A stretch of 47,283 nt of DNA, taken from positions 1 to 47,283 of the forward strand of contig CAOKET010000010.1 of the NCBI GenBank assembly GCA_948467605.1, given 5' to 3'. Shown piece after piece: positions 1 to 47,283 of this stretch; position 1 is the first letter of the stretch, and each line of letters opens with the position of its first letter. A program made the position numbers and the translations under genes. The DNA is from an uncultured Mycoplasmatota bacterium (GTDB lineage: Bacteria; Bacillota_I; Bacilli_A; RF39; UBA660). Under the pieces are notes generated by a model. That model saw only the letters and a list, made by a program, of their open reading frames with translations. It had not been told where the DNA came from and did not search any database.

Positions 1-35
1 GATATAACTAATTTTTATTTTTTATTAGTCATATC
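1..35. terminator. Imperfect hairpin downstream of ffh, possible terminator
   Basis: The arms GATATAACTAAT (1-12) and ATTAGTCATATC (24-35) pair over 12 bp with one A-C mismatch, around a T-rich loop. On the plus strand a T-rich stretch follows. On the minus strand, where ffh ends about 70 bases upstream, the sequence after the stem lies outside the window, so the U-run cannot be checked. Confidence 0.4.
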
Positions 36-103
36 TTTTATTTTTGTTATTATATATATTTTATTTTACATAATTTGTAGTTTTTAATTATTTTTTATAC
101 TTA

Positions 104-1411
104 TTAAAATGGCATTTTAAAATTACCATTATTCATCTGTTTCATCATTTTTTTCATACTATCAAATTGATTTAATAATCTATTTACATCGCTTACTTCC
201 AGCCCACATCCTTTTGCAATGCGTATTTTTCTACTTGCTTTTATTATATCTGGGTTGCTTCTTTCCTCTTCTGTCATTGACTGAATTATTGCTTCTATAT
301 GACTTAGTTGTTTTGGATCTATACTAATATTATTAAGTCCCATTTTGGATGCTCCTGGAATTAATTTAAGTAAGTTTTCTAATGGTCCCATTTTTTTAAT
401 TTGTCCTAATTGATTTAAAAAGTCGTTTAGATCAAATTTACCTTTTTTTAGTTTTTTTGCTAAATCAATGGCCTCTTTTTCATCAATTTGTTCTTGTACT
501 TTTTCTACCATTGAGATTATGTCACCCATACCTAGGATACGGCTTGCCATTCTTTCTGGATAAAAGTTTTCTAATCCATCTAGTTTCTCTGATACACCAA
601 TAAATCTAATTGGTACATTTGTTAAGTATCTTGCAGATAGGGCAACACCGCCCCTTGTATCTCCATCTAACTTAGTTAGAATGGTACCAGTTAAATTAAC
701 ATTTTCATTAAATCCAGTAATTACATTAATAGCATCTTGTCCCATCATTGAATCTATTACTAAAAGGGTTTCATCTGGATTGATTTCTTTTTGTAAATCT
801 TTTAATTCATCCATTAATTCAGTATCTATATGAAGACGTCCTGCTGTATCTATTAATACATAGTCAAAGTTGTTTTCTTTGGCATAATTTACAGCATTTT
901 TAGCAATGTTAACAACATCCTTATTATCTTCACTATATACTTCTATATTTAAACTCTTACCAACCTGTTTTAATTGATCAATTGCTGCTGGTCTATATAC
1001 ATCGCATGCTACCATAAGAACTTTTTTATTGTATTTTTTTCTTAAAAGATTAGCAAGTTTACCAATACTTGTTGTCTTACCACTACCTTGTAACCCGACT
1101 AGCATCATTGTTGAAAACTTAGATTTTATTTCTAGGGTTTCTTCTTTTCCACCAAGTAATTCGGTAAGTTCATCTTTCATTATTTTTACAAATAAATCGC
1201 CTGGATTTATACTACCTTTAACTTCTTCACCTAGTGCTTTTTCTTTTACTTTATTAGTAAATTCTTTTGTTACCTTATAGTTTACATCTGCTTCTAGGAG
1301 TGCTAATCTTATCTCCCTCATCATATCAGAGATATTTTCTTCTGTTATTTTCCCATATCCCTTTATTTTCTTTATAACGCCTTGTAATCTTTCACTAAGT
1401 CCTTCAAACAT
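104..1411 (-). CDS. ffh: Signal recognition particle GTPase Ffh (SRP54)
   Basis: This is the protein subunit of the signal recognition particle. It binds signal peptides on nascent chains and 4.5S RNA, and docks on FtsY at the membrane. The 435 residues show the usual order: an N helical domain, the GTPase G domain with GLQGSGKTT at 106-114, DTAGR at 189-193 and TKLDGDTRGG at 246-255, then a methionine-rich M domain to the end (MKKMMKQMNN near the C terminus). Length is normal for bacterial Ffh. It is the last gene of an operon that reads unknown gene, ftsY, ylxM, ffh on the minus strand, with 13 bases between ylxM and ffh. This grouping is common in Firmicutes. Nothing looks damaged. Confidence 0.98.
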   Translation of the reverse strand: MFEGLSERLQGVIKKIKGYGKITEENISDMMREIRLALLEADVNYKVTKEFTNKVKEKALGEEVKGSINPGDLFVKIMKDELTELLGGKEETLEIKSKFSTMMLVGLQGSGKTTSIGKLANLLRKKYNKKVLMVACDVYRPAAIDQLKQVGKSLNIEVYSEDNKDVVNIAKNAVNYAKENNFDYVLIDTAGRLHIDTELMDELKDLQKEINPDETLLVIDSMMGQDAINVITGFNENVNLTGTILTKLDGDTRGGVALSARYLTNVPIRFIGVSEKLDGLENFYPERMASRILGMGDIISMVEKVQEQIDEKEAIDLAKKLKKGKFDLNDFLNQLGQIKKMGPLENLLKLIPGASKMGLNNISIDPKQLSHIEAIIQSMTEEERSNPDIIKASRKIRIAKGCGLEVSDVNRLLNQFDSMKKMMKQMNNGNFKMPF

Positions 1412-1424
1412 ATTATCACCTTAT

Positions 1425-1721
1425 CTATAAATCAATATCTATTAATTTCTTTTTTAAGTTCTCATCTTCTATAGTATTTATTATTTTTTTTAGTTTATTT
1501 GATTTTTCTATTAAGTTTAGTTTTGCTTCATAATTTTCTAACTTTTCTTTTACCTTTTTTAGTTGTTTATGAACAGCATTTCTACTAACACTAAAATTTT
1601 CACTTATTTCTTGTAATGACATATTATCAAAGTAATAGTATTCAAAATACTTTTTTTCTTTATCATCTAAAAGTTGTTTATAGTAATCATACATCAGAAT
1701 TAATTCTATATTTTCTTTCAT
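1425..1721 (-). CDS. ylxM: YlxM/p13-like helix-turn-helix protein
   Basis: The 98-residue protein has a sigma-70 region-4-like helix-turn-helix: LDDKEKKYFEYYY followed by SLQEISENFSVSRNAVHKQL, near residues 20-55. This is the signature of the UPF0122 (YlxM/p13) family, which sits beside ffh in Firmicutes and mycoplasmas and has been linked to SRP function. Its start overlaps the ftsY stop by four bases (ATGA, 1718-1721), which suggests translational coupling. Family assignment rests on the HTH motif and the ffh neighbourhood together. The precise molecular role is not visible from sequence. Confidence 0.9.
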   Translation of the reverse strand: MKENIELILMYDYYKQLLDDKEKKYFEYYYFDNMSLQEISENFSVSRNAVHKQLKKVKEKLENYEAKLNLIEKSNKLKKIINTIEDENLKKKLIDIDL

Positions 1722-2692
1722 TTTACAAAATCCTTAAATAGTCCATATATATAATTTTCTATATCAAATACTTTTAAATCATTTTCTCCTTCACCTAAGC
1801 CAATATATTTAACAGGTATACCTAAGTCCTCCTTTATAGCAAGTACAATACCACCTTTTGCGGTTCCATCAAGTTTAGTTAGAATAATTCCTGTTATATT
1901 TGTTATTTCTTTAAAATTCTTTGCTTGGCTTATACCATTTTGCCCAGTTGTAGCATCTACTACTAAAAGTGTTTCATGTGGAGCATCTGGAATTAGATTT
2001 CCTATAACTTTATTTATTTTTTCTAGTTCTTTCATTAGATTAACTTTATTTTGTAATCTTCCTGCTGTATCTATTAGTACATAATCGTACTTTTCTTCTA
2101 TTGCTTTTTCTAAGCCAGTATATATTACACTAGATGGATCACTACCTGCTTCTTTTTTTTCTATGTCTACACCAATTTTACTAGACCATTTATCTAGTTG
2201 TTCAATAGCGCCTGCTCTAAATGTATCTCCTGCTATTAGAAGAACTTTTTTATTATCTTGTTTTAATACATTGGCAAGTTTACCAATACTTGTTGTTTTT
2301 CCAACTCCATTTACTCCTACTACTAATATTACAGTTGGCCCATTAGGATTTTCTTTTATTTTATTTGATATTACTTCATCATTTACATATATTATAAATA
2401 ATTCATCTATAATAACTTCTTTTAAATAAGCGGGATCAGTTATTTTTTCTGTTTTAATTCTCGTTCTTAATTTATCTACAAATTCCATAACAGTATTAAC
2501 ACCAATATCTGCCATTATTAAAATATCTTCTAATTCCTCAAAATATTCTTCATTTATATTTTTATACTTTGATGATAGATTACCAAGTTTAGACATAAAT
2601 TCATACCTAGATTTTTCTAATCCCTTTTCATATGACTTTACTTCTTCTGTTTTAGTATTGTTTTTTTTCTTAAAAATATCAAAAAATCCCAC
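1718..2692 (-). CDS. ftsY: SRP receptor GTPase FtsY
   Basis: FtsY is the membrane-associated receptor for the Ffh-ribosome complex. The 324 residues carry a short charged N-terminal stretch without a long acidic A domain, an N domain, and a G domain with GVNGVGKTT at 126-134, a downstream DTAGR motif and TKLDGTAKGG. The absence of an extended A domain is typical of Gram-positive FtsY. A run of eight A residues in the coding strand (complement of T-run near 2152-2159) is intact in frame, which matters because other genes in this window are broken at such runs. The gene follows the unknown 2714-3208 gene by 21 bases and is coupled to ylxM. Confidence 0.98.
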   Translation of the reverse strand: MGFFDIFKKKNNTKTEEVKSYEKGLEKSRYEFMSKLGNLSSKYKNINEEYFEELEDILIMADIGVNTVMEFVDKLRTRIKTEKITDPAYLKEVIIDELFIIYVNDEVISNKIKENPNGPTVILVVGVNGVGKTTSIGKLANVLKQDNKKVLLIAGDTFRAGAIEQLDKWSSKIGVDIEKKEAGSDPSSVIYTGLEKAIEEKYDYVLIDTAGRLQNKVNLMKELEKINKVIGNLIPDAPHETLLVVDATTGQNGISQAKNFKEITNITGIILTKLDGTAKGGIVLAIKEDLGIPVKYIGLGEGENDLKVFDIENYIYGLFKDFVK

Positions 2693-2713
2693 AAAACCGC
2701 CTCCAATCTAATA

Positions 2714-3208
2714 TTATTCTTTATTTAATGAATCTTCTACTGTTTCATGTTCTGAACCTTCAAGTTGTAATCTTAAAGTTTCGTATCTATCTTCTTCTGT
2801 TTTTAATTCTTTTACTCTTATTTTTAGTGGATATTCTTTTCTTACTATAGGTAATACTTTATCCATACTTTGATATTGTTCTTTGATGATGTTTCCATCT
2901 ACATATACTAGATTATTAAAATACCCATTATTTTCTATGTATTTTTTTACTTTATCCGATAATAATATATCAAATACTTTACTTCTATATTTTTTTGCAT
3001 CTTCTGAGGTGGAATCTATTAAATTAGTATCTAATCCAATACATGCATTTTCATATACTGTTAATAAATCTTTTTCTTCAATTGAAATATCAACTAAAAA
3101 ATGTTTGATTTTTTCTGTTTCAAATTCTTTTTTTATCCATATTCCTACTCTTGTATCCCCTTTTTTTATTGCTGCGATTGATGTTGTAAACATTACTTCT
3201 TGGTTCAT
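2714..3208 (-). CDS. Unknown protein, first gene of the SRP operon
   Basis: I do not recognise this 164-residue soluble protein. It has no signal peptide, membrane segment or clear catalytic motif, and its C-terminal third is rich in Lys and Glu. The start is placed at the ATG at 3208 because GAGGTGATAAAT lies immediately upstream; the in-frame GTG nine bases further upstream is part of that Shine-Dalgarno sequence. A good promoter precedes it (3232-3260), and only 21 bases separate it from ftsY, so it appears to be co-transcribed with the SRP genes. Position suggests a link to secretion or translation, but that is inference only. Confidence 0.75.
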   Translation of the reverse strand: MNQEVMFTTSIAAIKKGDTRVGIWIKKEFETEKIKHFLVDISIEEKDLLTVYENACIGLDTNLIDSTSEDAKKYRSKVFDILLSDKVKKYIENNGYFNNLVYVDGNIIKEQYQSMDKVLPIVRKEYPLKIRVKELKTEEDRYETLRLQLEGSEHETVEDSLNKE

Positions 3209-3231
3209 ATTTATCACCTCATATAGTATAT

Positions 3232-3260
3232 ATTATACACCAACCCAATATTTAAAACAA
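3232..3260 (-). promoter_or_regulatory. Sigma-A-type promoter of the ftsY-ylxM-ffh operon
   Basis: On the minus strand TTGTTT (complement of 3255-3260) and TATAAT (complement of 3232-3237) are 17 bases apart. Transcription would begin near 3225, giving a short leader before the GAGGTG ribosome binding site. Confidence 0.7.
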
Positions 3261-3288
3261 GGAATATAAAACATACATTATAAAATTG

Positions 3289-3317
3289 TAGACAAATAAG
3301 AAAAAAAAGTTTATAAT
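3289..3317 (+). promoter_or_regulatory. Promoter of the RNase J gene
   Basis: TAGACA (3289-3294) and TATAAT (3312-3317) are separated by 17 bases that include an A8 tract. It faces away from the SRP operon promoter; the two form a divergent pair about 30 bases apart. Confidence 0.7.
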
Positions 3318-3359
3318 GATTAAAGTTAATCTTTTTATTTAACTAGAGAAAGGAGATTT

Positions 3360-5033
3360 ATGAAATCAATAGAAAATCAATGCGATACTAAGGTTTTCGC
3401 ATTAGGTGGTCTAGGTGAAGTTGGAAAGAATATGTATATCGTCATGTATGATGATGAAATATTAATTATTGATGCCGGTGTAATGTTCCCAGAAGATGAT
3501 TTGATGGGGATTGATTATGTAATTCCAGATTATACTTTTTTAAAGAAAAATGCTGATAAAATTAAGGGTTTAATTATTACTCATGGTCATGAAGATCATA
3601 TTGGTGGTATACCATTTTTACTTCAAACCGTTGAGATTCCAACTATATATGCGCCTAAAATGGCTACCGAATTAATAAAAAAGAAAATAGAGGAAAAAGT
3701 AAAATATAATAATTTTTGTGTTATTGGTGATAATACTAAATTAAATTTTAAATCTATGAGTGTTAAATTCTTTTCAACTACTCACTCAATACCAGATTCT
3801 TATGGAGTTTCAGTTACTACACCAAATGGCGTTATTGTTGCAACTGGAGACTTTAAATTTGATTTAACTCCAATTGGTCCAATGGCTGATATACATAAGA
3901 TGGCTAGTATTGGTAAAAGGGGTGTTACATTATTACTAAGTGATAGTACTAATGCTTTAGTAGAAGGTTTATCTGCTAGTGAATCTAAAGTTGATGAAAC
4001 ATTAAGTGATGTTTTTAGCAGGCATAATGAAAGAATTATAATTGCTACATTTGCATCTAATGTTTACAGATTAAAGCATATAATTGAAACTTGTAGGAAA
4101 AATAATAGAAAAGTTGCTTTGTTTGGTAGAAGTATGACAAACAATGTTGAAATAGCAATAAGTGCTGGATACATAAAGGATAAGGATATATTGATAACGC
4201 CTGAAGAAGCAAATCAATTACCTAAAAATCAAGTATGTTTACTTTGTACTGGTAGTCAAGGTGAACCACTTGCTGCATTATCTAAAATTGCATCTGGTAC
4301 TCATAAGCAAATTAAGTTGATGCCTGATGATGTAGTTGTGTTCTCGTCATCTCCAATTCCTGGTAATTCTGCTAGTATTGGTAAGACAATAAATCTTTTA
4401 TGTTTAAAAGGTGTAAAAGTGTACACAAATACATCTCTTAGTGATGTACATACATCAGGACACGGAAGCACTGAAGAATTAAAGCTTATGTTAAGATTAA
4501 TAAAGCCAAAATATTTTATGCCAGTTCATGGTGAATATAGAATGTTAAAGGCACATGGTGATTTAGGTATAGAGTGTGATATTCCTAAGGAAAATATATT
4601 TGTATTGCAAAATGGAGATGTTCTTTCTTTAAGAAGAGGCAGAGTTAAGAAAAATGGAAGTATTCCTGCATCTGATGTATATGTTGATGGAAATAGAATT
4701 GGCGATATTGGCAATATTGTAATAAGAGATAGAAAAATAATGGCTTGTGATGGTATTTTAGTAGTTATAACTAATATAGATTCTGCTACTAATGAATTAT
4801 TAGGTAGGGTTAGTATTACAACTAGGGGTTTTGTATTAGTTAATGAAAATGAAAAACTTCTATTAAAAATAGAAAAGATGGCAACTGATATAATAAAGAG
4901 ATATCTTAATTCTAAGAAAACAAATTATTCTGACTTAAAGCAAGAAATAATATCTTTATTAACACCTTTTATATCAGATGAAACAGGGCGTAGACCACTT
5001 ATACTTCCAGTAATAATGGATATTAAAAGATAA
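3360..5033 (+). CDS. rnjA: Ribonuclease J
   Basis: Ribonuclease J is a metallo-beta-lactamase/beta-CASP nuclease with endonuclease and 5'-to-3' exonuclease activity in mRNA decay and rRNA processing. The 557-residue length is standard. The zinc-binding motif HGHEDH is at residues 75-80, another metal histidine is in TTHSIPDS, and GDFKFD and the beta-CASP segment follow. PVHGEYRML near residue 385 is the conserved C-terminal metal-site motif of RNase J. AAAGGAGATTT precedes the ATG. It is monocistronic: its own promoter lies upstream and a strong terminator begins at the stop codon. Only one RNase J is present here, so J1 versus J2 cannot be settled; the intact HxHxDH motif favours J1. Confidence 0.96.
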   Translation: MKSIENQCDTKVFALGGLGEVGKNMYIVMYDDEILIIDAGVMFPEDDLMGIDYVIPDYTFLKKNADKIKGLIITHGHEDHIGGIPFLLQTVEIPTIYAPKMATELIKKKIEEKVKYNNFCVIGDNTKLNFKSMSVKFFSTTHSIPDSYGVSVTTPNGVIVATGDFKFDLTPIGPMADIHKMASIGKRGVTLLLSDSTNALVEGLSASESKVDETLSDVFSRHNERIIIATFASNVYRLKHIIETCRKNNRKVALFGRSMTNNVEIAISAGYIKDKDILITPEEANQLPKNQVCLLCTGSQGEPLAALSKIASGTHKQIKLMPDDVVVFSSSPIPGNSASIGKTINLLCLKGVKVYTNTSLSDVHTSGHGSTEELKLMLRLIKPKYFMPVHGEYRMLKAHGDLGIECDIPKENIFVLQNGDVLSLRRGRVKKNGSIPASDVYVDGNRIGDIGNIVIRDRKIMACDGILVVITNIDSATNELLGRVSITTRGFVLVNENEKLLLKIEKMATDIIKRYLNSKKTNYSDLKQEIISLLTPFISDETGRRPLILPVIMDIKR

Positions 5034-5064
5034 AAAAACTTTCTCATTTTTGGGAAAGTTTTTT
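5033..5064. terminator. Bidirectional terminator between RNase J and rbfA
   Basis: A perfect 11-bp stem (5033-5043 with 5054-5064) has a 10-base loop. T-rich sequence flanks it on both strands (AAAAAA on the left arm, TTTTTT on the right), so it can serve both convergent genes. It overlaps both stop codons. Confidence 0.85.
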
Positions 5065-5410
5065 ATTTATTATCTTTTTCATGTATTTCTTTTATTTTCT
5101 TTTCAATTTTCATACCATATTCAATGGATTCGTCGAATATAAATTTAAGTTCAGGTACATGTCTTACATCAATTCTACTTGCTAGTTCAGTTCTAATAAA
5201 TCCCTTTGCATTATCTAGAGATTTTAATGTTTCTTCTTTTTTATCTTTATCAAAACAAGTAAAATATACTTTAGCAAAACTTAAATCGTTTGTTACTTCT
5301 ACAAAACTTATAACAACACTCTTTAATATTTCATCTTTTGCTTCTCTTTGTAAAATCATACTTATTTCTTTTTCCATTAGTGATGCGATTCTTTCAATTT
5401 TTATGCTCAT
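5063..5410 (-). CDS. rbfA: Ribosome-binding factor A
   Basis: RbfA is a KH-domain factor that binds the 30S subunit during late 16S rRNA 5'-end maturation. The 115-residue length fits. Recognisable are the N-terminal RIASLMEKEISMILQREAKD, the central DLSFAKVYFT strand and RHVPELKFIFDES near residues 81-93, typical of the family (RxxPxLxFxxDxS). It is the last gene of the rimP-nusA operon. The ATG shares a base with the stop of the upstream NUDIX gene (TAATG at 5408-5412) and GAGGTG lies just before it inside that gene, so translation is probably coupled. Confidence 0.96.
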   Translation of the reverse strand: MSIKIERIASLMEKEISMILQREAKDEILKSVVISFVEVTNDLSFAKVYFTCFDKDKKEETLKSLDNAKGFIRTELASRIDVRHVPELKFIFDESIEYGMKIEKKIKEIHEKDNK

Positions 5411-5922
5411 TATATCACCTCGAATATTTTTTTGTAGTAATCAGTGTACATTTTATCAAAATTATTAAATGTTCCTAGAGTTACATGGTCAAGTATATCA
5501 TCTTTTTTCATATAACAAACAGCTTGCACTTCTTCTACTTGTGCCATTATATCATCTATTTCAATGTCTTCATTTAATAGAAAAACTTCTGCTATATGAT
5601 TTTTCTCTCCAGTAGGATATATTGTAAATATATGTTTTAGTTTTGATTCATCTAGTTTATATGATAGTTCTTCCATTAGTTCTCTTTTAACTGTATCTAT
5701 TGGTGTTTCATCAGTGTTTACAAACCCTGCTGTTATAGACCAAAGATTTGGATCTACTTTTTTATATTTTGATCTTTGTTGTACTAAATATAGTCCTTTA
5801 CTATTTTTAATCCATACATGTATTACCTTTGCAAATTCATCTTTTTCTAATTCATCAGTTCTAAGTTTTTTATATCCTTTTTTGTTACCATTACTATCTA
5901 AAATATCTATATATTCTAACAT
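5410..5922 (-). CDS. NUDIX hydrolase inserted between infB and rbfA
   Basis: This 170-residue NUDIX protein probably hydrolyses a nucleoside-diphosphate-linked or similar substrate. The NUDIX box is complete: G, five residues, E, seven residues, then RELMEEL, beginning at GFVNTDE near residue 68. The overall layout, YIDILDSNGNKKG followed by VHVWI-like strand and QQRS, resembles the isopentenyl-diphosphate-isomerase/YfcD-like subgroup, whose substrates are often unknown. It overlaps infB by one base (TAATG) and rbfA by one base (TAATG), so it sits translationally coupled inside a ribosome-biogenesis operon. That position is unusual and may point to a role in translation or alarmone turnover, which is inference. 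Confidence 0.88.
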   Translation of the reverse strand: MLEYIDILDSNGNKKGYKKLRTDELEKDEFAKVIHVWIKNSKGLYLVQQRSKYKKVDPNLWSITAGFVNTDETPIDTVKRELMEELSYKLDESKLKHIFTIYPTGEKNHIAEVFLLNEDIEIDDIMAQVEEVQAVCYMKKDDILDHVTLGTFNNFDKMYTDYYKKIFEVI

Positions 5923-8027
5923 TATCTTTTCTTTTCCTTAACTTCGTAACATTCAATTATGTCAGATTCTTTAATATCATTATAGTTTTCGATAGTAATA
6001 CCACACTCTAACCCCGCTTTTACTTCTTTTACTGAATCTTTTTCTCTTTGTATAGAACCAATTTTTCCATCATATATAACAATACCATCTCTTATAACTC
6101 TAGCATTTGTATCTCTTTTAATAATTCCATCTATTACATAACTACCTGCAATATTCCCAACTTTAGAGAATTTATAAATCTTTCTTATTTCTGCTTGACC
6201 TAATGAGATTTCTTCAAATTCAGGGTCTAGCATACCTTTCATTGCATCCTCTATTTCTTCAGTTACTTTATATATTATGTCATAGAATCTTATATCTACT
6301 CCATATTGTTTTGCTATGTCTTTTGTTTTTGAAGTTGGTTTTACATTAAACCCGATTATTATTGCATTAGATGCATTTGCTAAAATTACATCACTTTCTG
6401 TAACTGTACCAGTTCCAGTACGGATCATTTTTACCTTTACACCCTCTACATCTATTTTTGATAGAGAGTTTTTTACTGCCTCTTCGCTTCCCTTTACGTC
6501 TGCTTTTAGAATTATATTTATTTCTTTTATTCCTTCTTTAATTTGAGCAAATAAATCATCTAGATTAATTTTTTGTTGTTTGTTATTTTTATTATCAAAT
6601 GCAAGTTTTCTTTGTTCCTCAACTACTCTTGCTTGTTTTTCTGTTTCAAAGGCCATAAATTTATCACCAGCAGATGGTATTGAAGTAAGTCCTGTTATTT
6701 CTACTGGTTGACTTGGATATGCTTCTACGATTTCTTTTCCCAGGTCATTTTTCATTGTACGAACCTTTCCATAACTAGTTCCTACTACAATAGGATCTCC
6801 TAATCTAAGTGTACCATTTCCAATTAGTAGGGTTACTATGTTTCCTATATTCTTGTCTGCTCTTGATTCAATTACTGTTCCTAACGCATATCTCGAAGGA
6901 TTTGCTTTATAGTTATTCATCTCTGATATTAAAAGTATGTTCTCTAGTAATTGATCTACACCCATACCAGTTTTTGCACTTATTTTAATGAATAATGTAT
7001 CTCCACCCCATTCATCAGGTGTAAGCCCACATTCAACCATTTCAGTCATGATTCTATCTGGATTTACTCCAGGTTTATCCATTTTGTTTATAGCAACTAT
7101 TATTGGAACATTAGCGGCTTTTGCATGGTCGATTGCTTCTCTTGTTTGTGGCATTATACCATCATCTGCAGCAACTATTATTATTACTATATCTGTTACA
7201 CTAGCACCTCTTGCTCTCATTTCAGTAAATGCTTCGTGTCCTGGGGTATCAATAAATGTAATTTTATTACCATTGTATTCTATTTGATAAGCGCCTATTG
7301 CTTGGGTAATTCCACCTGCTTCACCTAGTGCTACATTAGATTTTCTTATTGTATCAAGCAAAGTTGTCTTACCATGATCTACATGTCCCATTATTGTTAC
7401 AACAGGAGGTCTATTAACTAAATCTGCCTCATCATCTATTACTTCAAATTCTTCAAAGTTAGAAACATCTGTTGTTTCTTCTCTTTTTAAATCTTTACCA
7501 TATTCAATAGAAATTAAAGATGCTGTTTCAAAATCGATAGGATTATTTAAACCAAGCATAAGACCTAAAGTCATTAATTTTTTTATTAAATCTGTGCTTC
7601 CTATTTTCAAAATATCTGCAAATTCAGAAACTGTCATATTTTCTTTGTATAAAATGATATTTTCTTCTGTTACTTTATTTCCCATTAATTTATCTTTATT
7701 CTTATACATTGCTTTTTTTCTATTATTTAATTCTTCTTTATCTTTATTACTAACTACATCTTTCTTCTTAGTAAGTTTTTCAGATTTTACTGTGTCATCA
7801 ACTCTGATATTGGTTTTAGATATAATATTTTCAACTGTTGTTTCTAATTCGTCTTCATCATATTCTTCCTCAATTTCACTTGCAAAAGAGTTATCTAGCA
7901 TTATAACGTCATCGTCATTTAAAATAGAATTCTCATCAGTTACCCTTATCCCTAATTTTTTACATTCTTTTAAAACCTCTTCTACTTTTCTGTTAATATC
8001 ATTTGCATAATCTAATACACTCATCAT
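5922..8027 (-). CDS. infB: Translation initiation factor IF-2
   Basis: IF-2 is the GTPase that brings fMet-tRNA to the 30S subunit. It shows a short, acidic, lysine-rich N-terminal region, one IF2_N domain (TVSEFADILKIGSTDLIKKL), then the GTPase with GHVDHGKTT near residue 214, DTPGHEAF and NKMD, followed by domains II-IV. At about 701 residues it is a compact Firmicutes form. I place the start at the ATG at 8027 (or the adjacent ATG at 8024), because AGAGGTGG lies just upstream; the in-frame GTG at 8036 lies within that ribosome binding site. It follows ylxR by 41 bases and is coupled to the NUDIX gene below. Confidence 0.97.
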   Translation of the reverse strand: MMSVLDYANDINRKVEEVLKECKKLGIRVTDENSILNDDDVIMLDNSFASEIEEEYDEDELETTVENIISKTNIRVDDTVKSEKLTKKKDVVSNKDKEELNNRKKAMYKNKDKLMGNKVTEENIILYKENMTVSEFADILKIGSTDLIKKLMTLGLMLGLNNPIDFETASLISIEYGKDLKREETTDVSNFEEFEVIDDEADLVNRPPVVTIMGHVDHGKTTLLDTIRKSNVALGEAGGITQAIGAYQIEYNGNKITFIDTPGHEAFTEMRARGASVTDIVIIIVAADDGIMPQTREAIDHAKAANVPIIVAINKMDKPGVNPDRIMTEMVECGLTPDEWGGDTLFIKISAKTGMGVDQLLENILLISEMNNYKANPSRYALGTVIESRADKNIGNIVTLLIGNGTLRLGDPIVVGTSYGKVRTMKNDLGKEIVEAYPSQPVEITGLTSIPSAGDKFMAFETEKQARVVEEQRKLAFDNKNNKQQKINLDDLFAQIKEGIKEINIILKADVKGSEEAVKNSLSKIDVEGVKVKMIRTGTGTVTESDVILANASNAIIIGFNVKPTSKTKDIAKQYGVDIRFYDIIYKVTEEIEDAMKGMLDPEFEEISLGQAEIRKIYKFSKVGNIAGSYVIDGIIKRDTNARVIRDGIVIYDGKIGSIQREKDSVKEVKAGLECGITIENYNDIKESDIIECYEVKEKKR

Positions 8028-8068
8028 TATGACCACCTCTTTCTAATTTATTTTTACCTTTTTTAAGT

Positions 8069-8338
8069 TTATTCATTACTATCTAATAAATTGTCTAATT
8101 CATCAAATATTTTATCGTCAATTTCTACCTCTAGTATTCTATTTAATATTTTTGTTTTTCTAGCCTTATCAAACACTTGCCTATCTTTTTTTAAATAGGC
8201 CCCTCTACCATTAGATTTACCAGTTTTGTCTATCATGACTTCTTTATCAGGAGTTCTAACTATTCTAATAAGTTCATTTTTAGGTAATTTTTCTTTTGTT
8301 ATTACGCAACTTCTAAGTGGTATTTTTCTTTTATTCAT
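8069..8338 (-). CDS. ylxR: YlxR-family RNA-binding protein
   Basis: The 89-residue protein matches the YlxR (DUF448) family: PLRSCVITKEKLPKNELIRIVR at the N terminus and KSNGRGAYLKKD in the middle, the two conserved signatures. YlxR lies between nusA and infB in most Firmicutes and binds RNase P RNA in studied species. The start has GGGAGGTATCCT before the ATG. The gene is 11 bases after nusA. The ylxQ (L7Ae-like) gene that usually lies between ylxR and infB is absent; only 41 bases separate ylxR from infB. Confidence 0.93.
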   Translation of the reverse strand: MNKRKIPLRSCVITKEKLPKNELIRIVRTPDKEVMIDKTGKSNGRGAYLKKDRQVFDKARKTKILNRILEVEIDDKIFDELDNLLDSNE

Positions 8339-8349
8339 AGGATACCTCC

Positions 8350-9459
8350 CTATTTTATATTTATTCCCATACTTGAAGCATCGCTTCTTGATTTAACTTC
8401 TATTTTAAAGTGAGTTAATCTAGATGCTAGTTTTATATTTTGACCTTTTTTACCTATTGCTAGTGATAATTCATCGTCTGCTACTATTGCTAGTGCTTCA
8501 TTTGAGTCATCATTATCTATTAAAATTGTTACGTTTGTTGCTGGACTAAGTGCATTTTTAATAAATTCTGCATTGTTTTTAGAATATAATACTATATCTA
8601 TTTTTTCACCATTTAGTTCCTTTATTATATTATTTATTCTACTTCCTCTTTCACCAATACATGAACCAATTGGATCTATTCTAGAGTTATTAGAATATAC
8701 AGCGATTTTGCTTCTAGAACCTGCCTCACGCGCTACACTATATAACATTATAGTACCATCATTTAATTCTGGTATTTCAAGTTCTAATAATCTTTTTACA
8801 AATCCATAGTGACTTCTTGATAATAGTATTAATGGTCCTTTAGTAGTTGCTTCTATTTTTGAAACATATACCTTTACTGAACTACCCATAACTAGTTTTT
8901 CACCTGGAATAAGTTCTTTTTTAGGTAATACCCCTCTTGCTCTGCCAAGATCAACATAATAGTTCATAGCGTCTTCCATTGATAAAGTCCCTACCACTAG
9001 TTCATCTTGTTTATCTTTGTATTCATCTAGTATACTTTCTCGTTCTGCCTCTCTTATTTTTTGTGTTAATACTTGTTTTGCAGTTGATGTTGCAACTCTA
9101 CCAAAATCCTTTGGTGTTACTTCTTCTTTTATTACTTCTCCAACTTTTATTGTAGGATCTATTTTTTTTGCCTCTTCAAGTAATATTGGTTCAATAATTA
9201 CTTTTTCTTCTGTTTCACTTTCTTCAGTTTCCTCATCTTCATAAGCTTCTTCTTCTATTTTTTCTACTACAGTTTTAACAGAATATATTTTTATTTCGCC
9301 AGTTTCTCCGTTAATTTCTACCTCTCCATTAGTTTTACCATACATTCTTTTATATGCAGTTAAAAGTGCTAATTCCATTGCTTCTAATACTTTTTCTTTT
9401 AATATATTTTTCTCTGCTACTATAAAATCTAATGATTTTATAAATTCTTTACCGTTCAT
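8350..9459 (-). CDS. nusA: Transcription termination/antitermination factor NusA
   Basis: NusA binds RNA polymerase and nascent RNA and modulates pausing, termination and antitermination. The 369 residues contain the N-terminal polymerase-binding domain, an acidic loop (EEEAYEDEETEESETEEK near residues 67-84), an S1 domain (GTLSMEDAMNYYVDLGRARGVL), KH1 with GERGSRI, and KH2 with AIGKKGQNIKLA. No C-terminal acidic repeats are present, as usual in Firmicutes. The acidic loop inserted in the N-terminal domain seems longer than in Bacillus and may be lineage specific. AAAAGGAGGAAGAT precedes the ATG, which is two bases beyond the rimP stop. Confidence 0.97.
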   Translation of the reverse strand: MNGKEFIKSLDFIVAEKNILKEKVLEAMELALLTAYKRMYGKTNGEVEINGETGEIKIYSVKTVVEKIEEEAYEDEETEESETEEKVIIEPILLEEAKKIDPTIKVGEVIKEEVTPKDFGRVATSTAKQVLTQKIREAERESILDEYKDKQDELVVGTLSMEDAMNYYVDLGRARGVLPKKELIPGEKLVMGSSVKVYVSKIEATTKGPLILLSRSHYGFVKRLLELEIPELNDGTIMLYSVAREAGSRSKIAVYSNNSRIDPIGSCIGERGSRINNIIKELNGEKIDIVLYSKNNAEFIKNALSPATNVTILIDNDDSNEALAIVADDELSLAIGKKGQNIKLASRLTHFKIEVKSRSDASSMGINIK

Positions 9460-9461
9460 GT

Positions 9462-9710
9462 TTATCTTCCTCCTTTTTCCTTTGAACTTATATCTAAAAT
9501 ATATGTATCTTCAATAACATCTATTTTATCTAATATATCATTTATAATGTTTGTTGCTTCAACGCATGTGTCTAAGTCAACTACAACTTCTTTATCAATA
9601 ACTATTCTAAGAAAATAATTACTACCTTCCTTTTCATACTTTATTTCATCAACTATTATACCAACTTCAGATAATGGTTTTTCTATTTCCTCTCTTATCC
9701 TTTCTAGCAT
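9462..9710 (-). CDS. rimP: RimP-like protein reduced to the N-terminal domain
   Basis: RimP assists 30S maturation. This copy has only 82 residues, starting at MLERIREEIEKPL with AGGAGGTAAA just upstream; a longer frame from further upstream would run through a hairpin and lacks a ribosome binding site. The sequence follows the RimP N-terminal alpha/beta domain (YFLRIVIDKE, LDTCVEAT, YILDISS) and stops where normal RimP continues into SSPG and its C-terminal SH3-like domain. Family members are usually about 150 residues, so the whole second domain is missing. There is no sign of the missing half downstream, since nusA starts two bases later. The position directly before nusA supports the assignment. 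Confidence 0.85.
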   Translation of the reverse strand: MLERIREEIEKPLSEVGIIVDEIKYEKEGSNYFLRIVIDKEVVVDLDTCVEATNIINDILDKIDVIEDTYILDISSKEKGGR

Positions 9711-9735
9711 TTTACCTCCTATAAATAAATTTAAA

Positions 9736-9754
9736 GAGTGGGTTTTTCCCACTC
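9736..9754 (-). promoter_or_regulatory. Leader hairpin of the rimP-nusA operon
   Basis: A perfect 7-bp GC-containing stem (GAGTGGG/CCCACTC) has a 5-base loop. It lies between the predicted transcription start and the rimP ribosome binding site. In the minus direction it is followed by TTTAAATTTATTTAT, not a clean U-run, so it could be a weak attenuator or an mRNA-stabilising 5' hairpin. Confidence 0.5.
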
Positions 9755-9766
9755 GTTGATATATTC

Positions 9767-9793
9767 ATTATAACATATAAATTAATTAAACAA
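9767..9793 (-). promoter_or_regulatory. Extended -10 promoter of the rimP-nusA-infB operon
   Basis: On the minus strand TGTTATAAT gives an extended -10 (TATAAT is the complement of 9767-9772). A weak TTGTTT lies 15 bases upstream (complement of 9788-9793). Predicted start is near 9760, giving a leader of about 50 bases that contains the hairpin at 9736-9754. Confidence 0.6.
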
Positions 9794-9876
9794 AACATAT
9801 TTATTAAAATTAGTCAATTTTTTTTAATATTTATTGTAACCTTCGTTACTATATCAGTGTTTTTTATTTAGTATGA

Positions 9877-10344
9877 TTATTTAATCTCATAATGTAAATC
9901 TTTTCTATATTGTAGATAGTTATTAGCAAGCACTTTTGACATTGTAATTATTAGTTTTTTTATTTTTATACCACTTGAATATGCATTTTCTACTTCTTTA
10001 TCTAAATATTTACTCTCTAATATAGAAATACAATGATTAAAAAATTCACCAAGTTGTTTTTTTAGGTTATTTGAATCTATATTATACTCTATAGTTTCAT
10101 TATTAATATCTGTTATTATAATTATTTTTATATTTTTTTCATTTTCTAAGAATGATAATTCATCTAATATATTTTTTGTTGTTAAATTACTATTATCATA
10201 ATATATATGATATTCATTATATTGATTATCTAATTCTACTGTTTTATCTTCTAATTGATTAAATACATGTGATATTTTAGAAGGATTTGATTTAATTAGT
10301 AATAATATAAATATAAAAAAAATTAAGAAAAGTTTTTTTAGCAT
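9877..10344 (-). CDS. Unknown membrane-anchored or secreted protein
   Basis: I do not recognise this 155-residue protein. Residues 1-20 (MLKKLFLIFFIFILLLIKSN) form a signal peptide or membrane anchor without a lipobox cysteine, and the rest is a hydrophilic, probably extracellular, mixed alpha/beta domain. The start is the ATG at 10344, with GGTGAG upstream; an in-frame GTG overlaps that site. A 12-bp perfect inverted repeat encloses the ribosome binding site and start codon (see 10323-10378). It follows the calcium ATPase gene by about 45 bases and may be co-transcribed with it. Confidence 0.65.
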   Translation of the reverse strand: MLKKLFLIFFIFILLLIKSNPSKISHVFNQLEDKTVELDNQYNEYHIYYDNSNLTTKNILDELSFLENEKNIKIIIITDINNETIEYNIDSNNLKKQLGEFFNHCISILESKYLDKEVENAYSSGIKIKKLIITMSKVLANNYLQYRKDLHYEIK

Positions 10345-10378
10345 AATACTCACCAATATTATTATTAACTTTTCTTAA
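10323..10378 (-). promoter_or_regulatory. Inverted repeat enclosing a start codon
   Basis: TTAAGAAAAGTT (10323-10334) and AACTTTTCTTAA (10367-10378) are a perfect 12-bp inverted repeat with a 32-base loop. The loop holds the GGTGAG ribosome binding site and ATG of the 9877-10344 gene; the 3' arm lies in its first codons and is followed by a U-rich run on the minus strand. It could act as terminator for the upstream ATPase gene, or hide the start site. In such AT-rich DNA chance is a real alternative. Confidence 0.4.
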
Positions 10379-10389
10379 AAATATATGTT

Positions 10390-13089
10390 TTATTCTTTAA
10401 TTGTATTTAGTTTTAGTAGTTTTAATAATTCTACTACTATTATAGGTATTATTACTAGTATTATTATTTGAAGTATATTTGTTTTACTTAAAAGTACTAA
10501 GTTAAATATATCTCTTAGTGCTGGTACAAATAATATAATTAGTATTAGTGATAGTGAGAATAATATTGATAATAATAGTATTTTATTGTTAAAAATATTA
10601 GATTTAAATATTGACTTTTTATTATCTTTTATATTAAATACATGTACTAGTTCAATAAGTGATAAAGTAATGAATACCATTGTTTGTCCAACTTTTATTT
10701 TTGTCTCATCAAGTGTTAATCCATCTAATGGTGTATTTGTTGTATTAATACCTAGTAGGAATGCTGTTAAAGTTATTACGCCTATCATTATACCTTGGTA
10801 TATTATTCTATAAGTCATTCCTTTAGTAAATACTTTTTTTGATTTCTTTAGTGGTTTTCTATCCATTATGTCATCATTTGCTTCTTCAAATGAAAGTGAT
10901 AATGCGGGTAGTGTATCTGTAACTAAATTAATCCATAATATATGAATTGGTAAAAGTATTTCTATTGAGCCAATATTGATTCCAAAAATTTTGGATATTA
11001 CTGGGGATAAGATAACTGATAAAAATATTGCCGTAACTTCACCTATATTACTAGAGATTAAAAATTGTATAACTTTTAATATATTATCATATATTTTTCT
11101 ACCTTCTTCTACTGCACTTACTATAGTAGAGAAGTTATCATCTGTTAATATTAAGTCTGATGCTTCTTTTGCGACTTCAGTTCCAACTATTCCCATTGCA
11201 CAACCTATATTTGCTTTTTTTAATGCTGGGCTATCATTAACTCCATCACCTGTCATTGCAACTATTTCTCCTGATTTCTGCCATGCATCAACTATTCTTA
11301 CCTTATGTTCTGGTGAAACTCTTGCATAAACTGAATATTTTCTTATACTTTTTATTAACTCATCATCCGTCATTTTATCTAAAGTATATCCATCTAATGC
11401 TTCTTCATCAGACTCTAATATTCCAAGAGATCTTGCTATTGAAACTGCAGTTATTTTATGATCACCTGTTATCATTACAGTTTTAATACCTGCCTGCTTA
11501 CATTTTTCTATTGCCTTTATTACTTCTTTTCTAGGTGGATCTATCATTCCTAATAAGCCAACAAATGTTAAATCTTCTTCTAAGTTTTTTAAATTAGTTG
11601 GTTTATAATCTAATTGTTTAAATGCAAATCCTAAAACTCTTAAGGCATTGCTAGCCATCTCTTTATTTTTCTCTTCAATTACATGTTTATATTCATCTAT
11701 ATTTGTATTAATACTTCCATTTAGCATATAACTGTTACACCTTTTTATTAGTTCATCTGATGCTCCTTTAGTATATACAATATATTTATTATCTAGTGTT
11801 TTAATAACTACTGTCATTAGTTTTCTCTCAGAATCAAATGGTATCTCTGATACTCTTTCTAACTTTAAGTATTCTTTATAATTAAGTTTTTTTATTGCAA
11901 GGTGTGTTAATGCTGTTTCAGTTGGGTCACCTACTAATGAATTATCCTCTAATATTTTAGAATCATTACATAATAAAGCATTTTCTAATATTCTAGAAAG
12001 TTCTTTATTATCTTCTATATTTTCTATTTCAAACATTTTATTGTTATAAAATGCCTTTGTTACTGTCATTTTATTTTGAGTTAATGTGCCAGTCTTATCT
12101 GAGCAGATTACTGATGCACTTCCTAGTGTTTCAACAGAAGAAAGTTTTTTTATTATAGCATTCTTTTTTGACATTTTTTCAACGCCTATTGCAAGTACTA
12201 TTGTCGATACTGCTACTAACCCTTCTGGTATTGCTGCAACTGCTAGGCTAACTGATGTCATAAACATATGTAATATCTCTTTTCCTTCTATAATACCAAT
12301 TATAAATATAATTATGCATATTATTATTGCTGCTATACCAAGCGTTTTACCAACCTTATCTAATCTTACTTGAAGTGGTGTTTTTTCATCTATCTCTTTA
12401 TCTAGCATCTTGGCAATTTTACCAACTTCTGTATTCATTCCAGTTTCTACAACTACTGCTTTTCCTCTACCATATGTAATCAAACTAGTTGAATAAAGTA
12501 TATTTTTTCTTTCTGCTAGTGGTGTATTTATATCATAGATACTATTATCCTTATCAACTGGTACAGATTCTCCTGTTAAAGATGATTCTTGTGCTTTTAG
12601 ATTTATAGATTCTATAATCCTTAAATCTGCTGAAACATAGTCTCCAGTTTCTATAATAACTATATCTCCAATTGTTAAATCAATTGATGGTATTAATAAT
12701 ATATTTCCATCTCTAATAACTTTTATATTATGATCGCTTAATTTTTGTAATGCTTCTAGTGACTTTTCAGCCTTTTTCTCTTGAATTACACCTATAATAG
12801 CATTTATTATTACTACTATAAGTATTACTATAGTATCTGTTAGACCTTCATTTTCTAATACGCCTATTATTCCTGATATTATTGCGGCTAATATAAGTAT
12901 AACTATTGAAAAATCTTTAAATTGGTCTAGCAATCTTTGAATAGTATTTTTTTTCCTTTTAGTACTTAATTTATTTAAACCATATTTTTTTAAACGTGAA
13001 TTTGCTTCCTGCTCACTAATACCATTAGGAGTGGTATTCAAGTTTTTAATAACATCATTTATTTCAAGTGTATGCCAATTTTTGTTCAT
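10390..13089 (-). CDS. Calcium-transporting P-type ATPase (IIA type)
   Basis: This P2A-type pump probably exports Ca2+ from the cytoplasm with ATP. The 899 residues have the N-terminal cation ATPase domain, LTGES (actuator) at 171-175, PEGL in the fourth membrane helix at 288-291, the phosphorylated aspartate D331 in DKTGTLTQN, MITGDH, and TGDGVNDSPALKKA, with about ten membrane helices. PEGL and the SERCA-like C-terminal helices fit calcium rather than heavy metal or potassium transport. AGGTGATAAA precedes the ATG. An extended -10 (TGATATAAT, complement of 13122-13127) probably drives it. It is complete and of usual length for bacterial YloB/LMCA1-type pumps. Confidence 0.93.
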   Translation of the reverse strand: MNKNWHTLEINDVIKNLNTTPNGISEQEANSRLKKYGLNKLSTKRKKNTIQRLLDQFKDFSIVILILAAIISGIIGVLENEGLTDTIVILIVVIINAIIGVIQEKKAEKSLEALQKLSDHNIKVIRDGNILLIPSIDLTIGDIVIIETGDYVSADLRIIESINLKAQESSLTGESVPVDKDNSIYDINTPLAERKNILYSTSLITYGRGKAVVVETGMNTEVGKIAKMLDKEIDEKTPLQVRLDKVGKTLGIAAIIICIIIFIIGIIEGKEILHMFMTSVSLAVAAIPEGLVAVSTIVLAIGVEKMSKKNAIIKKLSSVETLGSASVICSDKTGTLTQNKMTVTKAFYNNKMFEIENIEDNKELSRILENALLCNDSKILEDNSLVGDPTETALTHLAIKKLNYKEYLKLERVSEIPFDSERKLMTVVIKTLDNKYIVYTKGASDELIKRCNSYMLNGSINTNIDEYKHVIEEKNKEMASNALRVLGFAFKQLDYKPTNLKNLEEDLTFVGLLGMIDPPRKEVIKAIEKCKQAGIKTVMITGDHKITAVSIARSLGILESDEEALDGYTLDKMTDDELIKSIRKYSVYARVSPEHKVRIVDAWQKSGEIVAMTGDGVNDSPALKKANIGCAMGIVGTEVAKEASDLILTDDNFSTIVSAVEEGRKIYDNILKVIQFLISSNIGEVTAIFLSVILSPVISKIFGINIGSIEILLPIHILWINLVTDTLPALSLSFEEANDDIMDRKPLKKSKKVFTKGMTYRIIYQGIMIGVITLTAFLLGINTTNTPLDGLTLDETKIKVGQTMVFITLSLIELVHVFNIKDNKKSIFKSNIFNNKILLLSILFSLSLILIILFVPALRDIFNLVLLSKTNILQIIILVIIPIIVVELLKLLKLNTIKE

Positions 13090-13143
13090 TTTATCACCTA
13101 GTTTCTACTATACTAATAAGTATTATATCACGTATAGTTAGTG

Positions 13144-13806
13144 TTAGTAAATTTTATTATATGGTACAGTAATACTAAAGTCTCCAGAACTATATGGTGC
13201 GACTTGGTACGTATCAAAAAATATTATTAGTCCTTTATTTGAGAATGCAAATTTTGAAAAGTTTTCTTTTATATTTTTAGTGCCACTCATTAACATATTT
13301 ATATTTACTATATTTTTATTTTTTATAAGTTCACTACGACTTATATTTGATAAGGTATTTAGTATATTGTTATCCTTTTTTATTAAATCATCAATAGTTA
13401 TCACCTGATTTAATTTTGTATCATACGTGATTGTCCAAATATTATGATTAGGATGTGCACCACCTGTTGAATACTCTATATAAAATACATATGAGATATA
13501 TTGTTCATATATAAAACTATTATAATTAATATTTAAGGTATAATATTGGTTTTTATCTACATATTCATTTTTAATATCACCTTTAAATGTATTTATATAC
13601 ATATCTATTTTTTCTTTTATTAAATTATTTAACTTACTATAAGAAGTTTTTGGGTAATTTACATTTATCTTATAGTTATGTAAATTATTATTTTCATTAC
13701 TAACTTTAATAATATTTATATCTTTATTTTTTATAAATATATTTATAAGTAATATAATTACAACCAATATTAAAAAGACATAATAATATTTTTTTATAAA
13801 TTTCAT
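13144..13806 (-). CDS. Membrane-anchored DUF3298/RsiV-like protein
   Basis: The 220-residue protein has one N-terminal membrane segment (about residues 7-26) and an extracellular domain. SYVFYIEYSTGGAHPNHN, then TITYDTKLNQVITIDDL, match the C-terminal DUF3298 domain of RsiV-type proteins, where the tyrosine-x-GGAH motif is characteristic. In Bacillus RsiV is an anti-sigma factor that binds lysozyme, but this protein lacks an obvious cytoplasmic sigma-binding segment and has no sigma factor beside it. It is therefore more likely a cell-surface protein of unknown ligand. The start is the ATG at 13806; AGGTG lies eight bases upstream, and the in-frame TTG one codon earlier is less suitable. Confidence 0.75.
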   Translation of the reverse strand: MKFIKKYYYVFLILVVIILLINIFIKNKDINIIKVSNENNNLHNYKINVNYPKTSYSKLNNLIKEKIDMYINTFKGDIKNEYVDKNQYYTLNINYNSFIYEQYISYVFYIEYSTGGAHPNHNIWTITYDTKLNQVITIDDLIKKDNNILNTLSNISRSELIKNKNIVNINMLMSGTKNIKENFSKFAFSNKGLIIFFDTYQVAPYSSGDFSITVPYNKIY

Positions 13807-13841
13807 CAATATACACCTATATGATTTTATGTTATTAAATT

Positions 13842-13863
13842 AAAAAAAAAGACTAATGCCTTT
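13842..13863 (-). terminator. Terminator of the CAT-like gene
   Basis: On the minus strand AAAGGC-ATTA-GTCTTT forms a 6-bp stem with one G-U pair, followed by a run of nine U. It overlaps the gene's stop codon region. Confidence 0.65.
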
Positions 13864-14474
13864 TATTTAAAATCACTTATATTTTTATTTAAATCTTCAA
13901 TAAATTTTCCAATATGATATCCATCCGCAAATCCATGATGTACCATAATCATCAAATTGACATAGTACTTATCTATATCTAATTCATATTTGTCCCATAT
14001 AAATTGTGGAATTGTGATTTCCTTATTTATTGGTGGAATTAGAGAAGAGAATTTAAACCATGGTGCACATGAAAGCCACACTTCATCAATATCATTATCA
14101 GTAAGAAGTTCTTTTTTATTCAAGAAATCTTCTCTTGCTTTTTTAAACTTAGTTATAAAGTTGTTGTAATCTGGTTCATAACAGAAGCAAAAATATCCTA
14201 TTGATTGATCTTCATACATATCAGTAAAATTTGGTTTAATTACATCACAGTAATATATTTTTCCATTCTTATATCTATACTTAAATGCATCTATTTCATT
14301 TGCTGTTTTTAATATTAAATATCCAAGAGTAGCATAAGTATTTTTATGTATTTTGCAATAATTTATAACATTAGTAATATCTATTTTTGTTGTTACTATT
14401 ACAAATGGATTATCGGCACTATTATAGTGTTCAAATAATTCCTTTCTTTTAAAGTCTTTAACTTCTTTTATCAT
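13863..14474 (-). CDS. Chloramphenicol acetyltransferase-like enzyme (type A family)
   Basis: This acyl-CoA-dependent acetyltransferase is of the CAT fold. The 203 residues contain the C-terminal HHGFADGYH motif near residue 179, matching the catalytic HxxxDG signature with H180 as the general base, and an N-terminal FEHYNSADNPFVIVTTKIDITN segment laid out like CatA. SCAPWFKFSSL resembles the substrate loop of the family. Known CatA proteins are about 215 residues, so this is slightly short. Whether it inactivates chloramphenicol or acetylates another small molecule cannot be told from sequence. It is a single gene with its own terminator. GGGGAGGAACTATT precedes the ATG. Confidence 0.85.
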   Translation of the reverse strand: MIKEVKDFKRKELFEHYNSADNPFVIVTTKIDITNVINYCKIHKNTYATLGYLILKTANEIDAFKYRYKNGKIYYCDVIKPNFTDMYEDQSIGYFCFCYEPDYNNFITKFKKAREDFLNKKELLTDNDIDEVWLSCAPWFKFSSLIPPINKEITIPQFIWDKYELDIDKYYVNLMIMVHHGFADGYHIGKFIEDLNKNISDFK

Positions 14475-14497
14475 AATAGTTCCTCCCCTTAAAAAAA

Positions 14498-14719
14498 TTA
14501 TAATGTTTTTACTGTATCGTCACTTTTTTCTTTTGTATTAGACATTATATTCATTAAACTATTTTTCATATTATATAATAGTTGTTTTAATTTTTGCATT
14601 TCTAATTTTTTTCTTCTATTACTTTATTAGAACTATGTTTTTCTTTTGACAAAGTACAATTTGATAGAACATTATTTTTTACTTCTACTTTAATATTAGT
14701 TAATATGGCTTTCTTGCAT
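14498..14719 (-). pseudogene. Remnant of a small gene, one A short in a poly-A run
   Basis: This 327-base gap between the CAT-like and rhodanese genes holds a decayed small gene. AGGTGATAAT stands before an ATG at 14719, but that frame stops after seven codons. A neighbouring frame reads KKAILTNIKVEVKNN and onward to VIEEKN, then stops at an A7 run (complement of 14606-14612). Adding one A would join it to KKLEMQKLKQLLYNM and on to a stop at 14498. The final 33 codons (14498-14599) could also be read alone from an internal ATG, but it has no ribosome binding site. Product unknown. The sequence is hydrophilic and Lys/Asn-rich. Confidence 0.4.
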
Positions 14720-14801
14720 ATTATCACCTAAAAATATAATATCACAAACTAAAAATAAGTATATTTTTTATATATACCTATTTACACTATTTATGTTAAA
14801 T

Positions 14802-15092
14802 TTAATTAAAATTCCATTTAATCCACGAATTAAATCCACCTACTAAGTTTATAACTTCATATCCTTTTTGACTTAATATTTGACATAGTTTTAAACTACC
14901 ACTACCTGATTCACAATATATATAATACCTTTTATATATATCTAAGTATTTATCTGGATTATTTACTAATTCATATGGATCTATATTAATAGATTTAGGT
15001 ATATGTCCATCTAAATACTGTTCTTTTTTTCTTATATCAATAATATTCACTTTATCATATATTTTAGAAAATTCTTCTATATTAATATTCAT
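14802..15092 (-). CDS. Single-domain rhodanese sulfurtransferase
   Basis: The 96-residue protein is one rhodanese domain. It has VNIIDIRKKEQYLDGHIPKS (the DxR...HIxxS signature), the active-site cysteine C60 in the loop CESGSGS, and a C-terminal LVGGFNSW. The family transfers sulfur through a cysteine persulfide; substrates vary. It is cytoplasmic, with no signal peptide. AGGTGATATC precedes the ATG. A promoter (TTCACA, 18 bases, TATAAT; complement of 15108-15137) lies immediately upstream, so it is probably transcribed on its own. Confidence 0.9.
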   Translation of the reverse strand: MNINIEEFSKIYDKVNIIDIRKKEQYLDGHIPKSINIDPYELVNNPDKYLDIYKRYYIYCESGSGSLKLCQILSQKGYEVINLVGGFNSWIKWNFN

Positions 15093-15107
15093 GATATCAC
15101 CTAGTAC

Positions 15108-15137
15108 ATTATATGTTTTTATACGATATAATGTGAA
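15108..15137 (-). promoter_or_regulatory. Promoter of the rhodanese gene
   Basis: On the minus strand TTCACA (complement of 15132-15137) and TATAAT (complement of 15108-15113) are 18 bases apart. The predicted start lies a few bases before the AGGTG ribosome binding site. Confidence 0.55.
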
Positions 15138-15153
15138 ATGTATAAATATATAT

Positions 15154-15186
15154 AAAAAGAAACTAAATTTCTTCTTCTTTAGTTTC
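15154..15186 (-). terminator. Terminator of the CNNM/CorC gene
   Basis: GAAACTAAA and TTTAGTTTC (15159-15167, 15178-15186) form a perfect 9-bp stem; on the minus strand it is followed by UUUUU. The stem includes the last codons and stop of the CorC-like gene. Confidence 0.75.
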
Positions 15187-16437
15187 TATTTCTATATCTA
15201 TCTGATCTACTTCATCATTATTAATACTTGCTACTTTCATGGTAATATTTTCATAGGCAAACTCTTGCCCAAGTTGTAATTTATTATCATTATTCATTGA
15301 TATAAGCCAATCTTTAAAATTCCTTTTTCCTATTTTTGGTGGTATTAAATCTAAATATTCTTTAAAGAAATCCCTTACATTTACTTTAGGATTAACTTCA
15401 AAACTATGATGTCCTATTTCTACTATATCAAGTGGTATTTCATCATGTTCATCATATATTTCTCCAACAATTTCTTCTAGTATATCTTCTAATGTAACTA
15501 TACCAAGTATTTCACTTTCTTTTATATTATTCACAATAATAGCCATATGACTTTTACTTTTTTGAAGTTTATTTAAAGCAAGTGGTAGTCTTCTACATTC
15601 TGATATGAGTATTGGTTCCCTCATTAAATCATTTATATTAAATTTTTTACCTTCTAATAATTTCCTACATATATCACTTTCATGTAATATTCCAACTACT
15701 TTATCATGTCCTTCATTTAAAACTGGTATTCTAGAATAGCCATGTTCCTGATAAGCATTTTTTATATCATTTATATTTGAATTAACATCTAAAAATACTA
15801 CATCTTGTTTTTTTACCATTATGTGTCTTATTTGTTTATCATCAAATTCAAGTGCACTTTCAATAAGTTCTCTTTCATCCTGATTAAGTACACCTTCTGA
15901 TTCGATTGTCTGAACAATCTCTAAAAATTCTGATTGAGTTGCTGTTACATCTTTTTTATGGTGTCCTCTATTTTTAAAGAAACTTTCTATTTTACTTACT
16001 ATAAATCCAATTGGGTATGTTATAAAAATAAGTGCTTTTAATGGATAAATCATAAAAAGCGAGATTGCCTCTGGATGAGATTTAGCAATTATTTTTGGGG
16101 TAATCTCACCAAATATTAATATAACTATAGTCATTACAATAGTTGCATAAAATACACCACTAACACCAAATATATTACTAAATATATAGGTTGCTAAAGA
16201 AGACGCTCCAATATTTACTATATTGTTAAAAACTAATAGAGTAGTAATAACAAATGAAAAATCATTTGAAAGTCTATATACTGCTATTGCTCTTTTATTT
16301 CCTCTTTTAGCCCTTCTTTTAATTTTGATCATATTCATACTTGAAAATGCTGTTTCAAGCATAGAAAATAATCCAGATAAAATAACTAATATAATTAATA
16401 TAATCGTGTACACCGAGGTCATATAAATTAATGTCAA
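15163..16437 (-). CDS. CNNM/CorC family transporter (hemolysin-like)
   Basis: The protein (424 residues from the TTG at 16437, 419 from the ATG at 16422) has a DUF21 membrane domain with about four helices (residues 10-150), a CBS-domain pair (about 200-325, with IMVKKQDVVFLDV and ILHESDICRKLL), and a C-terminal CorC_HlyC domain. The family is linked to Mg2+ export or homeostasis and is often annotated as hemolysin. The start is uncertain: AAAGGAAG is too close to the TTG and too far from the ATG. An extended -10 (TGTTATAAT, complement of 16458-16463) lies upstream, back to back with the methyltransferase promoter. Confidence 0.92.
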   Translation of the reverse strand: MTLIYMTSVYTIILIILVILSGLFSMLETAFSSMNMIKIKRRAKRGNKRAIAVYRLSNDFSFVITTLLVFNNIVNIGASSLATYIFSNIFGVSGVFYATIVMTIVILIFGEITPKIIAKSHPEAISLFMIYPLKALIFITYPIGFIVSKIESFFKNRGHHKKDVTATQSEFLEIVQTIESEGVLNQDERELIESALEFDDKQIRHIMVKKQDVVFLDVNSNINDIKNAYQEHGYSRIPVLNEGHDKVVGILHESDICRKLLEGKKFNINDLMREPILISECRRLPLALNKLQKSKSHMAIIVNNIKESEILGIVTLEDILEEIVGEIYDEHDEIPLDIVEIGHHSFEVNPKVNVRDFFKEYLDLIPPKIGKRNFKDWLISMNNDNKLQLGQEFAYENITMKVASINNDEVDQIDIEIETKEEEI

Positions 16438-16507
16438 CTTCCTTTCAATATAATTATATTATAACAAATTAGATAAAAGAAGTATATAAAATTTTACTTA
16501 TTATTGT

Positions 16508-16513
16508 TATAAT
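16508..16513 (+). promoter_or_regulatory. Extended -10 of the methyltransferase-pseudouridine synthase operon
   Basis: TGTTATAAT (TG at 16505-16506, TATAAT at 16508-16513) is an extended -10 with no convincing -35. It faces away from a similar element (complement of 16458-16463) for the CorC-like gene. Confidence 0.5.
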
Positions 16514-16536
16514 TGTTATAGGAAGAAGGATGAGAT

Positions 16537-17394
16537 ATGGTTAAATATGTAGATGACTGGAAAGATTATAAATGTGTGGATACTGGTAGTGGTGAAAAAT
16601 TAGAGATAATAGGTAATGTTAGAGTAAGGCGTCCTGACCCTTGGTGTATATGGAGTAAACAGAATAAGCAAGTCTGGGATGATGTAGATGCATATTATCA
16701 CAGAAGTAATAGTGGTGGTGGTTACTGGGAATATAGGAAAAATATAAATGAATTCTGGAATATAAATTATAGAAATTATAAATTTAGGGTTTCTCTTACT
16801 CCATTTAAACATATTGGTTTATTTCCAGAGCAAGCATATAATTGGAATTTTATTGAAGAAAAATTAAGTGGCACTAAGGATAAAAAAGTATTAAATCTTT
16901 TTGCATATACAGGTGCTGCTTCTATTGTTGCTGCTAAAAGCGGGGCATCTGTTACACAAATTGATGCATCTCGTGGTATGAATGAATGGGCCAAGGAAAA
17001 TGCCAAATTAAATGGTGTTGATAATAAAATAAGGTTTATTACAGATGATGTTATTAAATTTGTAGAAAGAGAGATAAGGCGTGGCAATAAATACGATGGA
17101 ATAATAATGGATCCACCTAGTTATGGAAGAGGTCCTAATAAAGAGTTATGGCGTTTGGAGGATAACTTATATGAGTTAATTGATAAAACATTACAACTTC
17201 TTAGTGATGAACCAATATTTTTTATAGTAAATTGCTATAGTAGTGGTATTACCCCATTAATATTAGAAAACTTACTTAACAATACTATAAAGAATAAATA
17301 TAATGGTCAAGTAGAAACTAATGAACTTGGACTACCAGTAAATAACCAAAATATTATATTACCATGCGGAATATATGGTAGGTGGAGTAAATGA
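16537..17394 (+). CDS. Class I SAM-dependent methyltransferase, RlmI/RlmK-like
   Basis: This Rossmann-fold methyltransferase resembles COG1092 rRNA methyltransferases. The 285 residues include motif I as NLFAYTGAAS at 120-129, an acidic motif II (QIDASRGMNEWAKEN) and the catalytic DPPSYGRG at 192-199. The DPPSY motif is that of base-methylating RlmI-type enzymes acting on 23S rRNA. The PUA domain that starts RlmI is absent, replaced by about 90 residues with VRRPDPWCIW and a Trp/Tyr-rich stretch, as in the shorter Firmicutes homologues. Its stop overlaps the start of the pseudouridine synthase by four bases (ATGA at 17391-17394), so two RNA-modification enzymes are coupled. Confidence 0.88.
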   Translation: MVKYVDDWKDYKCVDTGSGEKLEIIGNVRVRRPDPWCIWSKQNKQVWDDVDAYYHRSNSGGGYWEYRKNINEFWNINYRNYKFRVSLTPFKHIGLFPEQAYNWNFIEEKLSGTKDKKVLNLFAYTGAASIVAAKSGASVTQIDASRGMNEWAKENAKLNGVDNKIRFITDDVIKFVEREIRRGNKYDGIIMDPPSYGRGPNKELWRLEDNLYELIDKTLQLLSDEPIFFIVNCYSSGITPLILENLLNNTIKNKYNGQVETNELGLPVNNQNIILPCGIYGRWSK

Positions 17395-18059
17395 AATTAA
17401 ATATAATATACGAGGATAATCATATATTAGTAGTAGAGAAAATTCCAAATATACCAAGTCAAAAAGATAATACAAATGATATAGATATGCTTACACTAGT
17501 TAAGTCTTATATTAAAGAAAAGTATAAAAAGCCAGGTAATGTGTATGTTGGATTAGTTCATAGGTTAGATAGGCCAGTTGGTGGTATAATGGTATTTGCA
17601 AAAACTTCTAAGGCGGCTTCTAGACTAAGTGATCAAATTAGAAAAAATGAATTAAAAAAGACTTATATAGCGGTTGTAAATGGTTCATTAAAGGAAAATA
17701 AAGGTACATGGATAGACTATTTAATTAAAGATGAAAAAAGTAATATTACATCTATTACGACTAAAGATAAGGGTAAGGAGGCAATACTTGATTACGAAGT
17801 ATTATCTGAGTTAGATAATATTAGTTTATTAAAAATCAATCTTAAAACAGGTAGATCTCATCAAATAAGAGTTCAAACATCAAGTAGGGGACATTATATT
17901 ATCGGTGATGGTAAATATGGTATTAATAAAGAAAATATTAATATTGCATTATTTGCATACAGTTTGGAATTTATACATCCAACTACTAAGGTAAAACTTG
18001 CATTTAAACTAGATTTACCAAAAAAATATCCATATAATTTATTTAATATAGGGATTTAA
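17391..18059 (+). CDS. RluA-family pseudouridine synthase
   Basis: The 222-residue enzyme isomerises uridine to pseudouridine in rRNA or tRNA. The active-site motif HRLDRPVGGIMVFAKT is at residues 57-72 with the catalytic aspartate D60, and GRSHQIRVQ is the conserved KIN-like C-terminal motif. There is no N-terminal S4 RNA-binding domain, so it is the short form, like RluA/TruC-type enzymes, and the exact target uridine cannot be assigned. It is coupled to the methyltransferase upstream through an ATGA overlap. Confidence 0.92.
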   Translation: MKLNIIYEDNHILVVEKIPNIPSQKDNTNDIDMLTLVKSYIKEKYKKPGNVYVGLVHRLDRPVGGIMVFAKTSKAASRLSDQIRKNELKKTYIAVVNGSLKENKGTWIDYLIKDEKSNITSITTKDKGKEAILDYEVLSELDNISLLKINLKTGRSHQIRVQTSSRGHYIIGDGKYGINKENINIALFAYSLEFIHPTTKVKLAFKLDLPKKYPYNLFNIGI

Positions 18060-18077
18060 TATATACCAAATTAAAAT

Positions 18078-18105
18078 CCTCTCATATAATAAAACGAATG
18101 AGAGG
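18078..18105 (+). promoter_or_regulatory. Hairpin covering the ribosome binding site of the tiny gene
   Basis: CCTCTCAT (18078-18085) and ATGAGAGG (18098-18105) form a perfect 8-bp stem with a 12-base loop. The right arm is the GAGAGG ribosome binding site of the 18114-18206 gene, so the folded leader would hide it. No U-run follows on the plus strand, which argues against a terminator for the pseudouridine synthase gene. Confidence 0.55.
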
Positions 18106-18113
18106 TGTTAATT

Positions 18114-18206
18114 ATGTGTTGTGGTGGAAACCAACAAAATAAATGCGGATGCGGATTTAGCTTTTTATTAGTATTATTCATTCTTTTAGTTATAATTATA
18201 TTCTAA
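18114..18206 (+). CDS. Tiny YjcZ-like membrane protein (30 residues)
   Basis: The 30-residue protein begins MCCGGNQQNKCGCG and ends in a hydrophobic tail FSFLLVLFILLVIIIF. The Gly-rich start leading into GF(x)nLLVLFILLVIII is the pattern of the tiny transmembrane YjcZ family of Bacilli, members of which are often sporulation associated. The four cysteines are unusual for it. GAGAGGTG stands eight bases before the ATG, and a strong terminator (18213-18235) directly follows, so the gene is well framed by signals despite its length. Function is unknown; nothing here shows sporulation. Confidence 0.7.
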   Translation: MCCGGNQQNKCGCGFSFLLVLFILLVIIIF

Positions 18207-18212
18207 TTCACT

Positions 18213-18235
18213 AGGGACTAAATTAGTCCCTTTTT
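18213..18235 (+). terminator. Terminator of the tiny gene
   Basis: AGGGACT (18213-18219) and AGTCCCT (18225-18231) form a 7-bp stem with an AAATT loop, followed by TTTTT. It overlaps the dinB stop codon on the other strand. Confidence 0.85.
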
Positions 18236-19404
18236 ATTTTGGTTGCATTTATAAAAATATCTTTGCCATATTTATTTTTTAAATGGTCTACTACCTTTTG
18301 TACTTCAGAAAAATCTTCGGTTTCATCATCAAAAAGTGATAATTGTTTTGACCTTTTTTCTGTAAAATTTGTAACTCTTACACCAATCAATCTTACCTTC
18401 TCATCTCCCATCATTGATTTTAATAATTGTCTAGCAATGCTATATATATCATGTGTTGTATTTATAGCATTATCAACTTTTTTTTGATGGGAATATACTT
18501 TAAATGAAGAGGTTTTTAACATAACTGAAACTGTATAGCAATAGTAATTCATACTTCTTAATCTAAATCCAACCATTTCACATAACTCTAATAATTTTTC
18601 CTCCAAAATAGGGATTTCATATATATCATATGGAAATGTTTCAGAATTACTAATTCCATCTTGTCTCTCTTCTTCATGAACTGGGCTATCATCAATGCCA
18701 TTAGCATAGCTTTTCATCATAATGCCTCTACTTTTAAAATGCCTTATTAGAAAGTTTATATCTGCATTTGCTAAATCACCGATAGTTTTTATATTAAATT
18801 TTTTTAATATATCAGCGCTCTTTTTACCAACCATGAATAAATTATCTACTGAAAGTGGCCACATTTTTTTATGTATTTCGTTCATAAATAGAGTGTGTAC
18901 TTTATTAGGTTTTTCGAAATCGGATGCCATTTTAGCACATAATTTATTTTCGGCAACCCCTATATTGACTGTAAAACCTAATTTTTCATGAATTTCTTTA
19001 CTGATTTTATATGCTAAAGTAATAGGATCTCCAAATAATTTATCAGTACCAGTCATGTCTAAAAAACATTCATCTATAGAAAACATTTCTATATCTGGTG
19101 AAAATTTACTTAAGTAATCATATAATTCATCAGAGTATTTCTTATATATGGAATAATCTGATGGTATAATAACTAAATTAGGGCATTTGCATCTTGCCTG
19201 ATATAAAGTTTCAGCAGTTACTATACCATATTTTTTAGCAACCTGACTTTTTGCTAAAACAACACCTTTTCTAGCACTCTCATCCCCACCAATAACTGAT
19301 GGAATAGTTCTAAGGTCTACCTTATATCCATTTTTTAATCTTTCAACTGCAGTCCAAGATAAAAATGCATTATTAACGTCTATATGAAAGATTATTCTTT
19401 TCAT
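18223..19404 (-). CDS. dinB: DNA polymerase IV, Y-family
   Basis: This error-prone translesion polymerase has 393 residues. The catalytic metal ligands are D9 in HIDVNNAF and D111-E112 in FSIDECFLDMTG, and the palm, finger, thumb and little-finger regions are all present. AALDD-like beta-clamp binding is suggested by QLSLFDD near residue 366, a typical clamp-binding motif. FHIDVNNAFLSW with asparagine in place of the usual MDxFFAS phenylalanines is a variant often seen in Firmicutes DinB/UvrX-like proteins. TTGGTGATAAT precedes the ATG. No LexA box was noticed in the short gap upstream. Confidence 0.94.
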   Translation of the reverse strand: MKRIIFHIDVNNAFLSWTAVERLKNGYKVDLRTIPSVIGGDESARKGVVLAKSQVAKKYGIVTAETLYQARCKCPNLVIIPSDYSIYKKYSDELYDYLSKFSPDIEMFSIDECFLDMTGTDKLFGDPITLAYKISKEIHEKLGFTVNIGVAENKLCAKMASDFEKPNKVHTLFMNEIHKKMWPLSVDNLFMVGKKSADILKKFNIKTIGDLANADINFLIRHFKSRGIMMKSYANGIDDSPVHEEERQDGISNSETFPYDIYEIPILEEKLLELCEMVGFRLRSMNYYCYTVSVMLKTSSFKVYSHQKKVDNAINTTHDIYSIARQLLKSMMGDEKVRLIGVRVTNFTEKRSKQLSLFDDETEDFSEVQKVVDHLKNKYGKDIFINATKIKRD

Positions 19405-19452
19405 ATTATCACCAAATAAATTATATCAAACATACTTTCGCAAATCAACAAT

Positions 19453-19491
19453 AAAAAAATTTAAGAAAATAGTTATGCTTTTCTTAAATTT
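19453..19491 (-). terminator. Terminator of the three-repeat gene
   Basis: AAATTTAAGAAAA (19457-19469) and TTTTCTTAAATTT (19479-19491) form a perfect 13-bp stem, with the stop codon in the 9-base loop. On the minus strand it is followed by seven U. Confidence 0.8.
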
Positions 19492-20342
19492 GGTGTTTTT
19501 GGTATATAAGTTTTAATAACTTCGTATTTACCTTCAATCCCAGTTTCTACTAGTTGTATAATGTCATCATCGCTATATAAATCATTCTCTTTAACAGCAA
19601 CTACTGGAAAACAATTATCACCTATTGGTTTTTTTACAATAGATATTGTATCATCAAAGTTTTGTTTTAATATGATAATATCCTTTCGATTAGGTTTCTT
19701 GTCTAATTTGTCAATACTAATAAATCTAAGACTTGGTTCATTAGTAGGAGTTACAATATCTGTACCTTTTACACATATATTGTTCTTATCATATCCTGCA
19801 ACTACATGATAACTATTATTAATTACGCTTACACTTCTAACCTTACTTTCGCCATACTTTTTTATTAATTCTGAATCTTTATATTTATCTATAAGACGTA
19901 TAGTAGGACCATGCCATTCTACACTTCCATCAATTAAATATATAGATTCTCTAACTTGCTCTGTTTTTTTAAGAGTAATATTGTCAGTTTTAAAAGTTCC
20001 ATCAGCATTTTGTACCAGAATTTTTAGACTATCATTATTTTTAATATCAATCAAATCCATATCATCTTTAAATAAAAATTTTATTTCTGTTACTCTTTCT
20101 AAATGATTAATTTTATTATATCCACATTCTTCTATCAATTTAACATCTTCATTTTCATCTATTATATATATAATTGGCCCTATTTGTCGTTGAAACTCCC
20201 CAATTGAACTACTCATCATATAAGGAAAATTAGTAACGCTAAAAGTGCCATCATCATTTTGTCTAAGAACTCTTAAACTATCACAGTCTATCCTACGTTT
20301 TAAATTTATATCATCATAAAACAAAAAATTTATATTATCCAT
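19473..20342 (-). CDS. Unknown protein made of three diverged repeats
   Basis: I do not recognise the family. The 289 residues contain three copies of a unit of about 95 residues. Each opens with a strand of the type INFLFYDD / IKFLFKDD / LRFISIDK, continues to SLRVLRQNDDGTFS / SLKILVQNADGTFK / DIIILKQNFDDTIS, and closes with IDENEDVKLIEECG / IDKYKDSELIKKYG / SDDDIIQLVETG. The units start near residues 4, 88 and 205. There is no signal peptide or membrane segment, so it is probably cytoplasmic. GGAGGT precedes the ATG. Its promoter is preceded by a 31-base palindrome that shares its core with the site at the NrtR-like gene, so it is a likely target of that regulator. Confidence 0.7.
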   Translation of the reverse strand: MDNINFLFYDDINLKRRIDCDSLRVLRQNDDGTFSVTNFPYMMSSSIGEFQRQIGPIIYIIDENEDVKLIEECGYNKINHLERVTEIKFLFKDDMDLIDIKNNDSLKILVQNADGTFKTDNITLKKTEQVRESIYLIDGSVEWHGPTIRLIDKYKDSELIKKYGESKVRSVSVINNSYHVVAGYDKNNICVKGTDIVTPTNEPSLRFISIDKLDKKPNRKDIIILKQNFDDTISIVKKPIGDNCFPVVAVKENDLYSDDDIIQLVETGIEGKYEVIKTYIPKTPNLRKA

Positions 20343-20373
20343 ATCGTCAAACCTCCATTAAACTATACTATAT

Positions 20374-20403
20374 ATTATACATGTTTATTATTAATAGTGT
20401 CAA
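20374..20403 (-). promoter_or_regulatory. Promoter of the three-repeat gene
   Basis: On the minus strand TTGACA (complement of 20398-20403) and TATAAT (complement of 20374-20379) are 18 bases apart. The palindrome 20407-20437 begins three bases upstream of the -35. Confidence 0.8.
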
Positions 20404-20406
20404 CCA

Positions 20407-20437
20407 ATATTTTAGTGTATATATTACACTAAAATAT
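20407..20437. promoter_or_regulatory. 31-base palindrome, probable NrtR-like operator
   Basis: Two perfect 13-base arms (20407-20419, 20425-20437) flank TATAT. The core is GTGTA-N5-TACAC, the same core as the site at 21108-21124. It lies just upstream of the -35 of the three-repeat gene and contains the stop codon of the NrtR-like gene, so it may also act as a transcript-end hairpin. Confidence 0.7.
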
Positions 20438-21097
20438 ATTTTTATCCTCTATTATATTGTCTTTAAACTTATAATATTTGGCTGGTTTACCGACTTTCTT
20501 TACACCACTATAATTTACTTCATCAATTAAATTCAAAGATAAAAATTTTTTTCTAAAATTTCTTCTATCTATTGTTTTATTTAATAATGTAGAGTAAATC
20601 TTTGTAAGTTGTGGCATTGTAAAATATTCTGGTAATAAAACTTTTACTATGTTGGATTTTAATATAATCTTTTTTAAATATTCAATTGAATCTTTAAGGA
20701 TTGTATTGTGGTCGTAGCCTAAATCAGGAAGTTCTGATAATTTAAACCATTTAATATCATCTGTATTTTCTATTAGCAAACTTTTATCATTATTTACAAG
20801 TGCTACATAGGTAATTGCTACCATTCTAACAATATTTGTTCTAGTTGGATTGCTATATATTCCAAATTGCTCCATATAAAAATCATTATTAGATATTTTT
20901 TCTTTCAATTCTCTTCTTATACCTGATTCAATATCCTCATCATTATATATTGCCCCACCTGTTAAAATCCATTTACCAGCATATGGTCCAGCGTGCTCTT
21001 TAACAAGTAAAACCTTTATACTACTATCCTCTACAGTAAAAAGAGATACAATACCATGTATTCCTTGTCTAGCATATTTTTTATTTAATATATCCAT
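20429..21097 (-). CDS. NrtR-like regulator: degenerate NUDIX domain plus winged helix
   Basis: The 222 residues combine an N-terminal NUDIX domain (1-145) with a C-terminal winged-helix domain (about 155-215: LPEYFTMPQLTKIYSTLL, RRNFRKKFLSLNLI, GKPAKYYKF). This is the NrtR architecture, transcription factors that sense ADP-ribose or related NUDIX ligands. The NUDIX box starts at G48 and reads E54...R62-E63-L64-K65-E66-K67; the last metal-binding glutamate is lysine, so it probably binds but does not hydrolyse its ligand, as usual in NrtR. It has a TTGACA/TATTAT promoter overlapped by a palindrome, which suggests autorepression. No NAD genes are nearby, so the regulon may not be NAD metabolism. 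Confidence 0.85.
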   Translation of the reverse strand: MDILNKKYARQGIHGIVSLFTVEDSSIKVLLVKEHAGPYAGKWILTGGAIYNDEDIESGIRRELKEKISNNDFYMEQFGIYSNPTRTNIVRMVAITYVALVNNDKSLLIENTDDIKWFKLSELPDLGYDHNTILKDSIEYLKKIILKSNIVKVLLPEYFTMPQLTKIYSTLLNKTIDRRNFRKKFLSLNLIDEVNYSGVKKVGKPAKYYKFKDNIIEDKNIF

Positions 21098-21107
21098 ACT
21101 TCACCTC

Positions 21108-21124
21108 TGTGTATTACTTACACA
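21108..21124. promoter_or_regulatory. 17-base palindrome, probable autoregulatory operator
   Basis: TGTGTA and TACACA flank a 5-base spacer. The core GTGTA-N5-TACAC matches the palindrome at 20407-20437. It overlaps the predicted start and the edge of the -10 of the NrtR-like gene, a position typical of repression. Confidence 0.7.
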
Positions 21125-21152
21125 TAATATCACTCTACACCTATTATGTCAA
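21124..21152 (-). promoter_or_regulatory. Promoter of the NrtR-like gene
   Basis: On the minus strand TTGACA (complement of 21147-21152) and TATTAT (complement of 21124-21129) are exactly 17 bases apart. Transcription would start near 21117, inside the operator. Confidence 0.8.
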
Positions 21153-21438
21153 CCCTAAATATCATATAATAACTATATCAAATAACAAAAAAAATTACAA
21201 TAAAAAAAGAAATATGTATATAATTGTTTATTTCAAATTACTTATATATTATATAATATTATTTATATTTAATATCACTTTTTCTATTAGTAATTTTTAC
21301 AAATATCTTTTTTTACATCCCAAATTCTTTTTTCTTTGTCTTTTACCTTTTCAATTAAAATATAATTATATATCCATTCTAATTATGTCAGCTGCACTTT
21401 CAAAATTGACAAACCTTATATTGAATTGTTCTTCATAA
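21153..21438. other. Non-coding gap with a short gene remnant
   Basis: Between the NrtR-like promoter and the DUF1016 pseudogene the sequence is A/T-rich and holds no credible gene. On the minus strand, directly past the pseudogene stop, one frame reads NYEEQFNIRFVNFESAADI and stops near 21370; it looks like the tail of another lost gene. The long plus-strand frame across this stretch has no ribosome binding site and a Tyr/Phe/Leu-only composition, so it is not called. Confidence 0.4.
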
Positions 21439-22499
21439 TTAAATACTCTCATACCTACTTTCGTCATTTGCTAGTTCATATAACTCTTTCTCATCTCTAA
21501 TTATTTTAATTAATTCTTCTTTTGTCGGTAAATAAGTTAAATATTTGGAAGCATATACGTTTTTTATACTATCTCCTAAAGTCATTTCTACTATGGCATC
21601 ATCTTTATCTGCACAAAGTAGTATTCCTATAGGTTCATTTTATCCATCTATCATTTGAGTTTTTTATAGTAATTCACATACATTTGCATTTGCCCAATAT
21701 CTTGATGAGTAAGTTTTCCTATCTTTAAATCAATTATTACAAAACATTTCGCTAATCTGTTATAAAATATTAAATCTGGGTAATAATATTCTGAACCTAT
21801 TTTAATTCTTTGTTGACTAGATACATATGAGAAACCTCTTCCTAGTTCTAGTAAAAAATCTGTTAAATGTGATAATAATGCTTTCTCTAAATCTGTTTCT
21901 AAATAGTTTTTATTTTCCTTTAATCCTGCAAATTCAAAAATATATGGTGACTTTAGTATTTCTTCAGGATTTTTTTCAATAATTCCATTTTTTGATTCAT
22001 TTAAAACTGCTTCCTTATTTGGAGAAATTAAATATCTATCATATAACTTAGTGTTAATCTGTCTACTAAGTTCACGATATCCCCAATTAGATTTAATGGC
22101 TTCGAGTTCATAAAAATTTCTTTCTTCTTTTCTATCAAGTCTGATTAATTCTTGAAAGTGTGACCAAGATAATATGGTCGGCACTGCCGACCATATTGGA
22201 TATAAAGTATAAAATCTTCGCATTCTTCTGATACTAACAGAGGAAAAGCCACTACCAAATTCATTAGTAAGTTTAGAAGCCAATTCATCGATTATTTTTT
22301 TACCATAACTTTTTTTCGCACTATTTTCAGATAATTCGTAAGTAATTTTGCCAACATACCAATACACTTCTATCATAGTTGTATCTATATGTTTTAACAT
22401 TTTTCCCCTTGCAGTTATTATTTTGTTTCGTATATCTTGGTAAATGTTCTCTATTTTCATAAGTTCATTTTTATTACCTTCCATCGTTGCATTTTTCAT
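21439..22499 (-). pseudogene. DUF1016 (YhcG-type PDDEXK nuclease), frameshifted
   Basis: The intact part (22499 to 21651) carries the DUF1016 N-terminal domain (VEVYWYVGKITYELSEN-like helix, YGKKIIDELASKL, FSSVSIRRMRRFY, WSHFQELI) and the start of the PDDEXK nuclease (PDLIFYNRLAKCFVIIDLKIG). It then stops at NYYKKLK. Another frame carries on with NEPIGILLCADKDDA, LGDSIKNVYASKYLTYLP and ESI to a stop at 21439. Restoring one A in an A6 run (complement of 21656-21661) rejoins the frames, but an in-frame TAA remains a few codons on, so at least two lesions exist. The family is linked to phage defence or DNA repair in some hosts. Here it is probably dead. Confidence 0.85.
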
Positions 22500-22561
22500 T
22501 ATAATTTAAACACCTCCAATATTACTATTCGAGGTATTTTTTTATTTTCCTTTTAAATATT

Positions 22562-22584
22562 AAAAAAGCATGAAAATTCATGCT
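22562..22584 (-). terminator. Terminator at the end of the T4SS-like operon
   Basis: AGCATGAA (22567-22574) and TTCATGCT (22577-22584) form a perfect 8-bp inverted repeat (7 bp with a 4-base loop in practice); on the minus strand it is followed by UUUUUU. It lies at the stop codon of the last gene in the operon. Confidence 0.85.
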
Positions 22585-22942
22585 AATCATTTATTACATT
22601 ATTAAAGTCTGGATTAGATATTAGTTTAAGACAACTATTTACGCTATGTCCTGTTTCACTACTTTCATTTACATTTAAAAGATTAACTACCATTTTTACT
22701 AATCCTATTAAGAAGAATACAGCAACAGCAGCAATTATTCTTTTAATCATTAACCCTTGTACTTTTTTTCTGTCTTCATCTTTGCTTGTTATAACCATCT
22801 TTCCTAGGTCTATCATTGCAAGTATAATAAGCAATATTGGGATTGCTATTTGTATAATTGTTACAATTATACCAACTAAATTAACAATGTCATAAATTTG
22901 ACCATTTGGAGTGTCACAAAAATCTTGAAATAAAAAATACAT
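22583..22942 (-). CDS. VirB2-like small membrane protein (T4SS), copy 1
   Basis: The 119-residue protein has two or three membrane helices (about residues 22-45 and 65-90). The core is IIQIAIPILLIILAMIDLG, a polar loop TSKDEDRKKVQG, and IKRIIAAVAVFFLIGLVKM. The same core recurs in the 33810-34553 and 31855-33794 proteins. Small proteins with two helices and a basic-polar loop are the pattern of VirB2/TrbC pilin-like subunits, and the location at the end of a VirB3/B4/B6 operon supports that. There is no cleavable signal peptide. GAGAGGGGAATTT precedes the ATG. Pilin identity is inference from topology and context. Confidence 0.7.
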   Translation of the reverse strand: MYFLFQDFCDTPNGQIYDIVNLVGIIVTIIQIAIPILLIILAMIDLGKMVITSKDEDRKKVQGLMIKRIIAAVAVFFLIGLVKMVVNLLNVNESSETGHSVNSCLKLISNPDFNNVIND

Positions 22943-23000
22943 ATAAATTCCCCTCTCTTAATGATTATATATTATAACGATATGTCAAAATTTGTCAAGT

Positions 23001-23711
23001 TTATATTTGATTGTTTTTTGCTATTCTTCTTTTTAATATAAAGCATATAATAATTATAACGATTATACTTGGTACTGATATAAATAATATTAATTTCCAA
23101 TTTATTACCTTTTTTAGTTCAATTTCTATTGGTTTATTATACGCATTGTCTTTATTTATTATCCATGTATATTTTCCATTATTAACTTTATCAGCATTAC
23201 TAATTACTACTTCATAATCCCCACTTGTTGTTATATTTATTACTACTTCATCTAACATTTCATAGTATTTAAAACAATTAAATGATGAATCAGTATTTAT
23301 TTTTATGTTTTTATCTTCTATTTTAACGCTAAAATTGTCATAACAATAATTTGCAATTTTTGACAAATTATAGTTATCATGCTTGAATTTATATGAATAT
23401 TTTAATCCTACCTCATTAGATGTTGAAATCTTTTCCTTTTTGTAGTACTCTACTCCATCTTCTTTTTCAAATGTATAGTAATTTTCTGAGGAGCCATTTA
23501 ATGAACCAGTGTGTATATTATAATTATCATTCATAAATTCATTTACACTATACCCCCAGTATAGATTAGAAGGCTTATCCCATTCTATAGAATTATCCTG
23601 TTTAAGATATGTTATTTCTTCAATTTGTTTATTGTCTATATTAATATTATAGTTTACTGTGCAACCAGTCAATATAAAAACTGTAAGTAATAAGGTTGTT
23701 ATTTTTTTCAT
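23001..23711 (-). CDS. Lipoprotein with a C-terminal membrane segment (T4SS operon)
   Basis: The 236-residue protein starts with a lipoprotein signal peptide ending in LTGC (cysteine 17), so it is attached to the outer face of the membrane. A second membrane segment (about 205-226, LILFISVPSIIVIIIICFIL) ends in a basic tail KRRIAKN. The region between is extracellular. No family was recognised. It sits between the CHAP-domain hydrolase gene (11 bases away) and the VirB2-like gene. A structural or VirB7-like role in the secretion complex is possible but rests on position only. GGAGGGCTAAGC precedes the ATG. Confidence 0.75.
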   Translation of the reverse strand: MKKITTLLLTVFILTGCTVNYNINIDNKQIEEITYLKQDNSIEWDKPSNLYWGYSVNEFMNDNYNIHTGSLNGSSENYYTFEKEDGVEYYKKEKISTSNEVGLKYSYKFKHDNYNLSKIANYCYDNFSVKIEDKNIKINTDSSFNCFKYYEMLDEVVINITTSGDYEVVISNADKVNNGKYTWIINKDNAYNKPIEIELKKVINWKLILFISVPSIIVIIIICFILKRRIAKNNQI

Positions 23712-23722
23712 GCTTAGCCCTC

Positions 23723-26700
23723 CTATCTATAATATTTAGAGTTAATACAATCTGCATATGAATTTGTTTGTGGTATGTTTCCATTATCTAATGCTTGTTG
23801 TAGATATTCAATTCCAAGTTTTTCATCTCGTCTAGTCATAAGTGTATTTACCATATCTTTTGTATAGTATTTAAACACATAATTTGGGTGTCTAGCATAT
23901 GTGCCCGTTGTAAATAGGTCAAATGTCATTTCATTCATATTAAAGTAATTACCAGTAACCGCACCTGCTCCTACTATATACTGACTTAATGCACACCATA
24001 CATCGTGATTACCACCTGTTTTATATGCATTTAAAATTTCTTTTATCATTTCTCTCGAACCATTTTCACCATATGTATATGCTAATCTCATTAGTGAATG
24101 TATCTTTTCGTCTGTATTAAGTTTATCTAGAAGGCCTGCTTCTATTATTAATTTTAATACGAAATCTCTATGTTCATGATAAGTCTTTATCCATGTATAT
24201 AATGCTACCCATCTTGGGACTTTACAACCATCACATAACTCATAACTATACTTTACTCCATTTATCTGTGCATTAAATGATTCACCATGTTTTGCAATAT
24301 ATAATCCTGGATCAACTGATACCCATTCAGCTTTTTCTAGATTATCCCATGTAACACTTACTACTTCAGATAGATATTTTGGCGTAAGCATATTACTATT
24401 CATTATTTGTTCTCCGCCTTCAGTATATGTAAGAAAGTTATAATATTTTATTTTAGATTCCATGCTACCATTTCTTTTAAATTCATTTATTATGTATTGT
24501 GCAACACTATTGTCATCATCTCTAAGTAATTGTATATAACATTGGAATTTGTAGCCATCCCATCCTGCATTTTTCATTTGGTCATATGTTAGCGTACGCC
24601 TTTGCCAACAACCATTTTTTTCGCAATTTTTAGATGCTACTGAGTGATTATAACCATTGTTATAAATTAAACTTCTAGCGCTATTGCCATATATTCCTAG
24701 TTTTATAAACGATTCGCTTATAGTTACTGTTGTAGGTGTTACTTCTTCTACTATTGCAACATGACCATAACCATTACTTAAATCTTTCCAAGATACAATT
24801 GATCCCGGTTTTGCTTGTAGAGGATCTCTAACCACTTTAAAATTGTCTTTATCTTTGTTTACTGAATCACACCAGTTTCCACCATTCCCAGCATATGTCC
24901 AATTATAATCGCTTCCTGCATTTGCTAAAATTTCTCTTACTCTACCAAGTGCATACCATGGACATTCACCATAATATATATTAATTCCATTATCCCAATA
25001 ACCTGAATATGAAGGTGCTGATACTCTTTGCTGAAATCCATTTGAATCTACTTGTGCAAGACCAGAACCAGTTGTTGTTGATTGAGAATTATTATGTCCA
25101 TATTCCCTTAAATAGTATGTTATATACTCATATGTCGAAAATATTTCCATTATTTGTGATGTTTTAGCAGCTTTATCTTTAATTTTTTGGGTTTCTATTT
25201 GTTCTTTTGTCCACTCATTAAATTTTGAGTTATATTCACTATAAAATACACCATATAGTTTTTCACTATACATCTTATCTTTATCAGGTTCTTTGTTTTG
25301 TCCAATTGATTCTTTTCTTAAAATATTATCCTTTATAAGTATTGTTTCATTTAATGCTTCTTTATATTGTTCTTGATTTAATACTCTATTTATAGATTGT
25401 AAATAAAAGTTTCCATCTTTATCTGCAACTGCTGGTCTTCTGCCTTCTGTTTCACCTAATATTTCCATAACTACATGTTTTGTTATTATTTTTCTTGTTT
25501 CTTCATCAAATTTAAAATTTTTAGGATTTATTTTATCTTGATATTTACTCTCATCAAATCCATAAATAAATTTGTTTACTGTTTCTTTTGTCATGAATTC
25601 ATTAAATTGTAGTGTATTGTTCTCATATGCATCAAGAATTGGATCAACTATTTTAGTTTTTACTTCGCTTTCACTAATTCCTGAACATAAATAATAGTGT
25701 ATTGTTCCTTCCTCATCTTTTATTGGTGTTACATCTGTACATTTTATATTAGGTACTGCTTTTTCAATACCACATATCCATCTAACATTTAGTTTGTAGC
25801 CCTTTCCATTTGAGCCACTTTTATAAAGACAATGTTTGCCCCCATTTGTGTCAACATAATAAGATTTAGGACCAGGATATGGTACCCCAGCACTTTTACC
25901 ATCTGTTAATACTGGTGTGGTTGCTTCACATGATGTTTTACAGGTACCTTCTATATCATTTCCTTCCTCATCTTTTTCACAAGTTTTTGTTTCCTGATAT
26001 TCTGTATATACACTTTCTGATAAATTGCATGTATAGTCATCTGGTATACTACTTTCTTCATACCAGATTAAATCTTTTGCCTTACAGTTACTCTCTGGTG
26101 TAAAATTAAATGTTGAGTATAAAGAACCTTCACTAAATATATCATCTAGTGCACTTGTTGCTGATGCTACATTATCAAATGATTTATACCATGATGTTAA
26201 TTTTTCTACTAACTGCGTTATTATTCCAGTTATACCAGAAATTATTCCCATTGAAATTAAACTACCAAATTTATCTATATTCTCCTGTAAATTATCTTCA
26301 GTTTCATCTTTTTCATTTTCAATTTTAAAACCTAAAATATTATTTTGATCTAGTGATGAGTATGTATTGGCAAGTGAGGCTGAGACTAATACATCTGGAT
26401 ATAAACCTAATATCTTTCCACCAATTATTTTTTGTGTCTCATTACTTTTATAATAATTATATGAACCAGTTGATACATTATATACATTGCCATTTGTACA
26501 CGCCTTTATAATATTATCTGGATTATATGTCTTTAAAGAATGTGTATTATCAACATTTCCATTATAGTCGCATTCATCATTTGCATATGCTCCCATATAA
26601 TCACGTTCACATGCGTTAGCATCTAAATAGGAATTATTCATTCCACTACTTGTTTGTATAGTAGAACTACTATTTGCCCTTCCTATAGATGTATTTTCCA

Positions 26701-27007
26701 TTCTCTTACTTAATGCTTTATACCACAATATTTGTGCTTCATTACTTGCCTCTATTGATGTATGCCATAATCCAGAATCAGCTAAATGTTTTTTTAACAA
26801 TTCTTCGGATTCTTCTGGTATTGTCAAATAATTATTACCACCTTCGTACACTTCTACTCCTTCATATCCGTATTTAGTAATTATCTCTGATGTTGTGGTA
26901 TTTTCAAAATTTACTGCAAATATTGGAAATATAATCAAGAATATAATTGCAAATATTGCAATTATTATTCCTTTTTTGGCACTTTTACTATTAAATATTA
27001 TATCCAT
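23723..27007 (-). CDS. Large membrane-anchored protein with CHAP peptidase/amidase domain
   Basis: The 1094-residue protein has one N-terminal membrane segment (about 14-32), a long cysteine-rich extracellular region, and a CHAP domain at about 670-790. The catalytic cysteine is near residue 682 in YYGECPWYALGR, and the histidine near 749 in GYGHVAIVEEV. CHAP domains cut peptidoglycan, so it is the VirB1-like wall hydrolase that Gram-positive T4SS need to cross the wall. A further 300 residues follow, with no recognised fold and a hydrophobic stretch near residue 248-263 in the N-terminal half (ISMGIISGITGIITQL). Both N-terminal and C-terminal parts are unusually long. GGGGTGTTAGCAAT precedes the ATG; VirB4 ends 30 bases upstream. 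Confidence 0.85.
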   Translation of the reverse strand: MDIIFNSKSAKKGIIIAIFAIIFLIIFPIFAVNFENTTTSEIITKYGYEGVEVYEGGNNYLTIPEESEELLKKHLADSGLWHTSIEASNEAQILWYKALSKRMENTSIGRANSSSTIQTSSGMNNSYLDANACERDYMGAYANDECDYNGNVDNTHSLKTYNPDNIIKACTNGNVYNVSTGSYNYYKSNETQKIIGGKILGLYPDVLVSASLANTYSSLDQNNILGFKIENEKDETEDNLQENIDKFGSLISMGIISGITGIITQLVEKLTSWYKSFDNVASATSALDDIFSEGSLYSTFNFTPESNCKAKDLIWYEESSIPDDYTCNLSESVYTEYQETKTCEKDEEGNDIEGTCKTSCEATTPVLTDGKSAGVPYPGPKSYYVDTNGGKHCLYKSGSNGKGYKLNVRWICGIEKAVPNIKCTDVTPIKDEEGTIHYYLCSGISESEVKTKIVDPILDAYENNTLQFNEFMTKETVNKFIYGFDESKYQDKINPKNFKFDEETRKIITKHVVMEILGETEGRRPAVADKDGNFYLQSINRVLNQEQYKEALNETILIKDNILRKESIGQNKEPDKDKMYSEKLYGVFYSEYNSKFNEWTKEQIETQKIKDKAAKTSQIMEIFSTYEYITYYLREYGHNNSQSTTTGSGLAQVDSNGFQQRVSAPSYSGYWDNGINIYYGECPWYALGRVREILANAGSDYNWTYAGNGGNWCDSVNKDKDNFKVVRDPLQAKPGSIVSWKDLSNGYGHVAIVEEVTPTTVTISESFIKLGIYGNSARSLIYNNGYNHSVASKNCEKNGCWQRRTLTYDQMKNAGWDGYKFQCYIQLLRDDDNSVAQYIINEFKRNGSMESKIKYYNFLTYTEGGEQIMNSNMLTPKYLSEVVSVTWDNLEKAEWVSVDPGLYIAKHGESFNAQINGVKYSYELCDGCKVPRWVALYTWIKTYHEHRDFVLKLIIEAGLLDKLNTDEKIHSLMRLAYTYGENGSREMIKEILNAYKTGGNHDVWCALSQYIVGAGAVTGNYFNMNEMTFDLFTTGTYARHPNYVFKYYTKDMVNTLMTRRDEKLGIEYLQQALDNGNIPQTNSYADCINSKYYR

Positions 27008-27036
27008 ATTGCTAACACCCCACTTCTTACACTAGA

Positions 27037-28824
27037 TTATAGTCCTCCACCTGAACCAAATGATTCTAATTCCTCTTGTGATAATGTTATCTGTATCTGC
27101 ATTCTTCTTGAACCACATACAAATAATGCTTGTCCTTGACTATATCTCTTTATACTTTCTTTTTCACTATCATTTAAGTCTATTAATCTACTTAAATCTT
27201 CTGCTGCTTGTTTCTTTAATCCCATTACTAAATAATATGATGCATTATCAAATATTGCTTTTCCCTGTGTTATTACTGCTGGGTCTGCAAAGTCACTTGG
27301 TTGTTGTGTACTTATTATTGTTCCTGAATTATACTTTCTTGCTCTTCTTTGTACTTGTGCTAAGAAGTCTGCTCCAAGTATATTGTTCCCTGCTAGTAAT
27401 ACGTGTGCTTCATCTACTGATAATACTGTATTAACAGATGGGTCTAAGCATAATCCCCATGCATATTTTAATACGTTAAAGAATAATGCATTTCTTATAT
27501 TTACATCTGAGTTCATTAATTCTTTTATATTAAATACAATAAAATTACTTGTTGGTGCGATTGATGTATGGCCATCAAAGTAGTACTTTAATTCTCTTGT
27601 TATTGGTCTTATCTTTAATTCAAGACGTTCCATTACATCTCTTTCATGTGTTCGCTCTGGCATTGCCTGTAATCTTCCCTTTATTGTAAAATACACATCA
27701 CTAAATGTTGGAAAATCTTTTGATGTAAAATTTGAAAAGTCTATATTAAAATCTATTCCAAATCTTCTATATGTATCTTGCAAAACTTCACTAAATAATG
27801 TTAATACATCTTCTTCTATTGACGGATCATAATACTTCATAAATGCTTTTAAGTTTTGAATTGTTTTTGTTAAAACTGTGTATCCTAATCCATTCTTTAT
27901 TTCTTCTTCATCGGCGTCCATTATTACTTCTAGTGGATTTATCATTCCAAATTCTCCACCTTTTCCTAAGTCTATAAAATCTCCTTTAAATAACTTAGAC
28001 ATATCTTCTAGTTCGCCTTCTGGATCAATTGCTACTATCTTATATCCATTTCTTACATGACTTCTCATTATTGCTTTTGCAGCAGTTGATTTACCACTAC
28101 CTGATGTTCCTAATACTATTAGGTTTGCATTGTTTCTATTATGCTCTTTTTTTATTTGATATAGGAATTGATTAAATAATATTACTCCTCCTGAAAAATC
28201 CACTCCAAGCAAACATGATAATCCGGGATCTTTTACGCTATCAAATATAAATGGATACATTGCACCCATTGTAAATGAAGGCATTGGTGTTCCTATTCTG
28301 TCTTCAATTGGTTGATTTGGGAATATTGGTAATATTGACTTTAATACCCTTTCTTGCTCAAATCTTAATGGTATTGCTTTTAATTCCATACCATCCAAGA
28401 AATTCTTTATTTGTAGTTTCCTGTTCTCTAATCCCTCTTTTGAATCAGAAGTTATCATTACGTGTAATTGAAAGTCAAATATTCTTGATTGACTTGCTGT
28501 TATAAGAGATATAAATGTTTGCAAAGAGTCAACATCTTGTCTTATTCTCTCTTGTATTGTTTTATCATTTTCTTCTTGATACCTTGCTTTTAAGTCAGCA
28601 AGTTCTTTATTTAACATTCTTGATAGTGTTGATGATGGTACAGGTATATGTTTTATTACTACTTTTACTCCTGGTAAGTTTGTCAAATTTGCTAGATAAC
28701 CTGGTTGTATCATTCTTGGATATGATATTACTGTTAAGATTGTTGCATATTTATCACTTACTACAAAATCTGCTGGATTAAATTGTAAGCCTTTAGGCGC
28801 TAATTGTGATTTAATATCCATCAT
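27037..28824 (-). CDS. VirB4-like T4SS ATPase, C-terminal part
   Basis: The 595-residue protein is the motor of the type IV secretion-like machine. Walker A GTSGSGKSTA lies near residue 238-247 and Walker B TVLSVDEAHVL near 464-474, followed by RARKYNSGTIISTQQPSDF, a typical VirB4/TraC motif. The N-terminal 200 residues match the middle of usual VirB4 proteins. The extreme N-terminal domain is a separate gene upstream, which overlaps the start by four bases (ATGA, 28821-28824). Either ATG of the ATGATG pair may be used. No VirD4 coupling ATPase is found in the operon. Confidence 0.92.
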   Translation of the reverse strand: MMDIKSQLAPKGLQFNPADFVVSDKYATILTVISYPRMIQPGYLANLTNLPGVKVVIKHIPVPSSTLSRMLNKELADLKARYQEENDKTIQERIRQDVDSLQTFISLITASQSRIFDFQLHVMITSDSKEGLENRKLQIKNFLDGMELKAIPLRFEQERVLKSILPIFPNQPIEDRIGTPMPSFTMGAMYPFIFDSVKDPGLSCLLGVDFSGGVILFNQFLYQIKKEHNRNNANLIVLGTSGSGKSTAAKAIMRSHVRNGYKIVAIDPEGELEDMSKLFKGDFIDLGKGGEFGMINPLEVIMDADEEEIKNGLGYTVLTKTIQNLKAFMKYYDPSIEEDVLTLFSEVLQDTYRRFGIDFNIDFSNFTSKDFPTFSDVYFTIKGRLQAMPERTHERDVMERLELKIRPITRELKYYFDGHTSIAPTSNFIVFNIKELMNSDVNIRNALFFNVLKYAWGLCLDPSVNTVLSVDEAHVLLAGNNILGADFLAQVQRRARKYNSGTIISTQQPSDFADPAVITQGKAIFDNASYYLVMGLKKQAAEDLSRLIDLNDSEKESIKRYSQGQALFVCGSRRMQIQITLSQEELESFGSGGGL

Positions 28825-29402
28825 TGTGGCATCACCACCCCAAACTCTGTATTCATTCCTCCATTTAAGAAGTTTTCTATTATTATTCTTAAATCGTCAT
28901 TACTTGTCTGCATTGCATTCAATCCACAGATTCCTAAGTTATTAATCAATAATCTCAATCTATTTTGTATAGTCTCCATATTCTTTTCTTTAAATAATAA
29001 ATAATATTCTGTGTCTACTACATTATTATTCATAAACATATTCGCTTTATTTATATCTTCTAATACTAGTTTCCTAGTCATTTGTGATTGTGTATTATTA
29101 TATAGTAATTGTAGTTGTGATAAATATATTGATATATCTACTGGTCTATCTGCACATATTATCCAAAATTCATAATCTATTGTGTTATAAAAGTTTTTTA
29201 AACTTATCATTACATTATCTTGTTGTTCTATACTTAATATAAATATATTTCTTGGTACTATTTTTACTCCTGTTACTTTTTCATCATTATCTAATGTTAT
29301 CATACCATTTGATATTGATTTTATTGGTAACCAATCTTCTGCATATTTACTTGTACTACTCTTCTTTGTTTTGCTCACGATAACACCAACCTTTCCATAC
29401 AT
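28821..29402 (-). CDS. N-terminal domain of VirB4, separate gene
   Basis: The 193-residue protein matches the start of Gram-positive VirB4/TraE-type proteins: DWLPIKSISNGMITLDNDEKVTGVKIVP, then a SIEQQDN segment and a domain with alternating strands and helices. In most systems this is fused to the ATPase; here it is encoded apart and coupled to the ATPase gene by an ATGA overlap. The frame from 29402 overlaps the PrgI-like gene by 47 bases and lacks a ribosome binding site; the in-frame GTG at 29378, with GGTTGGTG upstream, is a likely true start, giving about 185 residues. Together the two genes make a VirB4 of normal length. Confidence 0.8.
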   Translation of the reverse strand: MYGKVGVIVSKTKKSSTSKYAEDWLPIKSISNGMITLDNDEKVTGVKIVPRNIFILSIEQQDNVMISLKNFYNTIDYEFWIICADRPVDISIYLSQLQLLYNNTQSQMTRKLVLEDINKANMFMNNNVVDTEYYLLFKEKNMETIQNRLRLLINNLGICGLNAMQTSNDDLRIIIENFLNGGMNTEFGVVMPQ

Positions 29403-29673
29403 ATTTTTGTCTACTAAAGAAAAATTTAAATACTGTTGTGATTAATACTCTTACATTATGATAGTTTGGTATAGGCGCAACTAGCATTGCAGCAACTAGT
29501 GCTGGAATTAGTAATGCTATTGTACCTACTGTTGATAATCCTCTTACTGTCATTAATAGTATTAATGTTATCGCTACTCCTGTTGAAAATATTATCAAGT
29601 CTTCGGGGCGGAATATATTAAATATTAACTGCCCCTTTTTACTATTTGCTGGTATCAAGTAATTATTATTCAC
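29356..29673 (-). CDS. PrgI/VirB3-like inner-membrane protein
   Basis: The 105-residue protein has an N-terminal cytoplasmic stretch (YLIPANSKKGQLIFNIFRPEDL) and two adjacent membrane helices (about 28-46 and 50-70), then a basic C-terminal tail. This layout is the PrgI family of Gram-positive T4SS, equivalent to VirB3. Its place directly before VirB4 is the conserved VirB3-VirB4 order. The start is GTG at 29673, with GGGAGAGTG upstream. Its C terminus overlaps the VirB4 N-terminal gene. Confidence 0.88.
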   Translation of the reverse strand: MNNNYLIPANSKKGQLIFNIFRPEDLIIFSTGVAITLILLMTVRGLSTVGTIALLIPALVAAMLVAPIPNYHNVRVLITTVFKFFFSRQKYVWKGWCYREQNKEE

Positions 29674-29697
29674 CTAATATCACTCTCCCTTATCCCT

Positions 29698-31839
29698 TTA
29701 TTCATTCTTTTTATATTTCCCTTGCAGATCTTTTAATTTGTCTTTTTGATCTTTAATATTTTGTTTTGCAGCAGCAACTACCTCAGTTTGATCATTAATT
29801 TGAATATTAATATTATCATGTTGAGTTTGTAATTCAATTTCTTTTTCGTGTGAAACAGTGTAATTTCTAGCAACTGTTTCTCTTTCAGCCCTTACAGTAT
29901 CAATTTGTTGAGCAAAATTATTAGTAATTTCATCTCTTCTATGAATAATTTCGTTTTGTAAACTAGAGATATTATTGTCAATTGTTGTTTCAACACTTGC
30001 CCTTTGTTGTTGATATGCATTAACTTCATTACGTATTTGTTCATCAACTGTAACTTCAACATTTGCCCTTTGATTTCTTAATGCTGTTATCCTATCAGAA
30101 CATTGTAGAATTGTTGCTGTATCTGTTGTATTTGACATAGTATTCATAAGATTATTTATCTCTGAGTCAATTGCTGAATTCATAGTATCTATTCTTTGAG
30201 TTCTACTACTTTGTACATCAGATATCAATCGGTCATACATTGCATGACTATTTATTATATCTTGATCTCTACTTGAAATTTTAAGTTGTAAATTTTGCTC
30301 TAATGGCTGAGTTTCGGCCTCTATTTGTAGGTCTCTACTATTTTCTAATGCTGCTATTTGATTATCAAATGCACTTAATTGATTACCATATGCACTAGTT
30401 TGCGCTCTAGTAACACCAAGATTAGATGCAATTTCTCTTTCTGAATTTTTTAAAACAGATAATTCTTCAAAAGCTTTTTCATAATCTTTCTTAGCATCTT
30501 CAATTACTTTTCCTTGTTTGTAAGCAGGTTCATTTAATTTTGTACCAATGTTGTTAAAGAATCTATCTCCAAATCCTGCACTTGCTTTATCGCTACCTGT
30601 TATTGCTTGCGCAACAGCAGATGCTCCAGCATTGTACGCAGTTTTATCAATTTTTTGCTCTTTAGCGGCTACTCCCATAAGTTTTGTCTGATTGAATCCT
30701 GCTCTACCACCACTTAGGAATCCTAGTCCTCCCATCTTTGCTGCCATTCCAAATCCGCCTGCTTTATATCCTAATGATGCTCCTGTTGCAAATCCGCCTA
30801 TCGCTGCGCCTGCTGTTTGTACTGCACTTCCCAATAATGGCACTTCTCTTATACGTGTCATAGGATTTAGTGAGAATGAACCATCTAGTTTTATTCCGAA
30901 TATATCTTCTAGCAATTTTGGTAATTGTTTTGCAAATAATAGTGCACCTATAATTACAAATGTATATATTACAGGATTTCCTTGAATTCCTTTTTCCGCA
31001 TCACCTGAAATAGAAATATCTATATTAGTTATACAATATAGGAAAAAGAAAATTACTGAGATTCTAATAAATAATGATATATATGTTGATGCAGTATTTT
31101 TTACCCAATTAGATAACATATTATTCTTTTTGCTAGGTATAATATTAGAAATAATTGGAATTGGTGCTATCAACTCCATAAACATTAATTTAATTACACG
31201 TATTGCTACATCAAATAAAAATCCGAATACAATAAGACACAGTACAACTGTACATCCAATTGCCATTATCCAATTAAAATTGTAATTAACTGTATCTTGA
31301 ACAATAGTTCTTAATTCTGTCATAGATGTTGCACCAGAGAAAAATAATGCATCATACATCGGATCGGATTCACCTAATTCTCTTTTTGGAGTTAGAAAGG
31401 CTCTTACTAATACCTCTGAAATACTATGACTAACATCCTTAAAATTTTCATCATTCATCTTATCTTCATTTGATAGTATTACTCTTCCTAAAATATTCTC
31501 TTCTAAAATAGCAGATTGTAAATCTCTAGAAATTGTAAATATTACGGGGGTAAGTATTAATAATGCTAAAGTTATTATTACTTTTATAACTATTTTTGAA
31601 CCGCCAGAAGTTTTGTCGGTAAGTTTCTCTGGATTTACCAAATATGTTAATAAATTGATTGTTATATAAAATAACATTATTACTGACATTATTATATAAA
31701 TATTATTCATTATACTTGTTGTATTTATAATACTTGTTGAAGTAGAGGCAAGTGTCATGAAAATAGAGAATAGTGTACTTAGTGCGAGTGATAAAGCACT
31801 AAATATATCAAATGCTAATCCTAATAATAATACGTCCAA
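29698..31839 (-). CDS. VirB6/TrbL-like polytopic membrane protein with coiled-coil tail
   Basis: The 713-residue protein has about six to eight membrane helices in residues 1-320, a Gly/Ala-rich stretch (about 333-380, with GGFATGASLGYKAGG and AAKMGGLGFLSGG), and a long Gln/Asn/Glu-rich coiled coil from about 450 to the end. The membrane part fits VirB6/TrbL, the polytopic channel component. The tail is unusual: it has repeated short units such as ANVEVTVDEQI and ASVETTIDNNI. The start is probably TTG at 31839 (GGGAGG upstream), since the nearby ATG is out of frame. Neighbour upstream is 15 bases away. Confidence 0.85.
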   Translation of the reverse strand: MDVLLLGLAFDIFSALSLALSTLFSIFMTLASTSTSIINTTSIMNNIYIIMSVIMLFYITINLLTYLVNPEKLTDKTSGGSKIVIKVIITLALLILTPVIFTISRDLQSAILEENILGRVILSNEDKMNDENFKDVSHSISEVLVRAFLTPKRELGESDPMYDALFFSGATSMTELRTIVQDTVNYNFNWIMAIGCTVVLCLIVFGFLFDVAIRVIKLMFMELIAPIPIISNIIPSKKNNMLSNWVKNTASTYISLFIRISVIFFFLYCITNIDISISGDAEKGIQGNPVIYTFVIIGALLFAKQLPKLLEDIFGIKLDGSFSLNPMTRIREVPLLGSAVQTAGAAIGGFATGASLGYKAGGFGMAAKMGGLGFLSGGRAGFNQTKLMGVAAKEQKIDKTAYNAGASAVAQAITGSDKASAGFGDRFFNNIGTKLNEPAYKQGKVIEDAKKDYEKAFEELSVLKNSEREIASNLGVTRAQTSAYGNQLSAFDNQIAALENSRDLQIEAETQPLEQNLQLKISSRDQDIINSHAMYDRLISDVQSSRTQRIDTMNSAIDSEINNLMNTMSNTTDTATILQCSDRITALRNQRANVEVTVDEQIRNEVNAYQQQRASVETTIDNNISSLQNEIIHRRDEITNNFAQQIDTVRAERETVARNYTVSHEKEIELQTQHDNINIQINDQTEVVAAAKQNIKDQKDKLKDLQGKYKKNE

Positions 31840-31854
31840 AATTCATTACCTCCC

Positions 31855-33794
31855 TTATAATTCACAACTTGCTTTATCTATTAATGATAATAATAATTTT
31901 ACAATTGCTGGTATAAATAAAATAAGTATAAATATGATAATTCTTTTTATAAATTTAGTACCAGATTTCTGAAGCATTTCTGCATCACCAGACATAATTG
32001 GTTTAACAAAATCTATAATTCCTAGTAACACCATCAATATACATCCAACAATTCTTAGTATATTTAGGATATATGATAATATCCTACCAAATTCTCCGCT
32101 AAAAATTCCTTGACAGGTTACTTTATAATCTGAATCAATATCAAATTTATCTCTAAATTCTTCAAAGCCACATAAAACACCCTCGACTCTGTTACCTTTA
32201 AGTTCTATATATGGAAAACCTATCCATACATCTGGTATTGAATATGTTCCTGTTTGCTTTCCAAAATATGTTGAAAATTCTTCTATACCTGTTACTATTC
32301 CAAATGCTACTGTTGTAGCACCAGCAACGGTTCCTATTACAGAGAATACAATTGATGTTCCTCCAGTTAAAATGGCCGCAGCAACGTTTGCACCTATATA
32401 TACCGCTGCGCCTGCTATAGACGCAATAAATCCCCAGTTTATCCCAGATTGATCGTCATATGAAATATTATTTGAAAAGGTATCAAGAATATTCTTATTT
32501 TGTTCCAAAATATTTTTCATATCACTTGGTCTTAAAAATATTGAAACATTTAATCTCTCAATATTTTCTATAGATGTAAAGTTCATTTTTCCACTATCTA
32601 AATTTGCCCCAAATCCAAATCCTACTTTTTCAGTTACTCCATCATCTGGTGTATACGACCACTCACATCTTAGTTCACCAGATGACTTGTTTACTGTCAT
32701 TGTTTCTTGTGAATTAGAAGATTCTGTTATTTTGTATAGTGCAAAGGTCCAAATCTCTTTATTCTCATTTATAAGGACTCTCCCAATATCTGCTACATCT
32801 GTGTTAAATATTCCTTCGCATGTTTTCATTGCTTTGTCTTTATCAGTTCCTAAACCGTCTATTATAATAACTTGATCATCTAAATCAGTAGATGTCTGAT
32901 TAACTGTACCATACGTAGCAACACATACATAGTCTCCTACTTTGTTATTAGTTTTAGAATTTTCACTCATAATATCAAGCGCATTGATATTATTATATAT
33001 ATTTGTATTTCCTGAGGGTGACATTTTTGTTACAGTTTTATATAGGACATAGAAATTTCCTGAGTATTTGCAATCTGAATATGGGTCCAAATTATATATA
33101 TCTTCTGTAACATTTCCTTGGGCATCTACTAAGTTTACATGTACTTTTGCTGAATCGGGTATTGCGTATACTGATTTTGGACTATTATATCCATTATTAC
33201 CACACTTTAGATTGTATTCCTTTTGTATTGTATCAATAGTCTTATTGTTCATTAATGGAAAGGTATGAAAAATTATTGGATTGTCTATTGTTGAAGATAT
33301 AGATACACAACCTTTACCATTTGAACCACACTCTTCCCCAGACAATATATAATTTTCTAATTTTCTTTTACTAGTATAACTAATTGTTTTGATATCTTCA
33401 AAATATTTTGTTGCTACTTCTAAATCACTGTATTTTGCATAAAACATATTGTCTGAACTACTATTATAATTTTTAATTCCATTACAATTTTCTTTAGTAA
33501 GTATTTCGGATTCTCCTAAACTAACATCGTTCTTGCCACACACATAGTCACTATCTTCTACTTTGAAGGTTTTACTACCATCAAGTAAATGTTTCAAAAT
33601 GCTATATTCTGTTATATTTTGTTTTCCTTCAAATATAGCTCTTCTAGGGTGTATTGTTCCATCCACAAGTTCTATTGTGTAACTTTCAGTAGTTTCAGTT
33701 ACAACTTCCCTAGCAAATGTTTGCTTATAAAAAGCAAAAAAAGACAGTACAAACAAAAGTGATATTGTAATGTATTTAAAGTTAATCTTTCTCA
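31855..33794 (-). CDS. Secreted ectodomain fused to a VirB2-like membrane domain (copy 3)
   Basis: The 646-residue protein starts with a signal peptide (cleavage near TFA-RE, residue 28), then about 420 residues of extracellular domain with cysteines and no recognised fold. Two membrane segments lie around 450-505 (GAAVYIGANVAAAILTGG, VAGATTVAFGIVTG). The last 75 residues repeat the VirB2-like core (ILRIVGCILMVLLGIIDF, MSGDAEML, KRIIIFILILFIPAIVKLL). The start is the ATG at 33794, with AAAGGGGC upstream, not an upstream in-frame codon. It looks like a structural component exposed at the surface; substrate or adhesion functions are guesses. Confidence 0.75.
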
Positions 33795-33809
33795 TTAATA
33801 TGCCCCTTT

Positions 33810-34553
33810 CTACCATGGTTTTGCAATAAGAGATAAACAAGAATCAAAAGAATCATCTCCAACAAGCTGACAAACAAGTTTTATAATTGCTATTACAAAG
33901 AATATAATAACTGCAGAAATAAGTCTTTTAATAAGAGTCGTAATATTCTTTCTAGATTTTGCATCATCCCCTGAAACAATAGATTTAGTTATATCTACCA
34001 TTGCCATTATAACTAAAAGTATTGGTACAACAATTTGAATAATAGAAATAATTTTTCCTACAACTTTAACCGCATTTGCTATACCCTCATTAGCACAAGG
34101 ACTATCTTTATAGTTAATTTCGTATTCCGGATATTCTCCACTTGTAGGTTTTTTATTAGCATCTTCTTCTTTTTTTATACTAGTAGAGCGACTAGTCGAA
34201 ACGTAACTACGGGCACTAGAAAGGCAAGCACTTTGATCCTTATATGATGATTTTGCTTTACTTAAAGAACTAAGTACTGAATTTGCAGATGAATTTACTC
34301 CTTTATAACATTGTTCATATGCAGTTGCATTTTTTGTATCGCATTGTCTAAAATCCTTTACATATGAACTGTACCATGGTTTACAAACACTACTGTCTTT
34401 TTCTTTTGTACATGCAGTATATGCATTATGATTGTTTTTTACTGCACTACATTCAGATTCGGCAGTAGAAGTTGTTGCAAAAACAAAAGAAGGTAAAAAT
34501 AGGAGTAAAAAGTTAAAAAGTAAAATGCTAGTTATTAATTTCAGTTTATTCAT
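33810..34553 (-). CDS. Cysteine-rich exported protein with VirB2-like domain (copy 2)
   Basis: The 247-residue protein has a signal peptide (cleavage near FVFA-TTS), a cysteine-rich extracellular part with six cysteines before residue 105, and a C-terminal VirB2-like domain (about 158-240): IIQIVVPILLVIMAMVDI, VSGDDAKSRKN, IKRLISAVIIFFVIAIIKL. The start is ATG at 34553, with AAAGGTGG upstream. It ends SCLSLIAKPW, which parallels SCLKLIS in the 22583-22942 protein. The gene lies 15 bases before the ectodomain gene in the same operon. The cysteines suggest disulfides in the exported region. Confidence 0.75.
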   Translation of the reverse strand: MNKLKLITSILLFNFLLLFLPSFVFATTSTAESECSAVKNNHNAYTACTKEKDSSVCKPWYSSYVKDFRQCDTKNATAYEQCYKGVNSSANSVLSSLSKAKSSYKDQSACLSSARSYVSTSRSTSIKKEEDANKKPTSGEYPEYEINYKDSPCANEGIANAVKVVGKIISIIQIVVPILLVIMAMVDITKSIVSGDDAKSRKNITTLIKRLISAVIIFFVIAIIKLVCQLVGDDSFDSCLSLIAKPW

Positions 34554-34614
34554 ATGAAAAACCACCTTTCAAAAATAATATTATTTATAACTAAAAAACA
34601 CCTTTCTCGTAAAA

Positions 34615-35679
34615 TTATACAGAAGAAGTGGACGCTAAAGGTATAAATGATGAGAACGATGAAAATGATCCGATGCAGTTTGGTAAGTCAATAGAAATAC
34701 TTCTATTAGACCATTCTTTGGTATCAATATTTGCATCATCAGTTTTAGCTAATATAAAATATAGAGAGGCTTGAGGATTATCATCAGAAAATGATCTAAA
34801 TGATGTTCCTAAAACATTCGATGATGAAATAACATTATCATCTTTATCTAGTGCTACAAAAGATACTATTCTATATAATGAATCTTTATTTGCAATAACA
34901 GAAGGATCATTATATGAAATAACGTTAGATGTTGGTGTTACAACAGTTCCAATATAAAACTTAGAATGAGAATCAGAGCGTGGAGATATAGATTCATTAG
35001 ATAAATTAATATTATTTAAGATCTTATCAATATCTGCCAAATCATTTAATATATTATTTGATGGATTAACTTCTTGTTTTATAGTAGGTTGCTTAGATGA
35101 TGGTATATCAAGGACTTGGAAGAGATTATTTTTACTACTATTTTTATTATTATCTTTATTATTCTTTTTACTAGTATTATTTTGTCTAAAATCTGAATCT
35201 TCTAAAGAAATAGATACTTTTTTTGATAGTGGCAATGCTACTATTGATTCAATATCAATGTTTTTTTCCTTGATATTACTATTTTCTTCGTTATCATCAA
35301 TAGAAGTTTCATCAAATGGTGGATTAATAATAATATTTAGTTCCTTAGAAAGATCATTAAATAGATTAAGAGCATCAGAATATTCGGATATATCATCAGA
35401 TAGAATAGAAATTGAATTTTTTGAATTTTTTGCTTTATTTTCTAAAAAAGTTAATTTATCTTTAATGTAAGATAATTGTTCTAATTTAGACTTTTCTTTT
35501 TCTGTATGATATTTATTTACAATTTTAGTTTTAATTAGTTTTTCATATTCATCATATAAGTCCTCTAGTATAAGATTACCATCAATAGCAAGCACAAGAT
35601 GAACAGGTGGAACATTAGACTTTTGTTTTGAAATTGTAATAATTTGTTCTATTCTATTTAGTATCTCTTCTTTTGTCAT
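34615..35679 (-). CDS. Unknown cytoplasmic protein, first gene of the T4SS-like operon
   Basis: I do not recognise this 354-residue protein. The N-terminal 130 residues are helical and charged, the middle (about 165-190) is a Lys/Asn/Ser-rich linker, and the C-terminal 130 residues carry a strand-rich region (FYIGTVVTPTSNVIS, LYRIVSFVALDKDD, ASLYFILAKTDD). It has no signal peptide or membrane segment, so it stays in the cytoplasm, unlike the other products of the operon. It may be a regulator, chaperone or cytosolic substrate of the machine. GTGAGGTTTATAGT precedes the ATG, and the operon's promoter is upstream. Confidence 0.65.
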   Translation of the reverse strand: MTKEEILNRIEQIITISKQKSNVPPVHLVLAIDGNLILEDLYDEYEKLIKTKIVNKYHTEKEKSKLEQLSYIKDKLTFLENKAKNSKNSISILSDDISEYSDALNLFNDLSKELNIIINPPFDETSIDDNEENSNIKEKNIDIESIVALPLSKKVSISLEDSDFRQNNTSKKNNKDNNKNSSKNNLFQVLDIPSSKQPTIKQEVNPSNNILNDLADIDKILNNINLSNESISPRSDSHSKFYIGTVVTPTSNVISYNDPSVIANKDSLYRIVSFVALDKDDNVISSSNVLGTSFRSFSDDNPQASLYFILAKTDDANIDTKEWSNRSISIDLPNCIGSFSSFSSFIPLASTSSV

Positions 35680-35713
35680 ACTATAAACCTCACATAAATT
35701 TTTTTAATAAAGT

Positions 35714-35742
35714 AGAATACCATTTTTATACATTATTGTCAA
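35714..35742 (-). promoter_or_regulatory. Promoter of the T4SS-like operon
   Basis: On the minus strand TTGACA (complement of 35737-35742) and TATTCT (complement of 35714-35719), preceded by TG, are exactly 17 bases apart. This is the only strong promoter seen for the ten-gene operon. Confidence 0.8.
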
Positions 35743-35901
35743 TACTATATTCTATAACTCATTATAATTATACTTTATTACAAAATTAATTACAAGATAT
35801 ATTTTATAAACTTTTCAATTTGATAAACAAAAATAAATATAGATGAATAATATCACCTATATTTATTTTTAGTAAATGTATTTTATTTATGATAAATTTT
35901 T

Positions 35902-36575
35902 TTAAAATTCATCATTCATAAGAAAATCTATTAAATTAATATGCTTTATGCCATTTTGTGAAAAATCTCTTGTATCTAGAGAAATTACATATTTATGATA
36001 ATTATCATCAATTGGTTTAAATGCACCAAATTCTCGTTCTATAGTTTGATTATCTTTTAATTCATAGGTTACTTGAATATACTTTGTTTCACCATCTTTT
36101 TGTACTATAAAGTCAATTTCACCATTTTTTGTTTTCCCTATATATTTTTCTAATAATTAGTGCTTTACATAAAGCATCTATATAAGTATACAAAGTTTCA
36201 GTTGATATTTTCTTGTATTCTTTTTCTAAATATTTAATTATATTTTTTGCTGAAAACTCTCTACCTACTGTATCTATTAAATATTGTAATATCATATCAA
36301 AAAGTATAATTTAGTCTTATAACGATATCTCTTAGTATTATAGAATCAAATACACTATGTAGATAGTTTTTAATATCTGTAACATTTTCAAATTCACATC
36401 TGTTTGGTAACCCCCCCATTTAACATAGTCAAAAAAATTATTTATATTATATGTTTCTTTATGTGTTAACTCTATATACTCTTTATATGATAATGCACTA
36501 ATATTAAATAAAACATATCTTCCAGATAATACTGTTGATAATTCATTAGGATAACATTTTACTATTAGATCCTGT
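35902..36575 (-). pseudogene. Remnant of an AAA/DUF4143-family ATPase
   Basis: Fragments of a DUF234/DUF4143-type AAA_14 ATPase are scattered over three frames: TGSNSKM and NELSTVLSGRYVLFNISALS, then FDMILQYLIDTVGREFSAKN, then YIGKTKNGEIDFIVQKDG to DFLMNDEF and a stop at 35902. The Walker A half is missing, a stretch of about 50 codons is lost between CKALII and YIGKTKNGEID, and there are frameshifts, one at a G7 run near 36411-36417. It is clearly dead. It lies between the T4SS promoter and nagZ. Confidence 0.8.
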
Positions 36576-36800
36576 TATAAATATACTTAATAGTTTTTTT
36601 CTAACTAACGTTAGGCATCGCCTATATATATATTAGATAAACCCAAGTGTTATTTTGCAAAGTTATTTCGTTAAAACAAAATAACTTTTAATTTTCGACA
36701 ATTATTTTGCCGTATCAAAATCGGTGATATTATTTTAATTATATTAAGTTATTATTTACATAAAAAAACGCGAGATTTTATTCCCACATTTTTGTGATAA
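36576..36800. other. Gap with overlapping inverted repeats before nagZ end
   Basis: No gene is visible. AAAGTTATTT/AAATAACTTT (36659-36668, 36679-36688) is a perfect 10-bp inverted repeat, and GTTATTTTG/CAAAATAAC (36649-36657, 36677-36685) is a second, overlapping one, so the two hairpins exclude each other. A further TTATTTTGC copy follows near 36704. No clean terminator for nagZ was identified. Confidence 0.4.
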
Positions 36801-38189
36801 TTATTTATTATTTTCGTATATTAATCCTTTATAGTATTTCCAAGCCAGTACTCTAAATGCTAATTTTTCAACCATTGATTCACTAATTGTGCCATTATTT
36901 ATTGCTTGTTTTACTGAATTTATTGCACTTTTATAATCAGTTGTAATAATTAAATCATTTCCTGCTTGAATTGCTTTTACTATTGAATCATTTATTGATG
37001 TAACTGCTGACATATCCATACTGTCAGTAATTATTATTCCAGTAAAGTTCATATTATTCCTTAATAAGTTATGTACGCTTGGTGAAAGAGATGCTGGATT
37101 AGTATTGTCTATGCTTGTTACTGTGTTATGACCTATTAATACTGCTTCTGCTCCTGCTTTTATTCCTGATTCAAATGGTGGTAGATCATTTGCTAAAATC
37201 TCATCGTATGTTCTTGTATCAGTTGATGAACTTATATGTGTATCTGTATTATTTCCATATCCAGGGAAATGTTTTAATGTATATGATACTCCTCTTCCTT
37301 TACTAGCATCTATTACTGTTTTAGCATATGTAGAAGTTAGGGCAGTATTTTGTTGTAGTGTTCTTCCATACATATAAGCATTCGGATCTGTTGCAACATC
37401 AACTACTGGTGCTAAGTTTACATTTAATCCTAATTTATGCAACAAATTACTTTTATTTATAGTATCTTGTTTTATTAAGTCAAAACCACCTGCATTATAT
37501 AATTCACTTGGAGATTTAAATTTTTCACTTGCAAGGTTAGAGTTACTACTTATTCTTACTACTTTTCCACCTTCTTCATCTACTGCAGTTAATAATGGAA
37601 TTTTTGCATTTTTTTGTAATTGGTTCATCATTTGTTTTACTTGGGCTTCTGTTTTTCCTTTAAAATCTTTTTCAAAGAATACAAATCCGCCTAAGTTATA
37701 TTTCTTTAATATATCATTTGCTTTTGATTCATCAAAACGTATTAAAAATAATTGTGCTATTTTTTCATCTAATGATAAAGTTTTTAATTTGTCATATGCT
37801 TGAATATAGTATTTACTAAAAATACCATTATCCTGCCAATCATTTGGTATTCCATTTGCATCTGTTGCAACACTTAATACTTCATGATTTGTTATTGAAA
37901 CTTCTTGATATTGTTTGCTTTTATCTAATACTCCTGTGTATTCTAATAATATTGAATCTCCTGCTTTTGCATTAATTTCATTACCATTTGTTTTTATAGT
38001 ATATATTATATTTTTATTATCTTGTACTGTTATTTCATTATTTCCTTTAGTTATTAGTGTTACACTCATAGTCTCCTTTGTAGTATTATCGTTTTCATTT
38101 TCATCTTTATTTTTAGTATTCATAAAAATGATGGTGAATGCTACTACACATACTAATATCAGAGTTGGTATTGCTATTTTCTTATCCAT
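36801..38189 (-). CDS. nagZ: NagZ-like beta-N-acetylglucosaminidase (GH3)
   Basis: This glycoside hydrolase family 3 enzyme probably releases N-acetylglucosamine from cell-wall fragments. The 462 residues begin with an N-terminal membrane anchor (5-23) and a 95-residue extension of unknown fold rich in charged residues, then the GH3 domain from about 130. KHFPGYGNNTDTH at 306-318 is the NagZ loop with the catalytic histidine-aspartate pair; D389 in ITDSMDMSAV is the nucleophile. AVDEEGGKVVR also fits. The anchor points to an extracellular position, as in Gram-positive NagZ. AGGTGATATAAA precedes the ATG. Confidence 0.9.
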   Translation of the reverse strand: MDKKIAIPTLILVCVVAFTIIFMNTKNKDENENDNTTKETMSVTLITKGNNEITVQDNKNIIYTIKTNGNEINAKAGDSILLEYTGVLDKSKQYQEVSITNHEVLSVATDANGIPNDWQDNGIFSKYYIQAYDKLKTLSLDEKIAQLFLIRFDESKANDILKKYNLGGFVFFEKDFKGKTEAQVKQMMNQLQKNAKIPLLTAVDEEGGKVVRISSNSNLASEKFKSPSELYNAGGFDLIKQDTINKSNLLHKLGLNVNLAPVVDVATDPNAYMYGRTLQQNTALTSTYAKTVIDASKGRGVSYTLKHFPGYGNNTDTHISSSTDTRTYDEILANDLPPFESGIKAGAEAVLIGHNTVTSIDNTNPASLSPSVHNLLRNNMNFTGIIITDSMDMSAVTSINDSIVKAIQAGNDLIITTDYKSAINSVKQAINNGTISESMVEKLAFRVLAWKYYKGLIYENNK

Positions 38190-38303
38190 TTTATATCACC
38201 TACTTTAGTATATCATTTAAGTATTAAAATTATGAATTTTTTATAATAATTTTATTAATGTATATTTTTTTATATAAGTTTTATAATATAAATGGTGATG
38301 ATT

Positions 38304-38396
38304 ATGAATGATAGTGATTATAAACATTACTATTTACTTGGTAAACATTACTACAAGGAAGTTTTAAAAAATTCAAAAAATAATAAACTTCAATAA
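38304..38396 (+). CDS. Unknown 30-residue protein
   Basis: This small gene has GGTGATGATT before the ATG, a TATAAT at 38282-38287 upstream, and a strong terminator that starts at the stop codon. The peptide starts MNDSDYKHYYLL and contains YY pairs and many Lys; it is charged, not a membrane peptide. I do not recognise it. The tight framing by signals argues that it is real. Confidence 0.5.
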   Translation: MNDSDYKHYYLLGKHYYKEVLKNSKNNKLQ

Positions 38397-38421
38397 GCTT
38401 AAAAAATTTTTTAAGCTTTTT
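38395..38421 (+). terminator. Terminator of the 30-residue gene
   Basis: AAGCTTAAAAAA (38395-38406) and TTTTTTAAGCTT (38407-38418) form a perfect 12-bp inverted repeat (the central A/T pairs form the loop), followed by T-rich sequence to 38421. Confidence 0.8.
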
Positions 38422-38554
38422 ATAATGTATAAATTAACATCCATATCAAGCTTTTGTGTGAAAATTGTTTTTTATAAATCTTATTGCACCACTTCTGTAC
38501 ACTTAACTTTTTAAAATACAAAACAAAAATATATAATATTATTAATATGATTTT

Positions 38555-38583
38555 TTGACAAGTATAATAAAATATGATATTAT
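38555..38583 (+). promoter_or_regulatory. Promoter of the antisense antitoxin RNA
   Basis: TTGACA (38555-38560) and TATTAT (38578-38583) are 17 bases apart, the strongest plus-strand promoter in this gap. Predicted start is near 38590. Confidence 0.85.
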
Positions 38584-38611
38584 GAATGTGTCAAGGAAAC
38601 TTGCATAAAAT

Positions 38612-38652
38612 AAAAAAGGAATACCTAGTTTCGAAGAGTTAGGCACTATTCC
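38612..38652 (-). terminator. Terminator of the toxin mRNA
   Basis: On the minus strand GGAATA (complement of 38647-38652) and TATTCC (complement of 38618-38623) pair, with inner pairs CCTA/TAGG, and six U follow (38612-38617). The same sequence forms a hairpin inside the antitoxin RNA. Confidence 0.75.
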
Positions 38653-38666
38653 AAAAAATTATAGGT

Positions 38667-38698
38667 TAGTACCGACTTATACAGTTGGTACTATTTTT
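38667..38698 (+). terminator. Terminator of the antitoxin RNA
   Basis: TAGTACCGAC (38667-38676) and GTTGGTACTA (38684-38693) form a 10-bp stem with one G-U pair and a 7-base loop, followed by TTTTT (38694-38698). It lies over the end of the toxin gene on the other strand. Confidence 0.85.
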
Positions 38699-38769
38699 AT
38701 TAATATGATTAAAATCACAATAGTAAGGAGCATTATGATAGCACAAAGATATTTCTCTGATTTTCTCAT
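38677..38769 (-). CDS. Small hydrophobic toxin of a type I toxin-antitoxin system
   Basis: The 30-residue peptide starts MRKSEKYLCAIIMLL, has one membrane segment (CAIIMLLTIVILIILI, residues 9-24) and ends KIVPTV. Charge distribution and size fit type I membrane toxins such as TxpA, BsrG or Fst; no close relative was recognised. A perfect AAGGAGGTG ribosome binding site lies five bases before the ATG, but CTCCTT upstream (complement of 38799-38804) can pair with it, hiding it in the full-length mRNA. The gene has its own promoter (38840-38868) and terminator and is overlapped at its 3' end by the antisense RNA. Toxicity is inference. Confidence 0.8.
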   Translation of the reverse strand: MRKSEKYLCAIIMLLTIVILIILIKIVPTV

Positions 38770-38777
38770 AATTTCAC

Positions 38778-38804
38778 CTCCTTCCACTTTTTAAAGTAAA
38801 GGAG
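38778..38804 (-). promoter_or_regulatory. Hairpin hiding the toxin ribosome binding site
   Basis: On the minus strand CTCCTT (complement of 38799-38804) pairs with AAGGAG (complement of 38778-38783); ACTTT and AAAGT inside add five pairs across a small bulge. The ribosome binding site is closed when folded. ACTATTC just upstream can also pair with GAATAGT at the 3' end (38645-38651), giving a 5'-3' lock like that of other type I toxin mRNAs. Confidence 0.65.
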
Positions 38805-38839
38805 AATAGTACCCAAACTAACTAAGTATTCTTATAAAT

Positions 38840-38868
38840 ATTATACTATCATTGATATATTTAAACAA
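38840..38868 (-). promoter_or_regulatory. Promoter of the toxin gene
   Basis: On the minus strand TTGTTT (complement of 38863-38868) and TATAAT (complement of 38840-38845) are 17 bases apart. Predicted start is near 38833, giving a leader of about 64 bases. Confidence 0.75.
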
Positions 38869-38949
38869 GTTAACTAGTGAAAATTTTATAAATAATAATT
38901 GTTAAAATCTATATAGCAAGTTAGTTTTTCACACTTTTGCAAAAATATC

Positions 38950-39504
38950 TTATTTTACTTTTTGTATTTCTTCTAATAATTCCGGAAATTTGTCATACCC
39001 AGCGGCAGTATTAAAATGTCCTGCATTTGGTATAAAGTCAAGTTGTACTCCTAAATTTGCAGCCAATTGTTTTCCATTTTGTATGTCTACATATGGATCA
39101 TTATCCGAGTGAAAAATAACTATTTTTTTGGCACTTGCTTTAATTTTTTCAAAATCAAAGTCAAAACCACTAAATTGTATATCCCTATCATAAAATTTTA
39201 TTGGTTTTATTCCAATTGGAGTTCCAACAAAGAATACCGCTTTAATAGGATGATTAAGTTTTTCTAAAATTCGCAAAGTAAAAAGTCCACCTAAACTATG
39301 ACCAATTAATATTGTCTCTTCATTAATTTCATAGTTTTTTAGCACTTTAAACCACTCTTCTATTTTAGCAGGTACGATTGGTGGTGATGGAAATTGTGGA
39401 ACATTTACTATATATCCAATTTGTTCCAAATTTTTTTTAAGCCATGGAAACCAGTTTTCCTCTGGATATCCCTCTGTACCATGTATAATAATTGCATTTT
39501 TCAT
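38950..39504 (-). CDS. RBBP9/YdeN-family serine hydrolase
   Basis: This 184-residue alpha/beta hydrolase has HGTEGYPEENWFPWLK at the start, the nucleophile elbow GHSLGG with S70, the acid D136 in FHSDNDPYVD and the histidine H163 in NAGHFN. That order and short length are those of the DUF1749/RBBP9/YdeN family. Its natural substrate is unknown in most species. The protein has no signal peptide. AGGAGGTATTATTAAA precedes the ATG, and the gene follows a NUDIX gene by 14 bases, so both are probably one transcript. Confidence 0.93.
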   Translation of the reverse strand: MKNAIIIHGTEGYPEENWFPWLKKNLEQIGYIVNVPQFPSPPIVPAKIEEWFKVLKNYEINEETILIGHSLGGLFTLRILEKLNHPIKAVFFVGTPIGIKPIKFYDRDIQFSGFDFDFEKIKASAKKIVIFHSDNDPYVDIQNGKQLAANLGVQLDFIPNAGHFNTAAGYDKFPELLEEIQKVK

Positions 39505-39518
39505 TTTAATAATACCTC

Positions 39519-40067
39519 CTAAAGTCTAAATAAAAAGTTTGTTAACACCTGATATACTTCAGGCCTTTCAACTATTTCGTGATTATCTATCATTTTTTGT
39601 ATTGTTGTTAAATCAACAAATTTTACCGCTTGTACTTCCTCTTTTTGAAAATATAAAGTTTTATCGTCAACTCCTGAAGTTCTTAAAATAAAGAAGTCAT
39701 AAAATTGTCTTTCTATAAAATCTTCTCTAACCTTTTGTTCTTTTCTAAAACAATACATATATCTAAAATCTTTTATTTCTGTCCTATATCCAAGTAGTAC
39801 ACTTACTTCTTCGTTTATTTCACGTGCTGCTGCTGATAGAGAATCTTGTCCTGATGAAAGATGACCAGCAACTGATATGTCCCACATTCCTGCATTTTTT
39901 TCTTTATTAGCACTCCTTTGTTGTAATAATATTTCGTTTTTTTCATTTAGTATTGCAACAACAATTGATCTATGCCACAATCCTTTTTTATGTACTTCTT
40001 CTCTGGATAAAACTTGTCCTGTAAATACTCCATCTTCATTTAATACATCTATTAGTTCTCCCTGCAT
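39519..40067 (-). CDS. NUDIX hydrolase, IDI/YfcD-like
   Basis: The 182-residue NUDIX protein resembles the isopentenyl-diphosphate-isomerase-like YfcD group: a start ELIDVLNEDGVFTGQV, WHRSIVVAIL, LLQQRS and WDISVAGHL. The NUDIX box runs from G68 and reads Q74 where E is usual, then R82-E83, E86 and E87. The three metal-binding glutamates are kept, so hydrolysis is still possible. It differs clearly from the NUDIX gene at 5410-5922. A full-length IDI would need extra residues, so isomerase activity is doubtful. It shares a transcript with the serine hydrolase gene. Confidence 0.9.
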   Translation of the reverse strand: MQGELIDVLNEDGVFTGQVLSREEVHKKGLWHRSIVVAILNEKNEILLQQRSANKEKNAGMWDISVAGHLSSGQDSLSAAAREINEEVSVLLGYRTEIKDFRYMYCFRKEQKVREDFIERQFYDFFILRTSGVDDKTLYFQKEEVQAVKFVDLTTIQKMIDNHEIVERPEVYQVLTNFLFRL

Positions 40068-40145
40068 TATAACCGTCCTTTCTTTACACTTGTATTATAT
40101 CATTGTTTATTAAATATTAATATTGAAAAAGTCAGTTTAACTTAC

Positions 40146-41231
40146 TTAATTCTTTACTAATCTTTTATTTTCATCTGTATATGGTTTAAAGTCAAAGTCA
40201 AAATATGTATATCCCTCATTTGGTAATTTTAAGAAGTTTTCAATATCTTGTTTTGCAGAAACTGATATTTCTGTTATTCTTACTGTTTTATTATTATGTT
40301 GTACTAATGGATTAACATATCTTACCTTTACTTTTGTATATATGCTATATTTGCCTTCTATGAAATTATCACTACTATATACTTCAGTAGTATTCTGAAA
40401 CTTTTTAAAACTTTCTGCTAAATATTTATCTTCACAATTAAGTATCTTATTTATAATTTCTTCTTCAGATAATTCATATAAATCATCAATTGTTAAATAA
40501 CCTGCTACGTTCATTGATTTACACATATCTGCGATAAATTGCATAGAGGTTCTATCTCTATCACTTATCCATTCTGGCCATAATTTAGAAATAATATGTA
40601 TATACTCTTCGCATACTTCTTTATCTTTAAATACTAATTCATCATTTCCATCTTCATTTTTATCTACTACTATATTTTGATACATTTTTCTAATTTTATC
40701 TAATTCCCATACTCTGAAAAATGTAAGACCTGAAGAAAAAGTATATTCAAATCTATCTGCAGATAATCTTGGAGAATTGTTATCAGCAATTGGATACCTT
40801 TTATAGTCATCTACTTCATCTAAACTTATTCCATCTCTTTCTAAAAGCGCCATTATTTCTTTAGAATTTTTTATAATATCAGATGTTCTTTCTTCGGTAG
40901 ATTCTTGAGTTTCAGAGTCCCCATTCATAAAATCAATACAATGTTTAAATGCAGGTGTTGCAATATCGTGAAATAATCCTGCTAGTGTTTGTTTTTTATC
41001 GTGTGTAAAATTCCATATTATTAATGCAACTCCAACACTATGATCTAAGTTAGAATGCCATTTAATATTAAAGCATCCACTATAATCATTCCCACAACTT
41101 AAACTTATTTTATCTATTCTTTGCATTTCTTTAGTATCAATATATTCATTTAACCACTCTGGAAATTCTGGTGATAAAATTTTAAAGTATTCTTTTATTT
41201 CATTATCTAGATTTTCATAATATTTACTCAT
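40146..41231 (-). CDS. HD-domain phosphohydrolase
   Basis: The 361-residue protein has the HD motif: H64 in DHSVGVAL, H88-D89 in LFHDIATPAF, then HCIDFMNG. It belongs to the HD superfamily of metal-dependent phosphohydrolases, including dGTPases and (p)ppGpp hydrolases. The C-terminal part has YLTIDDLYELSEEEI and is not recognised. It seems close to deoxynucleoside triphosphate hydrolase-like or nucleotidase-like families; the substrate is unknown. GAGGTGTTAT precedes the ATG. Confidence 0.8.
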   Translation of the reverse strand: MSKYYENLDNEIKEYFKILSPEFPEWLNEYIDTKEMQRIDKISLSCGNDYSGCFNIKWHSNLDHSVGVALIIWNFTHDKKQTLAGLFHDIATPAFKHCIDFMNGDSETQESTEERTSDIIKNSKEIMALLERDGISLDEVDDYKRYPIADNNSPRLSADRFEYTFSSGLTFFRVWELDKIRKMYQNIVVDKNEDGNDELVFKDKEVCEEYIHIISKLWPEWISDRDRTSMQFIADMCKSMNVAGYLTIDDLYELSEEEIINKILNCEDKYLAESFKKFQNTTEVYSSDNFIEGKYSIYTKVKVRYVNPLVQHNNKTVRITEISVSAKQDIENFLKLPNEGYTYFDFDFKPYTDENKRLVKN

Positions 41232-41290
41232 ATAACACCTCGTTTAAAGTATTATATCATAATTTTATTTTTTTAGTAATTTATGTAATT

Positions 41291-41317
41291 AAAAAAAGTC
41301 CTTTTTAAAGGAACTTT
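41291..41317 (-). terminator. Terminator between the cysteine-rich gene and the HD gene
   Basis: On the minus strand the stem is AAAGTTCCTTT with AAAGGACTTT (one-base bulge), followed by seven U (41291-41297). It lies just beyond the stop at 41324. Confidence 0.8.
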
Positions 41318-41323
41318 ATTTGT

Positions 41324-41622
41324 TTATTCTTTTATATATTCTTCACATTTTGTATATAGTTTGTTATATGGACATCCACCATAGAATCCTTTATCTATTT
41401 CGCTATCACTTGGAAATCCAAGTTCTTCACCTGAAAAGTTACATTTTGCTAATACATGTTCAAAATGGTTATCAATGTTAACACCATATGGACAATTTTC
41501 AAAACTATTCATACAATTAATTTTGTCAAGGCCATCTTTAAATAAGTTTAGCAGTTCTATTTTCTGTTCTTTTTTAAAATCTTTTCAATTAGTTCTTCGT
41601 AGAAATTTTTATCCTTTGCCAT
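41324..41622 (-). CDS. Cysteine-rich small protein, possible -1 frameshift at poly-A
   Basis: I do not recognise the product, about 99 residues if the frames are joined. The first frame starts at ATG 41622 (AGGGATG upstream) and reads MAKDKNFYEELIEKILKKN before a stop at 41557. The -1 frame reads KKEQKIELLNLFKDGLDKIN and on to a stop at 41324. The join is at TTTTAAAAAAG (41569-41579 complement), a slippery site of the A AAA AAG type. The C-terminal part (also open alone from an ATG at 41512) has four cysteines, in CPYG, KCNF, GCPYN and KCEEY, which could bind a metal. The internal ATG has no ribosome binding site. Sequencing error is another explanation. Confidence 0.6.
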
Positions 41623-41743
41623 AATTAACATCCCTACTGATTTATTATAACAAAAGTTTTATAAATTGCAAATATTGAATTTCTCTGTTATAGTAAATTT
41701 TTATAAGATATAGTATAATTTAGTTAAATAAGGAGAGTTAGGA

Positions 41744-42142
41744 ATGAAAGTATTAAGTTTAAGAGAACCATGGGCAACCTTAATAATGGAGAATAAAAAA
41801 CTTATAGAAACTAGGAGTTGGAAGACTAGTTATAAAGGTGAATTATATATACATGCTAGTTCTACAAGGATTCCAAAGGGTTGGAAAGATAATAAGGGAC
41901 TTATGTCATTAGTGGACTTTAATAATTTAAATTTTGGTAATATAATTTGTAAATGTAAATTAGTTGATTGTATTTATATGACTCGTGAATATGTAGAAGA
42001 TGTGAAAAAGAATAACCCACAAGAGTATATTTGCGGAGAGTATAATGAAGGTAGATATGCTTGGATTTTAGAGGATATTGAAGCATTAGATACTCCAATT
42101 AAAGTTAAAGGACATTTAGGAATATGGAATTATGAGGCATAA
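41744..42142 (+). CDS. ASCH-domain protein
   Basis: The 132-residue protein matches the ASCH superfamily: KVLSLREPWATLIMENKKLIETRSW at the start (the LRxPWAxLI and ETRxW motifs), then LYIHAS, GNIICKCKLVDC and YAWILEDI. ASCH domains bind RNA or nucleotides; some act as amidohydrolases on N4-acetylcytidine. Length and motif order are normal. AGGAGAGTTAGGA precedes the ATG. The MFS-like gene follows after four bases. Confidence 0.92.
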   Translation: MKVLSLREPWATLIMENKKLIETRSWKTSYKGELYIHASSTRIPKGWKDNKGLMSLVDFNNLNFGNIICKCKLVDCIYMTREYVEDVKKNNPQEYICGEYNEGRYAWILEDIEALDTPIKVKGHLGIWNYEA

Positions 42143-42146
42143 TTAG

Positions 42147-43310
42147 ATGAAAAGTTATTTCTATAAAAAAGAATATAAATATATGTATTTAAGTATATTC
42201 TTCTTTAATTTTGCTAATACATTGAGTAGTACTTATGGTACAGTTATGCTTTATATGGCTGGTATACCAATTTATTTAATTTTATTAATAATGGGATTAA
42301 GATTCTTAATAACTGGACTTATAACGCCTTTATTTGTAGTAATATCAAGTAAGATTGGAATTGCTAAATGTATATTAATTTCAAATATATTTAGTATTAT
42401 TAACTCTTACTTTATGATAAATAGTGGTAACTTAATTAAAAATATAGTAATATTTGTACTATCGAGTGGACTTATGGGATTATCAAATCCCTCTTCAGAT
42501 GCCCTTTCAAGTAAGTATGTTGAAAGTTGTCATAGAGGTAAATTTAATAGTTTTTACTTCATATGTAAAATATTAGGAATAGTATTTGCTAGTACATTAG
42601 TTACTTATGGTGTTATAAGTAATAATAAAACAATGTTATTTATTGTAATTACTATTTTCTTTCTATTACAATATATTTCTATGTTAAAGATTGACTATAA
42701 ACCATTAAAGAAATCAAATACATTTATATCTAGTATAAAGTATTTAGTACATAGTAATAGTAAATATAAAACTATTTATGCATTAAAAGCAAATCATATA
42801 ATAGAGAGATTATTTGTTCCATTATATATTTATATACTATTAAAAGATTTTAAAGCATTCTCAGTAGTAACTATAATATCATTATTATTTCAAATTATTA
42901 CAATTAATATTATCGGAAAATATGCTGATAAAAGCTTAAAAAACACAAATATTGTAGTATCATTTATAAAAGTGGTAATAACATCGATATACTTATTTGT
43001 AAAAAATAAGATATTAATATCTATAAATAAAACTTTAAATGATAATTTTGAAAAAGCATATGAAACTTCGATTCAAACTTCTATACAAAATATTATTAAA
43101 AATGAAGATTGTGATAATGAGTTATTATCATCAATAGGACAAATGTCACTTTGTTTTTCTGAAACTATAATATTGGTTTTATTATCTTTAATTTCAGTAT
43201 TTATTAATGATAATGTATTTTATGTAATATTTATATTATCTATTGTTTCTACGATTGCTACTAATATTTATATTAGAATAGAGAATAATAACATGGCACT
43301 TAAATTTTAA
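42147..43310 (+). CDS. MFS-type membrane transporter
   Basis: The 387-residue protein has about ten to twelve membrane helices, with loops and helices arranged like a major facilitator: YLSIFFFNFANTLSSTYGTVMLYMAGIPIYLILL at the start, GLRFLITG, and SSGLMGLSNPSSDALSSKYV in place of motif A. Substrate is unknown. It appears complete, with a terminator right at the stop. The ATG is four bases from the ASCH gene with GAGGCA upstream, so both are probably on one transcript. Confidence 0.75.
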   Translation: MKSYFYKKEYKYMYLSIFFFNFANTLSSTYGTVMLYMAGIPIYLILLIMGLRFLITGLITPLFVVISSKIGIAKCILISNIFSIINSYFMINSGNLIKNIVIFVLSSGLMGLSNPSSDALSSKYVESCHRGKFNSFYFICKILGIVFASTLVTYGVISNNKTMLFIVITIFFLLQYISMLKIDYKPLKKSNTFISSIKYLVHSNSKYKTIYALKANHIIERLFVPLYIYILLKDFKAFSVVTIISLLFQIITINIIGKYADKSLKNTNIVVSFIKVVITSIYLFVKNKILISINKTLNDNFEKAYETSIQTSIQNIIKNEDCDNELLSSIGQMSLCFSETIILVLLSLISVFINDNVFYVIFILSIVSTIATNIYIRIENNNMALKF

Positions 43311-43319
43311 GTGTTTTTT
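43297..43319 (+). terminator. Terminator of the MFS gene
   Basis: CACTTAAA (43297-43304) and TTTAAGTG (43306-43313) form an 8-bp stem that overlaps the stop codon, followed by six T. Confidence 0.7.
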
Positions 43320-43396
43320 ATATTATATATAGCAACTGACCTTACTCTATTTTTACATCAAACATATTATAAGAATAGAAAAGGGGTAGTTATTAT

Positions 43397-44341
43397 ATGA
43401 TAATATTATATTTATTGTGCATTCCAGCAATATATATTTTAATAAAACTAATATTATATTTTACTGTCAAAAAATTTGGTAAGTTTTCATATGATGGTCT
43501 ATCTATCGCAGGTTTTTCTTATAATCCAGAAAAAGATATCTTTTATTCTACTATGAATGCGTGGCAAAAAAACTTTGGATATAGCCGTCTTTATGATATA
43601 TGGTCTCCTATGTTTAGAATGATTTTTGATTCTGAACCAATTAAGTTTTTTTATAATGATAAAAACTGGTTAATCAATTTTTGGAAAGGACAATATGGGA
43701 TCGTAACAGGTGCTGAAGTAGGTATATATTGTACAAAAGAAAAGATGATAAATAAAAATACATTATACTTACCAATTGATGATAGTGAAATGTTAGATAT
43801 GGGTTTTACATTATTTAGAAAAGGCGAAGAAATAATTAAAATAGATGCCAGACATTGGTGGTTAGCGGCATTTAAATTAGGAATGTTTAGTAGACCAAAA
43901 GATCTTACTATGAGAATTAATATTACTTTTCCAAACCAAGAAATGTTACAGGCATTTTTAACTTCTTTTGAAAAATTAGGATATAAATCTAAAAATTATA
44001 AGATTCTTAATAATACTTTTTTCTTTAGTTTTAAAAAACCACGCACTAGAAAAGTTTATACTAGAAATTTTATAACTGATGGTATATCTCAGAGTTTAAA
44101 TAAGAAAAATGTCAAACTATATAATAAATATTTATCTGATGTTATAGATAATAATAAACAAGATGATTATAACAACAATGATAATTTTATTTTTCTAGGA
44201 GATTTAGTTCCTGATGTTTTGAAGGGCACTTCTGATAATAAAGAAATTACAGTTAAAACAAAAGAAAAAATATATAATAGTAAAAATGTAGTATTCTTAA
44301 ATAATGATATATATTCTAACTTGAGGAATAATCATGAGTAA
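43397..44341 (+). CDS. DUF4474-domain protein
   Basis: The 314-residue protein has one N-terminal membrane segment (about 1-20) and a DUF4474-like domain: SIAGFSYNPEKDIFYSTM, AWQKNFGYSRLYDIWSP, EPIKFFYNDKNWLINFWKGQYG and TGAEVGIY. This order and the WxKGQYGxxTGAE motif match a Clostridia/Bacilli family of unknown function. The C-terminal 90 residues are Asn/Asp/Lys-rich and unlike it. The gene ends in an 8-base overlap with the metallophosphoesterase gene, so the two are coupled. AAAGGGGTAGTTATTAT precedes the ATG. Confidence 0.85.
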   Translation: MIILYLLCIPAIYILIKLILYFTVKKFGKFSYDGLSIAGFSYNPEKDIFYSTMNAWQKNFGYSRLYDIWSPMFRMIFDSEPIKFFYNDKNWLINFWKGQYGIVTGAEVGIYCTKEKMINKNTLYLPIDDSEMLDMGFTLFRKGEEIIKIDARHWWLAAFKLGMFSRPKDLTMRINITFPNQEMLQAFLTSFEKLGYKSKNYKILNNTFFFSFKKPRTRKVYTRNFITDGISQSLNKKNVKLYNKYLSDVIDNNKQDDYNNNDNFIFLGDLVPDVLKGTSDNKEITVKTKEKIYNSKNVVFLNNDIYSNLRNNHE

Positions 44342-45212
44342 AAGGTTAAATTCTATATTGAATAAGTCTAAACATATTAATATTGATAATGATTCTAAAA
44401 TAGTTATCATGAGTGATTGTCATAGAGGTTCTGGAAATAATTATGATAATTTTATTAAAAATCAAAATATTTATCAAGCGGCTTTAAATCACTATTACAA
44501 TAATGGATTTACTTATATTGAACTAGGTGATGGGGATGATATGTGGGAGGTTAAAAACTATAATGAAATTATAGAACAACATTTAGATACATTTAAATTA
44601 TTAGCAAAGTTTAACAATTCTAATAGATTAATAATGATTTATGGCAATCATGATATATGTAAAAGATCTGATAAAGTTTTAAAAAAATATTTTTATAAGT
44701 ATTATAATAAATCAACTAAAAAGCAAGAAAAATTACTTGATAATTTAGTAGTATATGAGTCATTAGTATTAAACTATAAAGATCATGAGATATTTCTAAT
44801 TCATGGGCATCAGGTTGATTTACTTAATGGGACATTTTGGAGATTATCTAGATTTTTAGTAAGACATGTTTGGAAATACTTAGAATATTTTGGTACGAAT
44901 GATCCTACTAATGCGGCTAAAAATTATAAGGTTGCTAAAAATGTAGAGAAGAAGTTAAAAAAATGGAGTTTAGAAAATAATAAAATACTAATTGCCGGTC
45001 ATACACACAGACCTCTATTTCCTATGGTAGGAGATGGTCTTTATTTTAATGATGGTTCATGTATTCATCCAAATGGAATTACATGCCTAGAGATAGAAAA
45101 TGGTAGAATTACATTAGTAAAATGGGTGTTTAAGTTAAAGGATAGTAAACTTATTTCTGTTGGAAGAGAAGTAATAGAGGGAAATGAATCAATATCTAAA
45201 TTTTTTAAATAA
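44334..45212 (+). CDS. Calcineurin-like metallophosphoesterase
   Basis: This 292-residue metal-dependent phosphoesterase has the family motifs in order: MSDCHRG (D28, H30), ELGDGDDMWE (65-71 region), YGNHD (103-107), HGHQVDL and AGHTHRP near residue 225. The GDGDD form, with an extra aspartate, resembles UDP-2,3-diacylglucosamine-type or cell-envelope phosphoesterases, but the substrate cannot be told. It has no signal peptide. It overlaps the DUF4474 gene by eight bases, so both products are probably made together. The terminator is at 45216-45245. Confidence 0.93.
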   Translation: MSKRLNSILNKSKHINIDNDSKIVIMSDCHRGSGNNYDNFIKNQNIYQAALNHYYNNGFTYIELGDGDDMWEVKNYNEIIEQHLDTFKLLAKFNNSNRLIMIYGNHDICKRSDKVLKKYFYKYYNKSTKKQEKLLDNLVVYESLVLNYKDHEIFLIHGHQVDLLNGTFWRLSRFLVRHVWKYLEYFGTNDPTNAAKNYKVAKNVEKKLKKWSLENNKILIAGHTHRPLFPMVGDGLYFNDGSCIHPNGITCLEIENGRITLVKWVFKLKDSKLISVGREVIEGNESISKFFK

Positions 45213-45215
45213 ATT

Positions 45216-45245
45216 ATCCTAGAATTTAGAATTTTAGGATTTTTT
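45216..45245 (+). terminator. Terminator of the DUF4474-phosphoesterase operon
   Basis: ATCCTAGAA (45216-45224) and TTTTAGGAT (45232-45240) form a 9-bp stem with one G-U pair, followed by a run of T to 45245. Confidence 0.8.
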
Positions 45246-45314
45246 AATTGTAGTAAATTTTTTTAGTTTATAGTATACTAATCTTATATATTTAAGAGGA
45301 GGACTTGTAAAAAA

Positions 45315-46517
45315 ATGAATGATGAATATTATATAGATATTGCAATTGAAATTAGTAAAAATGCTAAATATCCATACGGTGCGATTGTTGTTAAAGATGA
45401 TAAAATAATTGGTAGAAGTGATGATAAAACTTTAATAGGAAAAAGTATGTATTCCCATTCAGAACTTATGGCAATAGAAAGTGCTTCTAAAAATAAGAAT
45501 CTTTATGGAGATTTAAAAGGTGCATCAATATATGTATCATGCGAGCCATGTATGATGTGTATGGGTGCTATTTTGTATGAAGAATTTAGTAGGTTAGTTT
45601 ATGCAGCAACTCTTAAAGACAGTAATGATATTTATTGCTCTGAGGTACTAACTGATATAGATGAATTAACAAAATATTCTAAAAATAAATTAGAAATAGT
45701 AAAAGAGTTACATAGAGAAAGTGCAATACAAGTAATTAAAGATAGAGTTAATGATGTTAGCACTTCAAAAATGAGTGATGATTTAAAATTTTTAATATCT
45801 ACAGTAAAAGAGGCAAGTTCTTTAATAACTGATACATTTGAAGTAAAATCAAAAGATAATAATGGTGACTTAATAACAAATTTTGATTATGAAATAGAAA
45901 AATATATTAATGATAAAATTAAAGAAAGTTATCCTAATTTTTCTATAATTAGCGAAGAATTTAACAATGGGAATATTTTAACAGATAATTGTTTTACAGT
46001 TGATCCTATTGATGGTACTATTAACTTTGCACATAATATTCCTTTATGGGGAATACAAGTAGCATGTATTAGAGATGGTAAAACTTGTGCTGCTGTTATA
46101 TATTTGCCTAAATTAGATGAACTTTACTACGCAGATTCTAATGGTGCTTTCTTAAATGGTTCTCCTATACATGTTAATAACTTAGATATAAGCAAGGGCT
46201 TATATACTATTGATGGTCGTGAAAAATTATTAGGTCAGGTAAAAATGAGTAAGCATTATCCTCATGGCAGAGATTTTTACTGTGCTGCTTGTGACTTTGC
46301 TTTTGTTGCTTGTGGTAGATTAAGTGCAACAAATTTTGTACGTGATAATTTATGGGATTATACCCCTGGACAATTTATAGTAGAAAAAGCAGGCGGTGTT
46401 ATTTATAATAGTAAAAATATGCATATTGCTGCAAATAAGGAAAGTGTTTTAAATATCATTAAAGAAAATACTTTAGTTACTACTGATGAAGAAGTAATTG
46501 TTGCTAAGAAAAATTAA
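45315..46517 (+). CDS. Fusion: CMP/dCMP-type deaminase and inositol monophosphatase
   Basis: The 400 residues join two enzymes. Residues 1-145 are a cytidine/guanine deaminase-like domain with zinc ligands H48 (in HSE, E50 catalytic), C79 and C82 (CEPCMMC). Residues 155-395 are an inositol monophosphatase domain: EE at 214-215 (IISEEF), DPIDGT at 230-235, and W347-D348 in DNLWDYTPGQ. Both active sites look intact. A guanine or cytosine deaminase could be tied to a sugar phosphatase in one pathway, but I know of no established pathway of this kind. AAGAGGAGGACTTGTAAAAAA precedes the ATG. It follows a terminator, so it starts its own transcript. Confidence 0.85.
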   Translation: MNDEYYIDIAIEISKNAKYPYGAIVVKDDKIIGRSDDKTLIGKSMYSHSELMAIESASKNKNLYGDLKGASIYVSCEPCMMCMGAILYEEFSRLVYAATLKDSNDIYCSEVLTDIDELTKYSKNKLEIVKELHRESAIQVIKDRVNDVSTSKMSDDLKFLISTVKEASSLITDTFEVKSKDNNGDLITNFDYEIEKYINDKIKESYPNFSIISEEFNNGNILTDNCFTVDPIDGTINFAHNIPLWGIQVACIRDGKTCAAVIYLPKLDELYYADSNGAFLNGSPIHVNNLDISKGLYTIDGREKLLGQVKMSKHYPHGRDFYCAACDFAFVACGRLSATNFVRDNLWDYTPGQFIVEKAGGVIYNSKNMHIAANKESVLNIIKENTLVTTDEEVIVAKKN

Positions 46518-46536
46518 TATTAAATTTGAGGTATTT

Positions 46537-47207
46537 ATGAAATTAGAGGAATTAAAATTAGAATATGATAAATTACAAAAAAATATGGTGCAAAAGATTT
46601 GGATTCTATATATAATGGTGGATGTATAGATAACCCTGATATATGTTTTGTATTTATGAATCCAACTGGTAGAAACATTGCATCTTCAAAGACGTGGAAA
46701 GGTTTAAAATCCCCTTGGATAGGTACTAAAAATATATGGGATTTATTTTTTAAATTAGATTTATTAGATAAAGATATTTATAATAAAATTAAAACTATTA
46801 AAGGTAGTGAATGGACAGAGGAATTTGCTGAAAGTGTTTATAATGATGTAAAAAAACATAAGTATTTTATAACTAATTTGGGTAAGTGTACTCAAATAGA
46901 TGCTAGGGAACTTCCCGATTCAGTTTATAAAAAATATTTACATTTATTAGAATATGAATTTAATATTATTAATCCAAAAGTAATTATACTTTTTGGTAAT
47001 CAAGTTAGTTCTATTGTTTTAGATAAGAAAATATCTGTTTCTGAGGTAAGAAAGGCGTCTTTCTTAAAAGAAATAAATGGAACTACATATAAATTTTATT
47101 CGGTATATTACCCTGTTGGAAATGGTAGATTTAATATCGATAAATCTATTGAAGATATAAAGTGGATAATTAATCATGAACTTAATAATAATAAGATATG
47201 TTCATAA
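46537..47207 (+). CDS. Uracil-DNA glycosylase-family protein, one A short near the start
   Basis: The best start is ATG at 46537 with TTTGAGGT upstream: it reads MKLEELKLEYDKLQK and then shifts frame at an A7 run (46577-46583). One more A would join it to YGAKDLDSIYNGGCIDN and the rest of the protein. The rest fits the UDG superfamily: ICFVFMNPTGRN near the start (motif A type), NLGKCTQID, KVIILFGNQVSSIVL and a C-terminal YSVYYPVGNGRFN. It may act in removing uracil or other damaged bases. If the shift is real, translation from the TTG at 46599 would lose about 20 residues. A sequencing error or -1 slippage would restore the protein. Confidence 0.65.
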
Positions 47208-47283
47208 TCAAACAAAAAAAAGAACAAGTAGAGTTAGTTTGTTTAAAAAAGACATTTTCAAAAAAGAGCTATTAATGGAACTG

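Follow-up and report, generated by a model that had tools for sequence, protein, structure and literature searches.

The regulator encoded in the window (47,283 nucleotides of contig CAOKET010000010.1, from the genome of an uncultured Mycoplasmatota bacterium) appears to belong to a Nudix-fold repressor branch devoted to deoxypyrimidine nucleotide genes, with its own regulon shrunk to the regulator and a single orphan gene; we put the probability of this reading as a whole at roughly 75%. The 222-aa protein would be a ligand-responsive repressor that binds GTGT-N7-ACAC, equivalently GTGTA-N5-TACAC, as a dimer, blocking its own promoter at one site and bringing the adjacent gene under its control at a second. 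In the bacterial family of this genome, regulators of this branch, whose operator usually lies inside the -35/-10 spacer, would repress the production and salvage of deoxypyrimidine nucleotides through the genes for thymidylate kinase, ThyX, thymidine kinase, dCTP deaminase, CTP synthase, an HD dNTPase-like protein and AAA_28 kinases. The repressor is presumably released when a (deoxy)nucleotide or nucleotide-sugar occupies its dead Nudix pocket. The genome from which the window comes also has a paralog on contig 3, which would control the genes for an AAA_28 kinase and a HAD phosphatase-like protein. The features of the focal gene pair are as follows.

21147-21152, minus strand: regulator -35, TTGACA (TGTCAA as read forward), from the sequence
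21124-21129, minus strand: regulator -10, TATTAT (ATAATA as read forward), from the sequence
21108-21124, no strand: predicted operator 1, TGTGTATTACTTACACA (core 21109-21123), immediately after the regulator -10
20429-21097, minus strand: NUDIX and winged-helix regulator, 222 aa, NrtR/AraR family (Pfam, PDB relatives, AlphaFold/Foldseek)
20465-20638, minus strand: winged-helix domain with recognition helix DRRNFRKK (residues 177-184), aligned to BtAraR
20407-20437, no strand: predicted operator 2, 31-bp palindrome (core 20415-20429), before the partner's promoter
20398-20403, minus strand: partner -35, TTGACA, from the sequence
20374-20379, minus strand: partner -10, TATAAT, from the sequence
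19473-20342, minus strand: partner gene, encoding an orphan 289-aa repeat protein (relatives sought, none credible)

A sequence-only reading of the window had proposed that one palindromic core stands at both promoters of this pair, and its description proved accurate. The core GTGTA-N5-TACAC occurs with zero mismatches at 20415-20429 and 21109-21123 (chance expectation 0, from 100 dinucleotide shuffles of the window), and the proposed extension of the first copy to 31 bases is an exact palindrome, ATATTTTAGTGTA-TATAT-TACACTAAAATAT, at 20407-20437. Judged by sequence and placement, the palindrome at 21108-21124 does lie at the regulator's own promoter, which has a 17 bp spacer, and directly follows its -10. 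The longer palindrome precedes the neighbour's promoter (18 bp spacer) as had been stated; this second site overlaps the last base of the regulator stop codon and lies 11 bp upstream of the partner -35. A scan of the 1,379,095 bases (1.38 Mb) of the window's genome (44 contigs, 91% complete) for unrelated copies of the core found no further exact copy beyond the two at the focal pair. Allowing one mismatch gave 34 further places, of which only C3:61958, beside a paralogous regulator, has an operator-like placement; the others, nearly all within coding genes, were rejected one by one. Raw counts of the bare core in any single genome are close to those of a reversed control and hence uninformative; the signal is carried by placement and promoter context.

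By its sequence and its modelled fold, the regulator is an NrtR/AraR-family protein. Pfam recognises a NUDIX domain at the N-terminus (PF00293, E 5e-10) and an NrtR winged helix at the C-terminus (NrtR_WHD, PF21906, E 4e-19, 68.8 bits against a cut-off of 27), and the AraR_C domain (PF19368) also scores above its threshold (38.7 bits, cut-off 23.8). BtAraR (5bs6, E 9e-26) and SoNrtR (3gz5, E 7e-22) are the closest solved structures by sequence, and an AlphaFold model built from an alignment of 25 relatives (pLDDT 83) gave BtAraR 5bs6 and SoNrtR 3gz6 as its top Foldseek matches, with TM about 0.8. Together with these domains, a Nudix box that reads REXXEK, as opposed to REXXEE, and has lost a catalytic residue bears out the earlier description of a NUDIX-winged-helix protein with a disabled box; an intact box (REXXEE-X-G) was present in 0 of the 84 family homologs in which it was sought. 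For its GTGT half-sites BtAraR uses Lys179, Asn181, Lys184 and an intercalated Arg180, and we read the spacing GTGT-N7-ACAC from the base-pair numbering of its operator (PMC4666351). Since the equivalent residues of the focal regulator (R178, R179, N180 and K183, conserved in 75-81 of 84 homologs) and the GTGT-N7-ACAC pattern both match BtAraR, recognition of the two palindromes by this protein is plausible. On this comparison the operator is of the AraR type and hence not new, and it is the regulon that would be new.

Matches to the regulator at E <= 0.001 were found in 258 of 386 family genomes, a figure that takes in distant Nudix relatives, and a search of general genome contigs yielded only three distant Bacteroidetes homologs. 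From 80 fetched loci and the window we assembled 84 full-length homologs; the family sample was selected for resemblance to the focal protein, and most of its genomes are draft assemblies. Sites matching at least 9/10 operator positions lie upstream of the regulator in 36/84 homologs and just 3' of the regulator gene in 34/84, against a background of 44/992 gene starts, a set that still includes regulated partners. The sites are kept next to orthologous regulators, two-site layout included, which was the conservation that the sequence-only reading had asked for. In relatives the palindrome takes the form GYGTA-N5-TACRC and usually falls within the spacer of the regulator's own promoter, the aligned sites reading TTGACA-a-GTGTAtaaaaTACAC-a-TATAAT such that the operator fills the distance between -35 and -10; a second copy immediately precedes the ribosome-binding site of the gene that follows. 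The arrangement differs in the focal gene and in its ortholog L071, where the operator comes directly after the -10. Many homologs are without a recognisable operator (for example L065, L067, L078, L079 and a ribosomal-gene-linked group). A separate regulator clade adjoins rpsL-rpsG-fusA (L115, L120, L122, L125, L127 and L128), often with a prepilin-like gene in between, and in it the second operator is mostly absent.

The targets of the family were read from operators both beside and away from regulator genes, a division made by hand from coordinates. The promoter-embedded pattern TTGACA-N0-2-GYGTA-N5-TACRC has 36 matches in the 386 family genomes and 0 in a reversed control, and in a scan of the order the genomes returned all belong to this same family. 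Twenty-seven of these matches are at regulator genes and nine elsewhere, the latter including three at tmk, two at AAA_28-CYTH genes, one at tdk-dcd (in one genome, that of a 58%-identical ortholog) and one at an operon whose second gene is PurA-like. A scan for GYGTANWWWNTACRC in 36 genomes gave 65 forward matches versus 21 in the control, a ratio inflated for cis sites, not for trans sites, by the bias of the scan toward genomes with regulator sites. Nineteen of the matches are away from regulators, among them six at tmk (six genomes from two genera, g13 and g33, with differing placement), two at thyX, two at pyrG and two at the PurA-like operon, both in one genome. The trans targets come from only a few genera: tmk from g13 and g33, thyX from g33, pyrG from g13 and tdk-dcd from g146. 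Sites at L175 and L179-L183 lie inside genes or beside unrelated genes and were taken as chance.

Beside the regulator, the most frequent partner is a histidine phosphatase; others are an AAA_28-CYTH kinase-like protein, thymidine kinase, an AAA_28 kinase with a HAD phosphatase-like protein, an HD dNTPase-like protein, a dNMP-kinase-like P-loop protein (no Pfam match) and the unnamed families c65 and c66. The substrates of the commonest partners (histidine phosphatase and AAA_28-CYTH) are uncertain, AAA_28 also covering NadR-like kinases. The c65 and c66 proteins form operator-led families of about 200-285 aa (L107, L116, L176, L202, L061, L080 and L193), and such a partner was found once away from any regulator; they are likely part of the same pathway. 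Enzyme names were assigned by Pfam and NCBIfam (dTMP kinase, ThyX, CTP synthase, thymidine kinase, dCTP deaminase and a dGTPase-like HD protein), and the named target enzymes are successive steps on the route to dTTP. Sites and targets together make it probable that this NrtR branch represses (deoxy)pyrimidine nucleotide synthesis and salvage. The suggestion that the regulon may be new is thereby sharpened: the regulon can be named at the family level, as mainly deoxypyrimidine nucleotide genes.

The window's genome holds four NrtR-winged-helix genes. The contig-3 paralog carries two GYGTA-N5-TACRC sites, GCGTAAAAAATACGC and GTGTAAAAAATACGC, and is followed by the AAA_28 kinase and the HAD phosphatase-like gene. 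That operator-led AAA_28 kinase (C3:62188) is the sole thymidylate-kinase-like match, below the Pfam cut-off, in this 91% complete genome, in which a thymidine kinase was likewise not found, an absence that this completeness leaves unproven. No nucleotide gene in the window's genome carries the exact sites of the focal regulator, and the link to nucleotide metabolism runs via the contig-3 paralog. The copy on contig 16 has no recognisable operator; its recognition helix is the same as the focal one, so cross-binding to the focal sites is possible.

The partner gene sets the focal locus apart from this family pattern. Of the three repeats described earlier for its product, the first two clearly resemble each other (score 113 versus 28 +/- 5 for shuffles), but the third is weak, its alignment being exceeded by 8/500 shuffles with repeat 1 and by 95/500 with repeat 2. 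No relatives of the 289-aa protein were found in Pfam, NCBIfam, PDB, viral contigs or plasmids, and none that is credible in the 386 family genomes, where four weak matches belonged to unrelated proteins (a signal peptidase and GNAT-like, Clp-like ATPase and D-Ala-D-Ala ligase-like proteins). An AlphaFold model built without an alignment was meaningless (pLDDT 33). The partner is lineage-specific and not a typical target of the regulator family. On the same strand, 68 bp downstream of it, lies a gene for a Y-family DNA polymerase (ImpB/MucB/SamB; 18223-19404), and the gap between the two contains, as seen by eye, a terminator-like inverted repeat, ATTTAAGAAAA/TTTTCTTAAAT, followed by a T-run.

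We read the focal locus as a putative offshoot of the nucleotide branch, its target swapped and its ligand possibly altered. A variant of the preferred reading, compatible with it, holds that the pair is a repurposed module that has lost the nucleotide ligand and controls the orphan effector only, perhaps with an origin in a mobile element or a stress response; we regard this as a serious possibility, one that we would nonetheless bet against. The focal regulator is alone among the 84 homologs in having Glu34 at the position of the ligand-binding Arg34 of BtAraR, and this loss of a basic pocket residue means that the focal ligand may differ. The tree places it together with L071 and L072, on a long branch, and the orphan partner takes the place of the histidine phosphatase found at L071. 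Upstream of the regulator, on the other side of the pair, the window encodes a DUF1016/YhcG nuclease, pilin-like and lipoprotein-like proteins and a 1094-aa CHAP-domain protein (21651-27007), of which the DUF1016, pilin-like and CHAP genes are reminiscent of a conjugative element. However, orthologs that retain their ligand also give long branches, and the operators and recognition helix are perfectly preserved, which indicates that selection on the regulation continues.

Less well supported is the reading of the focal protein as a canonical NrtR of NAD metabolism that senses ADP-ribose, with NAD genes missing by accident of genome reduction, an explanation that we consider unlikely. Its best NCBIfam model is indeed the ADPR-responsive NrtR (NF050029), though at 86 bits against a cut-off of 400. 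A homolog with an intact-looking Nudix box is also present in a 636-kb uncultured phage (LR756504.1; L242:4977-5639, 7020-9653), where an exact GTGTATAATGTACAC stands right before NMN-adenylyltransferase-like and NAMPT-like genes (identities read from sequence), with a 9/10 operator copy 42 bp upstream of it. This locus is a candidate phage NAD regulon, and since a huge phage thus has this operator in front of NAD-salvage-like genes, a regulon is not defined by its operator alone. Against the NAD explanation, the operator-led genes found in the family include no recognisable NAD gene, and the window's genome has a separate NrtR-type gene on contig 9, directly upstream of a NAD-kinase-like gene and downstream of a histidine phosphatase (L241:850-2482). 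Its recognition helix is LDPAFRRI versus DRRNFRKK in the focal protein, so the NAD-type regulator is a separate gene, and with the exact sites confined to the focal pair the earlier observation that this pair comes without NAD genes stands. Pairs similar to that on contig 9 occur at L065, L067 and L097.

A pentose regulator like BtAraR, with the same helix and operator and an arabinose-type ligand, is improbable. BtAraR is the closest solved structure and shares the GTGT-N7-ACAC operator, and the equivalents of its arabinose-binding residues Arg34, Arg86 and His131 are widespread in the homologs (R34 in 69/84, R86 in 83/84 and H130 in 81/84). The aligned SoNrtR, an ADP-ribose binder, nevertheless has the same residues, so they are not arabinose-specific, and the focal protein itself lacks the full set, having Glu34, Arg86 and His130. 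Moreover, we recognised no gene of pentose metabolism in the family's operator-led set, as read from sequence with Pfam applied to a subset. Least credible of all, and largely refuted by the pattern of conservation, is that the palindromes arose by chance or act as RNA hairpins (terminator or attenuator) and not as operators: the 31-bp palindrome, at the 3' end of the regulator gene, does fold as an AU-rich hairpin (the stretch gives -12.6 kcal/mol), but no U-run follows it on the transcribed strand. In relatives, moreover, conservation is confined to the letters GYGTA/TACRC and leaves out the flanks, and the usual position of the site is within the promoter spacer, which is not transcribed.

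Returning to the preferred reading of a deoxypyrimidine repressor, an operator in the promoter spacer of tmk, of tdk-dcd and of the regulator's own gene points to transcriptional control of dTTP supply. In the literature searched we found no description of such control and no regulator of the Nudix or NrtR type for thymidylate or deoxynucleotide genes; the NrtR-family regulators described there control NAD or pentose metabolism. Taken to its full extent, the proposal would be that an undescribed Nudix-fold repressor branch senses a deoxynucleotide (e.g. dTTP, dUTP or a dTDP-sugar) and sets dTTP synthesis transcriptionally across a large family of small-genome bacteria, with the focal pair an offshoot driving an orphan effector, a tentative picture to which we give slightly less than even odds. 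It provides a concrete ligand class to screen for the regulator branch and testable functions for its unnamed partners, namely the AAA_28-CYTH kinases, the c65/c66 families and the focal orphan.

A functional analogue of such a repressor would be NrdR, the ribonucleotide-reductase repressor tied to dNTP supply; its protein is unrelated (zinc-ribbon/ATP-cone) and its DNA box different. SoNrtR and other NrtR proteins of NAD metabolism (PDB 3gz5/3gz6/3gz8) share the fold, the autoregulatory palindrome and the degenerate Nudix box, but differ in their NAD-gene targets, their ADP-ribose ligand and their operators (that of MsNrtR being GTTTTCGA-N7-TCGAAAAC; PMC6800001), whereas the focal branch appears to target deoxynucleotide genes. 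Closest is BtAraR (BT0354), the arabinose repressor of Bacteroides (PDB 5bs6/5dd4/5deq; PMC4666351), which has the fold, the domain order, the recognition-helix residues, the GTGT-N7-ACAC operator and the degenerate Nudix box in common with the focal regulator, yet is only 28% identical to it and controls arabinose genes.
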